Origin: Pseudomonas amygdali
GTDB lineage: Bacteria; Pseudomonadota; Gammaproteobacteria; Pseudomonadales; Pseudomonadaceae
Direction: 5' to 3'
DNA: 64,000 bases
Assembly (NCBI RefSeq): GCF_002699855.1
Contig: NZ_LKBW01000013.1
Coordinates: forward strand, 1-64,000
The notes beneath the pieces were generated by a model, which was not told the origin of the DNA, made no database searches, and worked only from the letters and a program-made list of their open reading frames with translations. Shown here piece after piece: positions 1 through 64,000 of this stretch (within the stretch, counting starts at the first letter, position 1; each line of letters begins with the position of its first letter). Position numbers and translations under genes: made by a program.

Positions 1-17
1 TTCGGTAGTTTTTTCAT
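1..17 (-). CDS. N-terminal fragment of a divergent gene cut by the left edge
   Basis: Reading leftwards, an ATG at 17 opens Met-Lys-Lys-Leu-Pro and runs out of the window. A GGAG sits four bases upstream of it, a plausible ribosome binding site. An earlier ATG at 25 is closed at once by a TGA. Only five codons are visible, so the product cannot be named. The gene is divergent from the FMN reductase at 149. Confidence 0.3.
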
Positions 18-34
18 CGCTCCATCCTCTCAAA

Positions 35-83
35 GGTTGGAGTCTCCGAGAAACCCGGGGCGGTTCACCTGCGGGCCATCACC
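35..83 (-). promoter_or_regulatory. possible structured leader (fluoride-riboswitch-like), weak
   Basis: On the minus strand the leader of the edge gene contains GGTGATGGC, then GAACCGCC, then GAGACTCCAAC over about 50 nt. This recalls the conserved blocks of the crcB (fluoride) riboswitch: GRNGAUGG at the 5' side, AACCGC in the middle, GAUGACUCCUAC at the 3' side. The match is imperfect: the UUC of the P2 region is missing and the last block differs at several bases. It is recorded only as a candidate. Confidence 0.18.
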
Positions 84-148
84 GGACCTTGCGAAGGCTG
101 GCACACAAGCTGCTTTACAGACACACGCTTATCGCAAGGAAATCCCAT

Positions 149-730
149 ATGCTCGTTGTTTCACTTTCCGGCAGCCCCTCCCCAAAATCCCGTTCCGGCG
201 TAGTGCTGGCCCATGCCAGCCGCTGGTTGCAAAGCCACGGGGTGGAAGTCACCACGCTGCGCATACGCGACTTCAATGCCGAGGACCTGCTTTTCGCCCG
301 CTTCGACAGCCCGCAAGTGCTGGAATTTATCGAAGCGGTCAGGCAAGCAGATGGCCTGCTGATTGGTACGCCGGTCTACAAGGCGTCATTTTCAGGCGCA
401 CTGAAAACCCTGCTCGACTTACTGCCCGAGCGCGCACTGCATGGCAAAGTGGTCCTGCCGCTGGCCACCGGCGGCAGTATCGCGCACATGTTGGCCGTGG
501 ATTACGCCCTCAAACCGGTACTGTCGGCGCTCAAATCGCAGGAAGTGCTGCACGGCATCTTCGCCATCGATACCCAGATCAGCTACGACGACAACGAAGA
601 AGGCGGCACCCTGGACGAAATCCTCACCGAGCGCCTGCATGAGGGGCTGGAGCATTTCCATCACGGCCTGCAACGTCGCTTGCAGGCACGTCACAAGCAG
701 GCCGGCGGGCATTTGCAACTGGCTTTATAG
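149..730 (+). CDS. ssuE: NADPH-dependent FMN reductase, SsuE type
   Basis: Predicted flavin reductase of 193 aa supplying FMNH2 to a two-component sulfonate monooxygenase. The flavodoxin-like fold is recognisable from the N-terminal phosphate loop ([12 protein letters not shown], residues 6-17) and the [21 protein letters not shown] stretch in the middle, which is closer to SsuE than to the shorter MsuE. The start at 149 is chosen over the upstream in-frame ATG because AAGGAA lies just before it and the family begins MLVVSL. The usual ssuADCBF genes do not follow; the next gene is convergent. The only monooxygenase partner in the window is msuD, about 16.5 kb away. Confidence 0.85.
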
Positions 731-737
731 CCCGGCA

Positions 738-1346
738 TCAATGCTCGACAAACAGCGGATACAACGAGGCCACCAACAGCACGGCCATCACGCCGTTGAA
801 GATGCGCAACCCCAGCGGGTCACGCAGAACATTGCGCAACAAACTGCCAAAGCCTGCCCAGATGCCGACACTGGGCAGGTTGATCAGCGCAAACACCGCC
901 GAGATCACCACCACATTGTAGAAATAGCCCTGCATCGGCGTGTAGGTGCTAATGGCACCAATCGCCATGATCCAGGCCTTGGGGTTGACCCATTGAAACA
1001 GCGCTGCACTCATGAAACTCAGCGGCTTGCCCTGACTGTCGACGTTATCGGAGGCAGGACCTGACGTGGCGATTTTCCACGCCAGGTACAACAGATAAGC
1101 GGCGCCGACATAGCGCAGGATGGTGTAGAGAAGCGGCCATGCCTTGAACACGCTACCCAGCCCGAAACCGACGGCCAGCACCAGGACAAAAAAACCGATG
1201 CTGATACCCAGCATGTGCGGCAACGTACGGCTGAAACCGAAATTGACGCCCGAGGCCAGCAGCATCATGTTATTCGGGCCGGGGGTAATAGAGGTGACGA
1301 ACGCGAAGAGTGTGAAGGCAAGAAGCAAATCGAAAGAGAGCACCAT
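738..1346 (-). CDS. LysE/RhtB family amino-acid exporter
   Basis: Inner-membrane exporter of 202 aa, probably for an amino acid or a derivative; the substrate cannot be read from sequence. The family signature is the N-terminal TPGPNNMML stretch after the first hydrophobic segment. Five to six membrane segments are spread along the protein, and the conserved NPKAWIM motif lies near residue 120. The start at 1346 gives MVLSFDLLLAF, typical for the family; an in-frame codon ten residues upstream is possible. It converges on ssuE with a 7-bp gap. Confidence 0.85.
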   Translation of the reverse strand: MVLSFDLLLAFTLFAFVTSITPGPNNMMLLASGVNFGFSRTLPHMLGISIGFFVLVLAVGFGLGSVFKAWPLLYTILRYVGAAYLLYLAWKIATSGPASDNVDSQGKPLSFMSAALFQWVNPKAWIMAIGAISTYTPMQGYFYNVVVISAVFALINLPSVGIWAGFGSLLRNVLRDPLGLRIFNGVMAVLLVASLYPLFVEH

Positions 1347-1469
1347 ACAGCTTGTCCGGATCAGTGGGTCAGGCACTTACCCTATAGAAGGCGCTGCAGG
1401 AAACACACGGACAGTTGACCGGTAATTATTACCGTACAGTTTGATAAAAAACTCTTTTAAAGCGGACTG

Positions 1470-1751
1470 TTACCCTTGTGGCTGCTGGCCAGTCACATTC
1501 AGGTCAACGCTTGCTTCGCCTTTATCATCGAATTCGCGCGCCTGCTGTGCCTGCGGATCAGCCATCAATTGCGCCTTGCGTGCCTGGTATTCATCAAACG
1601 ACAGGCCGCGCCGGTTAAGGTCTTCAAGCGCCAGTTGATGGCTTTCTTCGGCGCTGAAGGGACGCTGCTCGACAGCATGGTGGGTGGAGCAGCCGGAGAG
1701 CAATGCAACGGTGAATGTGAGGACAAGCGCAAGGGCAAGTATACGGTTCAT
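1470..1751 (-). CDS. small outer-membrane lipoprotein with SHOCT-like segment
   Basis: Protein of 93 aa with a lipoprotein signal peptide: Met-Asn-Arg, a hydrophobic core, then the lipobox LSGC with Cys21 as lipidation site. The residue after Cys is Ser, which favours outer-membrane sorting. The mature part contains LEDLNRRGLSFDEYQARKAQL, which resembles the short SHOCT helix pair found in many small bacterial proteins. Function unknown. It sits alone between LysE and the LysR regulator, all reading leftwards. Confidence 0.7.
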   Translation of the reverse strand: MNRILALALVLTFTVALLSGCSTHHAVEQRPFSAEESHQLALEDLNRRGLSFDEYQARKAQLMADPQAQQAREFDDKGEASVDLNVTGQQPQG

Positions 1752-1840
1752 CTGGGGCCTCCGGGGCAGGCTTCATTTCAGGAATGACGCAAGGTTACGC
1801 CCGCCCCCGACGCAGCAAAAATCATCCGCCGTGATAGTCG

Positions 1841-2731
1841 CTATCGACTATCGCGAGCATCCTCGATCAATACCTCGCGCAACGCTTGAGCCGCAGCGGA
1901 AAGCTTGTGATCGGCCAGTATCATCAGGCCGATACGACGCTCGATACGCGGTCCTACCAGCGCGATGCAGCAAGCACCCAGTTCCTGCATCTGCCCGATG
2001 CACAGCGACGGCACCGCGCTGACACCCAGGCCATTGGCAACCATGCGCCCGATGGTGGACAGCTGATGGCTTTCAAACGCCACTGCCAGTTTGCCGTGCA
2101 TCGGCTCGATGGCCTGCTCCAGTAGCAAACGCACAGCCGAAGGCCTTTGCAGGGCAATGAAGTTTTTGCCCAACAGCTCGGCCCAGGACACTTCGCCAAG
2201 CCCGGCCAGCGGCGAATCCTTCGAGACCACAGCCACGAAGCGATCCATATAAAACGGAGTGAACAACAAAGCGCTGTTCGACTCGGGCTCAAAGCCGATG
2301 CCCAGCTCGACACGGCGGTGACGCACCATCTCCAGCACCTGCTCATTGATCACGTCATGCACCGCGACATTGACCCGTGGGTAGCGCCCGCGAAACACCT
2401 TCAGCGCTGCCGGCAATCGATTGCCAGCAAATGAAGGCATTGCGGCGACCGAAACCCGGCCCGTCTGCAAGGTAAACCGCTGTCGCAGCAGCTCTTCGGT
2501 GTTGTCCCAGTCAGCCAGCAACTGGCGCGCCAGCGGCAACAGGGTTTCGCCCTCGGGTGTCAGGCCGACGTTACGTGTAGTGCGTGTCAGCAATTGCCCG
2601 CCAAGGTCCTCCTCAAGGCTCTTGACGGTCAGGCTCAACGCCGGTTGCGAGATGTTCAGTCGTTCCCCGGCCTGGGCGAAGCTCAGGTACTGCGCCACTG
2701 CCAGAAAAGCCCGAAGCTGCTTGACGTTCAT
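1841..2731 (-). CDS. dhcR: LysR-type regulator of the CoA-transferase cluster (DhcR-like)
   Basis: Transcription factor of 296 aa with an N-terminal winged helix-turn-helix (residues about 1-60, including LSFAQAGERLNISQPALSLTVKSLEE) and a C-terminal periplasmic-binding-protein-like effector domain. It is divergent from dhcA with a 129-bp AT-rich intergenic region, the usual arrangement for a LysR activator and its target. In P. aeruginosa the orthologous position is held by the regulator of dehydrocarnitine CoA-transferase genes (PA1998). The symbol rests on this synteny rather than on a specific residue signature. Confidence 0.75.
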   Translation of the reverse strand: MNVKQLRAFLAVAQYLSFAQAGERLNISQPALSLTVKSLEEDLGGQLLTRTTRNVGLTPEGETLLPLARQLLADWDNTEELLRQRFTLQTGRVSVAAMPSFAGNRLPAALKVFRGRYPRVNVAVHDVINEQVLEMVRHRRVELGIGFEPESNSALLFTPFYMDRFVAVVSKDSPLAGLGEVSWAELLGKNFIALQRPSAVRLLLEQAIEPMHGKLAVAFESHQLSTIGRMVANGLGVSAVPSLCIGQMQELGACCIALVGPRIERRIGLMILADHKLSAAAQALREVLIEDARDSR

Positions 2732-2860
2732 ATATTTGTTTTTCTTATCAATTGATCAGTAAAACAAAATTAACAAATCAGTCGACCCGAGAGAAGATGC
2801 AAGTCACCCGATCCTCCGACAGTGCGACTGTCGGTCAACAACTATAAAAGGCGGATCAAC

Positions 2861-3562
2861 ATGGCTGGACTCGATAAACGAGTAACGACCTACGAAGAAG
2901 CCCTTGCCGGGCTGACCGACAACATGACGGTACTCTGCGGTGGTTTCGGTCTGTGCGGCATTCCGGAAAACCTCATTGCGCAGATCAAGCGTATGGGCAT
3001 CAAGGGCCTTACCGTCGTTTCCAACAACTGTGGCGTTGACGGCTTCGGCCTGGGCATCCTGCTTGAGGACCGGCAGATCCGGAAAATGATTTCGTCCTAT
3101 GTCGGCGAGAACGCCTTGTTCGAAAAGCAGTTGCTCAGCGGCGAGCTGGAAGTCGAACTCACCCCGCAAGGCACTCTGGCGGAAAAACTGCGCGCAGGCG
3201 GCGCAGGCATTCCTGCGTTCTACACCGCGACCGGTTATGGCACGCCAGTGGCTGAAGGCAAGGAAACCCGGCAGTTCAATGGCCGCAATGTGATCCTGGA
3301 AGAGGCCATTACCGGCGACTTCGCCTTGGTCAAGGGCTGGAAAGCCGACCACTTCGGCAACGTGATCTATCGTCATACCGCGCAGAATTTCAACCCGGTA
3401 GTGGCCACCGCAGGGCGGATCACGGTGGTTGAGGTCGAGGAAATCGTCGAGCCCGGCGTACTCTTGCCCACTCAGATCCACACGCCTGGCATTTACGTCG
3501 ACCGGGTGATTCAGGGCACCTTCGAAAAGCGCATTGAACAGCGCACCGTCAGAAAATCCTGA
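2861..3562 (+). CDS. dhcA: 3-oxoacid/dehydrocarnitine CoA-transferase subunit A
   Basis: Alpha subunit (233 aa) of a succinyl-CoA:3-ketoacid-type CoA-transferase. With DhcB it moves CoA onto acetoacetate or 3-dehydrocarnitine. The glycine-rich CoA-binding loop [13 protein letters not shown] is at residues about 26-38. The later stretch [23 protein letters not shown] is typical of subunit A. ATG at 2861 has AAGGCGG about eight bases upstream; an in-frame codon at 2822 lacks a ribosome site. It is followed by dhcB after 41 bp and lies under the divergent LysR gene. Confidence 0.88.
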
Positions 3563-3581
3563 CAGAGCAGCTCGGCCATAC

Positions 3582-3590
3582 AACAACAAA
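3582..3590 (+). promoter_or_regulatory. AANAANAA (Hfq/Crc-type) motif before dhcB
   Basis: AACAACAAA lies directly upstream of the dhcB ribosome site (AAAGAG). Hfq/Crc in Pseudomonas represses translation of catabolic genes through AANAANAA motifs at the ribosome binding site. The match is exact, but single occurrences of such short motifs are common. Confidence 0.4.
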
Positions 3591-3603
3591 GAGATTTCAG
3601 ACC

Positions 3604-4260
3604 ATGGCACTTTCTCGCGAACAAATGGCTCAACGCGTCGCCCGTGAACTCAAGGACGGTTATTACGTGAACCTGGGCATTGGGATTCCGACCCTGGTGG
3701 CCAACTATGTACCGGACGACATCGACGTCATGTTGCAGTCGGAAAACGGTCTGCTGGGCATGGGCGCATTTCCGACCGAAGACACCATAGACGCGGACAT
3801 GATCAATGCTGGCAAACAGACGGTTACGGCGCGTATCGGCGCGTCGATTTTCTCGTCTGCCGAATCCTTCGCCATGATCCGCGGCGGTCATGTCGACCTG
3901 ACGGTGCTCGGTGCTTTCGAGGTGGATGTCGAGGGCAATATCGCGTCGTGGATGATCCCCGGCAAGCTAGTCAAAGGCATGGGCGGCGCAATGGACCTGG
4001 TGGCAGGTGCCGACAACATCATCGTGACCATGACCCATGCCTCGAAGGATGGCGAATCCAAACTGCTCCCTCGCTGCAGCCTGCCGCTGACCGGCGCGGC
4101 GTGCATCCGCAAGGTTCTGACTGACCTGGCGTATCTGGAAATCGACAATGGTGCCTTCATCCTCCGCGAACGTGCGCCGGGGGTCAGCGTGGAAGAAATC
4201 GTGGCAAAAACCGCAGGCAAACTGATCGTGCCGGATGATGTGATCGAGATGAGTTTCTGA
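3604..4260 (+). CDS. dhcB: 3-oxoacid/dehydrocarnitine CoA-transferase subunit B
   Basis: Beta subunit (218 aa) of the same CoA-transferase. The catalytic glutamate motif SENGLLGMG is at residues about 46-54, in the expected place for the thioester-forming Glu. The GKLVKGMGGAMDLVAGA stretch in the middle is also conserved. The start follows an AAAGAG site. In P. aeruginosa a thiolase gene (atoB) follows dhcB; here the next gene is the AtoE-like carrier, so acetoacetyl-CoA cleavage must rely on a thiolase encoded elsewhere. Confidence 0.9.
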   Translation: MALSREQMAQRVARELKDGYYVNLGIGIPTLVANYVPDDIDVMLQSENGLLGMGAFPTEDTIDADMINAGKQTVTARIGASIFSSAESFAMIRGGHVDLTVLGAFEVDVEGNIASWMIPGKLVKGMGGAMDLVAGADNIIVTMTHASKDGESKLLPRCSLPLTGAACIRKVLTDLAYLEIDNGAFILRERAPGVSVEEIVAKTAGKLIVPDDVIEMSF

Positions 4261-4338
4261 ACTCAGGCATCTTCGAGCAGGATGGATACATCTCTGTGGG
4301 AGATTCTATGATTTCGTTTTGCTGCCGGTTCCCGGCAG

Positions 4339-4400
4339 TTCGCGGACAAGTCCGCTCCCACAGATTCCGGACAGTTGTGGAAGTGAGCTTGCTCACGAAG
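4339..4400. repeat. REPIN-like pair of Pseudomonas REP sequences
   Basis: Two REP arms face each other. The left arm is TTCGCGGACAAGTCCGCTCC followed by CACA; the right arm is TGTGGAAGTGAGCTTGCTCA followed by CGAAG. They are about 15 bases apart. Each arm contains its own small palindrome around AAG or CTT. This is the usual form of REP doublets in Pseudomonas intergenic DNA. They occupy the 282-bp gap between dhcB and the carrier gene, where no other gene is visible. Confidence 0.75.
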
Positions 4401-4542
4401 ACATTGGTTCAAACACTCGATATCCAGGGACTGTACTGGCCTCTGCGCTCTCACAGGATTTGTCGTTCTGGACACTCTGCGTCCGCAATAGTCGGCTGTT
4501 CAAGTAACTCCCCGATAATAATTACAAAAAGAGGTGCCCCCG

Positions 4543-5961
4543 ATGGCCGCCAACATAGAAGAAAGCCGCTCTGCCCGATTCGCCTTGCGCTGCGCCGCAT
4601 GGGCTGAACGCTGGTTTCCCGATTCATGGGTATTTGCCGCGCTGGCGGTGGTCATCGTCACACTGGCAACACTGGCCATTGGCGCACGTCCGGCCGAGGC
4701 TGCCAAAGCGTTCGGTGACGGGTTCTGGAGCCTGATTCCGTTCACCATGCAAATGGCCTTCGTGGTCATCGGCGGTTACGTCGTGGCCAGTTCGCCGCCA
4801 GCGGTGCGCCTGATCGACCGGCTGGCCCGGGTGCCGCGTAACGGTCGTTCGGCGGTGGCCTGGGTGGCGCTGATTTCCATGCTGGCTTCGCTGCTCAACT
4901 GGGGGCTGTCACTGGTGTTCGGCGGCCTGCTGGTGCGCGCCCTCGCCCGCCGTACCGATCTGCGTATGGATTATCGCGCGGCCGGTGCTGCCGCGTATCT
5001 GGGGCTGGGCGCAGTCTGGGCGCTGGGGCTGTCTTCTTCGGCTGCACAGTTGCAGGCCAATCCGGCGAGTCTGCCGCCTTCGATCCTGGCGATAACCGGC
5101 GTGATCCCTTTCACCGAAACCATCTTTCTCTGGCAATCCGGGGTCATGCTCGCCGCGCTGGTAGTCATATCGTTGATCGTGGCCTATGCCACCGCCCCTG
5201 GCCCGAACAGCGCCCGGGACGCCAAGGCCTGCGGTGTCGACCCGGCATTCAGCCTGCCGCCACTGGCACCTCGCACACGGCCCGGCGAATGGCTGGAATA
5301 CAGCCCGCTGTTGATCATCCTGATGGTGCTGCTGGGGGTCGGCTGGCTGTTCAGCGAGTTTTCGAGCAAACCGGCGATCACCGCAATTTCCGGACTCAAC
5401 ACCTACAATTTTCTGTTCATCATGCTCGGTGCGTTGCTGCACTGGCGACCACGCAGCTTTCTCGATGCCGTAGCGCGGGCCGTACCCACCACCACTGGCG
5501 TGTTGATTCAATTCCCCCTTTACGGTTCGATTGCTGCGTTACTGACCACAGTCAAAGGCGCTGATGCGCAGACCCTGGCGCACTACATCTCGACATTCTT
5601 TACCAGCATTGCCTCCCACGATACCTACGCGATTCTGATGGGCGTCTATTCGGCCATTCTGGGCTTCTTCATTCCGTCGGGCGGCGGCAAGTGGATCATT
5701 GAAGCGCCTTACGTGATGCAAGTCGCCAACGACCTGCAGTATCACCTCGGCTGGGCGGTGCAGATCTACAATGCAGCCGAAGCGCTGCCCAACCTGATCA
5801 ATCCGTTCTACATGCTGCCGCTGCTGGGCGTACTGGGCCTCAAGGCACGTGACCTGATCGGTTTCTCGTTCGTGCAGTTGCTGGTCCACACGCCGCTGGT
5901 GCTGTTTCTGCTCTGGGTATTGGGCACTACGCTGGTCTATACGCCACCGGTAATGCCCTGA
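4543..5961 (+). CDS. atoE: short-chain fatty acid / acetoacetate carrier, AtoE family
   Basis: Inner-membrane carrier of 472 aa with about twelve hydrophobic segments. It resembles E. coli AtoE and the P. aeruginosa PA2002 product, which is encoded in the corresponding dhc/ato cluster. The PSGGGKWIIEAPYVM motif near residue 380 is characteristic of the family. ATG at 4543 is preceded by GAGG at 4531; a codon nine bases earlier has no site. It likely imports the acid activated by DhcAB. The 282-bp REP-containing gap leaves open whether it shares the dhc transcript. It ends 3 bp before a convergent gene. Confidence 0.85.
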   Translation: MAANIEESRSARFALRCAAWAERWFPDSWVFAALAVVIVTLATLAIGARPAEAAKAFGDGFWSLIPFTMQMAFVVIGGYVVASSPPAVRLIDRLARVPRNGRSAVAWVALISMLASLLNWGLSLVFGGLLVRALARRTDLRMDYRAAGAAAYLGLGAVWALGLSSSAAQLQANPASLPPSILAITGVIPFTETIFLWQSGVMLAALVVISLIVAYATAPGPNSARDAKACGVDPAFSLPPLAPRTRPGEWLEYSPLLIILMVLLGVGWLFSEFSSKPAITAISGLNTYNFLFIMLGALLHWRPRSFLDAVARAVPTTTGVLIQFPLYGSIAALLTTVKGADAQTLAHYISTFFTSIASHDTYAILMGVYSAILGFFIPSGGGKWIIEAPYVMQVANDLQYHLGWAVQIYNAAEALPNLINPFYMLPLLGVLGLKARDLIGFSFVQLLVHTPLVLFLLWVLGTTLVYTPPVMP

Positions 5962-5964
5962 TCG

Positions 5965-6291
5965 TCAGCCATTGAACGAGTAGTCACGCTCGACCTTGCA
6001 GATTCGCGTGGTGAACGCCTGATACCAGCGCGCGCGTCCCTGTTCGCGGACCTGGGCGTGATCGGCCTGCTGTTTCCAGGCCAGAATCGCGGTTTCGTCG
6101 CTCCAGTAGGACACGGTGATGCCCAGTCCGTGTTCGTCGCGAGCCGATTCCACGCCCAGAAAGCCGGGCTGCTGCCTGGCCAGTTCTACCATCCGCTGCG
6201 CCGCGTCTGCGTACGCCTGACCCTCTTCAGACGTACGCAGTGAGGTGAACACCACCGCAAAGTAGGGTGTGGGAAAGCGCGCTGCCATCAT
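5965..6291 (-). CDS. antibiotic biosynthesis monooxygenase (ABM) domain protein
   Basis: Single-domain protein of 108 aa with the ferredoxin-like ABM fold. FAVVFTSLRTSEEGQAYADA begins the first strand and helix, and QQPGFLGVESARDEHGLGITVSYWSDE covers the conserved QPGFLG and SYW segments. Relatives are heme-degrading or quinone-forming monooxygenases, or have no known substrate. Its ATG overlaps the stop of the upstream amidotransferase-like gene as ATGA, so the two are probably translationally coupled and act together. The substrate is unknown. Confidence 0.75.
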   Translation of the reverse strand: MMAARFPTPYFAVVFTSLRTSEEGQAYADAAQRMVELARQQPGFLGVESARDEHGLGITVSYWSDETAILAWKQQADHAQVREQGRARWYQAFTTRICKVERDYSFNG

Positions 6292-7022
6292 AACTGATTA
6301 CTCTGCGCGGCCTGGCTGCACGCGCGGACGAACGCAGCAACCACAGGAGATACCTTGCCCTGCAACGCAGCCCGCTCCGGCTGGAACAGCGTGGCGACGA
6401 AGAACGGGTGGCCCTGCAATTCGATACTGCGCACTTCGCCTTCAGGGCCGCGGCCGCTGACTTTCAATGCATCGCCGAACAGCGCTGGCTCAAGCTCACG
6501 ACGCAGACCGTAGCGGCAGTGATAACGCTCCTCGATATTCAGCGTGCCGTAGGCTTGGGCAATCAAAGTGTCGGGTTGCAGGTGAATCGCCGCCACGGAT
6601 TCAACCAGCGAGCAGCTCAATGGTTCGATGATGACGTTTGCCGCCTGCGGCGCAGTTTCGCCGTGCTCGGCGTCTTTCCAGCCCAGTTGATTGCGGGCGT
6701 ACTCCACCAGTGCGTGCTGAAAGCCGCCGCACGTCCCCAGAAACGGTACGAGACGCTCGCGTGCGAAACGAATGGCCGTCAAAGCGCCCTGCATGTCCAG
6801 GTACGGGCTGGCCGGTACACACCACAGACCGTCGAATTCGCCAAGCCGTGCACCGCTGCCGATCTGTGGCGTCGGTAGCCATTCGAAGCTGACCGGCACG
6901 TGAACGGTCTCAGCCGCCATCTCCAACGCCAGGGGAATGGCCTGATGGGCTGGCACATCGGCGTTGAAATCGCCCACCAGCCCGATCTGCAAAGTGTTGC
7001 GTACGTTATTGACTGTGCCCAT
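6288..7022 (-). CDS. class I glutamine amidotransferase-like protein (CTP synthase C-terminal type)
   Basis: Protein of 244 aa similar to the glutaminase domain of CTP synthase but without the synthase domain. The nucleophile elbow PFLGTCGGFQHALVEYARN carries Cys98. At the other end of the active site the family has FVGxQFHPE, with the catalytic His before Pro-Glu; here residues 208-216 read FFVATLFQPE, so Gln214 takes the place of that His. Glutaminase activity by the normal triad is therefore doubtful. ATG at 7022 has AGGGGGCAGGG just upstream. It is coupled to the ABM gene. It belongs to the group annotated as CTP synthase C-terminal region-related proteins; role unknown. Confidence 0.75.
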   Translation of the reverse strand: MGTVNNVRNTLQIGLVGDFNADVPAHQAIPLALEMAAETVHVPVSFEWLPTPQIGSGARLGEFDGLWCVPASPYLDMQGALTAIRFARERLVPFLGTCGGFQHALVEYARNQLGWKDAEHGETAPQAANVIIEPLSCSLVESVAAIHLQPDTLIAQAYGTLNIEERYHCRYGLRRELEPALFGDALKVSGRGPEGEVRSIELQGHPFFVATLFQPERAALQGKVSPVVAAFVRACSQAAQSNQL

Positions 7023-7131
7023 GCCCTGCCCCCTGTTCGATTTCGTATAACCCGGGCGGACTATAAACAGGCAGCAAAACCAGCAGAATGGGCATTGCAG
7101 CAATGCCTGGCGTGCAGCGCTGCACGTTTCT

Positions 7132-8064
7132 TCAGCCAGTTACCGGCGTCAGCACCGGCTGCCCGGAAAAGAACGCCAGCAGGTTATCGTTGACCATTTG
7201 CACACTGTCTCTGGAAGCCTCGGGCGACAGGCCTGCAACATGGGGCGTAAGCACAACATTGCCCAGCGTTTTGAGTACGTCCGGCACAGCGGGCTCATCG
7301 TCGAACACATCCAGCGCAGCCCCGGCAATCTGCTCGTTCTGAAGTGCACTGACCAGCGCATGGGTATCCACCACACTGGCACGCGCAATGTTGACCAGAA
7401 AGCCGTCAGGGCCCAGCGCTTCAAGCACACCGGCATCGATCAGGTGCTGCGTGCCACTGCCACCGGGTGTGGCAATGATCAGGAAATCCGACGCCGCAGC
7501 CAGCGCCTGTGCGGTGGCGTGCCAGGTGTAATCGCAGTCGGTGCGCGGCTTGCGATTGTGATAACCGATGGCGATGTCGAACGCAGCTGCACGCCTGGCA
7601 ATCGCCAGCCCAACCGCCCCCAGTCCGACGATTCCCAGGCGCTTGCCTGCCAGCGACGGTCGAACCACCTTGCGCCACTCGCTACGGCGTACCGACGCAT
7701 CGGCCTGCGGGATGTCGCGTACCAGCGACAGCAACAGCGCCAGCGTATGGTCAGCCACTGTGGCGGCGTTGACGCCTGCACCATTGGTCACGGTGATGCC
7801 GCGTGCCTGCGCGGCGGGCAAATCAACCTTCTCGTAGCCGGCACCGCTCACGCAAATGATGCGCAGGTTCGGCAGTGCATCCATTTCCTCGGCGAAAAAA
7901 CCCAGTGGCCCACGCGTCATCACGGCGCTGATGCTCTTCCCGTGTGCAGCAATTGCCTCGGCACGCAGTTCGGCCGTCGGCGCACGAATCAACTGATAAC
8001 CGCTGCTTTCCAGAATCGGCAAATACATGTCCAGATTTTCCACCAGCACCAATACCGTTGTCAT
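7132..8064 (-). CDS. D-isomer-specific 2-hydroxyacid dehydrogenase
   Basis: NAD(P)-dependent dehydrogenase of 310 aa reducing a 2-oxoacid such as glyoxylate or hydroxypyruvate. The dinucleotide loop is GLGAVG, with YHNRKP at the end of the second strand; the absence of an acidic residue and the presence of Arg-Lys suggest NADPH preference. The catalytic trio is visible as Arg in NIARASVVD, Glu in DVFDDEP and His in TPHVAG. ATG at 8064 begins MTTVLVLVENL; an upstream in-frame extension lacks a ribosome site. It reads in the same direction as the amidotransferase-like gene 109 bp downstream. Confidence 0.85.
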   Translation of the reverse strand: MTTVLVLVENLDMYLPILESSGYQLIRAPTAELRAEAIAAHGKSISAVMTRGPLGFFAEEMDALPNLRIICVSGAGYEKVDLPAAQARGITVTNGAGVNAATVADHTLALLLSLVRDIPQADASVRRSEWRKVVRPSLAGKRLGIVGLGAVGLAIARRAAAFDIAIGYHNRKPRTDCDYTWHATAQALAAASDFLIIATPGGSGTQHLIDAGVLEALGPDGFLVNIARASVVDTHALVSALQNEQIAGAALDVFDDEPAVPDVLKTLGNVVLTPHVAGLSPEASRDSVQMVNDNLLAFFSGQPVLTPVTG

Positions 8065-8234
8065 GCGCACTCCCGTTCGGTCAGCAAAACGCTGACAGTA
8101 ACGCGACTTCGTGCGCTTGTGCAGAGCCAATTGCACAGACAATGGCGCTCGTTGGAAAAAACCTTTCGCGATAACACCAGGTGTTCATGAAGTGGACGCA
8201 TTTGCCGGACAGACTGCGTTACAAGCAACCTCGC

Positions 8235-8258
8235 CAACGCGATAGTGCGCTATCGTTG
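8235..8258. promoter_or_regulatory. imperfect palindrome upstream of glpQ
   Basis: CGATAG and CTATCG face each other across a 4-bp centre (8240-8245 and 8250-8255), with outer CAAC/GTTG pairing after a 2-base bulge. It lies about 75 bp before the glpQ start in the divergent region shared with the dehydrogenase gene. It could be an operator or a transcript hairpin. Confidence 0.3.
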
Positions 8259-8333
8259 CGTGCAACGCTGTGACCAGTAACGGTATTGGCTGGTGCAGTC
8301 GAACACCTTCCAACCATAAGGAACCAACCGCCC

Positions 8334-9491
8334 ATGCAAGGATTTTCCGCCACTCTGTCGACCACAACCCTGTTGAAAAAGACCTTCCTGGGCGCAGCGG
8401 TCATGTCGGGCCTGATGCTGTCATCCGGTATGGCAGCGGCGGCGGATGCACCGGGCAAGGTGCTGAGCGAAAAATACGGTCTGCCCTGGCCAGCCGTGAT
8501 CGCCCATCGCGGAGCTTCGTTCGATGCTCCGGAAGAGACCATTCCGGCGTATACCCTGGCACGCGACCTGGGCGCGGACTATCTGGAGATGGACATCCAG
8601 CGCACTAAAGATGGCGTGCTGATAGCGCTGCACGATGACGTACTGGAACGCACGACCAATATTGCCGAAGTGTTCCCGACACGGGTCAAGGACCCGGTCA
8701 GCACCTTCACCCTGGCGGAGCTCAAGCAACTGGACGCCGGCTCATGGTTCAACAAGGCTTACCCCGACCGGGCGCGCGCAAGCTACAGCGGGTTGCAGAT
8801 CCTGACGCTGGATGAGGTCATCGACATCGCCGAAGGCGGCGCGAACAAGCCTGGGCTGTATATCGAGACCAAGGTGCCGAACAAGTTTCCCGGTGTCGAA
8901 GCCGATCTTAAAAAGGTGCTGACCAAACGTGGCTGGCTGGCTCAGCGTCCGGCCGCAGCGGCTGGTCATGTGAACGTAGCGCACATGTCGGGGCGCGTGG
9001 TATTGCAGACGTTCGAGAAGCAGAGCCTGGAGCTGCTGCAAAAAGAAATGCCGAAAGTGCCCAAGGTCATGCTGCTATGGATTGGCGAAGGCTCGATAGA
9101 GCCTAAATCCAGCGTCGCGTTCAAAGACTCGGGGGCCAAGGACAAGGCCAGCTACTACGCAGCGCAGGAAGTCAAATCGCCGGAGGAATTCCAGAAGTGG
9201 ATTGACTGGGCCAAGGCTCATGGTGCGATCGGCACCGGCCCTTCTTCGCAACTGGCCAAGGGTGGCGATCAGAGCTACATGGACCTGGTAAAACCCTGGA
9301 TGAACAACCTGACCCACGAGAAAGGCATGGTGATCCACCCTTACACGGTGGACGACGCAGAGGACTTCAAGCGGATCAGTAATGACGGGGTTGACGGTTT
9401 CTTCACCAACCGCACTGCCGAACTGTTGAAGTTCTACGGGCGGCCAGCGAAAGAGAGCATCGAGACGATTCTGAAGCGTAACGGCTACTGA
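8334..9491 (+). CDS. glpQ: periplasmic glycerophosphodiester phosphodiesterase, GlpQ type
   Basis: Hydrolyses glycerophosphodiesters to glycerol-3-phosphate and an alcohol in the periplasm; 385 aa. A signal peptide is clear: KK near the start, a hydrophobic stretch, and an AAAADA cleavage region at about residue 37. The GDPD TIM-barrel signature is present as AHRGASFDAPEET, LEMDIQRTKDG and LHDD, supplying the metal and catalytic His/Glu/Asp residues. ATG at 8334 follows AAGGAACC; an in-frame codon 48 bases upstream would mask the signal peptide. It is followed by a bidirectional terminator. Confidence 0.88.
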   Translation: MQGFSATLSTTTLLKKTFLGAAVMSGLMLSSGMAAAADAPGKVLSEKYGLPWPAVIAHRGASFDAPEETIPAYTLARDLGADYLEMDIQRTKDGVLIALHDDVLERTTNIAEVFPTRVKDPVSTFTLAELKQLDAGSWFNKAYPDRARASYSGLQILTLDEVIDIAEGGANKPGLYIETKVPNKFPGVEADLKKVLTKRGWLAQRPAAAAGHVNVAHMSGRVVLQTFEKQSLELLQKEMPKVPKVMLLWIGEGSIEPKSSVAFKDSGAKDKASYYAAQEVKSPEEFQKWIDWAKAHGAIGTGPSSQLAKGGDQSYMDLVKPWMNNLTHEKGMVIHPYTVDDAEDFKRISNDGVDGFFTNRTAELLKFYGRPAKESIETILKRNGY

Positions 9492-9499
9492 TCGACTGG

Positions 9500-9525
9500 C
9501 TGGCCGCATCCTGCGATGCGGCCAG
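9500..9525. terminator. bidirectional hairpin between glpQ and the TonB receptor gene
   Basis: An 11-bp perfect stem (CTGGCCGCATC / GATGCGGCCAG) with a CTGC loop lies between the two convergent genes. T-runs are weak on both sides. Confidence 0.6.
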
Positions 9526-9535
9526 CGCCGATTGA

Positions 9536-11722
9536 TCAGAAATCGATGGTGCCGGACAGCTTCAAGGTGCGTGGCTCGCCTTGAGTCAGATAACCCCCAT
9601 TGGCCGATGCCCAATAATCCTTGTTCATCAGGTTTTCGACGTTGGCACGCAGCGTGACGTCCTTTTGCGCAACGTTGAAGGTATAACGCGCGGCCAGATC
9701 GAAACGGTTCCAGGTCGGAATGCTCAGATTGTTGGCAGAGTCGACGTATTGCCCGCCGGTGCGCAGCATGCGCGCGTTGATGGCTGCGCCTGCGATGCCT
9801 GGAACATCCCAGTCGGCACCCGCATTGAACTGAAAGGTCGGCACACCAATGGCCCTGTTGCCATCGTTGCTGCCACCCGACGTGCCGCTCACCTCGGTGT
9901 CCATCAGAGTAAGACCGGCCAGCAGACGCAGGCCGCTGACAGGCTCTCCGAACACGTTCATTTCCACGCCACGGTTGCGCTGCTCGCCATCACGGACGTA
10001 GCGCGTTCCGCTGCCATCCTGAATCTGGTAGCCATCAGTCGGTTGTTCGATACGGTATACACCCAGGCTTGCACCGAAGGTGCCCATGTCCAGCTTCACG
10101 CCCGCTTCAATCTGTTTTGAACGCGCCGGCGCGAACACCTCGCCAGGGTTGATCGTCACGGTGCTCGGCGCCGTCGGCCCCTGCGCAAGGCCTTCAATGC
10201 GGTTTGCATAGAACGACACATAGCGCCAAGGCTTGAACACCAGCCCGTAGACCGGCGTGGTGATTGCCTCGTCATACAGTGCGTTGCGCGGGCCGCTGCC
10301 ATAGTCGTAGCCCTGGACGCGCAGTTGCTGGCGACGCAGGCCTGCGGTCAGCAGCAGGCGATCATCGAAAAAGCCCAGCGTGTCGGAGAACGCTACGCTG
10401 CGCATACGGCTCTTGCCGACGATACCGGGATCACTGAGATCGCCACCCGAGAAGCTGTCCAGCGCAGGACGTGTTGTTTCCACTGGGTTGTACAGGTTGC
10501 TGCCAGCCGGACTGCCGAACAGGTAGGCACTGCGCTGCTCGGTCCAGATGCCGGACAGACCGAAGTTGACCTTGTGACTGACCGCGCCGGTCTGCAGCTT
10601 GCCGTTGATGCCGGCCATGGCTGTCTTGTTGTCTTCGTCATGCGGAATGGAAGACGGTGACGCCGTGATGTTGCCTGCGGCGTCATTGATAGTCGGCGAG
10701 CCATAGATACCGTTTTCACGGGTGTGCTTGGCACCGGCTGCAGCGTACAGCGTCCAGTCATCGTTGAGGTCGTATTCGGCCCGGCTCATGCCGAAGGTGT
10801 CTTCGGTTTCGGTCCAGGTCCAGTTCGGCGCGTAATTGGTGTCGGCATCCGGTGCATGCGGCACACGGGTCAGGCCACTGCCAACGAACACCATGTTGCG
10901 ATTCTGATTGATGCGCTGCTTCTGGTAGGCAAAATCGCCGGAAAGACGGAAGTTGTCACCCTGATAATCAAGCCCCAGCGCGAACAGCTTGCTGCGATGC
11001 TCTTCGTCTTCAACGCCGGTCTCGCCTTCGCGCTGAGACAGGTTGAGACGCGCGCCGAATCGATTGTCTTCGCCAAAGCGCTGACCAAGGTCCAGGTGTT
11101 CGCCGATCCGGCCGTCGCTGCTGATGTCGGTGGTAAAACGCCGTGTCGGCGTGTCCTGCGCGCGCCTGGGTTGCAGGTTCACGCCACCGCCAATACCGGA
11201 GCCGGTCGGTGTCACGCCGTTGATAAAGGCATTGGGGCCTTTGAAAACCTCAACCCGCTCCAGCGCATCGGTGGAGATGATCTGGCGCGGCAGCACGCCG
11301 TAGAGGCCGTTGTAGGAAATATCATCGGTGGTCAGTTTGAGGCCACGAATGACGAAGATCTTCGAGGCGTTGGCATAGCCGCTTGACTGGCGAACCGATG
11401 CATCATTGAGCAGCACATCGCCGATGTCTTCGGCCTGCTGGTCCTCGATCAATTGTTCGGTGTAGCTGGTCATGGTGAACGGCACGTCCATGACGTCGGC
11501 ATTGCCCAGAACGCCCAACTGCCCGCCACGAGCCACTTGCCCGCCTGCGTACACGGGCGGTAGCGCGTGCGGGTCGGCCTTGTCGGCACTGATATCGGTC
11601 TCTCCGAGAACCATCGGGCCTTCCTGCTGACTGGCGGCAGCAGTAGCGGCCCAGGCCGGAGAACCAATGGAACAGCAAAATGCGAGCAACGTGAGGCGCA
11701 TCGGGATCGATGGGATGTGCAT
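9536..11722 (-). CDS. TonB-dependent siderophore receptor
   Basis: Outer-membrane receptor of up to 728 aa. After the signal peptide (ending SPAWAA) there is a TonB-box-like MVLGETDISA, then a plug domain with VPFTMTSYTEQLIEDQQAEDIGDVL and RVEVFKGPNAFINGV, and a 22-strand barrel ending in the usual aromatic C-terminus (GTIDF). No N-terminal STN signalling domain is seen, so it is a plain transporter rather than a transducer. The start may be the Met at 11701 (MRLTLLAF). A Fur-box-like site is upstream, so iron repression is expected. No siderophore biosynthesis or sigma-factor genes adjoin it; the ligand is unknown. Confidence 0.88.
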   Translation of the reverse strand: MHIPSIPMRLTLLAFCCSIGSPAWAATAAASQQEGPMVLGETDISADKADPHALPPVYAGGQVARGGQLGVLGNADVMDVPFTMTSYTEQLIEDQQAEDIGDVLLNDASVRQSSGYANASKIFVIRGLKLTTDDISYNGLYGVLPRQIISTDALERVEVFKGPNAFINGVTPTGSGIGGGVNLQPRRAQDTPTRRFTTDISSDGRIGEHLDLGQRFGEDNRFGARLNLSQREGETGVEDEEHRSKLFALGLDYQGDNFRLSGDFAYQKQRINQNRNMVFVGSGLTRVPHAPDADTNYAPNWTWTETEDTFGMSRAEYDLNDDWTLYAAAGAKHTRENGIYGSPTINDAAGNITASPSSIPHDEDNKTAMAGINGKLQTGAVSHKVNFGLSGIWTEQRSAYLFGSPAGSNLYNPVETTRPALDSFSGGDLSDPGIVGKSRMRSVAFSDTLGFFDDRLLLTAGLRRQQLRVQGYDYGSGPRNALYDEAITTPVYGLVFKPWRYVSFYANRIEGLAQGPTAPSTVTINPGEVFAPARSKQIEAGVKLDMGTFGASLGVYRIEQPTDGYQIQDGSGTRYVRDGEQRNRGVEMNVFGEPVSGLRLLAGLTLMDTEVSGTSGGSNDGNRAIGVPTFQFNAGADWDVPGIAGAAINARMLRTGGQYVDSANNLSIPTWNRFDLAARYTFNVAQKDVTLRANVENLMNKDYWASANGGYLTQGEPRTLKLSGTIDF

Positions 11723-11814
11723 GAAAAGGTCCTGCTGACGAGATGAGCGAGATCGGAAGAAACCTTCCTGGAGATGACCGACTCAGTGGATGCGAAATGC
11801 TACCATATGTTACT

Positions 11815-11833
11815 GGGAATGCTTATCATTAAT
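11815..11833 (-). promoter_or_regulatory. Fur box upstream of the TonB receptor
   Basis: On the minus strand the 19-mer reads ATTAATGATAAGCATTCCC, against the Fur consensus GATAATGATAATCATTATC. The central ATGATAAGCATT core is well matched. It lies about 95 bases before the receptor start, a suitable place for a Fur-repressed promoter. Confidence 0.7.
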
Positions 11834-11970
11834 TTGTGTGCAGGGCGTCACATAACCAACGCTCATCGCTACGTCTCACACAGCAATGCTTTGAAACAGG
11901 TAGGGGACAGCCACCTGAGTGCGACTCTCGTGTAAGCTCGTACGCTATTGGTTTTCCCATCGAGAGGCCT

Positions 11971-13440
11971 ATGCAATCCACTTTCCGACGCTCGACACTG
12001 GCAGCACTTCGTGGTTTTGCCTTGCCGAGCGATGCAATCTCCATTGTTCCTTCTGCCGCCGACTATCGGCGCTGTCTGCTGGAAAGGATCGCTTCGGCCA
12101 CCCGGCGCATCTATATCATCGCGTTGTACCTGCAACAGGATGAAGCCGGTCAGGAGATCCTCGACGCACTGTACGCGGCCAAGGCTGCACGGCCCGAGCT
12201 GGATGTCGTGGTGCTGGTTGACTGGTTCCGCGCGCAGCGGGGTCTGATCGGTGCCGGGCGGCAACCGGGCAACTCGACCTGGTATCAGGCGCAGAACCTT
12301 GAATACGATGAAGAAGTGCCGATCTACGGCGTGCCGGTGCAAACCCGTGAGCTATTCGGCGTGCTGCACCTCAAGGGCAGCGTGATCGACGATTGTGTGA
12401 TCTACAGTGGCGCAAGCATCAACAACGTCTACCTGCACAAGCTCGACAAATACCGTCTGGACCGTTACCACCTGATCGAAAGTGCGCCACTGGCCGACGC
12501 TTTCCAGAACCTGGTCCAGCGCGAAATACTCCCCTCACCGGCGGTGCACCGCCTCGACCTGCAATCGCCACCTGGCTCGCGCAGCATTCGCAGCGAGATT
12601 CGCGCTTTTCGTGCGGACCTGAAACGCGCTGCGTACGACACTTCAGCAGGCGAAAAGGAAAACGGCGAGCTGCGGGTGATTCCGCTGCTGGGCGTCGGGC
12701 CGCGTAACAATCTGAATCGTGCCATCTGCGACCTGATCGCCTCGAGCAAGATCCAGCTGACCATCTGCACGCCGTATTTCAACCTGCCGGTGGCGGTCAC
12801 CCGCGAAATCAATCGGGCGCTCAAGCGCGGTGTGCAGGTCGATATCATCATTGGTGACAAAACCGCCAACGACTTCTTCATCGACCCGGACGAGCCGTTC
12901 AAGGTGATCTCGGCCCTGCCCTATCTGTATGAAATCAGCCTGCGACGCTTTGCCCACAAGCATCAGAAGGCAATCGCGCAGAACCGCCTCAACGTGCACC
13001 TGTGGAAACACGGCGATAATACGTTCCACCTCAAAGGCATCTGGGTCGATCAGCGCTATACGCTGCTGACAGGCAACAACCTGAACCCTCGCGCCTTCAA
13101 TCTTGATTTGGAAAACGCCTTGCTGATCGATGATCCGCAGGGCCAGTGGAGCGAAACGCGCGAGGCGGAAATCGCCCATTTGATGCGCAACACCCAACGC
13201 GTCAACCAGTACGACGAACTCGACACACTGGCCAATTATCCCGAAGGGGTACGCAAATTCCTCAAGCGCGTCAGCCGTGTGCGGGTCGAGCGATTGCTGT
13301 ACCGGATACTCTGCCCCTCAAGCCTGAGGCCGACATGCCTGGCATGTCGGCCATACAACCAAAGAAACAGGGTGTGTCAGGGACGTTTCGCCCCCAACTG
13401 CTTCCACATCTTCTGCGTGATTTTGCGGCGGTTGCTGTAG
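11971..13440 (+). CDS. pssA: CDP-diacylglycerol-serine O-phosphatidyltransferase, PLD-type (PssA)
   Basis: Makes phosphatidylserine from CDP-diacylglycerol and serine, the step leading to phosphatidylethanolamine. It belongs to the phospholipase D superfamily: two HKD-type motifs read HLKGSVIDD (residue about 134) and HLKGIWVDQ (about 350), followed by GNNLNPRAFNLDLENALL. ATG at 11971 has GAGAGG upstream. The E. coli enzyme is 451 aa and ends close to the conserved VERLLYRIL; here the frame continues 42 residues past that point, through a transcript hairpin and 64 bp antisense into ligD, giving 489 aa. The tail is rich in Cys and Arg and looks non-native, so a stop has probably been lost or frameshifted. 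Confidence 0.85.
   Translation: MQSTFRRSTLAALRGFALPSDAISIVPSAADYRRCLLERIASATRRIYIIALYLQQDEAGQEILDALYAAKAARPELDVVVLVDWFRAQRGLIGAGRQPGNSTWYQAQNLEYDEEVPIYGVPVQTRELFGVLHLKGSVIDDCVIYSGASINNVYLHKLDKYRLDRYHLIESAPLADAFQNLVQREILPSPAVHRLDLQSPPGSRSIRSEIRAFRADLKRAAYDTSAGEKENGELRVIPLLGVGPRNNLNRAICDLIASSKIQLTICTPYFNLPVAVTREINRALKRGVQVDIIIGDKTANDFFIDPDEPFKVISALPYLYEISLRRFAHKHQKAIAQNRLNVHLWKHGDNTFHLKGIWVDQRYTLLTGNNLNPRAFNLDLENALLIDDPQGQWSETREAEIAHLMRNTQRVNQYDELDTLANYPEGVRKFLKRVSRVRVERLLYRILCPSSLRPTCLACRPYNQRNRVCQGRFAPNCFHIFCVILRRLL
13328..13352. terminator. perfect inverted repeat inside the pssA C-terminal extension
   Basis: A 12-bp perfect inverted repeat with a single-base centre (GGCCGACATGCC-T-GGCATGTCGGCC) lies just after the codons for the conserved PssA end. 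It probably served as a transcription terminator between pssA and the convergent ligD. There is no long T-run. Confidence 0.5.
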
Positions 13441-15977
13441 CCTGCCCACGGGTCGGCCTTGAGTTTCTTTAAACGCTGCTCAAGGTTGGTGATGTCCCAC
13501 TGCGCCGAGGATTTCAGGCCTGCCAGTTCATCCAGAGCAATCGGCACCGAGACCGGCAAACCTGGCCGGGCGCGCACCGAATACGCAGTCACGGTGCTGC
13601 CGCCACGGCTGTTGCGCAGGTAATCAATGAAAATTTTCCCTACCCGATTTTTCGGCCCCATGGTCGCGGTGAAGCGTTCGGGCAACTGACGGCTAACGAA
13701 TTCGGCGATAGCCTTGGCGAAGGCTTTAACCGTGTCCCAGTCAGCCTGCCGCGCCAATGGCACGATGATGTGCATGCCCTTGCCGCCGCTGGTCTTGAGA
13801 AAAGCTTCCAGCCCAAGTTCCTCCAGCACGGCGAGCACCATTTGCGTGGCGTCGATCATGCTGCGCCAGGGCAGCGCCGGGTCGGGATCAAGGTCCAGTA
13901 CAAAATGATCCGGCGTTTCGATCCTGTCACGCGTAGCGCCCCAGGTGTGCAACTCGATGGCCCCCATTTGCGCGGCACCGACCAGCGCCTGCAATGAATC
14001 GATCTCCATCAGCGCGGCATGCCCGGGGTCCAGAGCACGATCCAGCTGTTTGATGTGTGGAATCGCAAGATGCTCGGCGTGCTTCTGGAAGAACTGCTCG
14101 CCGTCGATGCCTTCCGGGCAACGCAACAATGCCACAGGACGCTTGTTCAGATAAGGCAGAATCCATTCGGCAATAGACGCGTAGAACTGCGCAAGTTCGA
14201 CCTTGCTGGTGCCGGTCTTGCTGTCGATCACCCGATCCGGATGGCTGATGCCCGTGCCCTCCACGTCCACTTTGCCTTTGCCGGCAGCGGTTTTCTTGCC
14301 TGAACGCGGCGCTGCCGATGTCGATTGCGTCCGGGTCTGGCTGGCAACCCTGGCGGGCTGAGCGTCTTCGCGCACCACCTCACTGGCAGGCTTGTCACTG
14401 CGCAACCCAACAAATGCGGCTTGTCGCACAATGCCTTCGCGGGTCCACTGGGCGAATTCCGCCTCACAGACCAGCTGCGGCTCTACCCACTGCACGCCGC
14501 GGGCCTGAGCCGAGGTCAGTTTTTTCGCCAGGGGCGAATCCTTGCGCTGCAGCGGTTTGAGTTGTTGATAAAGCTGTTCAAGCGTCACCTCACTGAAGCC
14601 GGTGCCCACCCGCCCGGCATAGACCAGCCCTTCATCGCCTTCATTGACCGCCAGCAACAAGGCCCCGAATGCGGAGCGGCTGCCTTGTAGGGCGGTGTAG
14701 CCGACGATCACCAGTTCCTGACGCAACCGGCATTTGAGTTTGATCCAGTCGGCGTTGCGCTTGCCGATATAAACACTGCCGGCCCGCTTGCCGATGACAC
14801 CTTCCAGGCCCATTGCCGCAGCGCTTTCCACAATATCCTGATGCCCGGCCTGAAACGCATCCGAATAACGCAGCAAGCGACTGCGCTGGGCGTCGAGCAC
14901 TTGCTTCAAGGCGTCGCGGCGCCGCTCAAGGGGTACTTCACGCAGATCCTCCGCACTCAGGAACGGCATATCGAACAGGTAATACAGGATGTTTTTGCTG
15001 TTCCCTGCGTCAAAGGCATTCTGCAACCCCTGAAAGTCGGGCAACCCTTGCTCGTCGAGAACCACTACTTCGCCGTCGAACCAACTGTTTTGCAATTTCA
15101 GGCCCTTGAGCGCCTTGACCAGCTCGGGCAGCCGTTCGGTCCAGTCGTGGCCGTTACGGGTGAACAGGCGCACTTCGTCGCCCTGAATGCGGGTCAGAAT
15201 GCGATAGCCATCGAACTTGATCTCATACAGCCAGTCACCCTCTGGCGGTGCATCTACCAACGTGGCCAGTTGCGGCGAAAGGGTTTCCGGGAAAACCGTT
15301 TTCGACTTCTTTTGCGCGGGCTTGCGCGCAGGCTTCGCTGCACCGGCTTTGGCTTTTTCGTTTGCGGCGCTGGCTTTTGGCTTCGCTGGCGCTGCACGCC
15401 CTGCCCCTACGTGCGCGCCGCTGATCACGCTCTGCGGCTGCTCCAGAGTGATGTCATATTCGGCGGCAGGTCGCGCAATGGCGTCCTTTTCTTTGATCAG
15501 CAGCCACTGCTCCTTGCTGCCGCTGCCCGTGAGCCGCGTGCGCACCAGCGCCCAGTCGCCGCTGAGCTTCTCGCCGACCAGGGTAAATTTGAGTTTGCCT
15601 TCCTCATAGGTTTTTTGCGGATCACCGTGCGGCTGCCAGACGCCACGGTCCCAGACAATCACATCACCGCCGCCGTACTGCCCTTTCGGGATGCTGCCCT
15701 CAAAATCGGCATAGTCCAGCGGGTGGTCTTCAACATGCACCGCCAGACGTTTTTGCTTGGGGTCCAGGCTCGGGCCTTTGGGCACCGCCCAGCTCTTGAG
15801 CGTGCCATCCAGCTCCAGTCGAAAGTCGTAGTGCAGGTTGCGTGCGTCATGCTTCTGAATCACGAAACCCAGCGCCTTGGCCTTGGACGAAGACTTGCCT
15901 TTGCGCGTGCTTTCGGCAGGCTCGGAGGTGATGGCAAAATTGCGCTTGCGCGTGTATTCACTGGCGGGCTTGGCCAT
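13377..15977 (-). CDS. ligD: ATP-dependent DNA ligase D (PE-LIG-POL)
   Basis: End-joining ligase of 866 aa with the Pseudomonas domain order. The 3'-phosphoesterase is at residues about 30-180 (KHDARNLHYDFRLELDG). The ligase is at about 230-530: nucleotidyl motif KFDGYR, then WFDGEVVV and EGVIGKRAGS. The primase-polymerase is at about 590-860 (DLDPDP metal site). A Lys/Ala-rich linker joins the first two domains. The ATG at 15977 is preferred because GGAG lies ten bases upstream; an in-frame TTG at 16001 would overlap the ku stop. It forms an operon with ku and converges on pssA. Confidence 0.93.
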   Translation of the reverse strand: MAKPASEYTRKRNFAITSEPAESTRKGKSSSKAKALGFVIQKHDARNLHYDFRLELDGTLKSWAVPKGPSLDPKQKRLAVHVEDHPLDYADFEGSIPKGQYGGGDVIVWDRGVWQPHGDPQKTYEEGKLKFTLVGEKLSGDWALVRTRLTGSGSKEQWLLIKEKDAIARPAAEYDITLEQPQSVISGAHVGAGRAAPAKPKASAANEKAKAGAAKPARKPAQKKSKTVFPETLSPQLATLVDAPPEGDWLYEIKFDGYRILTRIQGDEVRLFTRNGHDWTERLPELVKALKGLKLQNSWFDGEVVVLDEQGLPDFQGLQNAFDAGNSKNILYYLFDMPFLSAEDLREVPLERRRDALKQVLDAQRSRLLRYSDAFQAGHQDIVESAAAMGLEGVIGKRAGSVYIGKRNADWIKLKCRLRQELVIVGYTALQGSRSAFGALLLAVNEGDEGLVYAGRVGTGFSEVTLEQLYQQLKPLQRKDSPLAKKLTSAQARGVQWVEPQLVCEAEFAQWTREGIVRQAAFVGLRSDKPASEVVREDAQPARVASQTRTQSTSAAPRSGKKTAAGKGKVDVEGTGISHPDRVIDSKTGTSKVELAQFYASIAEWILPYLNKRPVALLRCPEGIDGEQFFQKHAEHLAIPHIKQLDRALDPGHAALMEIDSLQALVGAAQMGAIELHTWGATRDRIETPDHFVLDLDPDPALPWRSMIDATQMVLAVLEELGLEAFLKTSGGKGMHIIVPLARQADWDTVKAFAKAIAEFVSRQLPERFTATMGPKNRVGKIFIDYLRNSRGGSTVTAYSVRARPGLPVSVPIALDELAGLKSSAQWDITNLEQRLKKLKADPWAGYSNRRKITQKMWKQLGAKRP

Positions 15978-15997
15978 GTCCGGTGTCTCCGTCTGGC

Positions 15998-16903
15998 TCA
16001 AGAGGCTTTGCTGGTTTTCTTGCGGGCTGCGGGCCGCTTGGGCTTGGCCGCGGCCTTGTCAGCAGGTTTTTCTTTTGCTGCGGGCTTGCTCGCTTTGCCT
16101 TTACTGACGCCCCCCTTGCCCGCCAGGCTGCGTCGCAGCAAGTCGGTGAGGTCAATGACATCGGCACTTTTGCGCTCTTCCTCGGCCGGATCCGTCTCGA
16201 CATCCTCGATCTCGCCTTCGTCTGCCTTGGTTTTGACCAGGTGCATGATCTTTTCCTGAAAAGTGTCGCGGTACTGCTCAGGCTGCCAGTCGGCGCTCAT
16301 GTCCTTGACCAGACGCTTGGCCATGTCGCGTTCGCTCTTGTTCAACTGTGCGTCCGTCACTGCTTCACTCAGTTCCAGTGTGTCCAGCTCACGCACGTCG
16401 GCAGGCCAGCGCAGGATCACCATGACCAGCGCCGACTCCAGCGGCATGACCGCCGCCAGGTGTTCGCGGGTATGCAGCACGACATTGGCCAGTGCCACCT
16501 TTTTGGTGTCGACAAGGGTTTCACGCAGCAGCGCATAGACTTTTTCGCCGCGTTTATCCGGGGTCAGAAAATAAGGCGTGTCGATGTTTTGCAAAGGAAT
16601 CTGCTGGCTGTCGACAAAGGCGAATATGTCGATGGTCTGCGTCGATTTGGGGTGCGCGGAGCGAATTTCTTCTTCGCTGAGTACGACGTAACGATCCTTT
16701 TCGTACTCCACGCCCTTGACGATATTTTCGCTGGTCACCTCCTTGCCGGTGACCTTGTTGATTCGCTTGTAGCCGACCGGGTCCATGCTGCGCTTGTCGA
16801 GCCAGTCGAAGTCGACACTGGTTGACGTTGTCGCCGACACCAGTGCGACCGGTATATGCACCAGCCCGAAGCTGATTGCGCCCTTCCAGATTGCCCTTGC
16901 CAT
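15998..16903 (-). CDS. ku: Ku DNA end-binding protein
   Basis: Homodimeric bacterial Ku (301 aa) that binds double-strand ends and recruits LigD. The core begins ARAIWKGAISFGLVHIPVALV, the universal Ku opening, and spans about residues 1-250. The C-terminal 50 residues are rich in Lys and Ala, the tail type that helps DNA binding and threading in bacterial Ku. It is immediately followed by ligD. End joining of this type is usually a stationary-phase or desiccation-survival function. Confidence 0.95.
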   Translation of the reverse strand: MARAIWKGAISFGLVHIPVALVSATTSTSVDFDWLDKRSMDPVGYKRINKVTGKEVTSENIVKGVEYEKDRYVVLSEEEIRSAHPKSTQTIDIFAFVDSQQIPLQNIDTPYFLTPDKRGEKVYALLRETLVDTKKVALANVVLHTREHLAAVMPLESALVMVILRWPADVRELDTLELSEAVTDAQLNKSERDMAKRLVKDMSADWQPEQYRDTFQEKIMHLVKTKADEGEIEDVETDPAEEERKSADVIDLTDLLRRSLAGKGGVSKGKASKPAAKEKPADKAAAKPKRPAARKKTSKAS

Positions 16904-17292
16904 GGTCTGACTCCTGTTAGTCCTGAAAAAGTGACTGGACCCGTCGAAGAAAAGTTTCGCCGGCCTGACGAGCGCCGGAAAACCCGCGCAGGCGCAACGC
17001 GTTTTTCATCTTGGCAATCTGACTGTCAACGTTTTGGCTTTTGGTGCGAACTGTATTAACGGGATGCTTAGAGCCGTCAAAGCCTTGTAGTAGAGGGGTT
17101 CGCGCAAAGAGAAGCAGGATTTTTCAAGTCACATATGCGTTTAAGATCTAAAAATATGGTTTAACGTTCTTTTGCGGAATAAATCAGACGTTCTATAAAT
17201 GGCCCCACCCCGAACGCTGTTGGCGAACTGTCTGCGAATCAACAGTTGGTCCCGTCAGCTTTCACTCAGCTGATCACTCCCAAGGATTTGTC
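16904..17292. other. 389-bp divergent intergenic region between ku and msuD
   Basis: It must hold the promoters for the ku-ligD operon (leftwards) and msuD-sfnR (rightwards). The part nearest msuD is AT-rich. A heptamer ACGTTCT occurs twice, 24 bp apart (17164 and 17188). No convincing GG-N10-GC sigma-54 promoter was found by eye. No gene is supported here. Confidence 0.4.
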
Positions 17293-18432
17293 ATGAACGT
17301 TTTCTGGTTTCTTCCGACTCACGGCGACGGCAATTATCTGGGCACGACAAAGGGCGCACGTCCCGTCACCCTCAATTACCTGAAACAGGTGGCGCAGGCC
17401 GCCGATGACCTGGGCTACTACGGGGTATTGATTCCGACCGGTCGCTCTTGCGAAGACTCGTGGGTCATCGCCTCGGCACTGGTGCCATTGACCGAGCGTC
17501 TGAAGTACCTGGTGGCGATCCGTCCGGGAATCATCTCCCCTACCGTCTCGGCACGCATGGCGGCCACGCTGGATCGTTTATCCGGCGGCCGACTGCTGAT
17601 CAACGTGGTGACTGGTGGCGACCCGGACGAGAACCGTGGCGACGGCAGCTTCCTCGATCACAGCGAACGCTATGAAGTCACCGACGAATTCCTGAAGATC
17701 TGGCGTCGCGTATTACAGGGCGAAGCAGTCGACTTCGAAGGCAAGCACCTGCGCGTGCAGAATGCCAAAGCGCTGTATCCACCGATTCAAAAGCCCTATC
17801 CGCCGCTGTACTTTGGTGGCTCTTCCGATGCCGCGCATGACCTTGCGGCCGATCAGGTGGACGTTTACCTGACCTGGGGCGAACCTCCGGCAGCTGTGGC
17901 CCAAAAGCTGGCCGATGTGCGTGAACGGGCAGCCCGCAAAGGTCGTACCGTGAAGTTCGGCATTCGCTTGCACGTCATCGTGCGCGAAACCAGTGAAGAA
18001 GCCTGGAAAGCCGCCAGCACATTGATCGAACACATCAGCGACGAAACCATCGCTGCGGCCCAGAAATCTTTCTCGCGCTTTGATTCCGAAGGTCAACGCC
18101 GTATGGCTGCGCTGCATGACGGACGCCGCGACAACCTGGAAATCGCGCCTAACCTGTGGGCGGGCGTGGGTCTGGTTCGTGGCGGTGCTGGCACGGCACT
18201 GGTCGGCAACCCGCAGGAAGTCGCGGCACGCATCAAGGAATACGCAGACCTGGGCATCGAGAGCTTCATTTTCTCGGGCTACCCGCACTTGGAAGAAGCG
18301 TACCGCTTTGCCGAACTGGTCTTCCCGCTGCTGCCTGAGCCTTACGCCAGCCTCGCCGGGCGCGGCATCACCAATTTGACGGGCCCGTTCGGCGAAATGA
18401 TCGCCAACGATCTGCCCCCGCAGGCCAAGTGA
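17293..18432 (+). CDS. msuD: FMNH2-dependent alkanesulfonate/methanesulfonate monooxygenase
   Basis: Cleaves the C-S bond of alkanesulfonates with FMNH2 and oxygen, releasing sulfite during sulfur starvation; 379 aa. The sequence is very close to SsuD/MsuD proteins: [16 protein letters not shown] at the N-terminus, [20 protein letters not shown] with the active-site Cys/Ser region, and [15 protein letters not shown]. SsuD and MsuD are too similar to separate by eye; MsuD is preferred because the next gene is sfnR, as in the P. putida and P. aeruginosa msu-sfn clusters. It overlaps sfnR by one base. FMNH2 could come from the SsuE-like enzyme at 149. Confidence 0.85.
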
Positions 18433-19538
18433 TGTCAGGGCAACTGCTGACCTTACCGCACTCGCCTGCGCTGGCGACCTCGATCAGAGCCACTGCGCAG
18501 GTATTCGAGGACCCCAAATCCAAGGATCTGCTCGCTCACGTACGCCAGGTGGCGCCCAGCGATGCCAGCGTACTGATCATTGGTGAAACCGGCACTGGCA
18601 AGGAACTGGTGGCACGGCACGTCCACGAACTGAGTGCCCGTCGCGACAAACCGTTCGTGGCGGTCAACTGCGGCGCGTTCTCCGAGAACCTGATCGAGGC
18701 CGAGTTGTTCGGCCACGAGAAAGGCGCCTTCACCGGCGCGATCAGCGCGAAGGCCGGCTGGTTCGAAGAGGCCAATGGCGGCACGCTGTTTCTCGATGAA
18801 ATCGGCGACCTGCCCATGACTCTCCAGGTCAAGCTGCTGCGCGTACTTCAAGAACGTGAAGTGGTCCGCCTGGGCTCGCGCAAGAGCGTGCCGATTGACG
18901 TGCGGGTGCTCGCAGCAACCAACGTACAACTGGAAAAAGCCATCAATGCCGGGCATTTTCGCGAGGACCTTTACTACCGGCTGGACGTGGTCAATCTGGA
19001 ATTGAGCCCGCTGCGCGACCGGCCCGGCGATATCCTGCCGCTGGCCCGGCATTTCATAGAGGTCTACAGCCAGCGTCTGCGCCATGGCCCGGTGCGCATC
19101 AGCGCCGAAGCCGAGCACAAGCTCAAGACCTACAGCTGGCCGGGCAATATTCGCGAGCTGGAAAACGTTATTCATCACACCTTGCTGGTCTGCCGCGAAG
19201 GAGTCATTCAGCGTGACGACCTGCGCCTGTCGAACCTGAGGATCGAGCGTCAGGACGAACAGAATCCGGTTGACGAATCAGCCGAACAGTTACTCAATCG
19301 GGCGTTTCAAAAGCTGTTTGAAGAACAGGCGGGAGCCTTGCACGAGAAGGTCGAAGACACGCTGCTCAGGACCGCGTATCGCTACTGCCATCACAACCAG
19401 GTACACACCGCCAGCCTGCTGGGCCTGACCCGCAACGTCACGCGTACGCGTCTGATCAAGATCGGTGAGCTGGCAGTCAACAAACGCAGACCGGGTGAAA
19501 ATATACAGGGCGACCGGATGCTGCATTTGTCGGTGTGA
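18432..19538 (+). CDS. sfnR: sigma-54-dependent activator of sulfone/sulfonate use (SfnR)
   Basis: Bacterial enhancer-binding protein of 368 aa made only of an AAA+ domain and a DNA-binding end, with no receiver, PAS or GAF domain. Walker A is GETGTGKE (51-58) and the sigma-54 contact loop GAFTGA is at 98-103. The C-terminal Fis-type helix-turn-helix is in [21 protein letters not shown]. Without a sensor domain it is controlled by its own expression, which for SfnR means sulfate limitation. The start overlaps the msuD stop (TGATG), so the two genes are co-translated. Confidence 0.85.
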
Positions 19539-19551
19539 AGATCCAGACCGA

Positions 19552-19826
19552 TGACGCGGAGCGTCATGAACGGCATTCCCACGCTGGAGCGTGAGGAATG
19601 AGCACTGTCCGCAGGAACGCTATCGTGCCCATGCTCCGCGTGGGTATGCCTTTCTGGACGCTCTGCGTCTTCTCCCGAGCAAACGGTGCGGCGCCAAAAG
19701 CTGACGCGGAGCATCATGGACGGTATTTCCATGCTGGAGCCTGAGGAACGCTCGCCATCCGTAAGAACGCTATCGTGCCCATGCTCCGCGTGGGTATGCC
19801 TTTCTGGACGCTCTGCGTCCTCTCCT
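19552..19826. repeat. tandem 150-bp repeat with internal palindromes
   Basis: Two direct copies start at 19552 and 19702. Each begins TGACGCGGAGC, contains a CCA(C/T)GCTGGAGC segment, then an identical block of about 50 bases starting GCTATCGTGCCCATGCTCCG, and ends CTGGACGCTCTGCGTCC/T. The GACGCNGAGCGTC-like ends and the CCCATGCTCCGCGTGGG core can form hairpins. It looks like a P. syringae intergenic repeat family. It fills the 302-bp gap between the convergent sfnR and FAD genes. Confidence 0.8.
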
Positions 19827-19840
19827 GATCACGCGGCACT

Positions 19841-21244
19841 TCACGACAAACGCATCGCCAGAGCCTTAGCCTGAATCGCCACGTCGGTCACTGCGGTGCT
19901 TTCCCACCACATGCCGCGCAGTGGCGGGCCCATGGCGAACAGGCGTGACGAGCAGTGACCTTGCGCGTCGAGCACCGCGCCACCGGCGTCGGCAGCAATG
20001 CCCAGCGCAAGCGGTCCGGGCTGAATCAAACCTCGCAGCAGCAATTGCCGAGGCAACGGGCGATCCACGCGTCGCCAGTCGTACTCGATGCCGGTGGAGT
20101 TGATCAAGGCATCGCCAACGATCTGCGTCGGTTCGCTATCACCGCGCCGACGCACGCTGATCTGCACTTGGCCTGACGGCAGGCTCGCAACAGCCTGCAA
20201 CGAAGCGGCGTCAATGCTCAGCCGACCTTGCCTGATCAGTTGCGCCAGCAGTGCGGCGCTGGGCGGCGGCGAGCGATGATGATGACTCTCCCACCATGGC
20301 CGTACATGATGGACAAACTGGCGGCGCTGCCTGTCACTGGCCTGATTCCATAGCCTGCCGATGTTGGCGCGCACAGTGTCCAGCGGGGCCTGCCAGTCAA
20401 TGCCGCTTTCGATGGCCAGCTCGCACTGCTCGCGCACCTTGCGTACCAGTTGGCGAGTGCTGCGGATACTCGGGTCCTGAGCAAGAAAATCAGACCATTC
20501 CGGCGGCTGACGCCGAACGTGCGGCAGCAGGCCGTGCCGGGAAAAAATCTGAATGGGCCCGCGGTGCCCCGCCGTTTCCAGCGAGACCAGCGCATCGACC
20601 ATGGTCAGCCCCGAACCGATGATCAGCACCTTTGACTGCGGATCAAGCTTTTTCATCACCGCCACATCCCAAGGGTCCAGCGCTGCCGTGTTCAGCTCGT
20701 TCGAATCGCGTCGCGGGGTGCGTGAAGCCGCGTACATGCCGGTCGCCAGCACGGCACGGCTACCGCGCAACTTACGGCCGTCAGCCAGCGAGACACTGAC
20801 CCCACCTTCATGGACCTGCAGGTCGACTGCCTCGCCGGGCACATGCACGGCGGTCGAGCCAAAGGCTTCAGCAGCGCTTAGGGCTTCACGCAGTCGCTGC
20901 TGAACATAAAGCCCGAACACACCGCGTGGCGGAAACAGTTCGGCGACCGGGACCCTCTGCTCATAAGCTTCAGGCCAGCCCCCGGCGGCCAGATAGTCAG
21001 TCAGCCACTGGGTGAGGTCATCCGGATTATCCGGATCGACGCTCATCCGCGCAGCGTTGCCATTGAGTGTATGGCCCGGCTCCGTCGCACTGTAGGCCTC
21101 GCCCCGGCCGAGTTCGCTGCGGGTTTCGATAATCAGGATTCGGCGCTGGCCCGGTCTGCGCAACAGTTGCGCCGCCAGCATGGTGCCGCTCAGACCGCCG
21201 CCGATGATCAGAATGTCAGCCGTCTGGTGGGAATCTTCGGTCAT
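19841..21244 (-). CDS. FAD/NAD(P)-binding oxidoreductase
   Basis: Flavoprotein of 467 aa with an N-terminal FAD loop IIGGGLSGTMLAAQLL and a second nucleotide loop IIGSGLTMVDALVSL near residue 210. The family (NAD_binding_9, YdhS-like) resembles flavin-dependent monooxygenases and N-hydroxylases, but its substrate is not known. The stretch GHTLNGNAARMSVDPDNPDDLTQWL is typical. It lies 42 bp behind the XRE-cupin gene in the same direction, so the two probably share a transcript. Confidence 0.8.
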   Translation of the reverse strand: MTEDSHQTADILIIGGGLSGTMLAAQLLRRPGQRRILIIETRSELGRGEAYSATEPGHTLNGNAARMSVDPDNPDDLTQWLTDYLAAGGWPEAYEQRVPVAELFPPRGVFGLYVQQRLREALSAAEAFGSTAVHVPGEAVDLQVHEGGVSVSLADGRKLRGSRAVLATGMYAASRTPRRDSNELNTAALDPWDVAVMKKLDPQSKVLIIGSGLTMVDALVSLETAGHRGPIQIFSRHGLLPHVRRQPPEWSDFLAQDPSIRSTRQLVRKVREQCELAIESGIDWQAPLDTVRANIGRLWNQASDRQRRQFVHHVRPWWESHHHRSPPPSAALLAQLIRQGRLSIDAASLQAVASLPSGQVQISVRRRGDSEPTQIVGDALINSTGIEYDWRRVDRPLPRQLLLRGLIQPGPLALGIAADAGGAVLDAQGHCSSRLFAMGPPLRGMWWESTAVTDVAIQAKALAMRLS

Positions 21245-21286
21245 CGAACAGCGCCTCGGTCGAGTTGCGATAAAGAATCGGAAAGG

Positions 21287-21826
21287 TCAGAGCACGACAT
21301 TACGCACGAAGCGCAGGGGCACATCGGCGTCATTGCAGTAGCGGTGCGGCTGGTTGCTGGGAAACATGAAGAACTCGCCCGCCCCGACCTGCTGCACGGC
21401 CGCAGGGTCGGCAAAGCGCAACGTCAGATGCCCTTCGACGACGTAGACCTGTTCACTCCAGCCATCGGGATCGGCCTCCGAGACATAGGCGTCCCCAGGC
21501 TGCAGGCAGAATTCCCACAACTCCACCTCGCGCCGGGCAACGGCCCTGGCCAGCAGCACCGCCTTGCTGCCGACGATCGTACCGGCCCATGCCAGCTCGT
21601 TGATGCGGCTGTAATCACGATTTTCAGGTGCCTGGATCAGGTCGCTGAACGCCACTTCCAAGGCTTCGGCCACGCGGTCGAGTGTCGCCAGGCTGACGTT
21701 TTTTTCGCCGGCCTCGATAGCGACCAGCATGCGTCGGCTGACTCCGGACTTTTCCGCCAGAGCCGTCTGGCTGAGGTCCGCACTGTTACGCAGACGCCGG
21801 ACGTTCTGGCTGACGTGCTGCAGCAC
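21287..21826 (-). CDS. XRE-family regulator with C-terminal cupin
   Basis: Regulator of 179 aa. Residues about 5-65 form a Cro/CI-type helix-turn-helix (LSQTALAEKSGVSRRMLVAIEAGEKNVSLATLDRVAEAL), and residues about 100-175 form a cupin ligand-binding barrel (EQVYVVEGHLTLRF, GEFFMFPSNQPHRY). Such proteins respond to small metabolites and often control a divergent transporter. Here a DMT transporter gene diverges 140 bp away and the FAD protein follows. The transporter is broken. Confidence 0.85.
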   Translation of the reverse strand: MLQHVSQNVRRLRNSADLSQTALAEKSGVSRRMLVAIEAGEKNVSLATLDRVAEALEVAFSDLIQAPENRDYSRINELAWAGTIVGSKAVLLARAVARREVELWEFCLQPGDAYVSEADPDGWSEQVYVVEGHLTLRFADPAAVQQVGAGEFFMFPSNQPHRYCNDADVPLRFVRNVVL

Positions 21827-21966
21827 CGGAGGGCGCTGGGAGTTTCTTTGTGCATGCAGGTGCTCACATCAAACCGTTGCGCATTATACTGCCCAGCCCA
21901 GGGACACTGTCAGGTTGTTCCGCCTTTCACCGCGCGCATGGCAATTAACAGGAACCAGGAGCTGAC

Positions 21967-22890
21967 ATGAAGTCTATCAGCCGCATACCCCGCATCAGCA
22001 AGGCAGAAGCCGTACTGATTCTGATCACCATGCTCTGGGGAGGCACCTTTCTGCTGGTCCAGCATGCGATGACCGTCAGCGGGCCGATGTTCTTCGTCGG
22101 CCTGCGCTTTGCCGCCGCAGCGCTTATCGTAGCGCTGTTTTCAATAAAGGTGCTGCGCGGTCTTACCTTCCTCGAACTCAAGGCGGGCGTCTTCATCGGC
22201 ACCGCGATCATGCTCGGTTACGGTTTGCAGACGATCGGACTGCAGACTATCCCCAGCAGCCAGTCCGCGTTCATCACGGCACTCTACGTGCCCTGCGTGC
22301 CTTTGTTGCAATGGCTGGTACTCGGTCGACGACCAGGATTGATGCCGACACTGGGCATCATCCTGGCTTTCACCGGGCTGATGCTGGTAGCGGGGCCGCA
22401 AGGCGCATCCCTGCAACTCAGTTCCGGCGAAATCGTGACGCTGATCAGCACGGTGGCCATTGCCGCCGAGATCATCATGATCAGCGCCTATGCCGGTTAG
22501 GTCGATGTGCGTCGAGTCACGGTGGTGCAACTGGCCACTGCTTCAGCGCTGGCATTTCTGATGATCGTTCCAACCGAGGAACACTTGCCGGACTTTTCCT
22601 GGTTGCTGGTGCTCAGTGCCGTGGGACTTGGGACCATGAGTGCGGCGATACAGATTGCCATGAACTGGGCACAGAAAAGTGTTTCGCCTACACGCGCCAC
22701 CGTGATTTATGCCGGTGAACCGGTCTGGGCCGGGATTGTCGGAAGACTTGCCGGGGAGCGCTTGCCGGCTATCGCCCTGCTGGGCGCAGCACTGATTGTG
22801 GCCGGGGTGATCGTCAGCGAAATGAAGCGGCGTTCTGCCCCCGGTGAACAGAGCCTTGCTGAAGAAGATGGCATGCGCAAAGCCGAGTGA
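21967..22890 (+). pseudogene. EamA/DMT family transporter, broken by an in-frame TAG
   Basis: The reading frame encodes a ten-segment drug/metabolite transporter (two EamA repeats) of 307 codons, opening KAEAVLILITMLWGGTFLLV. Codon 178 (22498-22500) is TAG, in the middle of the sixth segment after ISAYAG; the same frame then continues VDVRRVTVVQLATASAL to a normal end. One substitution (from CAG, AAG or similar) explains it. The first half alone has one EamA repeat and is unlikely to work. The rest shows no other lesion, so the loss is recent. Confidence 0.85.
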
Positions 22891-23050
22891 ACGGCGGCTA
22901 TTGTGCGCCGTGAAACACATGTCCCGTGACAACTTTTTGCTGTCTTAAAAACAGCAGACACTTTTTGTAGGAAATTTCGGAAACAGTCCCTTTGGTATCG
23001 GGGTGTCTGGCACGTATGATGCTTGACATTCCCCTGCAGATTAGAAGCCT

Positions 23051-25969
23051 ATGTCCCTGATAGTTCTACTGCTTCTGCCTTTCATCGGCAGCTGTCTGGC
23101 GGCCTTTTTGCCGCACAACGCGCGTAACGCAGAATCGTTTTTGGCCGGTCTGGTCGCCCTCATCGGCGCTATCCAGATGGCATTGTGGTTCCCGCAGATC
23201 GCCGACGGCGGCGTTATTCGCGAAGAGTACTTCTGGCTGCCGAGCCTGGGGATGAACTTCGTTCTGCGTATCGACGGCTTCGCCTGGCTGTTTTCGATGC
23301 TGGTGCTGGGCATTGGTGCGCTGGTCTCGCTCTACGCCCGCTACTACATGTCGCCAGATGATCCGGTACCGCGTTTCTTCGCGTTTTTCCTGGCTTTCAT
23401 GGGCGCCATGCTCGGCCTGGTGATGTCCGGCAATCTGATTCAGATCGTGTTTTTCTGGGAGCTGACCAGCCTGTTCTCGTTCCTGCTGATCGGCTACTGG
23501 CACCACCGCGCCGATGCACGGCGCGGCGCGTACATGGCGCTGATGGTCACCGGCGCGGGGGGGCTGGCGCTGCTGGCCGGCATGATGATCCTCGGCCATG
23601 TGGCCGGCAGTTACGACCTGGACCGTGTCCTGGCCTCCGGCGACGCGATTCGTGCGCATGCCCTGTACCCGGTGTTACTGACCCTGATTCTGATCGGCGC
23701 GCTGACCAAAAGCGCACAGTTCCCGTTCCATTTCTGGCTGCCCCACGCAATGGCCGCCCCTACACCCGTGTCGGCGTATCTGCACTCGGCGACCATGGTC
23801 AAGGCCGGGGTGTTTCTCATGGCACGAATGTGGCCTGCGTTGTCCGGCACTGAGCAATGGTTCTGGATCGTCAGCGGCGCAGGTGCCTGCACGCTGATTC
23901 TGGGTGCCTACGCGGCCATCTTCCAAAATGATCTGAAGGGCCTGCTGGCCTACTCGACCATCAGTCATCTGGGCCTGATCACGCTGTTGCTGGGCCTCAA
24001 CAGCCCGCTGGCTGCGGTAGCTGCGGTCTTTCACATTCTCAACCACGCTACCTTCAAGGCCTCGCTGTTCATGGCCGCCGGGATTATCGACCACGAGAGC
24101 GGAACGCGAGATATCCGGCGTCTCAGTGGGCTGGTGAAGCTGCTCCCCTACACCGCACCACTGGCGATGGTCGCCAGTGCATCGATGGCAGGCGTGCCGC
24201 TGCTCAACGGGTTTCTGTCCAAGGAAATGTTCTTTGCCGAAACCGTGTTCATTTCCGCCACTGCCTGGGTCGAAATTGCCTTGCCAGTGATCGCGACCAT
24301 CGCCGGGATATTCAGCGTTGCCTATTCGCTGCGCTTCACGGTCGATGTGTTTTTCGGTCCGGCGGCCAAGGACCTGCCGCACTTGCCGCATGAGCCGCCG
24401 CGCTGGATGCGTGCGCCGGTAGAACTGCTGGTGCTGACGTGCCTGATCGTGGGGATTTTCCCGGCGCAATCGGTCGCTCCCCTGCTCGCCGCCGCTGCGC
24501 GTCCGGTAGTCGGCGGAACATTGCCCGAATACAGCCTGGCGATCTGGTACGGCTGGAACCTGCCGATGGTCATGAGCCTGGTGGCGATGGCTGGCGGTAT
24601 CATCCTGTATCTATTGCTGCGCAAACCTCTCAAGCACGAGCGCATTACTGCCCCGCCGCTGGTGGGCAGACTCAACGGCAAGCGCTTTTTCGAACGCAGT
24701 CAGGTGGTGATGATGCACTGGGCGCGGCGTTTCGAGCGCAAGGTCAGCACTCGTCGCTTGCAGCCGCAACTGTTTCTGCTGGTACTGGCAGCCGTACTGG
24801 GCGGCTTCATACCGATGTATTTCAGTGGCCTGACCTGGGGCGACCGGCCGAAGATTCCGGGCTCCGGGGTGTTTGTCACGCTTTGGCTTATCGCAATTGC
24901 CTGCGCAATAGGTGCAGCCTGGCAAGGCAAGTATCACCGTCTGGCAGCACTGGTCATGGTCAGCGTCTGCGGCCTGATGACCTGCATCACCTTCGTCTGG
25001 TTCTCGGCACCTGATCTGGCGCTGACTCAACTGGTCGTGGAGGTAGTGACGACGGTACTTATCCTGCTCGGTCTGCGCTGGCTGCCGCGACGCAATGAAG
25101 ACCTCGCCCCATTGAGCGCGCGCCTGCGCGCTCGTACCCGGCGAATACGCGACTTCGGGCTGGCGGTTCTTGTCGGCCTGGGTATGGCGATATTGTCCTA
25201 CGCCATGCTGACCCGTCAGACACCCAACGCTATTTCGTCCTTTTACCTGAGCCGCGCGCTGCCTCAGGGCGGTGGTACCAACGTGGTCAACGTGATGCTG
25301 GTGGATTTCCGCGGCTTCGATACGTTTGGCGAAATCACCGTGCTGGCGGCGGTAGCGCTGACAGTGTTTGCCCTGTTGCGACGCTTCCGCCCGCCGAAGG
25401 AAAGCATTCTGCTGCCCACACAGCAACGCCTGCTGGCCCGTGACGTGGTGACTGATCTGGTTAACCCGCGCAGTGCCAGCGATACCGCACTCGGTTTCAT
25501 GATGGTTCCGGCAGCGCTGGTGCGATTACTGTTGCCGATTGCCTTCATCATCTCGATGTACCTGTTCGTTCGTGGTCATAACCAGCCAGGTGGCGGATTT
25601 GTGGCCGGTCTGGTGATGTCGGTGGCGTTCCTTCTGCAATACATGGTGGCAGGTACCCAATGGGTCGAGGCGCAAATGAGCCTGCGTCCGTTACGCTGGA
25701 TGGGCACAGGCCTGTTGTGCGCGGTTCTGACCGGAGCGGGTTCCATGGTGCTGGGTTATCCGTTCATGACCACGCACACCGCGCATGTCGATTTGCCGAT
25801 TCTGGGCGATATTCACATCGCCAGTGCGCTGTTCTTCGATGTCGGTGTGTACGCCGTAGTCGTCGGCTCGACGCTGCTGATCCTCACCGCGCTGGCTCAC
25901 CAGTCGGTGCGCAGCCACCGTCCGACGCAACTGCCCAAACCCGTTGCCAACCCGCAAGGAATCCTCTGA
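23051..25969 (+). CDS. mnhA: Mrp-type Na+/H+ antiporter subunit A fused to subunit B
   Basis: Large membrane subunit (972 aa) of the multi-subunit cation/proton antiporter. Residues about 1-500 are a NuoL-like proton channel (FPFHFWLPHAMAAPTPVSAYLHSATMVKAGVFLMAR, with conserved Lys and His). The later part contains the MrpA extension. From about residue 820 there is a complete MnhB-like domain (YLFVRGHNQPGGGFVAGLVMSVAFLLQYM). The A-B fusion is the Pseudomonas/Rhizobium (Pha, Sha) form. It is the first gene of a six-gene operon whose members overlap by 1-4 bases. Role: sodium and pH homeostasis. Confidence 0.93.
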   Translation: MSLIVLLLLPFIGSCLAAFLPHNARNAESFLAGLVALIGAIQMALWFPQIADGGVIREEYFWLPSLGMNFVLRIDGFAWLFSMLVLGIGALVSLYARYYMSPDDPVPRFFAFFLAFMGAMLGLVMSGNLIQIVFFWELTSLFSFLLIGYWHHRADARRGAYMALMVTGAGGLALLAGMMILGHVAGSYDLDRVLASGDAIRAHALYPVLLTLILIGALTKSAQFPFHFWLPHAMAAPTPVSAYLHSATMVKAGVFLMARMWPALSGTEQWFWIVSGAGACTLILGAYAAIFQNDLKGLLAYSTISHLGLITLLLGLNSPLAAVAAVFHILNHATFKASLFMAAGIIDHESGTRDIRRLSGLVKLLPYTAPLAMVASASMAGVPLLNGFLSKEMFFAETVFISATAWVEIALPVIATIAGIFSVAYSLRFTVDVFFGPAAKDLPHLPHEPPRWMRAPVELLVLTCLIVGIFPAQSVAPLLAAAARPVVGGTLPEYSLAIWYGWNLPMVMSLVAMAGGIILYLLLRKPLKHERITAPPLVGRLNGKRFFERSQVVMMHWARRFERKVSTRRLQPQLFLLVLAAVLGGFIPMYFSGLTWGDRPKIPGSGVFVTLWLIAIACAIGAAWQGKYHRLAALVMVSVCGLMTCITFVWFSAPDLALTQLVVEVVTTVLILLGLRWLPRRNEDLAPLSARLRARTRRIRDFGLAVLVGLGMAILSYAMLTRQTPNAISSFYLSRALPQGGGTNVVNVMLVDFRGFDTFGEITVLAAVALTVFALLRRFRPPKESILLPTQQRLLARDVVTDLVNPRSASDTALGFMMVPAALVRLLLPIAFIISMYLFVRGHNQPGGGFVAGLVMSVAFLLQYMVAGTQWVEAQMSLRPLRWMGTGLLCAVLTGAGSMVLGYPFMTTHTAHVDLPILGDIHIASALFFDVGVYAVVVGSTLLILTALAHQSVRSHRPTQLPKPVANPQGIL

Positions 25970-26313
25970 TGGAAGAAGTCATTGCAATAGCCATCGGCGT
26001 GCTGGCCGCCTCGGGCGTCTGGCTGATCCTGCGGCCACGCACCTTTCAGGTGGTCATGGGGCTGTGCCTGCTGTCTTACGGGGTCAACCTGTTCATTTTC
26101 AGCATGGGCAGCCTGTTCATCGGCAGAGAACCGATCATCAAGGACGGTATTCCTCAGGACCTGCTCAATTACACTGACCCACTGCCGCAGGCGCTGGTAC
26201 TGACAGCAATCGTCATCAGCTTCGCCATGACCGCGTTGTTTCTGGTGGTACTGCTCGCCTCCAGAGGCCTGACCGGCACCGACCATGTAGATGGCCGGGA
26301 GCCCAAGGCATGA
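25969..26313 (+). CDS. mnhC: Mrp antiporter subunit C
   Basis: NuoK-like small membrane subunit of 114 aa with three hydrophobic segments (EEVIAIAIGVLAASGVWLIL, VVMGLCLLSYGVNLFIFSMG, and one near ALVLTAIVISFAMTALFLVVLL). The start codon overlaps the last base of the preceding stop (TGATG). Subunit C forms the membrane core between A and D. Confidence 0.92.
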   Translation: MEEVIAIAIGVLAASGVWLILRPRTFQVVMGLCLLSYGVNLFIFSMGSLFIGREPIIKDGIPQDLLNYTDPLPQALVLTAIVISFAMTALFLVVLLASRGLTGTDHVDGREPKA

Positions 26314-27995
26314 GCTGGATGAATCAACTGATCATCGCGCCGATCCTGCTGCCGTTACTGACCGCAGGGCTGATGCTCTGGCTGGGCGAGAAACATCGGC
26401 CGCTCAAGGGACGTATCAATCTGTTTTCCAGCATCCTCGGGCTGGGCATTTCCGTGGTGCTGTTTCTCTGGGTACAGCACAGCGGCAGCAGTGGTTCGAT
26501 CGGTGTCTACCTGCCAGGCAACTGGGGTGTGCCGTTCGGTATCGTGCTGGTGGTGGATCACCTGTCGGCACTGATGCTGGTGCTGACCGGCATCATCGGT
26601 GTTTGCGCCCTGTTGTTCGCGCTGGCGCGCTGGGACCGGGCCGGCGCCAGTTTCCACGCACTGTTCCAGATCCAGCTTATGGGGCTGTATGGCGCATTCC
26701 TGACCGCAGACCTGTTCAACCTGTTCGTATTCTTCGAAGTCCTGCTGGCAGCGTCATACGGTTTGATGCTGCATGGCTCCGGCCGGGCGCGGGTGTCGAC
26801 CGGCCTGCATTACATTTCGATCAACCTGCTGGCTTCGTCGCTGTTCCTGATCGGCGCTGCGCTGATCTACGGCGTGACCGGCACGCTGAACTTCGCCGAT
26901 CTGGCGATCAAGATCCCGCAAGTGGCAGAGTCAGATCTGGGCCTGCTGCATGCTGGCGCTGCCATTCTGGCCACGGCATTTCTGGCCAAGGCAGGCATGT
27001 GGCCACTGAATTTCTGGCTGGTCCCGGCCTATTCAGCAGCCAGCGCGCCGGTAGCGGCAATGTTTGCGATCATGACCAAAGTGGGCGTTTACACCCTGCT
27101 ACGCCTGTGGACGCTGCTGTTTTCCGGGCAGGCCGGGGCCTCGGCATTCTTCGGCGGCGACTGGTTGATCTACGGCGGCATGGCGACGATTTTCACCGCT
27201 GCGATTGCGATCATCGCTGCCCAGCGCCTGGAGCGCCTCGCCAGTCTGAGCATACTGGTGTCAGCGGGCATTCTGCTGTCTGCGGTCGGTTTCGCCCAGC
27301 CTAGCCTGACCTCGGGCGCGCTGTTCTACATGGTCAGCTCGACGCTGGCGCTGAGCGCCATGTTCCTGCTGGGCGAATTGGTCGAGCGTTCCCGCTCGGC
27401 CAACGAGATCCCTCTGGAGTACGACGTGGATCAACTGCCCCGCACCCTTGAGTCGCTGCATCCGCCACCCGGCACCAACCTGGACGACGAGCAGAAAGTC
27501 GTGGTCGGTCAAGTCATACCCATGACCATGGCATTTCTGGGCCTGAGCTTTATCGCTTGTGCGTTGCTGATTATCGGCATGCCACCGCTGTCGGGGTTCA
27601 TCGGTAAACTCACGCTGCTCAGCGCCCTGATGAACCCGCTGGGGCTGGACGTCGCGCAGGAAGAAGCGCTCTCGACCCAGGCATGGCTGCTGATCGGCCT
27701 GCTGATCTTTTCCGGGCTGGCGTCGCTGATCGCTTTTTCCAGGCTCGGCACACAGCGCTTCTGGACACCGCACGAGCGTCCTTCGCCATTGCTGCGCCGC
27801 AACGAATGCCTGCCTATCATCATCCTGCTGGGCCTGTGCGTTGCGCTGACGTTCAAGGCCGAGCCTTTGCTGCGCTATACCCAGGACACCGCCGCCGCGC
27901 TGCACGAGCCCAAACAGTATGTGCAGTCGGTGCTTGCCACACGCCCGATACCCGGCCCTACCAGCCAGAAAATCAGTTCGGAGGGGCAGCCATGA
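26310..27995 (+). CDS. mnhD: Mrp antiporter subunit D
   Basis: NuoN/NuoM-like proton-translocating subunit (561 aa) with about fourteen membrane segments. The conserved Lys-containing stretch AFLAKAGMWPLNFWLVPAYSAASAPVAAMFAIMTKVGVY matches the antiporter-like family. The start overlaps mnhC by ATGA. The C-terminal tail is longer than the transmembrane core and soluble. Confidence 0.92.
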   Translation: MSWMNQLIIAPILLPLLTAGLMLWLGEKHRPLKGRINLFSSILGLGISVVLFLWVQHSGSSGSIGVYLPGNWGVPFGIVLVVDHLSALMLVLTGIIGVCALLFALARWDRAGASFHALFQIQLMGLYGAFLTADLFNLFVFFEVLLAASYGLMLHGSGRARVSTGLHYISINLLASSLFLIGAALIYGVTGTLNFADLAIKIPQVAESDLGLLHAGAAILATAFLAKAGMWPLNFWLVPAYSAASAPVAAMFAIMTKVGVYTLLRLWTLLFSGQAGASAFFGGDWLIYGGMATIFTAAIAIIAAQRLERLASLSILVSAGILLSAVGFAQPSLTSGALFYMVSSTLALSAMFLLGELVERSRSANEIPLEYDVDQLPRTLESLHPPPGTNLDDEQKVVVGQVIPMTMAFLGLSFIACALLIIGMPPLSGFIGKLTLLSALMNPLGLDVAQEEALSTQAWLLIGLLIFSGLASLIAFSRLGTQRFWTPHERPSPLLRRNECLPIIILLGLCVALTFKAEPLLRYTQDTAAALHEPKQYVQSVLATRPIPGPTSQKISSEGQP

Positions 27996-28480
27996 AGCGC
28001 CTGTTTCCGGCTCCTCTGCTTTCTTTGGCACTGTGGCTGTTGTGGCTGGTGCTGAACCTGTCGATCAGCCCCGGCCACCTGCTACTGGGTGCGGTGCTGG
28101 GCTTGCTCGCGCCCTTGCTGATGGCACCACTGCGCCCGCTGCCGGTGCGCATCCGCAAACCTGGCACAATCCTGAAGTTTCTGTGCCTGGTCGGGTGGGA
28201 TGTGGTGGTGTCCAATCTTCAGGTCGGTTTGAGCGTATGGCGGCTCGAAAGTCGTCCGCCACGCTCGGCTTTCGTGCGTATCCCGCTGGACCTGCACGAT
28301 GCCCATGGCCTCGCCGCGCTGGCGATGGTCACCACGGTCGTACCCGGAACGGTATGGTCGGAACTGGCGCTGGATCGCAGTGTGCTGCTGATGCATGTTT
28401 TTGATCTGGAGGATGAAGCGCAATTCATCGAACACTTCAAGACCACCTATGAGCGACCGTTGATGGAGATCTTTCAATGA
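27992..28480 (+). CDS. mnhE: Mrp antiporter subunit E
   Basis: Subunit of 162 aa with two or three N-terminal membrane segments and a cytoplasmic domain containing TTVVPGTVWSEL, a family signature. ATG at 27992 overlaps the mnhD stop and is preceded by GAGGGG. Confidence 0.9.
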   Translation: MKRLFPAPLLSLALWLLWLVLNLSISPGHLLLGAVLGLLAPLLMAPLRPLPVRIRKPGTILKFLCLVGWDVVVSNLQVGLSVWRLESRPPRSAFVRIPLDLHDAHGLAALAMVTTVVPGTVWSELALDRSVLLMHVFDLEDEAQFIEHFKTTYERPLMEIFQ

Positions 28481-28755
28481 GTGCATTGCTCGACAACGCG
28501 ATCCTGATCAGCCTGCTGATCTTCGCCCTGGCGATGGTGATCACCCTGCTGCGCCTGCTCAAGGGTCCCTCAGCCCAGGACCGGGTGCTGGCGCTGGACT
28601 ACCTGTACATCATTGCCATGCTGATGATGCTGGTGCTCGGCATCCGTTACGCCAGTGACACGTACTTCGAAGCCGCCATGCTGATTGCCCTGTTCGGCTT
28701 TGTCGGCTCCTTCGCTCTGGCCAAATTCCTGCTGCGCGGAGAAGTGATCGAATGA
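28477..28755 (+). CDS. mnhF: Mrp antiporter subunit F
   Basis: Three-segment membrane protein of 92 aa, with the conserved RLLKGPSAQDRVLALD loop after the first segment. It overlaps both neighbours by ATGA, indicating coupled translation across the operon. Confidence 0.92.
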   Translation: MSALLDNAILISLLIFALAMVITLLRLLKGPSAQDRVLALDYLYIIAMLMMLVLGIRYASDTYFEAAMLIALFGFVGSFALAKFLLRGEVIE

Positions 28756-29132
28756 CCGGACTGCCGAACACCGTGCCCTTCTGGGCTGAGATACTGACCG
28801 CCGGGCTGCTGATCGCCAGCAGTCTGTTTGCCTTGACCGGTGCCCTCGGGCTGCTGCGCCTCAAGGACTTCTTCCAGCGCATGCACCCGCCAGCCCTCGC
28901 GTCGACGCTGGGCGCCTGGTGCGTTGCGCTGGCGTCGATCATCTATTTCTCTGCACTGAAGGCAGAGCCGGTGATTCACGCCTGGCTGATTCCGGTGCTG
29001 CTGGCAATCACCGTACCTGTGACCACGCTGCTGCTGGCACGTACGGCGCTGTTCCGCAAGCGCATGGCCGGTGACGATGTGCCCGCAGAAGTCAGTAGCG
29101 GCACTGGCAATGGAGAATCGGCAGGCGGCTGA
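28752..29132 (+). CDS. mnhG: Mrp antiporter subunit G
   Basis: Last subunit of the antiporter, 126 aa, three membrane segments, with the family stretch GALGLLRLKDFFQRMHPPALASTLGAWC. It ends 20 bp before a convergent gene; a hairpin covers the junction. Confidence 0.92.
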   Translation: MTGLPNTVPFWAEILTAGLLIASSLFALTGALGLLRLKDFFQRMHPPALASTLGAWCVALASIIYFSALKAEPVIHAWLIPVLLAITVPVTTLLLARTALFRKRMAGDDVPAEVSSGTGNGESAGG

Positions 29133-29143
29133 ATCTTCAGCCT

Positions 29144-29164
29144 GGCCAGCGTTACTCGCTGGCC
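29144..29164. terminator. hairpin at the mnhG / conserved-gene convergence
   Basis: An 8-bp perfect stem (GGCCAGCG / CGCTGGCC) with a 5-base loop overlaps the stop codon of the leftward gene. No T-run follows, so its strength as a terminator is uncertain. Confidence 0.45.
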
Positions 29165-29619
29165 TTGAAGGTCAGCTCGCCCTTGCGCCATTTGGCGGCC
29201 TTGCCGACTGCGCCTTTGAGAACCTTGCTCATACCGGTCTGCAGCTGCTCTTTTGCGGCAAACACCATGACCACAGCCTGACCTTCCTTGAACACAATGC
29301 CGTGGCCTTCAGGGATATCGACGAATGCATATTCGCCCAATCCATACACAGTCATTTTGATTTCACGGAATTTCAATTCGAGCTTGCCGCCTTCACGGCT
29401 TGGCAATACAGACGCGCGGAAATGATCGCCCACCTTGAGCTCCAGGCGCGGCTTGTCGTCGACGACCAGAGCGGTTTCGGTGTCGATTTCAGCGATATAA
29501 ATACCTTCGGCTGACTGCTCGGTGATGTAGACAAAACGGGACTGAAACTGCTTGACCAACTGTGCGCGGAGATCGCCGAGCACGAACAAGGCATGTGTAT
29601 CCAGATTACTTACAGCCAA
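29152..29619 (-). CDS. conserved Pseudomonas protein of unknown function
   Basis: Predicted soluble acidic-basic mixed protein of about 155 aa with no signal peptide or membrane segment. It is rich in beta-strand-like alternation (RFVYITEQSAEGIYIAEID, LVVDDKPRLELKVGDHFRASVL). I do not recognise a domain. The start is set at TTG 29619, which has GAGGG eight bases upstream; a TTG five codons earlier has no site, and the nearby ATG at 29638 is out of frame. It converges on mnhG and may be a single-gene unit. Confidence 0.6.
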   Translation of the reverse strand: MAVSNLDTHALFVLGDLRAQLVKQFQSRFVYITEQSAEGIYIAEIDTETALVVDDKPRLELKVGDHFRASVLPSREGGKLELKFREIKMTVYGLGEYAFVDIPEGHGIVFKEGQAVVMVFAAKEQLQTGMSKVLKGAVGKAAKWRKGELTFKASE

Positions 29620-30064
29620 AGTACAAACCCTCAAACATAAAAATGAGGCTGCCTGATGTCAGGGCAGTCAAGAAAGTGGTTAATCCATAGACCGCGTCAA
29701 GCGACCGGATTTTTTCCGGCACGCTGCACGCGGAAGCGCTGAAAGCGCCACCGCAAACCTTGTGCAGGCGGGTGGCGGATTCTACCGGCTCATGGCAGCT
29801 ACGGGATATATACCTTTTGTACACTGCAGTGTCGCAAAAGCGCTGGAGCCCTGAAACCGGCGGCCAGCTTGACCACGACTTAAAGGCTGGACGGGTTCCA
29901 GCCAAGCGATCAATGTGCATTCGGCGATACTGGAAACATATCACTTGTAGGCAGAGCACAAAAGGCCATCTTCTCATAAGGCCAAATGCATCGAACTCTT
30001 GCGTGCGTCGGCCACTCCCATAAGAACTGATGAAGACGGGGATATCCCCCGGCGAGGAGATGAC
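29620..30064. other. 445-bp intergenic region without a supported gene
   Basis: It separates two divergent genes and must carry both promoters. Short reading frames are present on both strands but have no ribosome sites or recognisable composition. A GTACACTGCAGTGT near-palindrome is at about 29819-29832. Nothing else is assigned. Confidence 0.4.
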
Positions 30065-30304
30065 ATGGAACAGACTACAACGACCATCAACGACCTGTTC
30101 GCCCAATTGGCACTGGATTCGGACGATGAGAGCATCGAAGCGTTCATCGCCAGCCACCCCCTGCCTGACGACGTAAAGCTGATTGATGCCGACTTCTGGA
30201 CGCCGCGGCAGGCTGACTTTCTCAAGGAGCAGCTGCATGAGGATGCCGAATGGGCGATGGTGGTCGACGAACTGAATGTGCGCCTTCACAAAAAGCCCGA
30301 GTGA
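30065..30304 (+). CDS. DUF2789 family protein
   Basis: Small soluble acidic protein of 79 aa. It follows the DUF2789 pattern: an N-terminal LFAQLAL helix, the ESIEAFIASHPLPDDVKLIDADFWTP middle, and the QADFLKEQLHEDAEWAMVVDELN end. GAGGAG lies six bases before the ATG. The family is widespread in gamma-proteobacteria and has no known function. It converges on the lipase-like gene with a 19-bp gap. Confidence 0.8.
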   Translation: MEQTTTTINDLFAQLALDSDDESIEAFIASHPLPDDVKLIDADFWTPRQADFLKEQLHEDAEWAMVVDELNVRLHKKPE

Positions 30305-30323
30305 ACCACTCGGGCGTTGATTC

Positions 30324-31809
30324 CTATTGCGGATAACCGGGCTGGCCGACATTGGGGTGCAATGTCCTGCCACCCGGTTGCGGGGCATGCACAAAAACAG
30401 CGTCACTAAAGGTGCCCATTCTGCCCACCACTGCGTTCCAGTGCGCAGACTGATGGATATAGCGCCAGCGCAATAGCTGCTCTTCATGACTGTCCAGTAA
30501 GTAAGGCCCGCCTCGCGCATAATCGATCAGGCGGGCTGAAATGCCTTCGAGCTCGGGAGGAAGCTGAAATTCAGGGCTGTTCGGCACCGGGTCGAAAGGT
30601 ACCCCCTCATCACAGGCCAGTGCATGCATGACCTGTAACGACACCCTCGACATGTGACCAAAGACCTGGCGGTTCATACCCACTGCAGCAACGATCGTTT
30701 TCATGCCACTCAGGTTTTTTTTTGCACGGGTAACATTTGCTTTCGCAGGTCTGAACCCTCAGAAATGCCTGTCTGTCCAGCGGGTCGATCCAGTCATCCC
30801 GGCTCATGGTACTTAACAGGGCCTGGGCGTTCTTCCAGCAAGGCGCCGCCTCACACGGGCTGTCACGGTTGACCAGGCTGCTTTGCGGACGCGTGAGCAA
30901 CACGCTTTCTTCCATCTGAGGAGGATAACCACCGCCGATATCGGAATGGGCACCGGGTAAAACGATTTCTTTCGGCCATTCCGGCAGGACGCTGTTAAGC
31001 GCGAAGTTGCGCCGTGATTCATCACGAGCAACCAGATGCAGCACCTGTTGGGCACAACCCGGCGGCAGGTACAGATTGACCCTCCTGTTGCTCGCGTCCC
31101 GGGTATTGCCCATATCCCTGAAACTGCCGATGGCGGCGACCGTGTCGAACAGGCCGATAACCTTGAGCTGTACACTGCCGTTGCGCCAGCTGAAATGCTC
31201 ACTCAGCCTGACTTTGCGGCTTTGAAGTATCGGCTCAAGCATTCCTGCCCGCTGTTTCAGGATTTCGTTGGCCAGGTGCCTGGCCGACGCAGCCCCTCGA
31301 CTGAAGCCGAATATGTCCAGTTCAAGCGCTTCCAGTACACAATCCGGGTTGTCGTGTGGAAATGCCTTCAATACCGTTTCAAGCTTTCTGAATGCATTTT
31401 CCACTTTGCATATCACACCAGTGGTGCCACGGCCGAAACTCTGTCCCGGCCATACCGAATCACGCCCGCCGGAGGTAGTACCCGCCCCGCTTACATAGAT
31501 CGGGTAGTACACCTTCAAGCCTGCACTGTCATTTTCGGCGACACGTTGCAGCCGATAAAGATCAACCAGCCTGGCTATATTACTCAGATCATTACTATAA
31601 CTACTGCCAGGATGAACATGACGACCCGCACACTCTTTAATGTGCTGACCACCATTCATTTCAATCAATGCCTGACAGTCAGCCCCGATCTGGCTGTTGA
31701 CGCGATTATTTCCCGTGCCGTCGAAGAAAATTCCGATCCGTGCGGTAACACGCCGCGTTACCACATCCGAGATTGCTGCTGTTTGTTCGGCACTCCATTT
31801 ATCGTTCAT
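30324..31809 (-). pseudogene. Tle1-like type VI lipase effector (DUF2235), frameshifted at an A9 tract
   Basis: The gene encodes a DUF2235 alpha/beta hydrolase, the family of the type VI antibacterial phospholipase Tle1. Visible are IGIFFDGTGNN (25-35), the nucleophile elbow GFSRGA with Ser170, and PGAHSDIGGGYP with Asp290. The frame runs 399 codons and then goes wrong after Lys363-365, coded by nine A residues. One base fewer restores KNLSGMKTIVAAVGMNRQVFGH and a further 125 residues ending HPNVGQPGYPQ, a normal DUF2235 end that includes YIHQSAHWN with a possible catalytic His. Intact length would be 494 aa. No immunity gene or vgrG adjoins it. It may be dead, phase-variable, or rescued by slippage. 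Confidence 0.8.
30715..30723 (-). repeat. A9 homopolymer at the frameshift point
   Basis: Nine A residues on the coding strand, in frame as three Lys codons. Contraction to eight restores the full-length frame. Such tracts slip during replication and transcription. Confidence 0.85.
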
Positions 31810-31850
31810 ATCTTTTCCATCCTTAGAGGCAGGCCAAGAAAAGGCCGCAC

Positions 31851-31881
31851 TTAAATCAAAACGTAAATAACGTTGATTTAA
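31851..31881. promoter_or_regulatory. inverted repeat upstream of the lipase gene
   Basis: TTAAATCAA (31851-31859) and TTGATTTAA (31873-31881) are exact inverted copies 13 bp apart, 42 bp upstream of the start of the leftward gene. The surrounding 283-bp gap is AT-rich compared with the window. It could be a regulator site or a transcript hairpin. No other gene is seen up to 32092. Confidence 0.4.
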
Positions 31882-32092
31882 ACAGCTTGCTTAAAGACGG
31901 TGATCAGTCAAGTCATGCAGCGTGTATTCAGAGTATTCCTACAACTTCTGTCGTCAGGTATTTATTATTTATAAACAAACACCTACACGTTCGTGCAAAC
32001 GGGTTTCAGAACCCGCAATTTCACCAAACAGAAAAACCAACCGGGCAGGTTATTTAATACTTGATCTAACCTGAGCCGCCTGTTTTAAAGAA

Positions 32093-33697
32093 TCAGCGGC
32101 TTTGCGGTTTGTACCCAAGGCGCAGACCACCCCAATGTCGCCCGTTGACCACAATAGGCACAGACAGGTCGTGCATCAGTTCGCCGGTGTCCCGGGTGTA
32201 GGTTTGCAGCAGAACAGGCTGTTGATGGCTGCCGCAGCGAATGCCGGTACGATCATCAAACTTGCGCTTGCTTCGATTACGCGCATTGTCCACCGTCGCA
32301 TCGCCGGTCAAAGGCTGACTGAAAGCGTTGTTGTGCGTCGGCACATACCCTTGCTGCGTGCAGGCAATGGCGAATACCAGACCTTCATGGCGCGAAAGCA
32401 ACGGTTCTTGCAATGCCGTCAATACTTGATCGGTGTAGCGATCAAAACGCGTGGTAAAGCGGGTGGGTGAGGTATTGGGGACGGGTTTGTAGTTGCGATC
32501 AAACAAGTCATCCAGGCTGACGCGCCCCTGCACAATGTCAGCCTCGAATTTTTCCGCGATCAGCCGCGCACCTTCGCGGGCCAGGTCGTAGATACGCTGG
32601 TGATAGTCATCCAGACCGACCTGAGCCAGCCGCTGGCTGATGGTCTCGGCCTGCCCCTCCATCTGTACTGCGGCTTTGGCCAGTTGCCGGGTTTGTTCAT
32701 CGCTGACGGCAAGATCACTGCGCATGTGCTCGACAGCATCGAACAGGCTGGCCAACTGGTCCTGGTTGCTCCTCGCGCCTTGAGCAATTTCGCTGACCTG
32801 GCTTTCCACCTCAATCGCAAGCCGGGCGATATTGCCCAGATGCTGTCCGGTCAGCTCGACCTGCTCGACCCCCGCATCGAGATCAGAAGACAGCTCGCGA
32901 ATCTGCTCCACCACCTGTGCGGTGCGTTGCTGGATATCGGCCACCATCTGCCCGACTTCCCCGGTAGCACTGGCAGTACGGCCCGCAAGCCCGCGTACTT
33001 CGTCAGCGACCACCGCAAAACCGCGCCCGTGCTCACCTGCCCGGGCAGCTTCGATGGCCGCATTGAGCGCCAGCAGGTTGGTCTGGCTGGCGATGGATTG
33101 AATGACCAGCGTCACACGCTGGATTTCTTCACTGCGCTGGCTCAACGCCTCGATCAACTCACGACTGCCGACAGCACGCTTGCTCAAGAGGTGCATGCGC
33201 TCGATGGACTCATTCAGAACGCCGCTTCCCGATTCGCTGCGCTGGCGCGCCTCACTGGCTGCAACCAATGCCTGTTGACTCAACTGGGCAGTCTGCTGCT
33301 CGGTCGCAATCATCTGTTCAGCGCTGTTGACTATCTGTCCGGCAGCACCCAACTGCGACTGCACCTTGCCCGCCAGTTGCCCGACAGAAAATGCCACCTG
33401 AGCGGCCGACAGTGCGTTGTGGCTAGTGGTGCGCGACAGGTCGCGGGTCAGCAGCGCGATATCACTGTCACTTGCCTCGACTTGCAAGCCAGGCTGCCTT
33501 CTGCGCAACAAAAGCGGCAGCCAGGCGACCAGCAGCGCTGCGGGAATGACGATATAAAGAGACAAACCGATAACGCTCATGGCGGCGAAGAGCAGGCACA
33601 ACACGATACTTTGCACCGCTGGCACCCACCACTTCGACGCAGCGCCGCGAGCATCGGCCAGTGGTAATCCGGCTGCCATGGATAGGTTCTCGGCCAT
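32093..33697 (-). CDS. methyl-accepting chemotaxis protein with C-terminal sensor-like domain
   Basis: Chemoreceptor of 534 aa with an unusual layout. Two adjacent hydrophobic segments (residues about 25-64) are joined by a very short turn, so there is no periplasmic ligand domain. The coiled-coil signalling region follows, with the invariant hairpin [35 protein letters not shown] near residues 200-235. The last 150 residues, after the signalling domain, look like a cytoplasmic cache-type sensor ending [18 protein letters not shown]. The start could also be the internal Met seven codons later. No chemotaxis genes adjoin. Confidence 0.88.
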
Positions 33698-33818
33698 GCT
33701 GCGTCACCCCATCGGTATTTATCATTATTACGTTTATTAAACGCTAGATAACGGCCTTATGCCATGCCCCGTTGGTCGTAGCGAGCAATACGTTTTGGAC
33801 AAATTCCGGGCACAACAA

Positions 33819-33848
33819 AACCGGGAGGCAATCGCTTGCCTCCCGGTT
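33819..33848 (-). terminator. rho-independent terminator of the DksA-like gene
   Basis: A 13-bp perfect stem (AACCGGGAGGCAA / TTGCCTCCCGGTT) with a 4-base loop, followed on the minus strand by TTTTGTTGTG, sits 26 bp after the stop codon. Confidence 0.85.
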
Positions 33849-33873
33849 CGGTCACTCAGCTGCTGCCTGCGTA

Positions 33874-34278
33874 TCAGGCCTGGCGCTGGTGCTTGTCGAT
33901 CTGCTCGTGGCGCTCTTGCGCCTCGATGCAATATTTGGTCGTCGGGCTGATCAGCAGGCGTTTCAGGCCGATTGGCTCACCGCTGTCATCGCACCAGCCG
34001 AAGGTATCGTCGGCAATACGCGAGAGGGCCATTTCCAACTGGGGCAGCATGCGCTGGTCGCGGTCGATCACATTGACCAGCCAGTGACGCTCCTCTTCAA
34101 CCGAAGCGGCGTCTGCAGGGTCGGCAGGCGTGTCCAGGCTCTCGATCGCAATACGGCTCTGCTCGATTCGCTCGTGGATCTCGACCTTCATGCCCTGCAA
34201 CAGCTCGACGAAGAAAGCGTGCTGCTCGGCGTTCATGTAGTCATCGGCCGGCATGGCCAGCAACTTTTCCTTTGTCAT
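33874..34278 (-). CDS. DksA/TraR family protein with incomplete zinc finger (DksA2-like)
   Basis: RNA-polymerase secondary-channel protein of 134 aa. The coiled coil with the DPADAA tip motif (residues about 53-58) is intact, so binding to the channel is expected. The zinc finger keeps only Cys96 and Cys117; the partners expected three residues later are Ser99 and Ala120. P. aeruginosa DksA2 has the same two-Cys pattern and replaces DksA when zinc is scarce. Unlike dksA2 there, no zinc-responsive genes or Zur-like site were seen nearby. It has its own terminator and stands alone. Confidence 0.8.
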   Translation of the reverse strand: MTKEKLLAMPADDYMNAEQHAFFVELLQGMKVEIHERIEQSRIAIESLDTPADPADAASVEEERHWLVNVIDRDQRMLPQLEMALSRIADDTFGWCDDSGEPIGLKRLLISPTTKYCIEAQERHEQIDKHQRQA

Positions 34279-34540
34279 TTATTTCTCTATAAAAAAACGT
34301 GCATTGAGGAGCGGCTTGACGTTGCCGTGCAAACCAATAATCTCCAAGCGCCACCTGGCACTCAATTTACGAGGGGCGGCAGTCTAAGGCCGGCTAGCGG
34401 GCTCGGCAACACAATTGAAGGATTTTTGTACAACAATTGCCGTAAAACCCTTGAAATGCGGGCGAAAGACCCGGCCAGCATGCTGCTTGATGAGGCTCTG
34501 ACCTGCTGACAGCTAATCGGTTCCTGCAACATTCAACGCA

Positions 34541-34565
34541 CAAAAGGGCCTGAAAAGGCCCTTTG
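34541..34565 (-). terminator. rho-independent terminator of the inositol ABC operon
   Basis: AAGGGCCT and AGGCCCTT pair around a short TTTC loop, followed on the minus strand by TTGTG. It lies 18 bp beyond the permease stop. Confidence 0.75.
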
Positions 34566-34582
34566 ATGCAGATTATTGAATA

Positions 34583-35608
34583 TCAGCGCTTGGTCTTGCG
34601 CTTGTTGCGATATTGATCGATTACCACCGCCACTACAATGATCAGGCCTTTGATAATGTCCTGAACATAAGCGTCTACGCCGACAAAGGTGAAACCACTG
34701 GCCATTACGCCGAGAATCAGCGCACCGATCACAGTGCCGGTGATTCGCCCTACTCCACCGGACAGGCTGGTGCCGCCGATGACTGCGGCAGCGATAGCGT
34801 CCAGTTCATAGGACATGCCCATTCCGGCCTGCCCGGTTGCGGCACGTGCCGAGGCAACCACCCCTGCCAGCCCGGCCAGCAGCCCGGCGATGCTATAGAC
34901 GATAACCAGGTGGCGCTTGACGTTGATCCCGGAAGTACGCGCAGCCTGCATGTTGCCGCCGATGGCGTAGGTGTATTTGCCGTACTTGGTATAACGCAGG
35001 GCAATGTGGAAGATCACCGCCACCACCAGAAAGATGATCACCGGCATCGCGCCCTGTCCGATAGCCGTGTAGGAGTCAGAGAGCATGCTCACCGGCTGAC
35101 CTTCGGTGTAGAAGCGCGCCAGGCCACGCGCGGAGACCATCATGCCCAGCGTGGCAATGAATGGCGGAATACCGGTTATGGCAATGATGCTGCCGTTGAT
35201 GGCACCCGCCAGCAGCCCGACTCCGAGCCCGACCACGATCGGAATCCACACGGGCAGGTCGGTCAAGGAAGGAAATACCGCCCGGGAGAAGTCCGAGGTT
35301 TGCGCCAGGCTCGCGGCAATCATCGCTGACAGTGCCAGCACCGAACCGGACGACAGGTCGATGCCTGTGGTAATGATCACCTGAGTCACGCCGATGGCCA
35401 GCAAGCCGATGATCGACACCTGAAGGATCATCAGTACCAGACGCTGGGAGTTGAGCAGAAAGCTCTGATCACGGACGATCCAGCCAAACAGCTCAAAGAT
35501 CAGACCGATACCGATCAGCACCAGAAAAATACTCAGCTCGGTTGGCAGCCGCCGTTTGTTCCTGGTCGGTGCCAAGGCTGGTTTGTTTTGCGAAATCGCG
35601 TTGCTCAT
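34583..35608 (-). CDS. sugar (myo-inositol) ABC transporter permease, RbsC family
   Basis: Inner-membrane permease of 341 aa with eight to ten segments. It shows the family stretches TGIDLSSGSVLALSAMIAA and GGNMQAARTSGINVKRHL, and near the C-terminus GGTSLSGGVGRITGTVIGALILGVM. AAGGGG lies before the ATG. It is the third gene of the importer unit (binding protein, ATPase, permease). Myo-inositol as substrate is inferred from the adjoining iol operon and the shared IolR-type site, not from the permease itself. Confidence 0.88.
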   Translation of the reverse strand: MSNAISQNKPALAPTRNKRRLPTELSIFLVLIGIGLIFELFGWIVRDQSFLLNSQRLVLMILQVSIIGLLAIGVTQVIITTGIDLSSGSVLALSAMIAASLAQTSDFSRAVFPSLTDLPVWIPIVVGLGVGLLAGAINGSIIAITGIPPFIATLGMMVSARGLARFYTEGQPVSMLSDSYTAIGQGAMPVIIFLVVAVIFHIALRYTKYGKYTYAIGGNMQAARTSGINVKRHLVIVYSIAGLLAGLAGVVASARAATGQAGMGMSYELDAIAAAVIGGTSLSGGVGRITGTVIGALILGVMASGFTFVGVDAYVQDIIKGLIIVVAVVIDQYRNKRKTKR

Positions 35609-35655
35609 GTTCGTTCCCCTTTTGTTCTTCTTCTACCGAGCCCTGTAGTGCGAAC

Positions 35656-37233
35656 TCAATGAACCTTGTGGCCGGAGGCCAGATGCATGACTTTTTCCTG
35701 GGTCGCTTCGCCTCGATCGAGGATCCCCATCATTTCGCCTTCGTGCATGACCATCACCCGGTCGCTCATACCGAGGACTTCCGGCAGCTCTGAAGAGATC
35801 ATAATGACGGCCATGCCTTCACTGGCCAGCAGGGAGATCAGGCGATAGATTTCCGCCTTGGCCCCTACGTCGATGCCGCGGGTGGGCTCATCCAGAATGA
35901 GTACCCGGGGATTGGTCATCAGCCAGCGTGCCAGCAACGCCTTCTGCTGGTTACCGCCCGACAAGGTGTCGATGCACTGCTCCAGTGACGGGGTCTTGAC
36001 CCGAAGTTTTTTGCACATGTCCTCGCACAGCGCACGCAGTGCCTTCTGTTGCACGAAACCGTTGCCGGCATAGTTGGCGAGCACGGCCATTTCCATGTTT
36101 TCCATCACCGACAGGCATGGAAACAGCCCAGTCAACTTGCGGTCTTCCGTCAACAGCGCAAAACCCAGATCAATGGCCTGATGCGGGTCGGCAATGTGTA
36201 CCGTAGCGCCATCAAAGCGTACCTCGCCGCTGTCGCTGGGGGTTATGCCGAACAGGGTCTCGGCCACATTGGTCCGACCCGACCCCATCAATCCGGCAAT
36301 GCCAAGAATCTCTCCGGCACGCAAATCGAAACTCACGTCCTTGAAAATGCCGTTCAGGCACAGGTTGCTGACTGAAAGCAGCACTTCGCCTGGCGGCTTT
36401 TCCCGCTCGGGAAACAGTTGGGTCAACTCACGCCCCACCATCATGGTGATCAGGCTGTCGCCGTCCATACTTTCGGCGCGCTGCAGGCCGATATAGGCGC
36501 CGTCGCGAAAAACCGCTACTTCGTCGGCAATCTCGAAGACTTCGTTCATCTTGTGGGTGATGTAGATGATGCCTTTACCCTGAGCGCGCAGGTCGTTGAT
36601 GATCGAAAACAGGTGAGCGACTTCGGTTTCGGTGATGGCCGAAGTCGGCTCATCCATGATCAGCACGTCCGAGTTATATGACACAGCTTTGGCGATCTCG
36701 ACCATCTGCCGCTCGGCGATACTCAGGTTGCCCACCAGATCTTCGGGATCGAGCCTGATGCGCAGGCGCTCCAGCAGTTCGGCAGTGCAGCGGTGCATTT
36801 CCCGGTGATCGACCATGTGCAGACCGTTGAGCTGTTCGCGACCGATCCAGATGTTCTCGGCGATGCTCATGAACGGCATCAGGTTCAGCTCCTGATGGAT
36901 CATCGCAATGCCGGCCTGCAGGGCCGAAAGTGGCGTCTCGAAGCGAATCGGCTTACCACGCAAACGGATTTCGCCCGAGTCCGGCTGGTAGATGCCAGCG
37001 ATGATTTTCATCAGCGTTGACTTTCCGGCACCGTTCTCGCCCATCAGCGCCAGCACGCTGCCAGGGCGCACACGCAGTTGGACGTCGTTGAGCGCGATGA
37101 CACCGGGGAAGCCCTTGCTGATATGGCTGATTTCAAGCAGATAAGGCGGCTGGGCATCCGGCGTCGGGCTATCGCTGTCACTGGACGGCAGATCGCGTTG
37201 TGCGGGCGGGTTGGCAGTAGCTGAACCGAACAT
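35656..37233 (-). CDS. sugar (myo-inositol) ABC transporter ATP-binding protein, RbsA family
   Basis: Double ATPase of 525 aa. The first half has Walker [10 protein letters not shown] and signature [14 protein letters not shown]. The second half has the degenerate loop GLMGSGRTN, usual for RbsA-type proteins, and [15 protein letters not shown]. Residues 1-30 are a loose N-terminal extension. ATG at 37233 is chosen because GAGGAG stands eight bases before it; GTG two codons earlier is also possible. It energises the importer with the permease downstream. Confidence 0.88.
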
Positions 37234-37296
37234 GATCACAACTCCTCAACCGGCAGGCTGCGGGAGGAACGATCCTCCCTGGCCTGCCGATTGCTG

Positions 37297-38236
37297 TTAT
37301 TTGAAGGTGGCGACGTTTTCAGGCGTAATCAGGCGATAAGGGATGATGATCGCCTGGGGCTCGACCTTTTCCTTTTTCGCCATTTTCACGGCGGCATCAA
37401 TCGCCCCGTCGGCCTGGCCCTTGGCGTCCTGAAAAACGGAGACTGCGAGGTCGCCCTTGGTAACGGCGCTGAGCCCGTCTGGCGTACCGTCGACACCGGC
37501 GACTAACACGCTGCCTTTATCCACATCCACGCCTGCCTGCTTCAGCGCCATCGCCGCGCCAATGGCCATTTCATCGTTGTTGGCCAGCACCGCGTTGAAT
37601 TTACGGCCCTGGGTAAGCCAGTCGTTGGTCAGGTCCATGCCCTTCTGGCGTAGCCAGATGCCGGTCTGCTCCTGATCTATCTTGATGTCCGGGTACTTGG
37701 CCAACACCTCCTTGATGCCCTTGGTGCGGTTTTGCGTGGAGTTGTTGGCCAGGTCACCCAGAAGAATCATGACACTGCCCTTGCCTCAGTTTGTCGGCGA
37801 TGTATTGCGCCTGAAGTCGACCTGCCTCCATGTCATCCGACGTAACGATGGCGACGCCTGCTGGCAGTTTCGGATCGTCAGGGCGGCGGTTGACGTAGAC
37901 CAGCGGGATGCCGGCGGCGACCGCGTCCTTGGTGATCCGTGCAGTGGCAGCGGTGTCGACAGGATTGACGATCAGGGCGTCGACTTTCTTGTTGATCAGG
38001 TCCTTGACCTGGTCGAGCTGTTTGTTGACGTCCGCGCGGGCATCGACGAACTGCAGGTCCACTTTCTCGGTCGTGGACATGGCTTTGGCCTTGGCATTCA
38101 TGTCGTCACGCAGGTAGGTCAGCCAGGTGTCATCGAACTGCGACATGGCCACACCGATCTTGATATCGGCCAAAGCTGCACCGCTGCCCAACATCAGCGC
38201 CATGGCCAATGAGGTCAAAGCAATCTTGGTCTTCAT
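37297..38236 (-). pseudogene. periplasmic myo-inositol-binding protein of the ABC importer, frameshifted
   Basis: An RbsB-type substrate-binding protein. The first part has a signal peptide (MKTKIALTSLAMALMLGSG, ending ALA-D) and the binding-domain opening IKIGVAMSQFDDTWLTYLRDDM. It runs 160 residues to YIADKL and then enters a wrong frame that stops at 37754. The rest (KGSVMILLGDLANNST to ENVATFK) continues in another frame. The interval is 940 bases, which is not a multiple of three, in line with a 2-base loss (or 1-base gain) near 37780, where relatives have a Gly-Gly-Lys-Gly turn. The importer therefore lacks a functional receptor unless another binding protein replaces it. Confidence 0.85.
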
Positions 38237-38250
38237 GAGGATCTGTCTCC

Positions 38251-38264
38251 AAATTATTGTTGTT
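38251..38264 (-). promoter_or_regulatory. AANAANAA (Hfq/Crc-type) motif at the binding-protein start
   Basis: AACAACAATAATTT on the minus strand lies directly before the GGAG of the binding-protein gene. It fits the Hfq/Crc target pattern for carbon catabolite repression. Confidence 0.4.
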
Positions 38265-38556
38265 CGGATGCAGCGAATCAGCGTGACAGGCGGATCCCGG
38301 TCGCTCCAGGAATGCAGAACAGTTGCGCGTCCTTGTGTTGCACGCACATGCCACGGGCAACGATTGTGAGAAATCGCTCCATGGTCCGAATCCAGAATGA
38401 AGAGGTGGCAGAACGCTTGGCGGTGAGGCCAGAGGTAGGGGTTTTCATCGACAGTACCTATCTTTTGTTTTGTTTTTGTTGGTGTGCATCTCGTGACTTG
38501 AAATACCTTCAAAGCCCGAGTGATTCGATAGTCGGTAACCTGAAAAAGACTCTATT

Positions 38557-38570
38557 GGAAAATATTTTCC
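38557..38570. promoter_or_regulatory. IolR-type operator upstream of the inositol importer
   Basis: GGAA-AATATT-TTCC inside the 18-bp perfect palindrome TTGGAAAATATTTTCCAA (38555-38572). RpiR-family IolR regulators of rhizobia recognise GGAA-N6-TTCC. A second such site is in front of the iol operon and iolR. It lies about 320 bp before the binding-protein start, so a long leader or a nearby promoter is implied. The rest of the 464-bp gap 38237-38700 holds no gene. Confidence 0.7.
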
Positions 38571-38626
38571 AATTCAACTGATTTTAGAATTTTATTCCAT
38601 TTCATTTTTATTCGGCTGCACATACG

Positions 38627-38661
38627 ACAAAGCCCGACGCTTGTCAGGCGTCGGGCTTTGT
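38627..38661 (-). terminator. terminator at the end of the iol operon
   Basis: A 14-bp perfect inverted repeat (ACAAAGCCCGACGC / GCGTCGGGCTTTGT) with a 7-base loop lies 40 bp after the last iol gene. It separates the iol operon from the importer operon. Confidence 0.8.
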
Positions 38662-38700
38662 CCGATGGCAGGCTTGAATGTGCAGCGTGGCACGCGATGA

Positions 38701-39720
38701 TTACAACACCACAACCCGCCCTTCACTGGCGCTCAAGCGAGCTGCATCCATGACCTGTGCCGATGCGATGGCATCATGAGGATCAACCGGATTACCGCCC
38801 TGCTCGTCAACGGCGCTCTGCAACAGGCGGTAGAACTCAAGCCAGCAACCGCGCTCCGAAGGCACACGCTCGCGATGGTCACCCTGCTCGAACCAGCCCC
38901 AGCGCCGATGCTCTTCGACACCCCAGCGCTCGCCCTCGGACCGTGGCGTGAGGCCGGCAAACGCAGCCTCCTCCTGACCGTCCAGCCCTTCGACGCTGTA
39001 ACAGCCCTTTGATCCACTGACCCTGAAACGCGGCTTGGGGGTATTTTGCAGACAACTGCCTGACAGGTGCGAAGTCACACCGCTGGCATGCCTCAAGGAC
39101 ACGAAGAACGTGTGGTCCAGTTCGTCTTGCGGCGTAGCGAACTGCAATTCTGCATACACCCGCTCGAACGGCCCGAACAGTACCAGTGCCTGATCCACCA
39201 GATGACTGCCCAGATCACGCAGCATGCCACCACCGCTGGCCTTGCCTACCGAGCGTGGCGAATAGCGCTCGATACTGGACTCGAACCGGCTGATCTGCCC
39301 CAGCGCCTTGTTGTCTATCAACTTGCGTACGGTGAGGAAGTCGGAATCCCAGCGCCGATTCTGATAAACGCTAAGCAGCACGCCCCGCCGTTCGGCCGCT
39401 TCCACCAGCTCGCGCGCCTGGGCGGCGTCGCTGGCAAAGGGCTTGTCGCTGACCACCCCGACGCCCAGCTCTATAGCTTCAAGGATCAACGCTCGGCGCG
39501 AAGCCAGGGGCGTGGAAATCACCACCACATCTACCCCGGCAGCGATCAGCTCGGCCAGCGTGTCGAAGGTTGCCACGCCGGGATGATCGTTGACCACTTC
39601 CTGTTTTCGCTCGGGTGAACGGGTGACAACGCCTGCAAATGTGGCACCGGGCAAACTCGAAATCAGCGTTGCATGAAAGTAACGCCCGCCTTTGCCGTAG
39701 CCCACCAGCCCTGCTCGCAT
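38701..39720 (-). CDS. Gfo/Idh/MocA family oxidoreductase
   Basis: NAD(P)-dependent dehydrogenase of 339 aa. The N-terminal Rossmann loop GLVGYGKGGRYFHA is of the YdgJ type. The catalytic Lys motif is DKPFASDAAQA at about residues 93-103. AGGAGATATCC precedes the ATG. As the last gene of the iol operon it probably oxidises an inositol isomer or derivative (scyllo- or chiro-inositol are candidates), in addition to the main enzyme IolG. The exact substrate cannot be read from sequence. Confidence 0.85.
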   Translation of the reverse strand: MRAGLVGYGKGGRYFHATLISSLPGATFAGVVTRSPERKQEVVNDHPGVATFDTLAELIAAGVDVVVISTPLASRRALILEAIELGVGVVSDKPFASDAAQARELVEAAERRGVLLSVYQNRRWDSDFLTVRKLIDNKALGQISRFESSIERYSPRSVGKASGGGMLRDLGSHLVDQALVLFGPFERVYAELQFATPQDELDHTFFVSLRHASGVTSHLSGSCLQNTPKPRFRVSGSKGCYSVEGLDGQEEAAFAGLTPRSEGERWGVEEHRRWGWFEQGDHRERVPSERGCWLEFYRLLQSAVDEQGGNPVDPHDAIASAQVMDAARLSASEGRVVVL

Positions 39721-39786
39721 GGATATCTCCTGTAGTCCATGAACCTCATGGCCGCAGCCATCGGTCGTGTATTGGATGCCACCGTT

Positions 39787-40647
39787 TCAACGAAGCAGCT
39801 CGCTTTTGACCCGCTCCAGCATGAATCGGCTCGATTCATCTGCACGCTCCTCCCAGGCAAATACGGCCACTGTGGCAATACCGTCGAAATCAATGTCCCG
39901 CAATGTCGAGAAGAACGCGTCCCAGTCCACCTCGCCCTGCCCGATGTCCAGATGCTGATGCACCGTTGCCGTGACGCCAGGCGGGTTGACGATGTAGCGC
40001 AGGTTGGACGAAGCCCGGTGATTATAGGTGTCGGCAATGATCAGGTGGGTGAGCTTGTCACCTGCGTACCGCAGCATCGAGGCAATGTCCCCCACGCCAT
40101 CATCGTAGAAAAAGGTGTGTGGCGCGGCATACAGGTAATTGATCCAGTCCCGGTCCAGGCCGCGAATGATGTCGACTGACTCGTTGTTACGTTCGCAGAA
40201 GTCATAAGGATGCGCCTGGATATCGAGCCGGATGCCTTCTCGCTCGAAGTACGGCATCAGTTCATCCATGGATTTCATGAACTGGTTTTCGCACACCAGT
40301 GCATGATCGGATTGCCCGCTGAACTCGGTATTCATAAGGTCGCAGTCCATTTCCACGGCCACCTGAATGGCGCGCTTCCAGTTGCGCACCGCTGCAATAC
40401 GCAAATCTTCATCCGGCGCAGCCCAATGGTACAGCGGCAACAGCGAGGAGAGTTTCACACCAGCATCGCTCAGGGCTTAGCGAAACTCCCTGATTCGCGC
40501 ACGATCCACGCGCGGGTACTTGTAGAACGGCATGAAATCTTCGCGCGGTGAAAGCTCTATGTAGTCGTAGCCCAGTTCCGCCGTCTTATCGACCATCGCA
40601 CCCAGCGACAGGTGGCGATACATATAAGGATCCAGTGCGATGCGCAT
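39787..40647 (-). pseudogene. sugar phosphate isomerase/epimerase of the iol operon, in-frame TAA
   Basis: A TIM-barrel isomerase/epimerase (AP endonuclease 2 family) of 286 codons. It begins [15 protein letters not shown] at 40647 with AAGGGAGGG upstream. Codon 57 (40477-40479) is TAA after Ile-Arg-Glu-Phe-Arg; the same frame then continues [18 protein letters not shown] to a normal end. A single substitution from CAA or AAA explains the break. The N-terminal piece of 56 residues cannot fold into a barrel. No other lesion is seen in the rest. Confidence 0.85.
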
Positions 40648-40698
40648 GATGCCCTCCCTTTTACTGTTTGAAAGACAGCCCGATTCCAGACACCTCTG

Positions 40699-43714
<3,016 letters not shown>

Positions 43715-43772
43715 GTTCGCACCTTGTTGTTGTTTGAGGTGGCCAGGGTTTGAGGTGGCCTGACAGCTGACG

Positions 43773-44603
43773 TCAGTGACGCTGCGAAACGGCTCGTGAC
43801 AAGTGCGTCATGCTCGCCGCTATCGCCTGAGGGATGTCGGCCAGCGCATGGACGCTTTCGGCGAATGGTTCGAACGACAGATGGCCCTCATAGCCGCTGT
43901 CCAGCAAACGCTCGATCTGCGATGCATTACCCAGAATGTCAGCTTCGCCGACCAGCACGCGATGGCCATCGCGAATGCTGTTGAGCGGTGCCTGCGCATC
44001 CTCGACACCGGAGATATGCACCAGCCCGGTCAACTCTGGAAACAGCTCGACCTCACCGGCCAGGTGGTGGTGAAAGGTGTCATGAACCAGCCGATAAACG
44101 TCCAGCCCACCCACCGCCCTGATTGCGTCCACCGCCTGACGTTTGAGGCGCAACGAGCACTCCTCGAAGCCCAGCGGTTCGACGAAGCCGAGAATGCCGT
44201 GCTCACGAAGAATCGGTGCCAACGCAGTCAACGCGGTGCGCAACCCCGAAGCGCGCTGCGCGCCGTTACGCGGATCTGCACGGTCATTGAGCGAACATAG
44301 CACCAGACCGCGCGCACCGCAGTCGCGAGCGTACTGCGCAAGCTTCGTCGCCTGGGCGGCGCGCTCTTCATTCCAGACATCGAATGGGTACAGGGCGTTG
44401 ATGGACAGCACCTTTACCCCCCGGGCAGCGCAAAGGTCACGAACGACCTGGGGTGCAGTGCCGTCCTCGATCTCGATACCCTTGAGGTCGTTGCGAATCT
44501 CGATGGCATCGGCACCCAGCTTCACCGCCAGATCGACGAAACCTTCCAGAGACAGGCGCGGCGCGACCATTCGATTAAGGGCGAAACGCAGAGGTTGGTT
44601 CAT
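43773..44603 (-). CDS. iolI: inosose isomerase-like TIM-barrel protein (IolI)
   Basis: Isomerase of 276 aa (AP endonuclease 2 family) thought to interconvert inosose isomers, such as 2-keto-myo-inositol and 1-keto-D-chiro-inositol. Metal-binding residues are visible in [25 protein letters not shown] and LVHISGVED, which align with the Glu/Asp/His set of IolI. ATG at 44603 has GGAGAA upstream; longer in-frame starts lack a site. The function follows from position and family. Confidence 0.8.
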
Positions 44604-44638
44604 TGTTCTTGTTCTCCGCAACATTCCATTGATGAAGG

Positions 44639-46141
44639 CTATTTGGCAGTCGGCATACTGAACTCGGGGCCTTTGGCGATGCTGTCCGGCCAGCGCTGCA
44701 TGACACTCTTGTAGCGACTGTAAAAGCGCAGGCCTTCTTCGCCATACGCGTGGTGATCGCCAAACAGTGAACGTTTCCAGCCGCCAAACGAATGCCAGGC
44801 CATGGGCACCGGGATAGGCACGTTGATACCGACCATGCCGACCTTGATGGTCCGCACAAACGCACGGGCCACACCACCATCGCTGGTAAAGCACGACACA
44901 CCGTTGCCGAATTCGTGTGCGTTGATCAGCTCGACGGCACTGGCGAAATCCGCAACGTGGACGATGCCCAGCACCGGGCCGAATATTTCTTCCTTGTAGA
45001 TCTGCATCTGCGGCGTGACGTGGTCGAACAGCGTCGCCCCGACGAAAAAGCCCTGCTCGGCACCCGGCACCTTGAAGTGGCGACCATCGACAATCAGCTT
45101 CGCCCCCTCTTTGACGCCCTGATCGATGAAACCCTTTACCTTGGCTTTGTGCATGGCGGTGACCAACGGCCCCATGTCCGAATCGGCCTGCATGCCATTG
45201 CCGACCTTGAGCTGATCGATGCGCGGCAGCAGCTTGTCGATCAGTTGCTGGCCGACATCGCCTACCACCACTGCAATGGAAATCGCCATGCAGCGCTCAC
45301 CCGCCAAACCATACGCCGCCCCGATCAAGGCATCGGCGGCTTGATCCAGGTCCGCATCGGGCATCACGATCATGTGATTCTTGGCCCCGCCCAGCGCTTG
45401 CACGCGCTTGCCGTGGGCTGTGCCCTGCTGGTGGATGTACTCGGCAATCGGCGTCGAACCGACGAACGAAATGGCCTCGATGTCAGGGTGCTGCAGCAAG
45501 GCATCGACCGCGACCTTGTCGCCCTGCACCACGTTGAATACACCATCAGGCAGACCGGCCTCCTTGAGCAGGCGCGCCATCAGCAGGCTGGCCGCCGGAT
45601 CGCGCTCGGAAGGTTTGAGGATGAAGCAGTTGCCGGTCACCAATGCCATAGGGATCATCCACAGTGGCACCATGACCGGAAAGTTGAACGGCGTGACCCC
45701 GGCGCAGACGCCCAGTGGCTGACGCAGGTTCCAGTTATCGATACCACCGCCAATGTTGTCGCTGAAATCACTTTTCAGCAGGCTGGGCGCACCGCAGGCA
45801 AATTCGACAATCTCGATACCGCGCACCACTTCACCACGCGCACCGGACAGCACCTTGCCGTGCTCGCGGCAAATGATCTGCGCCAGCTCGTCGTGGTGCC
45901 GGTCCAGCAATTCCTTGAACTTGAACATGACCCGCGCCCGGCGCAGCGAGGACTGATCGGCCCAGCCGGGAAAAGCAGCCTTGGCCGAAGCGACCGCTTC
46001 ATCCACGGTTTTCACGCTGGCCAGCGCAACGCGCGCTTGAACAGTGCCGATTGCCGGGTTGAAGACATCGCTGTAACGCTCACCATCGCCGTCATTCAGG
46101 TGTCCGTTGATGTAATGGCCGATTACCGGTGACTCGTTCAT
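44639..46141 (-). CDS. mmsA: CoA-acylating methylmalonate/malonate semialdehyde dehydrogenase
   Basis: Last enzyme of inositol breakdown (IolA role): converts malonate semialdehyde to acetyl-CoA and CO2 with NAD+ and CoA; 500 aa. The family marks are [20 protein letters not shown], then [35 protein letters not shown] with the catalytic Cys in ERCMA, and [28 protein letters not shown]. Pseudomonas genomes usually carry another mmsA copy for valine degradation, so the assignment to inositol comes from the operon. Confidence 0.92.
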
Positions 46142-46169
46142 CTCATGCCTCCAGAGTAAAAAGGGGAAA

Positions 46170-46979
46170 TCAAAGATCCAGCAGCCAGCTGTGCTGCGGG
46201 TCGTTGTGGAACTGCCAGGCGCGTGTCGGACCGGCCATCACGTTCAGGTAATACGATTCGTAACCGTAGGGCACAGACACCGGGTGATAACCTTTGGGCA
46301 CTGTCACCAGATCATTGTTTTCCACGGCCATGGCCTGATCGATACTGCGGTCGTCGGTGTAAACCCGCTGGAAAACGAAACCCTGCGGCGGGTTGACCTG
46401 GTGGTAGTAGGTCTCTTCGAGAAAGCTCTCGTGGGGCAGATTGTCCCGGTCGTGCTTGTGCGGCGGGTAGCTGGACGAATGTCCCGAAGGAGTCCGTACC
46501 TCGACCACCAGCAGCGAATGCGCCGGTTCACTGTCCGGCAGAATGTCGCACACGTAACGGGTGTTTGCCCCTTTGCCGCGTACGCTGCGTTTCATGCTGC
46601 CCGGCATGATCAGCCGCGCCGCAAGCTGTTTGCCCGCATCGCCCGGCGCCGTGCATACGGCCAGATGCAGCGGACCACGCGCAACGAACTCTGCCTGACT
46701 ATGCGGTGGCAGGTAGACCGCAAACGGCGATTTTTCCTCGAACACCGATTGCCGGTCGCCGATGTTTTCCCAACTGAAAGCGCCCTGCCCCGGTGCTTCG
46801 CCATTCACGCAGGCGTGCCCGGCCAGCAAGACCACGCACAGTTCGTTTTCTTCTGCAGCGAGAGGCAGGCGCTCTCCGCCCTCCAGTCGGTAGGCGGCAA
46901 AGTTCACGTACTCGAGCGAGCCAGGCGCCAGCGTCACGATGTCACGGCCCTGGGGTTTGCTCTTGGTCAGCAGATTCAT
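46170..46979 (-). CDS. iolB: 5-deoxy-glucuronate isomerase
   Basis: Converts 5-deoxy-glucuronate to 2-deoxy-5-keto-gluconate; 269 aa, double cupin. Metal-ligand stretches are visible as [28 protein letters not shown], with three His/Glu residues in cupin order, and [23 protein letters not shown] strong AAGGAGG site lies before the ATG. It is 14 bp downstream of iolE. Confidence 0.93.
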
Positions 46980-46992
46980 GGTTCAATCCTCC

Positions 46993-47898
46993 TTATTGCG
47001 CATCGGCCAGCAGTTGGCGCAAGGTGTCATAGCCCTTTTTGGCATACACATAACTCGGCGCTACCGCTGGGTCCTGTTCGGCCTCGACCACCAGCCAGCC
47101 GCTGTAGCTGGCTTGCAACAACACCTTGAGCAGCGCAGAAAAGTCGATATCACCGTCGCCTGGCACCGTGAACGTGCCATTGATGATACAGTCCGGAAAG
47201 CTCCAGAGATTGTTGCGTGCCAGTTGCACCACAGGTTTGCGCACATCCTTGAAATGCACATGGCAGACGCGCTCGATGTGCTTGCTCAGCACCTGCAAAG
47301 GCTCGCCGCCGCCCATGTAACAATGCCCCGAATCGAACAGCAGTCCGACTTCCTTGCCGGTCAGTGTCATCAGCCGATCAATATCCTGTGGCGACTCGAC
47401 GTAAGCGCCCATGTGGTGGTGATACGCCAGGCGTACCCCTCGGGACAGGGTGAAACGCGCCAGTTCGGTGAGTTTTTCGGCATATTCAAGCCAGGCTGCA
47501 TCGGTGTGAAAACGCGGTCGTTCAACCAACGGAATGCGCTGCCCCTGAATCGAGTCAGCCACTTCACCGTACACCAGTACCGAAGCGCCATTCTCGGCGA
47601 GCAATTGCACATGCGGGGTAATGGCTTCGATTTCTTCGGCCACCGAGCGCCGCGCCAAATGGCTTGAATACCAGCCGGAAACCAGCGCCAGATCATAGGG
47701 CCGCAGCACATCGCCGACGCCCTTGGCATCTTTCGGAAATTTGCCGTTGAGCTCAAAGCCCTCGTAACCAATGGCTTTGCCTTCGCTCAAGGCGGTGCTC
47801 AGTGGCGTCTCTCCGCCGAGGGCCGGCAAGTCATCGTTGCTCCAGGAGATCGGGTTGATGCCGATGCGGATCCTGGGTGTGGAAATGGAAACGGGCAT
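46993..47898 (-). CDS. iolE: myo-inosose-2 dehydratase
   Basis: Removes water from scyllo-inosose; 301 aa, TIM barrel. The family opening is RIGINPISWSNDDLPALGG. Metal-binding residues are seen in YHHHMGAYVES, LFDSGHCYMGGG, HVHFKDVR and LVVEAEQDP. AACAACAAAAAAGG just before the start combines a ribosome site with a Crc/Hfq-like motif (47906-47920). It follows iolC after 46 bp. Confidence 0.92.
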   Translation of the reverse strand: MPVSISTPRIRIGINPISWSNDDLPALGGETPLSTALSEGKAIGYEGFELNGKFPKDAKGVGDVLRPYDLALVSGWYSSHLARRSVAEEIEAITPHVQLLAENGASVLVYGEVADSIQGQRIPLVERPRFHTDAAWLEYAEKLTELARFTLSRGVRLAYHHHMGAYVESPQDIDRLMTLTGKEVGLLFDSGHCYMGGGEPLQVLSKHIERVCHVHFKDVRKPVVQLARNNLWSFPDCIINGTFTVPGDGDIDFSALLKVLLQASYSGWLVVEAEQDPAVAPSYVYAKKGYDTLRQLLADAQ

Positions 47899-47944
47899 GG
47901 CTGCACCTTTTTTGTTGTTATCGCGACGTCAGATCAAGAAAGAG

Positions 47945-49882
47945 TCAGGCGCGGCTTTCGCGCCAGGACTCGATCAACCAGTTGAAGGTGCTCTGCACCC
48001 GACTGACCAGCGCCGCATCGTCTATTTCCCCGGCCATCCAGGCCCGGCTTGGCTCGCGAAATATGGTCCGGCCGACGGCAAAACCCTGGCAGACGCGGCT
48101 GTGTCGTGCTTCGGCAAAACCGGCAGCGAGGTCTTCGACAGGCGCATTGAGCCCGAGCAGTACCACGCCACGGCAATACGGATCGCGCTGCTGGATCAAC
48201 TCGTCCAGCTGCTGCCAGACCTGCGCGCTCTGCGCCTCGATCTTCCACCACGCCGGGTAGATGCCCAGGTTGTACAAACGCTTCAGCGACCGGACCATCA
48301 CGTCAGGATGAGACGAGGGGTGATCCTTGGGTGGAATGATTTCCAGCAGCAGTTCGTGACCACTGACTTTCGACGCGTCGTAGAGCGCCTTGATCTGCGC
48401 TTCCTGTTCCAGACGCAGCATGGGCTCGTCATCGGGGTGATATTGCACCAGGCACTTGATGATCTGCTCTTGCGGCCAGGCGAGCAGATTGCTGCCGATG
48501 GAGCGGCCATGCTCGAACGCCAGGGGTCTTGAACCCTGCACTTCCACCGGACGCGCCACCCACCAACCGCGACCGGTCGCAGCGTTAAGTGAATCCTGAC
48601 CGAAGCGCTGATCGGCGAGCAGCCCGACATCGGCTTCGATGCCACGCTGGCGCAGGCCGGCTTCGACCCGCTCAACCGCCTGCACGAACAGTTGCTTGAG
48701 CTGGCTGATGCTGCTCAGGTCGCGCCCGGCCTGTTGGGCCAGCTCGACCAGTTGGCCGCGATGATCGAAGGCGAAGATGAACAACTGCCGCCACTGCTTG
48801 CGTGGCAAGCTGACCTGATGCAGCCGTTGCAGGACAACATCCTGATCAGGCCGGGTAATGGGGTGCGGGCTGCTGAACAGGTAATCCAGTTCGGCAGGCG
48901 TCGGCATCGCAGGCGCGCAGGCATGGCGCGATACCACCAGCCCGCCACAGGCATTGGCCAGCTGGCAGCAGCGCTCGTCGCTGGCATCCTTGAGCCAGCC
49001 GCTGAGAAAACCGGACATGAACGCATCGCCAGCGCCCAGCACGTTGAGCACTTCAACCCGCACGCCGGGGTAGATTGCGCCGTCTTCAAGCCGCGCAGGA
49101 ATCGCACCGTGAATCACTGTGCAACCTTGCGGGCCGAGCTTGACCACAAGCGTTGCGGCCGTCAGTTCGCGCACGGTACGCAGGGCAGTGAGCAAATCGG
49201 TAGAGCCGCCGGCAATCTGAAATTCTTCTTCAGTACCGACAATCAGGTCAAAACGCGGCAGGATGCGCTACACATGCTGACTGACCTTCTGATCGGCAAC
49301 AAAACGTGTCTCGCCATCAGCCTTGGCCGCCAGGCCCCAGAGCACTGGGCGATAATCAATATCCAGCACGCGTTTGACGTCGTGCTTTTCGGCGTAGTCG
49401 AGCGCCTGGCTGCTGGCCTTGAACACTTGATCGGTAGAAAAATGCGTGCCGGTGATCAGCAGCGCCTTGCTCGACGCGATCTGCCGTTCGTCGATGTCCT
49501 CGGCGCGCAAAGCCATGTCGGCGCAATTTTCGCGGTAGAACACCAAGGGGAACGTTTCGCGGTCTTTCAGCCCCAGCAGCACCATGGCGGTCAGGCGCTC
49601 GGGATCGCGCTTGATAGCGCTGACATCACAGCCTTCGCGGGCCAGCGACTCGACCAGGAAGCGACCCATATGGTCATCACCTACCCTGCTCAGCATGGCC
49701 GACCTGAGCCCTAGCCTGGCAGTACCGAATGCGATATTGGCCGATGAGCCGCCCAGGTATTTGGCGAAACTGGAAACGTCTTCCAGCCGCGCACCTACTT
49801 GTTGCGCATAAAGATCGACGCCCAGGCGTCCGAGGCAGATCAGATCCAACTGACGCCCAGTGGCAAAGCGTGTCTGGCCCAT
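47945..49882 (-). pseudogene. iolC: 5-dehydro-2-deoxygluconokinase with C-terminal DUF2090 domain, in-frame TAG
   Basis: First gene of the iol operon, 646 codons. The first half is a PfkB kinase (LDLICLGRLGVDLYAQQVGARL, KYLGGSSANIAFGTARLGL). The second half is a DUF2090 domain related to class I aldolases, found fused to IolC in many proteobacteria. Codon 205 (49268-49270) is TAG after VSQHV; the frame then continues RILPRFDLIVGTEEEFQIAGG. The kinase catalytic motif VLGAGDAFMSGF lies beyond the stop, so the first fragment has no activity. A single CAG to TAG change accounts for it. The phosphorylation step is therefore missing unless another kinase substitutes. Confidence 0.88.
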
Positions 49883-50005
49883 GGTGGCTCCTGTTATTTT
49901 TATCAGCCTGCAGCGCCTGCATCATGTGTACACGCTGCTTTGTGAATGCAGCGTAAAACGTCGAGCCTCATCAATCAATATTTATTCTATAATTATTTTT
50001 AGTGG

Positions 50006-50019
50006 AATATTTTTTCCAT
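50006..50019. promoter_or_regulatory. IolR-type operator between the iol operon and iolR
   Basis: GGAA-TATTTT-TTCC within TGGAATATTTTTTCCA, in the AT-rich 292-bp divergent region between iolC and iolR. It has the same form as the site before the importer operon at 38557. It would let one regulator control both operons and itself. Confidence 0.7.
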
Positions 50020-50174
50020 ACCGCTATTCAAGTGCTGGCACAATGCACAGACGGGTAAGCTATAGTCGTCCCGGCCCAAGGCAGCCTCCATCGTCGGGCA
50101 CACAACTGCGTTACCTTGAAAGATGTTGCCCTGTAAGAAATTGCCCTGAAAGAACAGGTAGAAAGGATTTGAAT

Positions 50175-51083
50175 ATGACCCGCGCCGATCAGCCCACTCT
50201 GCCCGAGACGAGCGTCGACATGCCGCCGACCAATGCCGAAGGCCTGCTAAGGCTGATCACTGATGAGTACGACGGTTTACCGCGTCAGCTCAAGCGCATC
50301 GCCAGCTATATGAGCCAGCAGAGCGACCGGATCATGGTTGACCGGATCAGTGACATTGCCCGCGAGTGCGAAGTCCACCCGTCGGCCATCGTGCGCTTTT
50401 CCCAGCGTTTCGGGTTTAGCGGCTTCAGTGAGATGCAGGCGTTGTTTCGCGAGGCTTACACGCACAAGACCACGCCGGTGCAGAACTACCAGCAACGCAT
50501 CCGCAGCATGATCGCCAATAAGTCTCAGAAGGCCCACTCGGGTGATCTGGCACGCGAATGCGTGAGCGCAACGCTCTCCGGACTGGAGCGTTTGAGTGCA
50601 GAGCTGGACGACGATGAGTTCGAAAAGGCTGTAGATCTGGTGGTCAACGCCGACAATATCTACGTGGTGGGTGTGCGCCGCTCATTTGCTGTGGCGGATT
50701 ATCTGGTCTACAACCTGCAACATACCAACAAGCGTATTCACTTGATATCGGGCCTGGGGGGCAGCTATCGAGAGCAGATGCGCAGCGTGCGTGCCAACGA
50801 TCTGGTGATTGCCATCAGCTTCACGCCCTACGGCAAGGAAACCCAGCATTGCCTGCGCATCGCCCAGCATCATCAGGCCAAGACGCTGATCATCACCGAC
50901 AGCAATCTGTCGCCGCTGGCCAAGCGTGCTAACTCGGTGTTGCTGGTCAATGAAGGCAGCTCGTTCGCCTTCCGTTCGCTGAGCGCCACCCTGTGCCTCT
51001 GCCAGGCACTGTTCATTGCAGTGGCGTATCGGCTGGAGCTGAAAGTCGACGAGATCCACGAGCAGGTCGGGTTTGATGATTGA
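50175..51083 (+). CDS. iolR: RpiR-family regulator of inositol catabolism (IolR)
   Basis: Regulator of 302 aa with an N-terminal helix-turn-helix of the RpiR type (residues about 25-100; VDRISDIARECEVHPSAIVRFSQRFGFSGFSEMQALFREA) and a SIS sugar-phosphate-binding domain at about 140-265 (NIYVVGVRRSFAVADYLVYNLQHTNKRIHL). ATG at 50175 has GAAAGGA upstream; longer in-frame starts lack a site. It is divergent from iolC across the GGAA-N6-TTCC operator. It appears intact although three of its target genes are broken. Confidence 0.88.
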   Translation: MTRADQPTLPETSVDMPPTNAEGLLRLITDEYDGLPRQLKRIASYMSQQSDRIMVDRISDIARECEVHPSAIVRFSQRFGFSGFSEMQALFREAYTHKTTPVQNYQQRIRSMIANKSQKAHSGDLARECVSATLSGLERLSAELDDDEFEKAVDLVVNADNIYVVGVRRSFAVADYLVYNLQHTNKRIHLISGLGGSYREQMRSVRANDLVIAISFTPYGKETQHCLRIAQHHQAKTLIITDSNLSPLAKRANSVLLVNEGSSFAFRSLSATLCLCQALFIAVAYRLELKVDEIHEQVGFDD

Positions 51084-51102
51084 GGGCTGAGATTCCCGGC
51101 CC

Positions 51103-52101
51103 TCAGGTCTTCGCTTCCTGCCCCATTCGCTGCTGGTTCTTCTGGCCCATTTTCTTCGCGCGTTTTTCCAGCACCAGATACACCACCAATGCAATCAACA
51201 GCGGCAGCAGGAAGTAAATGGCGCGGTAGCCGATCAGAGCTGCCAGCAGACTGCCCTTGGAGAACTGGTGAGCCAGCAAGGTAATGAATACAGTCTCAAG
51301 CACGCCCAGCCCGGCTGGAATGTGAGTAATGACACCCGCGATGCTGCTGATCAGCAACACACCGAGAATCGCCGGGTAAAACGCCTTGTCGGGCAGCAGC
51401 GTGTAAATCACCGCAGCCATCAGCGACCAGTTCAGAGCCCCCAGGCTGGCCTGCATCAAGGCCTGCTTCATCGACGGTAGATTGAATTCCTGATCACGAA
51501 CGGTCCATGAGCGCTTTTTGGAAAACCGGCAGGCCAACAGGTAGGCAACACACACGGCCAACAGTCCGAAACCGATCAATTGCAGGGTCGTGGTGCCGAT
51601 CGACCATTCCTCTGGCAACTCCAGAAAACGCATCGAAAACACGAAACCGGCCAGCAGCATGTAGCCCAGCCAGTTGGTAATCAGGCTGAGGCTCAGAATC
51701 CGGGTGATGGTCGACACGTCCAGCCCCAACCGGGAATACAACCGGTAACGCAAGGCGATGCCGCCAACCCATGAACTGAGATTGAGGTTGAATGCGTAGC
51801 AGACAAAGGTCACAGGCACGATCTGTTTGATCGACAATGTGTGGCGGGTGTAATACCGCGCCAGTACGTCAAAACCGCAATAGGTTGCATAACTGGCAAA
51901 GGCCACAACAGCGGCAATGGCCAGAGTGCTGGACTTGTAGGACGACAGCGCCTGCTTGACCTCTTGCCAGTCAAGGTTCTTGACCAGCAGAAACAACAGG
52001 ACCGGGACAGCAATGAAGAAAAACAGATTGAATATCCGCTTTGCCCATTTCCATCTGGCTCCCTGCGCACTTCGCGGCGCTGCATTTGCGGCCTGAGTCA
52101 T
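51103..52101 (-). CDS. ybhN: UPF0104 (YbhN/LPG synthase-like) membrane protein
   Basis: Inner-membrane protein of 332 aa with about eight segments, in the family that includes the membrane part of lysylphosphatidylglycerol synthase. The stretch SSWVGGIALRYRLYSRLGLD is characteristic. It overlaps clsB by ATGA. The E. coli ybhPON operon has the same three genes in the same order. Its molecular job is not established. Confidence 0.85.
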   Translation of the reverse strand: MTQAANAAPRSAQGARWKWAKRIFNLFFFIAVPVLLFLLVKNLDWQEVKQALSSYKSSTLAIAAVVAFASYATYCGFDVLARYYTRHTLSIKQIVPVTFVCYAFNLNLSSWVGGIALRYRLYSRLGLDVSTITRILSLSLITNWLGYMLLAGFVFSMRFLELPEEWSIGTTTLQLIGFGLLAVCVAYLLACRFSKKRSWTVRDQEFNLPSMKQALMQASLGALNWSLMAAVIYTLLPDKAFYPAILGVLLISSIAGVITHIPAGLGVLETVFITLLAHQFSKGSLLAALIGYRAIYFLLPLLIALVVYLVLEKRAKKMGQKNQQRMGQEAKT

Positions 52102-53348
52102 GAAATTTTCTCCTGGTCCATCTCGTGGTTGTTCTGTTGCTGTTCGATGACTTTCGCTTCCGGCACCACGTCACCGGCCCGTAACGGCTTGAGGCGCACA
52201 CCGTGAACCGGGAACAGGCCGGCAATGGCCGGAAAACGCCGCAGGAAAAAGAAGCTTAAAACGATCATCGGCGCACGCCACCACTGACCACGCGCCGCGC
52301 CCTTGAGGCTCATCTGCTTACCGTGCGCAGCGGCAAGCTCCATCAGATGGTTTTGCAGATGCTCATTGAGCCCGCGATCACGGATGAACAGATTGGCCTC
52401 CAGGTTCAGCGCCAAGCTCAGCGGGTCGAGATTGCTGGAGCCCACGGTGGACCAGTCCTGATCGATCAGCGCGACCTTGCCGTGCAATGCACGTTGCTTG
52501 TACTCGTGAATGACCACGCCGTCGCGCAGCAGGTAGGTGTAGGTCAGCCGCGAGCAGACCCGCACGAACGGCATGTCGGGCTGACCTTGCAAAATCAGGG
52601 TGACCTTGACGCCCCGCCGTGACGCATTGCGCAGCTCACGCAGAAAGCGGTAGCTGGGATAAAAATACGCGTTGGCCAGGGTTATCCGTTGCTTCGCAGC
52701 GCGAATCGCCTCAAGGTACTGCTCTTCGATATCGGTACTGTGCTCGTCATTGTCGCGCTCGGCGAGCAGCATGCTGGCGTCACCGGCGCGGTCCAGCTTC
52801 AGTGCAATGGGTGGCAATTTGTCACGAACGACCTTGCTGAGCATGTTCAACGCGCTGTGGTGAATATCGCCAACAATCGGGCCACGGACCAGAACGGCAT
52901 AGTCCTGTTTGGCCGTCACCCCCGTGTCAGTCATGTGATCGACGCTGTAGTTGATGCCGCCGATAAAGCCCAGTTCGCCATCAATGACGACCACCTTGCG
53001 GTGCAGACGGCGGAATAGGTTGGTGCGCATACCCATGAATCGCGGACGCGGGTCGAACAGCTGAATCTGAATACCGGCATCGATCATGGTTTTGACAAAC
53101 ACCGAACTCAGGTCCGATGTCCCGTAGTCATCTACCGTGACAACCACTTTCGCGCCGTTGGCCGCAGCTTGGAGCAACGCCTGTTGCAAGCCCTCGCCAA
53201 TCCGGTCTTCAAAGATGATGAAAGTCTCGATCAACACCTCTTTGCGCGCGGCCCGTATGCACTCGAACACCCGGGCGTAGAAGTCTTCACCGTTGATCAG
53301 CAGCTCTACCGAGTTGCCATCACACCACTGCCCTGTCGTATTACTCAT
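52098..53348 (-). CDS. clsB: cardiolipin synthase B
   Basis: Phospholipase D-type cardiolipin synthase of 416 aa. Two HKD motifs: [20 protein letters not shown] (residues about 110-130) and [25 protein letters not shown] (about 295-320). There is no N-terminal membrane pair, as expected for ClsB rather than ClsA. ATG at 53348 overlaps the ybhP stop by ATGA; an in-frame extension of 16 codons would lie inside ybhP and is not favoured. Its partner in E. coli, ybhP, is directly upstream. Confidence 0.88.
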
Positions 53349-54130
53349 AAGGTCAACTCCACCGCCAGCGGTGCATGATCGGAAAGATGAGACCACGGGC
53401 GGCTGGACAATACTTTCGGCCTGTGGGAAGTCGCGTTGCGGACATAGATCCGGTCCAGCCGGAGCAACGGCCAGCGGGCCGGAAAGCTTTTGGCCGGCGC
53501 GCCGAAGCGCTCGACAAAAACCTCGTGCAACCCGGTGCCCTCCAGCAAAGCATCGGCGCGCTGACGCCAGTCATTGAAATCACCGGCAACGATCACCGGC
53601 TCACCCTCGGGAAGACGCTCCATCAGTTCGGCGAGCAGGTTGAGCTGCTGACGCCGATGGCTTTCACGCAAGCCCAAGTGAACACACACCGCATGCACCC
53701 GACCGGCGTATGGCACCTCCAGGATGCAGTGCAGCAAACCGCGCTGCTCGGTGCCATGAATGGAAATGTCGAGGTTCTCGTGCTGGATGATCGGGTACTT
53801 GGACAGCAGCGCGTTACCGTGATCGCCATCCGGGTACACCGCATTACGACCATAGGCAAAGTCGTTCCACATGCTGTCGGCGAGGAACTCGTACTGGGAA
53901 ATCGTCGGCCAGTCCTTGACGCTGCGCGCATGGCTCTGGTGCTCGCCGTGCACTTCCTGAAGAAACACGATATCGGCCGATACAGTACGCACAGCCTCAC
54001 GCAACTCCGGCAAAATGAAGCGGCGATTGAAAATGCCAAAGCCCATGTGCATGTTCATGGTCAGTACATTCAATGAAACACTGGCGGACACTGGCGTTGC
54101 TGGGCCGACAGGCGGATTGGCACTGGTCAA
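53345..54130 (-). CDS. ybhP: endonuclease/exonuclease/phosphatase family protein YbhP
   Basis: EEP-fold hydrolase of 261 aa. Visible motifs: [20 protein letters not shown] (metal-binding Glu), [12 protein letters not shown] (Asp-Asn) and [12 protein letters not shown] (catalytic Asp-His). The start is a TTG at 54130 with GGGAGCGAG upstream. It is the first gene of the ybhP-clsB-ybhN operon. The substrate is unknown; a lipid or phosphodiester is likely from context. Confidence 0.82.
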
Positions 54131-54346
54131 GACTCGCTCCCGGGTGAATATTCACGTCATATGAAGCCACCCATCGGCACAGGTTCCGTCCCGTGTCGCC
54201 TGTGCTGCGTATTTGCCATATTCAGTCGGGCATATTCAATGGCACTGATCTGACGCTGAAAAAAACGCGTACAAATGAAACGCAGGATCCCGGCAACTGC
54301 CTAAACTGCTTACGGGACCTGTAAAAAAGCGACAAGGAATCCAACC

Positions 54347-54886
54347 GTGGATGCACCGACTTCTCAACGCTACACCGCACGAGCCAGATGGCTGCACTGG
54401 GTCATGGCCATACTGATTGTGCTGGCGTATACCCTGATTCTGAGCCGCAGTCAGTTTGGCAAGGGTTCTGAATACCGCACACTGGTCGTGCAGAGCCATT
54501 TCTGGGTGGGGATTGTGATTCTGGCCATGGCGTTTTTCCGCGTCGCCGAACGTCGACGGCATCGTCCGCCCGGCATAACGCCGCCGCTTGAAGGCGCGTT
54601 GCGCTTAGCCGCGACACTTACGCATTACGCGCTGTATGCGTTCCTGTTCGCTCAGCCTTTATTGGGTCTGCTGACGGTGATGGTGGAAAAAGGCGCGTTA
54701 CCCATTCCCCTCACCGACCTGCAGATACCCTGGCCCCTGCCGACCTCGGATCGCAGGGCCGAAACGTTCGAAGATGTGCACAAGCTGCTGGGCTCGATCT
54801 TCTATTACGTCATCGCCCTGCACGTAGTCGCCGCGCTCTGGCATCACCTTGTGCGCAAGGACAATACCCTCAAGCGCATGCTGTAA
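54347..54886 (+). CDS. cybB: cytochrome b561
   Basis: Di-heme inner-membrane protein of 179 aa with four membrane segments, related to E. coli CybB and to superoxide:ubiquinone oxidoreductase. His residues placed for heme ligation appear in RWLHWVMA, QSHFWVGIVI, THYALYAFLF and IALHVVAALWHH. The start is GTG at 54347 with AAGGA nine bases before it; the ATG four bases later is in another frame. It ends one base before a convergent gene. Confidence 0.82.
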   Translation: MDAPTSQRYTARARWLHWVMAILIVLAYTLILSRSQFGKGSEYRTLVVQSHFWVGIVILAMAFFRVAERRRHRPPGITPPLEGALRLAATLTHYALYAFLFAQPLLGLLTVMVEKGALPIPLTDLQIPWPLPTSDRRAETFEDVHKLLGSIFYYVIALHVVAALWHHLVRKDNTLKRML

Positions 54887-54887
54887 G

Positions 54888-55637
<750 letters not shown>

Positions 55638-56648
55638 TTAATCGATCAGTTGAGCAGCGCGCAGGGCCTGAAGCGCGGCCTGCCAGCGCGGGTGTTGCCG
55701 ATAATCAGTACTGGCTGATGCCTGACCGCGCATACGCGCGATGCGCGGCGAAGGCCTGACTTTCAGGCGCTGAGCCGCACCGAGGGCCAGCTCTGCCGCA
55801 GCGCGGTCGTTGCATACCAGCCCTATGTCGCAACCCGCCGTCAGCGCAGCCTCGATACGGCTGGCGGCATCACCGACCACATGGGCACCGGCCATCGACA
55901 GATCATCGCTGAAAATAAAACCGTCAAATTTCAGTTCGTCGCGCAGGATGTCTTGCAGCCAGCGCTTGGAGAAACCGGCAGGCTGCGAATCGACTTTCGG
56001 GTAGATGACATGAGCAGGCATCACTGCAGCGAGCTGTCGGCTCAGGCGTGCGAACGGCACCAGATCGCTGGCGCGAATCTGTTCCAGACTGCGCTCGTCA
56101 TTCGGGATAGCCACGTGAGAGTCGGCTTCGGCCCAGCCGTGGCCAGGGAAATGCTTGCCGGTCGCAGCCATGCCAGCCGCGTTCATGCCACGAATAAACG
56201 CCCCTGCCAGCAGCGCAGCACGCTCCGGGTCGCCCTCAAACGAACGCGTCCCGACGACCGCGCTGCGCTGGTAGTCCAGATCCAGCACCGGAGCAAAACT
56301 CAGGTCCAGGCCGACAGCCAATACTTCGGTGGCCATCAGCCAGCCGCAATGCTCGGCCAGCAGCACAGCATCTGGCTTGTCGGCAATGGCGCGCATCGGC
56401 GGTAGACGCACGAACCCCTGCCGCAGGCGCTGGACCCTGCCGCCCTCCTGATCCACTGCCAGCAGCAAGTCCGGGCGAACGGCGCGAATCGCCGCACTCA
56501 GTTCACGAACCTGACGGGGATGCTCGATGTTTCGGGCAAAGATAATCAAACCGCCCACTTCGGGCTGACGCAGAAACTGACGGTCTTCGCTGGTAAGCCA
56601 GGTGCCGGCGACATCGACCATCAGGGAGCCTTGCAGGCCAGAACTCAT
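55638..56648 (-). CDS. nagZ: beta-N-acetylhexosaminidase
   Basis: Cytosolic glycoside hydrolase family 3 enzyme (336 aa) that trims GlcNAc from anhydromuropeptides during cell-wall recycling; in Pseudomonas its product feeds AmpR-controlled beta-lactamase induction. The GH3 signature GKHFPGHGWAEADSH includes the His general acid. The nucleophile Asp is in FSDDLSMAGA. It is upstream of the MTI phosphorylase in one transcript. Confidence 0.93.
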   Translation of the reverse strand: MSSGLQGSLMVDVAGTWLTSEDRQFLRQPEVGGLIIFARNIEHPRQVRELSAAIRAVRPDLLLAVDQEGGRVQRLRQGFVRLPPMRAIADKPDAVLLAEHCGWLMATEVLAVGLDLSFAPVLDLDYQRSAVVGTRSFEGDPERAALLAGAFIRGMNAAGMAATGKHFPGHGWAEADSHVAIPNDERSLEQIRASDLVPFARLSRQLAAVMPAHVIYPKVDSQPAGFSKRWLQDILRDELKFDGFIFSDDLSMAGAHVVGDAASRIEAALTAGCDIGLVCNDRAAAELALGAAQRLKVRPSPRIARMRGQASASTDYRQHPRWQAALQALRAAQLID

Positions 56649-56751
56649 AGAAAAAACCCTTACACACCAGTGCCCATTTGCAATCCGGGCATGGTGCTTG
56701 ATCCTGAAGCCTGACGCAATGCGATGCGCCGGTACATTAAGGCTTTGCGGG

Positions 56752-57468
56752 TCAGGCCTTGGCGACCGCAGGCGTGCCGGCGCTGCTCTTGCTGCGCGGC
56801 CTGAGTTGAGCGGCGATCATGGTCGGGTCACTGACGCCGGTGTCGGCACGCATGCCTGCGGCCAGAAACGGCACCATCAGGCGCATGACCTGCTCGATGG
56901 AGGTATTGACGCCAAAATCGGTTTCGGCAATCGCACGCAAGGCCTTGATGCCAGACATGCTGAATGCAGCGGCACCGAGCATGAAGTGCACGCGCCAGAA
57001 CAGCTCGATAGGCGGAATACGGGGGGCGGCTTCGTTGACCAGCGTCATGTAACGACGGAACACCTTACCGTACATGTCTTCAAGATAACGGCGCAGGTGG
57101 CCCTGACTCTGACTGAAGGCAAGCCCTAAAAGACGCATGAAGATCGACAGGTCGTTACCGCTTCGCGGTTGCACGACAAGCGCCTGCTCGACGAGGATCT
57201 CCAGCAGTTCTTCCAGGCTCGGCTTGTGTTCGGGTTTTGCCTGGCGACGCTCCAGCTCGCGATCGAGACTGATGCAGAACGGGCCGAGAAAACGTGAGAA
57301 CACCGCCTGAATCAGCGCCTTTTTCGAACCGAAGTGATAGTTCACCGCAGCCAGATTGACCGAAGCCTTGCTGGTGATGAGACGCAAGGAGGTTTCAGCA
57401 AACCCCTTTTCTGCGAATAACTGCTCGGCAGCATCAAGAATGCGTTCAACGGTTTCCGACTGGGCCAT
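56752..57468 (-). CDS. psrA: TetR-family fatty-acid-responsive regulator PsrA
   Basis: Regulator of 238 aa. The N-terminal helix-turn-helix spans residues about 5-55 (RILDAAEQLFAEKGFAETSLRLITSKASVNLAAVNYHFGSKKAL) and is followed by a ligand-binding helical domain. PsrA senses long-chain fatty acids, represses itself and fatty-acid oxidation genes, and activates rpoS in pseudomonads. It is divergent from lexA with a PsrA-type site just before its start. fadA, a known type of PsrA target, is at the right end of the window. Confidence 0.9.
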   Translation of the reverse strand: MAQSETVERILDAAEQLFAEKGFAETSLRLITSKASVNLAAVNYHFGSKKALIQAVFSRFLGPFCISLDRELERRQAKPEHKPSLEELLEILVEQALVVQPRSGNDLSIFMRLLGLAFSQSQGHLRRYLEDMYGKVFRRYMTLVNEAAPRIPPIELFWRVHFMLGAAAFSMSGIKALRAIAETDFGVNTSIEQVMRLMVPFLAAGMRADTGVSDPTMIAAQLRPRSKSSAGTPAVAKA

Positions 57469-57482
57469 GGCTCTCTGCCTAA

Positions 57483-57496
57483 CAAACGAACGTTTG
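57483..57496. promoter_or_regulatory. PsrA operator at its own promoter
   Basis: CAAAC-GAAC-GTTTG, 15 bases upstream of the psrA start. PsrA boxes have the form (G/C)AAAC-N2-4-GTTT(G/C). A half site, CGTTTG, follows at 57518-57523. Confidence 0.75.
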
Positions 57497-57681
57497 AAAC
57501 ATACGTATCAGGCGCCCCGTTTGTCAAGCGGACCCGTTCATTTTGTGGCTGAACAGTCACGAAACTGGATGTTAAATGACAATAGACAGCTTATGCAGCG
57601 CTTTTTGACGCAAGGCTTCGCAACCCCCCACCGCACCGCCTGGCGGCGAAAGTAAAAAGGATGATTGCCAACGCGCGTTCA

Positions 57682-57716
57682 CTGTATATAATCCCAGTCA
57701 CTGTATAAAAAGCCAG
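57682..57716 (+). promoter_or_regulatory. two LexA (SOS) boxes before lexA
   Basis: CTGTATATAATCCCAG (57682-57697) and CTGTATAAAAAGCCAG (57701-57716) lie in tandem 11 bases before the lexA start. Each is CTGT-N8-CCAG, one base off the CTGT-N8-ACAG consensus, and overlaps a plausible -10 element (TATAAT). This gives LexA autorepression and SOS control of lexA-sulA. Confidence 0.85.
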
Positions 57717-57726
57717 AGCGCCCATC

Positions 57727-58335
57727 ATGATCAAACTGACGCCACGCCAGGCTGAAATCCTGGGCTTCATCAAACGCTGCCTGGAAGACAACGGCTTTCC
57801 ACCTACACGTGTGGAAATCGCCCAGGAGCTGGGTTTCAAATCGCCCAACGCAGCGGAAGAACACCTTAAGGCATTGGCTCGCAAAGGCGCCATCGAAATG
57901 ACCCCTGGTGCCTCACGCGGCATCCGCATTCCCGGCTTTGAAGCACGGCCGGATGAAAGCAGCCTGCCGGTCATTGGTCGCGTAGCAGCTGGCGCGCCGA
58001 TTCTGGCTCAGCAACATATCGAAGAGTCCTGCAACATCAACCCTTACTTTTTCCACCCCAGCGCCAACTACCTGCTGCGCGTTCACGGTATGAGTATGAA
58101 GGACGTCGGGATTCTGGATGGCGACCTGTTGGCGGTGCACACCACTCGCGAAGCACGTAACGGCCAGATCGTAGTTGCCCGGATCGGCGACGAAGTCACC
58201 GTCAAGCGTTTCAAGCGTGAAGGCAGCAAAGTCTGGCTGCTGGCTGAAAACCCTGATTTCGCCCCTATCGAGGTCGATCTCAAGGATCAGGAGCTGGTGA
58301 TCGAAGGTTTGAGCGTCGGCGTCATTCGCCGCTAA
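57727..58335 (+). CDS. lexA: SOS repressor LexA
   Basis: Repressor and self-cleaving protease of 202 aa. The winged helix-turn-helix is residues 1-65 ([34 protein letters not shown]). The cleavage site is Ala88-Gly89 in GRVAAGAP. The Ser123/Lys160 dyad is in HGMSMKD and EVTVKRF. sulA begins 9 bp downstream. Confidence 0.96.
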
Positions 58336-58344
58336 GGAGGCGTT

Positions 58345-58815
58345 ATGCAGTTCCATCAAGCACCGCATTCACAATTGCCACTGTTCGAGGCGTTTCTGGC
58401 TCAGCCCATCGCCCCGCTGCTTGCCGATGCAGTGGAAACACCCTGGGGCAACGAGCCAGAACTCTTCAGTGAACTGTCTTTGCGCGGCGCCGCCGGGAAC
58501 TGCCTGAACCTTCTGGCCCCTATCCTTCGGGAACTGAGCGAAGAAATCGACGCACGCTGGCTGACGCTGATTGCGCCACCCTCAAGCCTGACCCAGACCT
58601 GGTTGCGCGATGCAGGACTCAATAGGGAACGGATTCTGCTACTGCAGCCGCGCGGCACACAAAGTGTACTGGAGCTGACTCGCGAAGCACTCAGACTTGG
58701 CCGTAGCCATACGGTTGTGAGCTGGATCAATACACTTGGCACCGCAGCGCGTCAGCAATTGATCAGTGCTGCAAAAATCGGGGAAGCACAGAGCCTGAAC
58801 ATCCGGCTGGGCTAA
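58345..58815 (+). CDS. sulA: SOS cell-division inhibitor SulA
   Basis: Inhibitor of FtsZ polymerisation, 156 aa, induced in the SOS response from the lexA promoter. The RecA-like SulA core is recognisable in LNLLAPILRELSEEIDARWLTLIAPPSSLTQTWLRDAGLNRERILLLQP. GGAGG is placed seven bases before the ATG. The lexA-sulA pair is typical of pseudomonads. Confidence 0.9.
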   Translation: MQFHQAPHSQLPLFEAFLAQPIAPLLADAVETPWGNEPELFSELSLRGAAGNCLNLLAPILRELSEEIDARWLTLIAPPSSLTQTWLRDAGLNRERILLLQPRGTQSVLELTREALRLGRSHTVVSWINTLGTAARQQLISAAKIGEAQSLNIRLG

Positions 58816-58831
58816 AAAGCCCGGTCGTCGA

Positions 58832-59065
58832 TCAGTGCAGGACGTGGGGCACGTCATCCTTCTCGACTTCGCCCTCAGCCAGACGGCCAGCCATCTGTAC
58901 GCCCACACTCAACATGGCCTTGGCGACTTCAACATGCTGACCTTGCATGAACGCTTTGGCATCCGCAGAGAAATCAAGCGTCACCAGAGAACCCTCGTCA
59001 TCGGCACGACGCAGTTCAATACGTCCGTCAGGCAGTTCGACAATTTCCAGGAAAGAGGTAGGCAT
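58832..59065 (-). CDS. conserved small Pseudomonas protein
   Basis: Acidic soluble protein of 77 aa (PTSFLEIVELPDGRIELRRADDEG at the N-terminus), corresponding by position to P. aeruginosa PA3009. No known domain is recognised. The start at 59065 has GGAG eight bases upstream; an in-frame codon nine residues earlier is less likely. Confidence 0.75.
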   Translation of the reverse strand: MPTSFLEIVELPDGRIELRRADDEGSLVTLDFSADAKAFMQGQHVEVAKAMLSVGVQMAGRLAEGEVEKDDVPHVLH

Positions 59066-59126
59066 TACAGTTACTCCGCAAGAGGCGGGCATTGTAACAG
59101 CCTGCCAGCCTGCACTTCATTGGTTT

Positions 59127-59648
59127 TCAGCACTCGCTCAGGCCTTCACGAAAACGGATGGCCAACCCTTTGAGTTGCTGACGCCAGTTTTCGAGCTCTT
59201 CACGTGTCAGTTCAGACTCCGGCTCAGCGTCCAGGTTCACAGCCTGTATCATCGGCTGCGTGACGTCACCCTTGAGCTTTTTCGGTGCACGCGGCGGCTC
59301 ATACAACGCGTTATAGGCCGTCAGCAACTGAGCCAGCCATGTCTGGCGGTTCTGGGCAAGCTCAACCAACTCGGCCATTTCGGGAATTGCTATGGCGTTC
59401 AGCACTTCCTGAGTCAACAAGTCCTCCGCACGACGCGAGCCGGCCTGCGGCAGTCGGTAGAACCCCGCGATCTCGTGGCACAAGCCGAGCAGCGCGCCAT
59501 ACAGATGAAACAAGGCGGACTCACGCTCGGCCTGCAACAATGCAGGCGCGTTCACCGCCTGCCCCTTCTCCGCCTTCCCCAACGCTTCGAGCGCAAGCCC
59601 TGCGAAATAGATCTTCTGGTTGGTACGGGTATAGAGTTCATGAGCCAT
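59127..59648 (-). CDS. DUF6586-like conserved protein
   Basis: All-helical soluble protein of 173 aa beginning AHELYTRTNQKIYFAGLALE, corresponding by position to P. aeruginosa PA3010. Function unknown. ATG at 59648 has GGAGAG upstream; the ATG five codons earlier overlaps that site. Confidence 0.75.
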   Translation of the reverse strand: MAHELYTRTNQKIYFAGLALEALGKAEKGQAVNAPALLQAERESALFHLYGALLGLCHEIAGFYRLPQAGSRRAEDLLTQEVLNAIAIPEMAELVELAQNRQTWLAQLLTAYNALYEPPRAPKKLKGDVTQPMIQAVNLDAEPESELTREELENWRQQLKGLAIRFREGLSEC

Positions 59649-59737
59649 GGCGAGACTCTCCATAACAATGGGATAGAGGACAGCATAGCCTGTGGCGCCG
59701 GATCAGTCTGGCACCGCAGGCCGTGCCTGTCGAAAAC

Positions 59738-59765
59738 AGCGCCCGACACGTTTGCGTCGGGCGCT
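59738..59765 (-). terminator. terminator of topA
   Basis: A 10-bp perfect stem (AGCGCCCGAC / GTCGGGCGCT) with an 8-base loop, followed on the minus strand by GTTTTCG, is just after the topA stop. Confidence 0.75.
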
Positions 59766-59770
59766 TGCGA

Positions 59771-62383
59771 TCAACGCTTGTCTTCAACCTTCCAGGCGCT
59801 GCCGTCGTAGAACGCACGCCAGCCCGTAGGCTTGCCCTCTACTTCGGTCTGGACATACTGCTCTTTGGTCTTGCGACTGTAACGGATCACTGTTGGACGA
59901 CCGTCCGGATCCTTCTTCGGCGCTTCGCAAAGGAAGTGGTACTTGGGATCGATTTCGTCCTTGTGCGGCGCGATCTCGATAACCAGCGGGGCACGGGTTT
60001 CACGGTTTTTCGGGAACTGGCTGGCAGCCAGGAACAGGCCCGAAGCGCCGTCACGCAGAATGTAGGTGTCGTCGACCTTGTCGCACTTGAGCTCCGGCAT
60101 CTTCACCGGGTCCATCTTCGGTGGTGCTGCGTCGCCGCTTTTCAGCAGCTTGCGGGTGTTCTTGCACTCCGGATTGGTACAGCCGAAGAACTTGCCGAAA
60201 CGACCGGTTTTGAGCTGCATTTCGCTGCCGCACTTGTCGCATTCCAGACTCGGGCCTTCGTAGCCTTTGATCCGGTAAGTGCCTTCCTCGATCTCGTAAC
60301 CTGTGCAATCGGGGTTGTTGCCGCATATGTGCAGTTTGTGCTTTTCGTCGAGCAGATGCGCGTCCATCGCCGTGCTACAGATCGGGCAGCGATGTTTACC
60401 GCGCAGAACCCGCGACTCGGACTCGCCCTCGTCATCGTCGGCAATTTCGTCGCCGAGGGTCAGATTGACAGTCGCCTTGCAGCGTTCCTTGGGCGGCAGG
60501 CTGTAGCCGGAGCAACCCAGAAACACACCCGTCGAGGCGGTGCGAATCTGCATCGGGCGGCCGCATACCTTGCACGGGATATCGGTCATCACCGGCTGGT
60601 TGGCACGCATGCCGCCATCAGCGGCCTCGGCCACGTCGAGCTTTTTACGGAAATCACCGTAGAACTCGTCCAGGACGTTTTTCCAGTCGCGCTCACCCTG
60701 AGCCACGTCGTCGAGGTTTTCTTCCATCCCGGCGGTAAAGCCATAGTCCATCAGGTTGGAAAAGCTTTCGGACAGACGTCCGGTGACGATGTCACCCATT
60801 TTTTCCGAGTAAAAGCGGCGATTGTGCAGCGCCACGTAGCCACGGTCCTGAATGGTCGAAATGATCGCGGCGTAGGTCGACGGGCGACCGATACCGCGCT
60901 TTTCCATTTCCTTGACCAGACTGGCTTCGGAATAACGCGCTGGCGGCTTGGTGAAGTGCTGGCTGGGGTCGAGCTTGTTCAGCTTCAGCGCTTCGCCCTG
61001 CGCCATGTCCGGCAAAACGTCGTCATCGCCCGGCTTGGCCATCTGTGGCAACGCACGGGTATAGCCGTCGAACTTGAGGATGCGGCCCTTGGCGCGCAGC
61101 TCGAAGTCGCTTGCGGCGACCGTGACAGTGGTCGACAGGTATTGTGCAGGCAGCATCTGGCAAGCCACGAACTGACGCCAGATCAACTCGTAAAGGCGCT
61201 CGGCGTCACGCTCCATCCCGGCAAGCTTGCTCGGGTGGGTGTTGACGTCGGAAGGTCGAATCGCTTCGTGAGCCTCTTGCGCGCCTTCCTTGCTGCTGTA
61301 GACGTTAGGCGATTCCGGCAGGTACTTCTTGCCGAACTCGGTTTCGATGTAGTCACGCGCCATGCTTACCGCGTCGGCCGATAGATTGGTCGAGTCGGTA
61401 CGCATGTAAGTGATGTAGCCAGCCTCATACAAGCGCTGTGCCATCATCATGGTCTTCTTGACGCCGAAGCCCAGGCGATTGCTCGCCGCCTGCTGCAGGG
61501 TCGAGGTGATGAACGGCGCCGAGGGCTTGCTGCTGGTCGGCTTGTCTTCACGCTTGACGATGCTGTAGCTGGACGCCTTGAGCTTTTCAAGGGCTACCAT
61601 GGCCTGGGTTTCGTTCAGCGGTTTGAACGCTTCGCCGTTTTCACGCGCCACTTCGAACCGCACATTGGCGCCTTTGGCGGTGCCCAGATCGGCGTGGATT
61701 TCCCAGTATTCTTCAGGGTTGAACGCGCGAATTTCACGCTCACGCTCCACCACCAGCTTCACCGCAACCGACTGCACACGACCGGCAGACAAACCACGGG
61801 CCACTTTCTGCCAGAGCAGCGGCGAGACCATGTAGCCTACGACGCGGTCAAGGAAACGACGCGCTTGCTGAGCGTTGACCCGGGCAATGTCCAGCTCGCC
61901 TGGCTTGGAAAACGCTTCCTGAATGGCTTTCTTGGTGATCTCGTTGAACACCACGCGCTTGTAGCGGCTGTCATCCCCGCCGATGGCTTCGCGCAGGTGC
62001 CAGGCAATGGCTTCCCCTTCGCGGTCCAAGTCCGTCGCGAGATAGATGGTGTCGGCATCCTTGGCGAGCTTGCGCAGCTCTTCAATGACCTTTTCCTTGC
62101 CAGGAAGGATCTCGTACTTGGCCTTCCAGCCATGTTCCGGATCGACTCCCATGCGCGAGACCAACTGGCGCTGCGCCTTTTCTTTAGGCGTCAGTACCGG
62201 GCCCTCGCCCGCAGCAGCCTTGCCACGCTTGGCGGCAGGGTCTTTGGCGGCACTAGCCGAACCGCTGGTGGGCAGGTCTCGGATATGGCCGATACTCGAC
62301 TTCACCACGTACTGGTTGCCCAAATACTTGTTGATGGTCTTGGCCTTAGCCGGGGATTCCACGATGACCAGCGATTTGCCCAT
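59771..62383 (-). CDS. topA: DNA topoisomerase I
   Basis: Type IA topoisomerase of 870 aa that relaxes negative supercoils. The Toprim domain opens [19 protein letters not shown] and carries [12 protein letters not shown]. The active-site Tyr is in [15 protein letters not shown]. Three C-terminal Cys4 zinc ribbons are visible (CKVCGRP, CPICSTA and CDKCGSE, each with a second Cys pair). It is essential and intact. Confidence 0.96.
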
Positions 62384-62497
62384 GGATCAGAAAATTCCTG
62401 AATAACTAGATGAAAGACAGTGAGGAGCTTGTAAAGGCCACGCTATATATAGTGGCTACAAGGTGAGGTCAAGCACAGCCTGTTGTGCAATTCCTTC

Positions 62498-62734
62498 TCA
62501 CGTTGGTGAAAACAGGCCGGGTTCAGCCTCAACCAGAGCAAAGCGCGGGACGTGCTCGCCGTCAACCTCGACCGACTCCAGAAACATGCTCAAGGGACGC
62601 ACCCACATCCCGAAATCGCCGTACAGAGCCTGATAGAACACGACTTCCTCTTCGGTTTCGGAATGCCTGGCAACACTGAAAACCCGGTACTGCGGGCCTT
62701 TGTAATGGCGATAGAGCCCTGGTTGCAGTTGCAT
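62498..62734 (-). CDS. DUF1653 family protein
   Basis: Small protein of 78 aa with the DUF1653 pattern: QPGLYRHYKGPQYRVFSVARHSETEEEVVFYQALYGDFGMWVRPLSMF. Position matches P. aeruginosa PA3012. AGAGGA lies ten bases before the ATG. Function unknown. Confidence 0.8.
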   Translation of the reverse strand: MQLQPGLYRHYKGPQYRVFSVARHSETEEEVVFYQALYGDFGMWVRPLSMFLESVEVDGEHVPRFALVEAEPGLFSPT

Positions 62735-62790
62735 GCTGCGGTCCTCTTGTAACACGTTCAAAAAATTTGGCTGAAGAAACCTTTTTTTCA

Positions 62791-62821
62791 AAAAACAAAA
62801 GCCGGGGCACCAAGCCCCGGC
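62791..62821 (-). terminator. rho-independent terminator of fadA
   Basis: An 8-bp G+C stem (GCCGGGGC / GCCCCGGC) with a 5-base loop is followed on the minus strand by TTTTGTTTTT. It lies 18 bp past the fadA stop. Confidence 0.85.
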
Positions 62822-62839
62822 TCGCATCACACACAGGAA

Positions 62840-64000
<1,161 letters not shown>

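Follow-up and report, generated by a model that had tools for sequence, protein, structure and literature searches.

A stand-alone protein with the CTP synthase glutaminase fold and three conserved cysteines, paired with an ABM gene in Pseudomonas and found in arsenic-type clusters of Streptomyces

The window analyzed here is a stretch of 64,000 nucleotides from Pseudomonas amygdali (contig NZ_LKBW01000013.1, positions 1 to 64,000). Its reverse strand carries two overlapping genes, one for a 244-residue protein related to the glutaminase domain of CTP synthase and one for P0002, a small protein of the ABM family (Table 1). The shared bases hold the TGA stop codon of the first gene (6290-6288) and the ATG start codon of the second (6291-6289). 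The original prediction, made from the sequence alone, had described an amidotransferase domain that stands alone, keeps the nucleophile Cys98, has Gln214 at the place of the catalytic histidine, and shares an ATGA overlap with a single-domain ABM gene. The ORFs, the codons, alignment to the Escherichia coli enzyme, and the Pfam match bear out all of these points. The D-2-hydroxyacid dehydrogenase gene upstream of the pair occupies the place that a divergent LysR gene holds in most Pseudomonas loci read, and it is probably a neighbor rather than part of the system.

Table 1. Features of the gene pair and its upstream neighbor (window positions)
Feature	Position	Strand	Basis
NF004836 glutaminase-fold protein, 244 aa, stand-alone	6288..7022	-	ORF, profile match, structure model
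YqjZ-like ABM protein (P0002), 108 aa	5965..6291	-	ORF, Pfam, 2GO8 match
ATGA stop/start overlap of both genes	6288..6291	-	Read from sequence
His26 codon; Tyr in 19/19 CTP synthases	6945..6947	-	Alignment
Cys98 codon (TGC, read 6731-6729), nucleophile position; motif GTCGG	6729..6731	-	Sequence and alignment
Cys137 codon; CTP synthases have Gly/Ala	6612..6614	-	Alignment
Cys169 codon; CTP synthases have His	6516..6518	-	Alignment
Gln214 codon (CAG, read 6383-6381), catalytic-His place	6381..6383	-	Alignment
D-2-hydroxyacid dehydrogenase, upstream of 244-aa gene, 109-bp gap	7132..8064	-	ORF and profile

In an NCBIfam profile search, the 244-residue protein scored 330.7 bits against NF004836 (cutoff, 260 bits), and the GTCGG around Cys98 matches the GxC/UxG motif of that family. 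NF004836 (PRK06186) is named "CTP synthase C-terminal region-related (seleno)protein." Of the CTP synthase models, the ORF covers just the C-terminal part, and it has no synthetase domain; it is therefore not a CTP synthase, and a separate CTP synthase of the same genome lies on another contig (C266). A structure model built from 25 family sequences (mean pLDDT, 89.6) aligned with 8fve_A over 235 residues (Z, 34.1; rmsd, 1.9), which identifies the predicted fold as that of the CTP synthase glutaminase domain. The protein thus has the modeled fold of a class I (triad) glutamine amidotransferase and, with Gln at the His place, lacks the Cys-His-Glu triad. We rejected the idea that the gene is a pseudogene or a fragment of an ordinary CTP synthase, since it is intact and 81 of 149 Pseudomonas genomes carry it above the cutoff. 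Public records call members of the family CTP synthase (e.g., in Klebsiella and Methylobacter), a label that is very probably wrong in mechanism.

P0002 belongs to ABM family PF03992 (40.7 bits; gathering threshold, 23.1), and its closest solved structure by sequence is Bacillus subtilis YqjZ (2GO8; residues 8-106; E = 1.6e-28), to which the present locus adds linkage with a glutaminase-fold gene. The excerpt available of PMC4835899 describes YqjZ-like proteins as non-heme ABM members with unusual packing. For P0002, "monooxygenase" would, on sequence grounds, be a family name only. On the forward strand, positions 2822 to 5961 of the window hold a subunit pair that, from reading the ORFs, we take to be CoA-transferase-like and, after it, a TIGR00366-type transporter (279 bits against a higher cutoff of 575.75). 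These genes look like a keto-acid uptake and activation operon, and a LysR gene (1841-2731) lies beside them. Promoter/terminator and tRNA scans gave nothing useful.

To quantify conservation, we counted residues in an alignment of 154 members, made up of the window protein plus 153 loci; at the histidine position, 153 of the 154 are readable. CTP synthases and loci duplicating a place already included were left out beforehand. The rows are related and some are nearly identical (L043/L181 and L121/L229), and kinship inflates the counts. One row (L057) is frameshifted near its end and takes its last residues from the wrong frame (a false Tyr at position 216); the other frame reads LFQPER. In a distant member (loci L028/L132 of genome G016), an in-frame TAG stands at the place of Trp48, which may mean a broken gene, a misread, or a sequencing error. 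In the alignment to E. coli CTP synthase, whose residue numbers we obtained by counting along the printed alignment, Cys98 corresponds to Cys379, Glu122 to Glu403, and Gln214 to the histidine of the HPE motif, and Cys169 aligns with the residue just before Arg470. We take the catalytic residues of the HPE motif to be numbered His515 and Glu517. Cys379 is the residue named for CTP synthase in the excerpt available of PMC9138612.

None of the 153 readable members has histidine at the catalytic position, which is occupied by Gln in 145, Val in 6, Met in 1, and Leu in 1 (with one gap), and homologs with a normal His, the observation that the original prediction had named as contrary to it, are thus absent from the set. 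The same position is His in 19 of 19 CTP synthase loci. As to the question, raised at the same time, of whether Cys and Gln are both conserved, position 98 is Cys in 150 members and selenocysteine (Sec; in-frame UGA) in the remaining 4, so that the nucleophile is kept throughout, and Gln214 is common without being universal. The eight members with Val, Met, or Leu, which include all four UGA members, without exception carry Gln in place of the Glu two residues downstream.

Two further cysteines that the original prediction did not mention, Cys137 and Cys169, are each present in 154 of 154 members and are therefore better conserved than Gln214. The only residues invariant in the whole set are P73, Y74, R88, C98, G100, C137, and C169 (counting Sec as Cys). 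Across the 19 CTP synthase loci, position 137 is Gly (16) or Ala (3) and position 169 is His (18, with one gap). By our own cross-species mapping, Cys137 falls in the L13 "wing" loop and Cys169 between two former GTP-binding arginines. In CTP synthase, the L13 wing (with Arg429) and, in the Drosophila enzyme, Arg479/Arg481 line the GTP cleft beside the glutaminase site, as described in the excerpts available of PMC9138612 and PMC8325340. Since these stretches lie at the GTP cleft in CTP synthase, the three thiols probably line one cleft beside the old active site; Cys137 sits in a block of the model with a mean pLDDT of 69.

Other parts of the site have also changed. His26, kept in 107 of 108 rows of a smaller alignment (eight rows of the 154-row alignment are too short to reach position 26), stands where all 19 CTP synthases have Tyr, and the Phe-Gly of the CTP synthase lid is replaced by Ser-Pro-Tyr. 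Glu216 is Gln in 9 of 153 members. Of the glutamine site, the window copy retains Gln102, Glu122, Arg170, and Glu216. Glu122 remains in every one of the 138 rows that do not belong to the arsenic-cluster type described below. The 16 rows that do belong to it have each lost this residue (replaced by Gln, Asp, Gly, or Val) and keep the three cysteines without exception; nine of the 16 have also lost Gln102 and Arg110. Compared with the glutaminase domain of PyrG, the family therefore shares the fold, the nucleophile Cys, and, in most members, Gln102 and Glu122 but lacks the synthetase domain and the catalytic His, has a changed lid, and has two extra invariant cysteines. Three of these changes speak against an ordinary glutaminase: no readable member keeps the His, two invariant cysteines have been gained, and the Streptomyces cluster copies no longer have Glu122. 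They support the earlier proposal that the fold has been repurposed.

The four in-frame UGA codons at position 98 (L122, L123, L174, and L175) come from genomes G701 (of the phylum of a Paenibacillus locus), G767 (of the phylum of an Acidobacteria locus), and G1126 and G986 (both of the phylum of an actinobacterial MAG). Their position agrees with the published Sec/Cys motif GxUxG, which is listed in a review table in the excerpt available of PMC13188914. The corresponding excerpt of PMC12013277 reports a Sec glutamine amidotransferase (COG0504) in Desulfosediminicola and a DUF523 protein among newly reported selenoproteins; the Desulfobacterota, where the Sec form was reported, lie outside our genome survey. 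The window protein shares the Sec/Cys position with the NF004836 family as a member and, with TGC at position 98, is not itself a selenoprotein. Folding of the region after the UGA in two of the four members gave, in both, an 8-bp hairpin with a 3-nt loop starting 12 nt after the UGA. Energies over 54 nt were -14.6 and -13.2 kcal/mol for the UGA members and -11.3 to -18.6 kcal/mol for four Cys members and do not separate the two groups (no shuffles). SelB was found above the cutoff in 2 of 2 UGA genomes tested, 4 of 4 others tested, and 2 of 14 controls, and so does not set the UGA genomes apart.

We then considered the gene partners. At 1e-15, the ABM gene was present in 73 of the 149 Pseudomonas genomes: it adjoins the family gene on the same strand in 71 of the 81 gene-bearing genomes and occurs in only 2 of the 68 genomes that lack the family gene (Fisher P = 1.3e-28, kinship ignored). 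Ten gene-bearing genomes showed no ABM gene at 1e-15; nine of them had none nearby at 1e-4, and the tenth (L140) had none by profile. LysR lies by the family gene in six of these nine loci, and the other three gave no match to the LysR queries. Whether the ABM gene is always adjacent was a further question of the original prediction. The pairing holds for most of the Pseudomonas genomes that have the family gene, and outside Pseudomonadaceae we saw it in a single near relative. Among the near relatives of Pseudomonas, the two genes adjoin in L131 and have one gene between them in L134. The pairing is not obligatory, because no ABM gene lay beside the enterobacterial, actinobacterial, Bacillota, or Acidobacteriota members looked at. 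A family-wide ABM partner was accordingly rejected, the pair having been found only in Pseudomonadaceae and, across one intervening gene, in L134.

Of the 30 Pseudomonas loci listed from the profile search, 26 have a divergent LysR gene no more than 350 bp upstream of the family gene, as do all five actinobacterial records L141-L145; LysR was the most widespread neighbor seen. The window and its nearest relatives (L034-L042) have no divergent LysR gene within this distance; in the tree, the rows nearest to the window protein are those of Pseudomonas congelans and Pseudomonas caricapapayae, of the P. syringae group. In the enterobacterial loci read, the family gene persists with no ABM gene beside it and no divergent LysR gene within 350 bp. 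ORF clustering around 52 loci and Pfam scans found no neighbor common to all phyla; many of the large ORF clusters resemble antisense shadows and were left unused.

A different association was found in Streptomyces, for which we surveyed 199 genomes (the genus label comes from copies grouping with named Streptomyces records in the tree). At E ≤ 1e-55, there were 73 family copies in 70 of these genomes, 15 of them below the family cutoff (260 bits). A BsnM-type EPSP synthase (E ≤ 1e-150) occurs in exactly the 15 genomes that have such a divergent copy, a correspondence for which both thresholds (family score below 260 bits and BsnM E ≤ 1e-150) were picked after the scores had been seen. The BsnM-type gene is within 8 kb of the divergent copy in 14 genomes and about 16 kb away on the same contig in the fifteenth, and all 15 loci have an ArsR-type match. 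According to the excerpt available of PMC12159101, BsnM and BsnN (an EPSP synthase and a phosphoglycerate mutase) are proposed to form arsonopyruvate in the biosynthesis of bisenarsan, both being required as judged by gene disruption, and the bsn cluster has PKS genes, arsenic resistance, and arsenic-dependent regulation.

The layouts of these clusters differ. In the L215 type (six loci), genes for TrxB-like and ArsC-like proteins are present (the latter with 93.5 bits against the ArsC models, below the cutoff of 157.6), and L215 itself has an Acr3 gene (439 bits; cutoff, 282.8). Eight loci, of the L220 and L226/L228 types, encode a molybdopterin oxidoreductase, and those scanned have PKS or KAS III genes as well; the oxidoreductase, of about 860 residues, is a close neighbor of the family gene in L220-L226 and L228. 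Two loci carry the family protein within longer ORFs (L228, 7944-9122, 392 aa; L226, 7539-8684, 381 aa). The C-terminal part of the L228 ORF resembles a 116-residue protein whose gene precedes the family gene in other Streptomyces clusters, indicating a fusion. On a Streptomyces plasmid, five genes with overlapping ends encode a 110-residue protein, an EPSP synthase, an independent phosphoglycerate mutase, a 116-residue protein, and, last, the glutaminase-fold protein. Two records of the plasmid collection PLSDB, CP125156.1 (5.4 Mb) and NZ_LT559118.1 (11.9 Mb), look like chromosomes.

In a tree of 138 rows (built without most of the listed Pseudomonas loci, short rows, and the G1122 copy), the cluster copies included (14 of the 15 and the one from the plasmid) group as a single clade inside the family (support, 100/98), sister to actinobacterial copies of the usual type. 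Because they are one derived clade, an arsenical substrate need not carry over to other members. The Streptomyces relatives sit with BsnM/BsnN-type genes and ArsR, some also with PKS genes, whereas a tblastn search of the 64-kb window (1e-5) found no match to BsnM, BsnN, ArsR, the ArsC-like protein, or Acr3. Thirty related loci of Pseudomonas and near kin likewise had no relative of any of these five, and ten actinobacterial loci with typical copies (L141-L145 and L230-L234) had no BsnM/BsnN neighbor. The case for arsenic chemistry is thus strongest in the Streptomyces cluster copies; we infer such chemistry for the window copy.

Both the NF004836 family model and a selenocysteine form were already in the public domain, so the earlier description of the system as unrecognized is unsupported. 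The excerpts available of PMC13188914 and PMC12013277 are silent on the missing His, on Cys137 and Cys169, on the ABM and LysR partners, and on the arsenic clusters. New here are the absence of His, the invariance of Cys137 and Cys169, the ABM pairing in Pseudomonas, and the co-occurrence with BsnM in Streptomyces. Our literature search found no reported function for the family and no paper placing it in arsenic clusters or with ABM genes; the original bsn papers were outside that search. The bsn paper in Genome Biol Evol reportedly may list a "CTP synthase" gene.

Taken together, the residues suggest that the window protein is probably a thiol or selenol enzyme with a three-cysteine site and not a glutaminase. 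We give about even credence to the fuller reading that the family descends from the CTP synthase glutaminase domain and performs three-thiol chemistry, on an arsenical in the Streptomyces clusters and, with the ABM protein, on some substrate in Pseudomonas. Cys98 (Sec in some lineages) would keep the reactive thiol of the nucleophile elbow, to which Cys137 and Cys169 would add two invariant thiols. Cys/Sec98 may attack or bind a soft, thiophilic, or oxidized substrate, and Cys169 and Cys137 could complete a three-thiol coordination site or a thiol-disulfide relay, as in thioredoxin-type arsenate reductase. That enzyme (ArsC) has three redox-active cysteines, Cys10, Cys82, and Cys89, one of them nucleophilic (excerpt available of PMC2714181); the analogy is with how the three-Cys site works, and we claim no kinship in fold or sequence. 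The substrate of the Streptomyces cluster copies is probably an arsenical, most likely one of a bisenarsan-type pathway, and in Pseudomonas the same chemistry would operate with the ABM protein, usually beside a divergent LysR regulator. The ArsC-like gene already present in L215-type clusters counts against this reading, as do the descent of the cluster copies from one derived clade, the lack of arsenic-gene matches in the window and in the thirty related loci, the low model confidence around Cys137, and the glutamine-site residues that the window copy retains.

Three other explanations deserve weight. The protein may still hydrolyze glutamine or a related amide with another base (e.g., His26), feeding ammonia to, or deamidating, a partner or substrate. 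Such an enzyme would fit the retention of Cys98 (Sec in four), Glu122, and Gln102 in all rows outside the arsenic clusters and of Glu216 in most, as well as the exchange of the constant Tyr for His26. We nevertheless consider it quite improbable: the catalytic His is gone from every readable member, Glu216 has itself become Gln in some, the lid is altered, and amide hydrolysis leaves the two extra invariant cysteines and the use of Sec unexplained. It is also conceivable, if rather doubtful, that the protein is a noncatalytic redox- or metalloid-binding sensor or carrier, working alongside the LysR regulator or handing a ligand on to partner enzymes. Three-thiol sites are typical of As(III) binding, and the divergent LysR genes of the Pseudomonas and L141-L145 loci would suit a sensor. 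However, Sec at the nucleophile position suggests catalysis, and the gene persists in the window clade and in enterobacterial loci that have no divergent LysR gene within 350 bp.

Finally, the arsenic link could be that of a passenger: a copy would have entered the Streptomyces clusters once, for an unrelated step, and unrelated metabolism would be the role of the Pseudomonas pair. Because the cluster copies form one clade, the linkage may reflect a single ancestral event, and the ten actinobacterial loci with typical copies and no BsnM/BsnN neighbor fit this explanation too. The presence of a copy in each of the 15 BsnM genomes, the differing cluster layouts, and the fusion to a small domain in L228 speak against it, and we judge it unlikely. 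Returning to the three-thiol reading, its widest form holds that a glutaminase fold gave rise to a new class of enzymes with three thiols (or a selenol and two thiols) acting on arsenicals or soft electrophiles, which would provide a constant step of organoarsenic biosynthesis in Streptomyces and, in Pseudomonas, the core of a two-gene response that is linked to LysR and includes the YqjZ-type ABM protein; this we put forward tentatively, as a possibility short of probable. The three-Cys signature may explain the use of Sec in some lineages and, with the exact BsnM co-occurrence, makes the family a testable candidate for arsenic or other thiol chemistry.

Some further neighbors were observed outside these groups. 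Of ten enterobacterial loci, DUF523 (the 2-thiouracil desulfurase family) occurs near the family gene in seven, DUF488 in seven, and a CynX-like transporter in nine (e.g., L119, 5003-7900). In L130 (4829-6678), a member of the Val-Pro-Gln type lies 20 bp behind a gene for a class V aminotransferase that resembles cysteine desulfurases (134 bits for the SufS family, below the cutoff).
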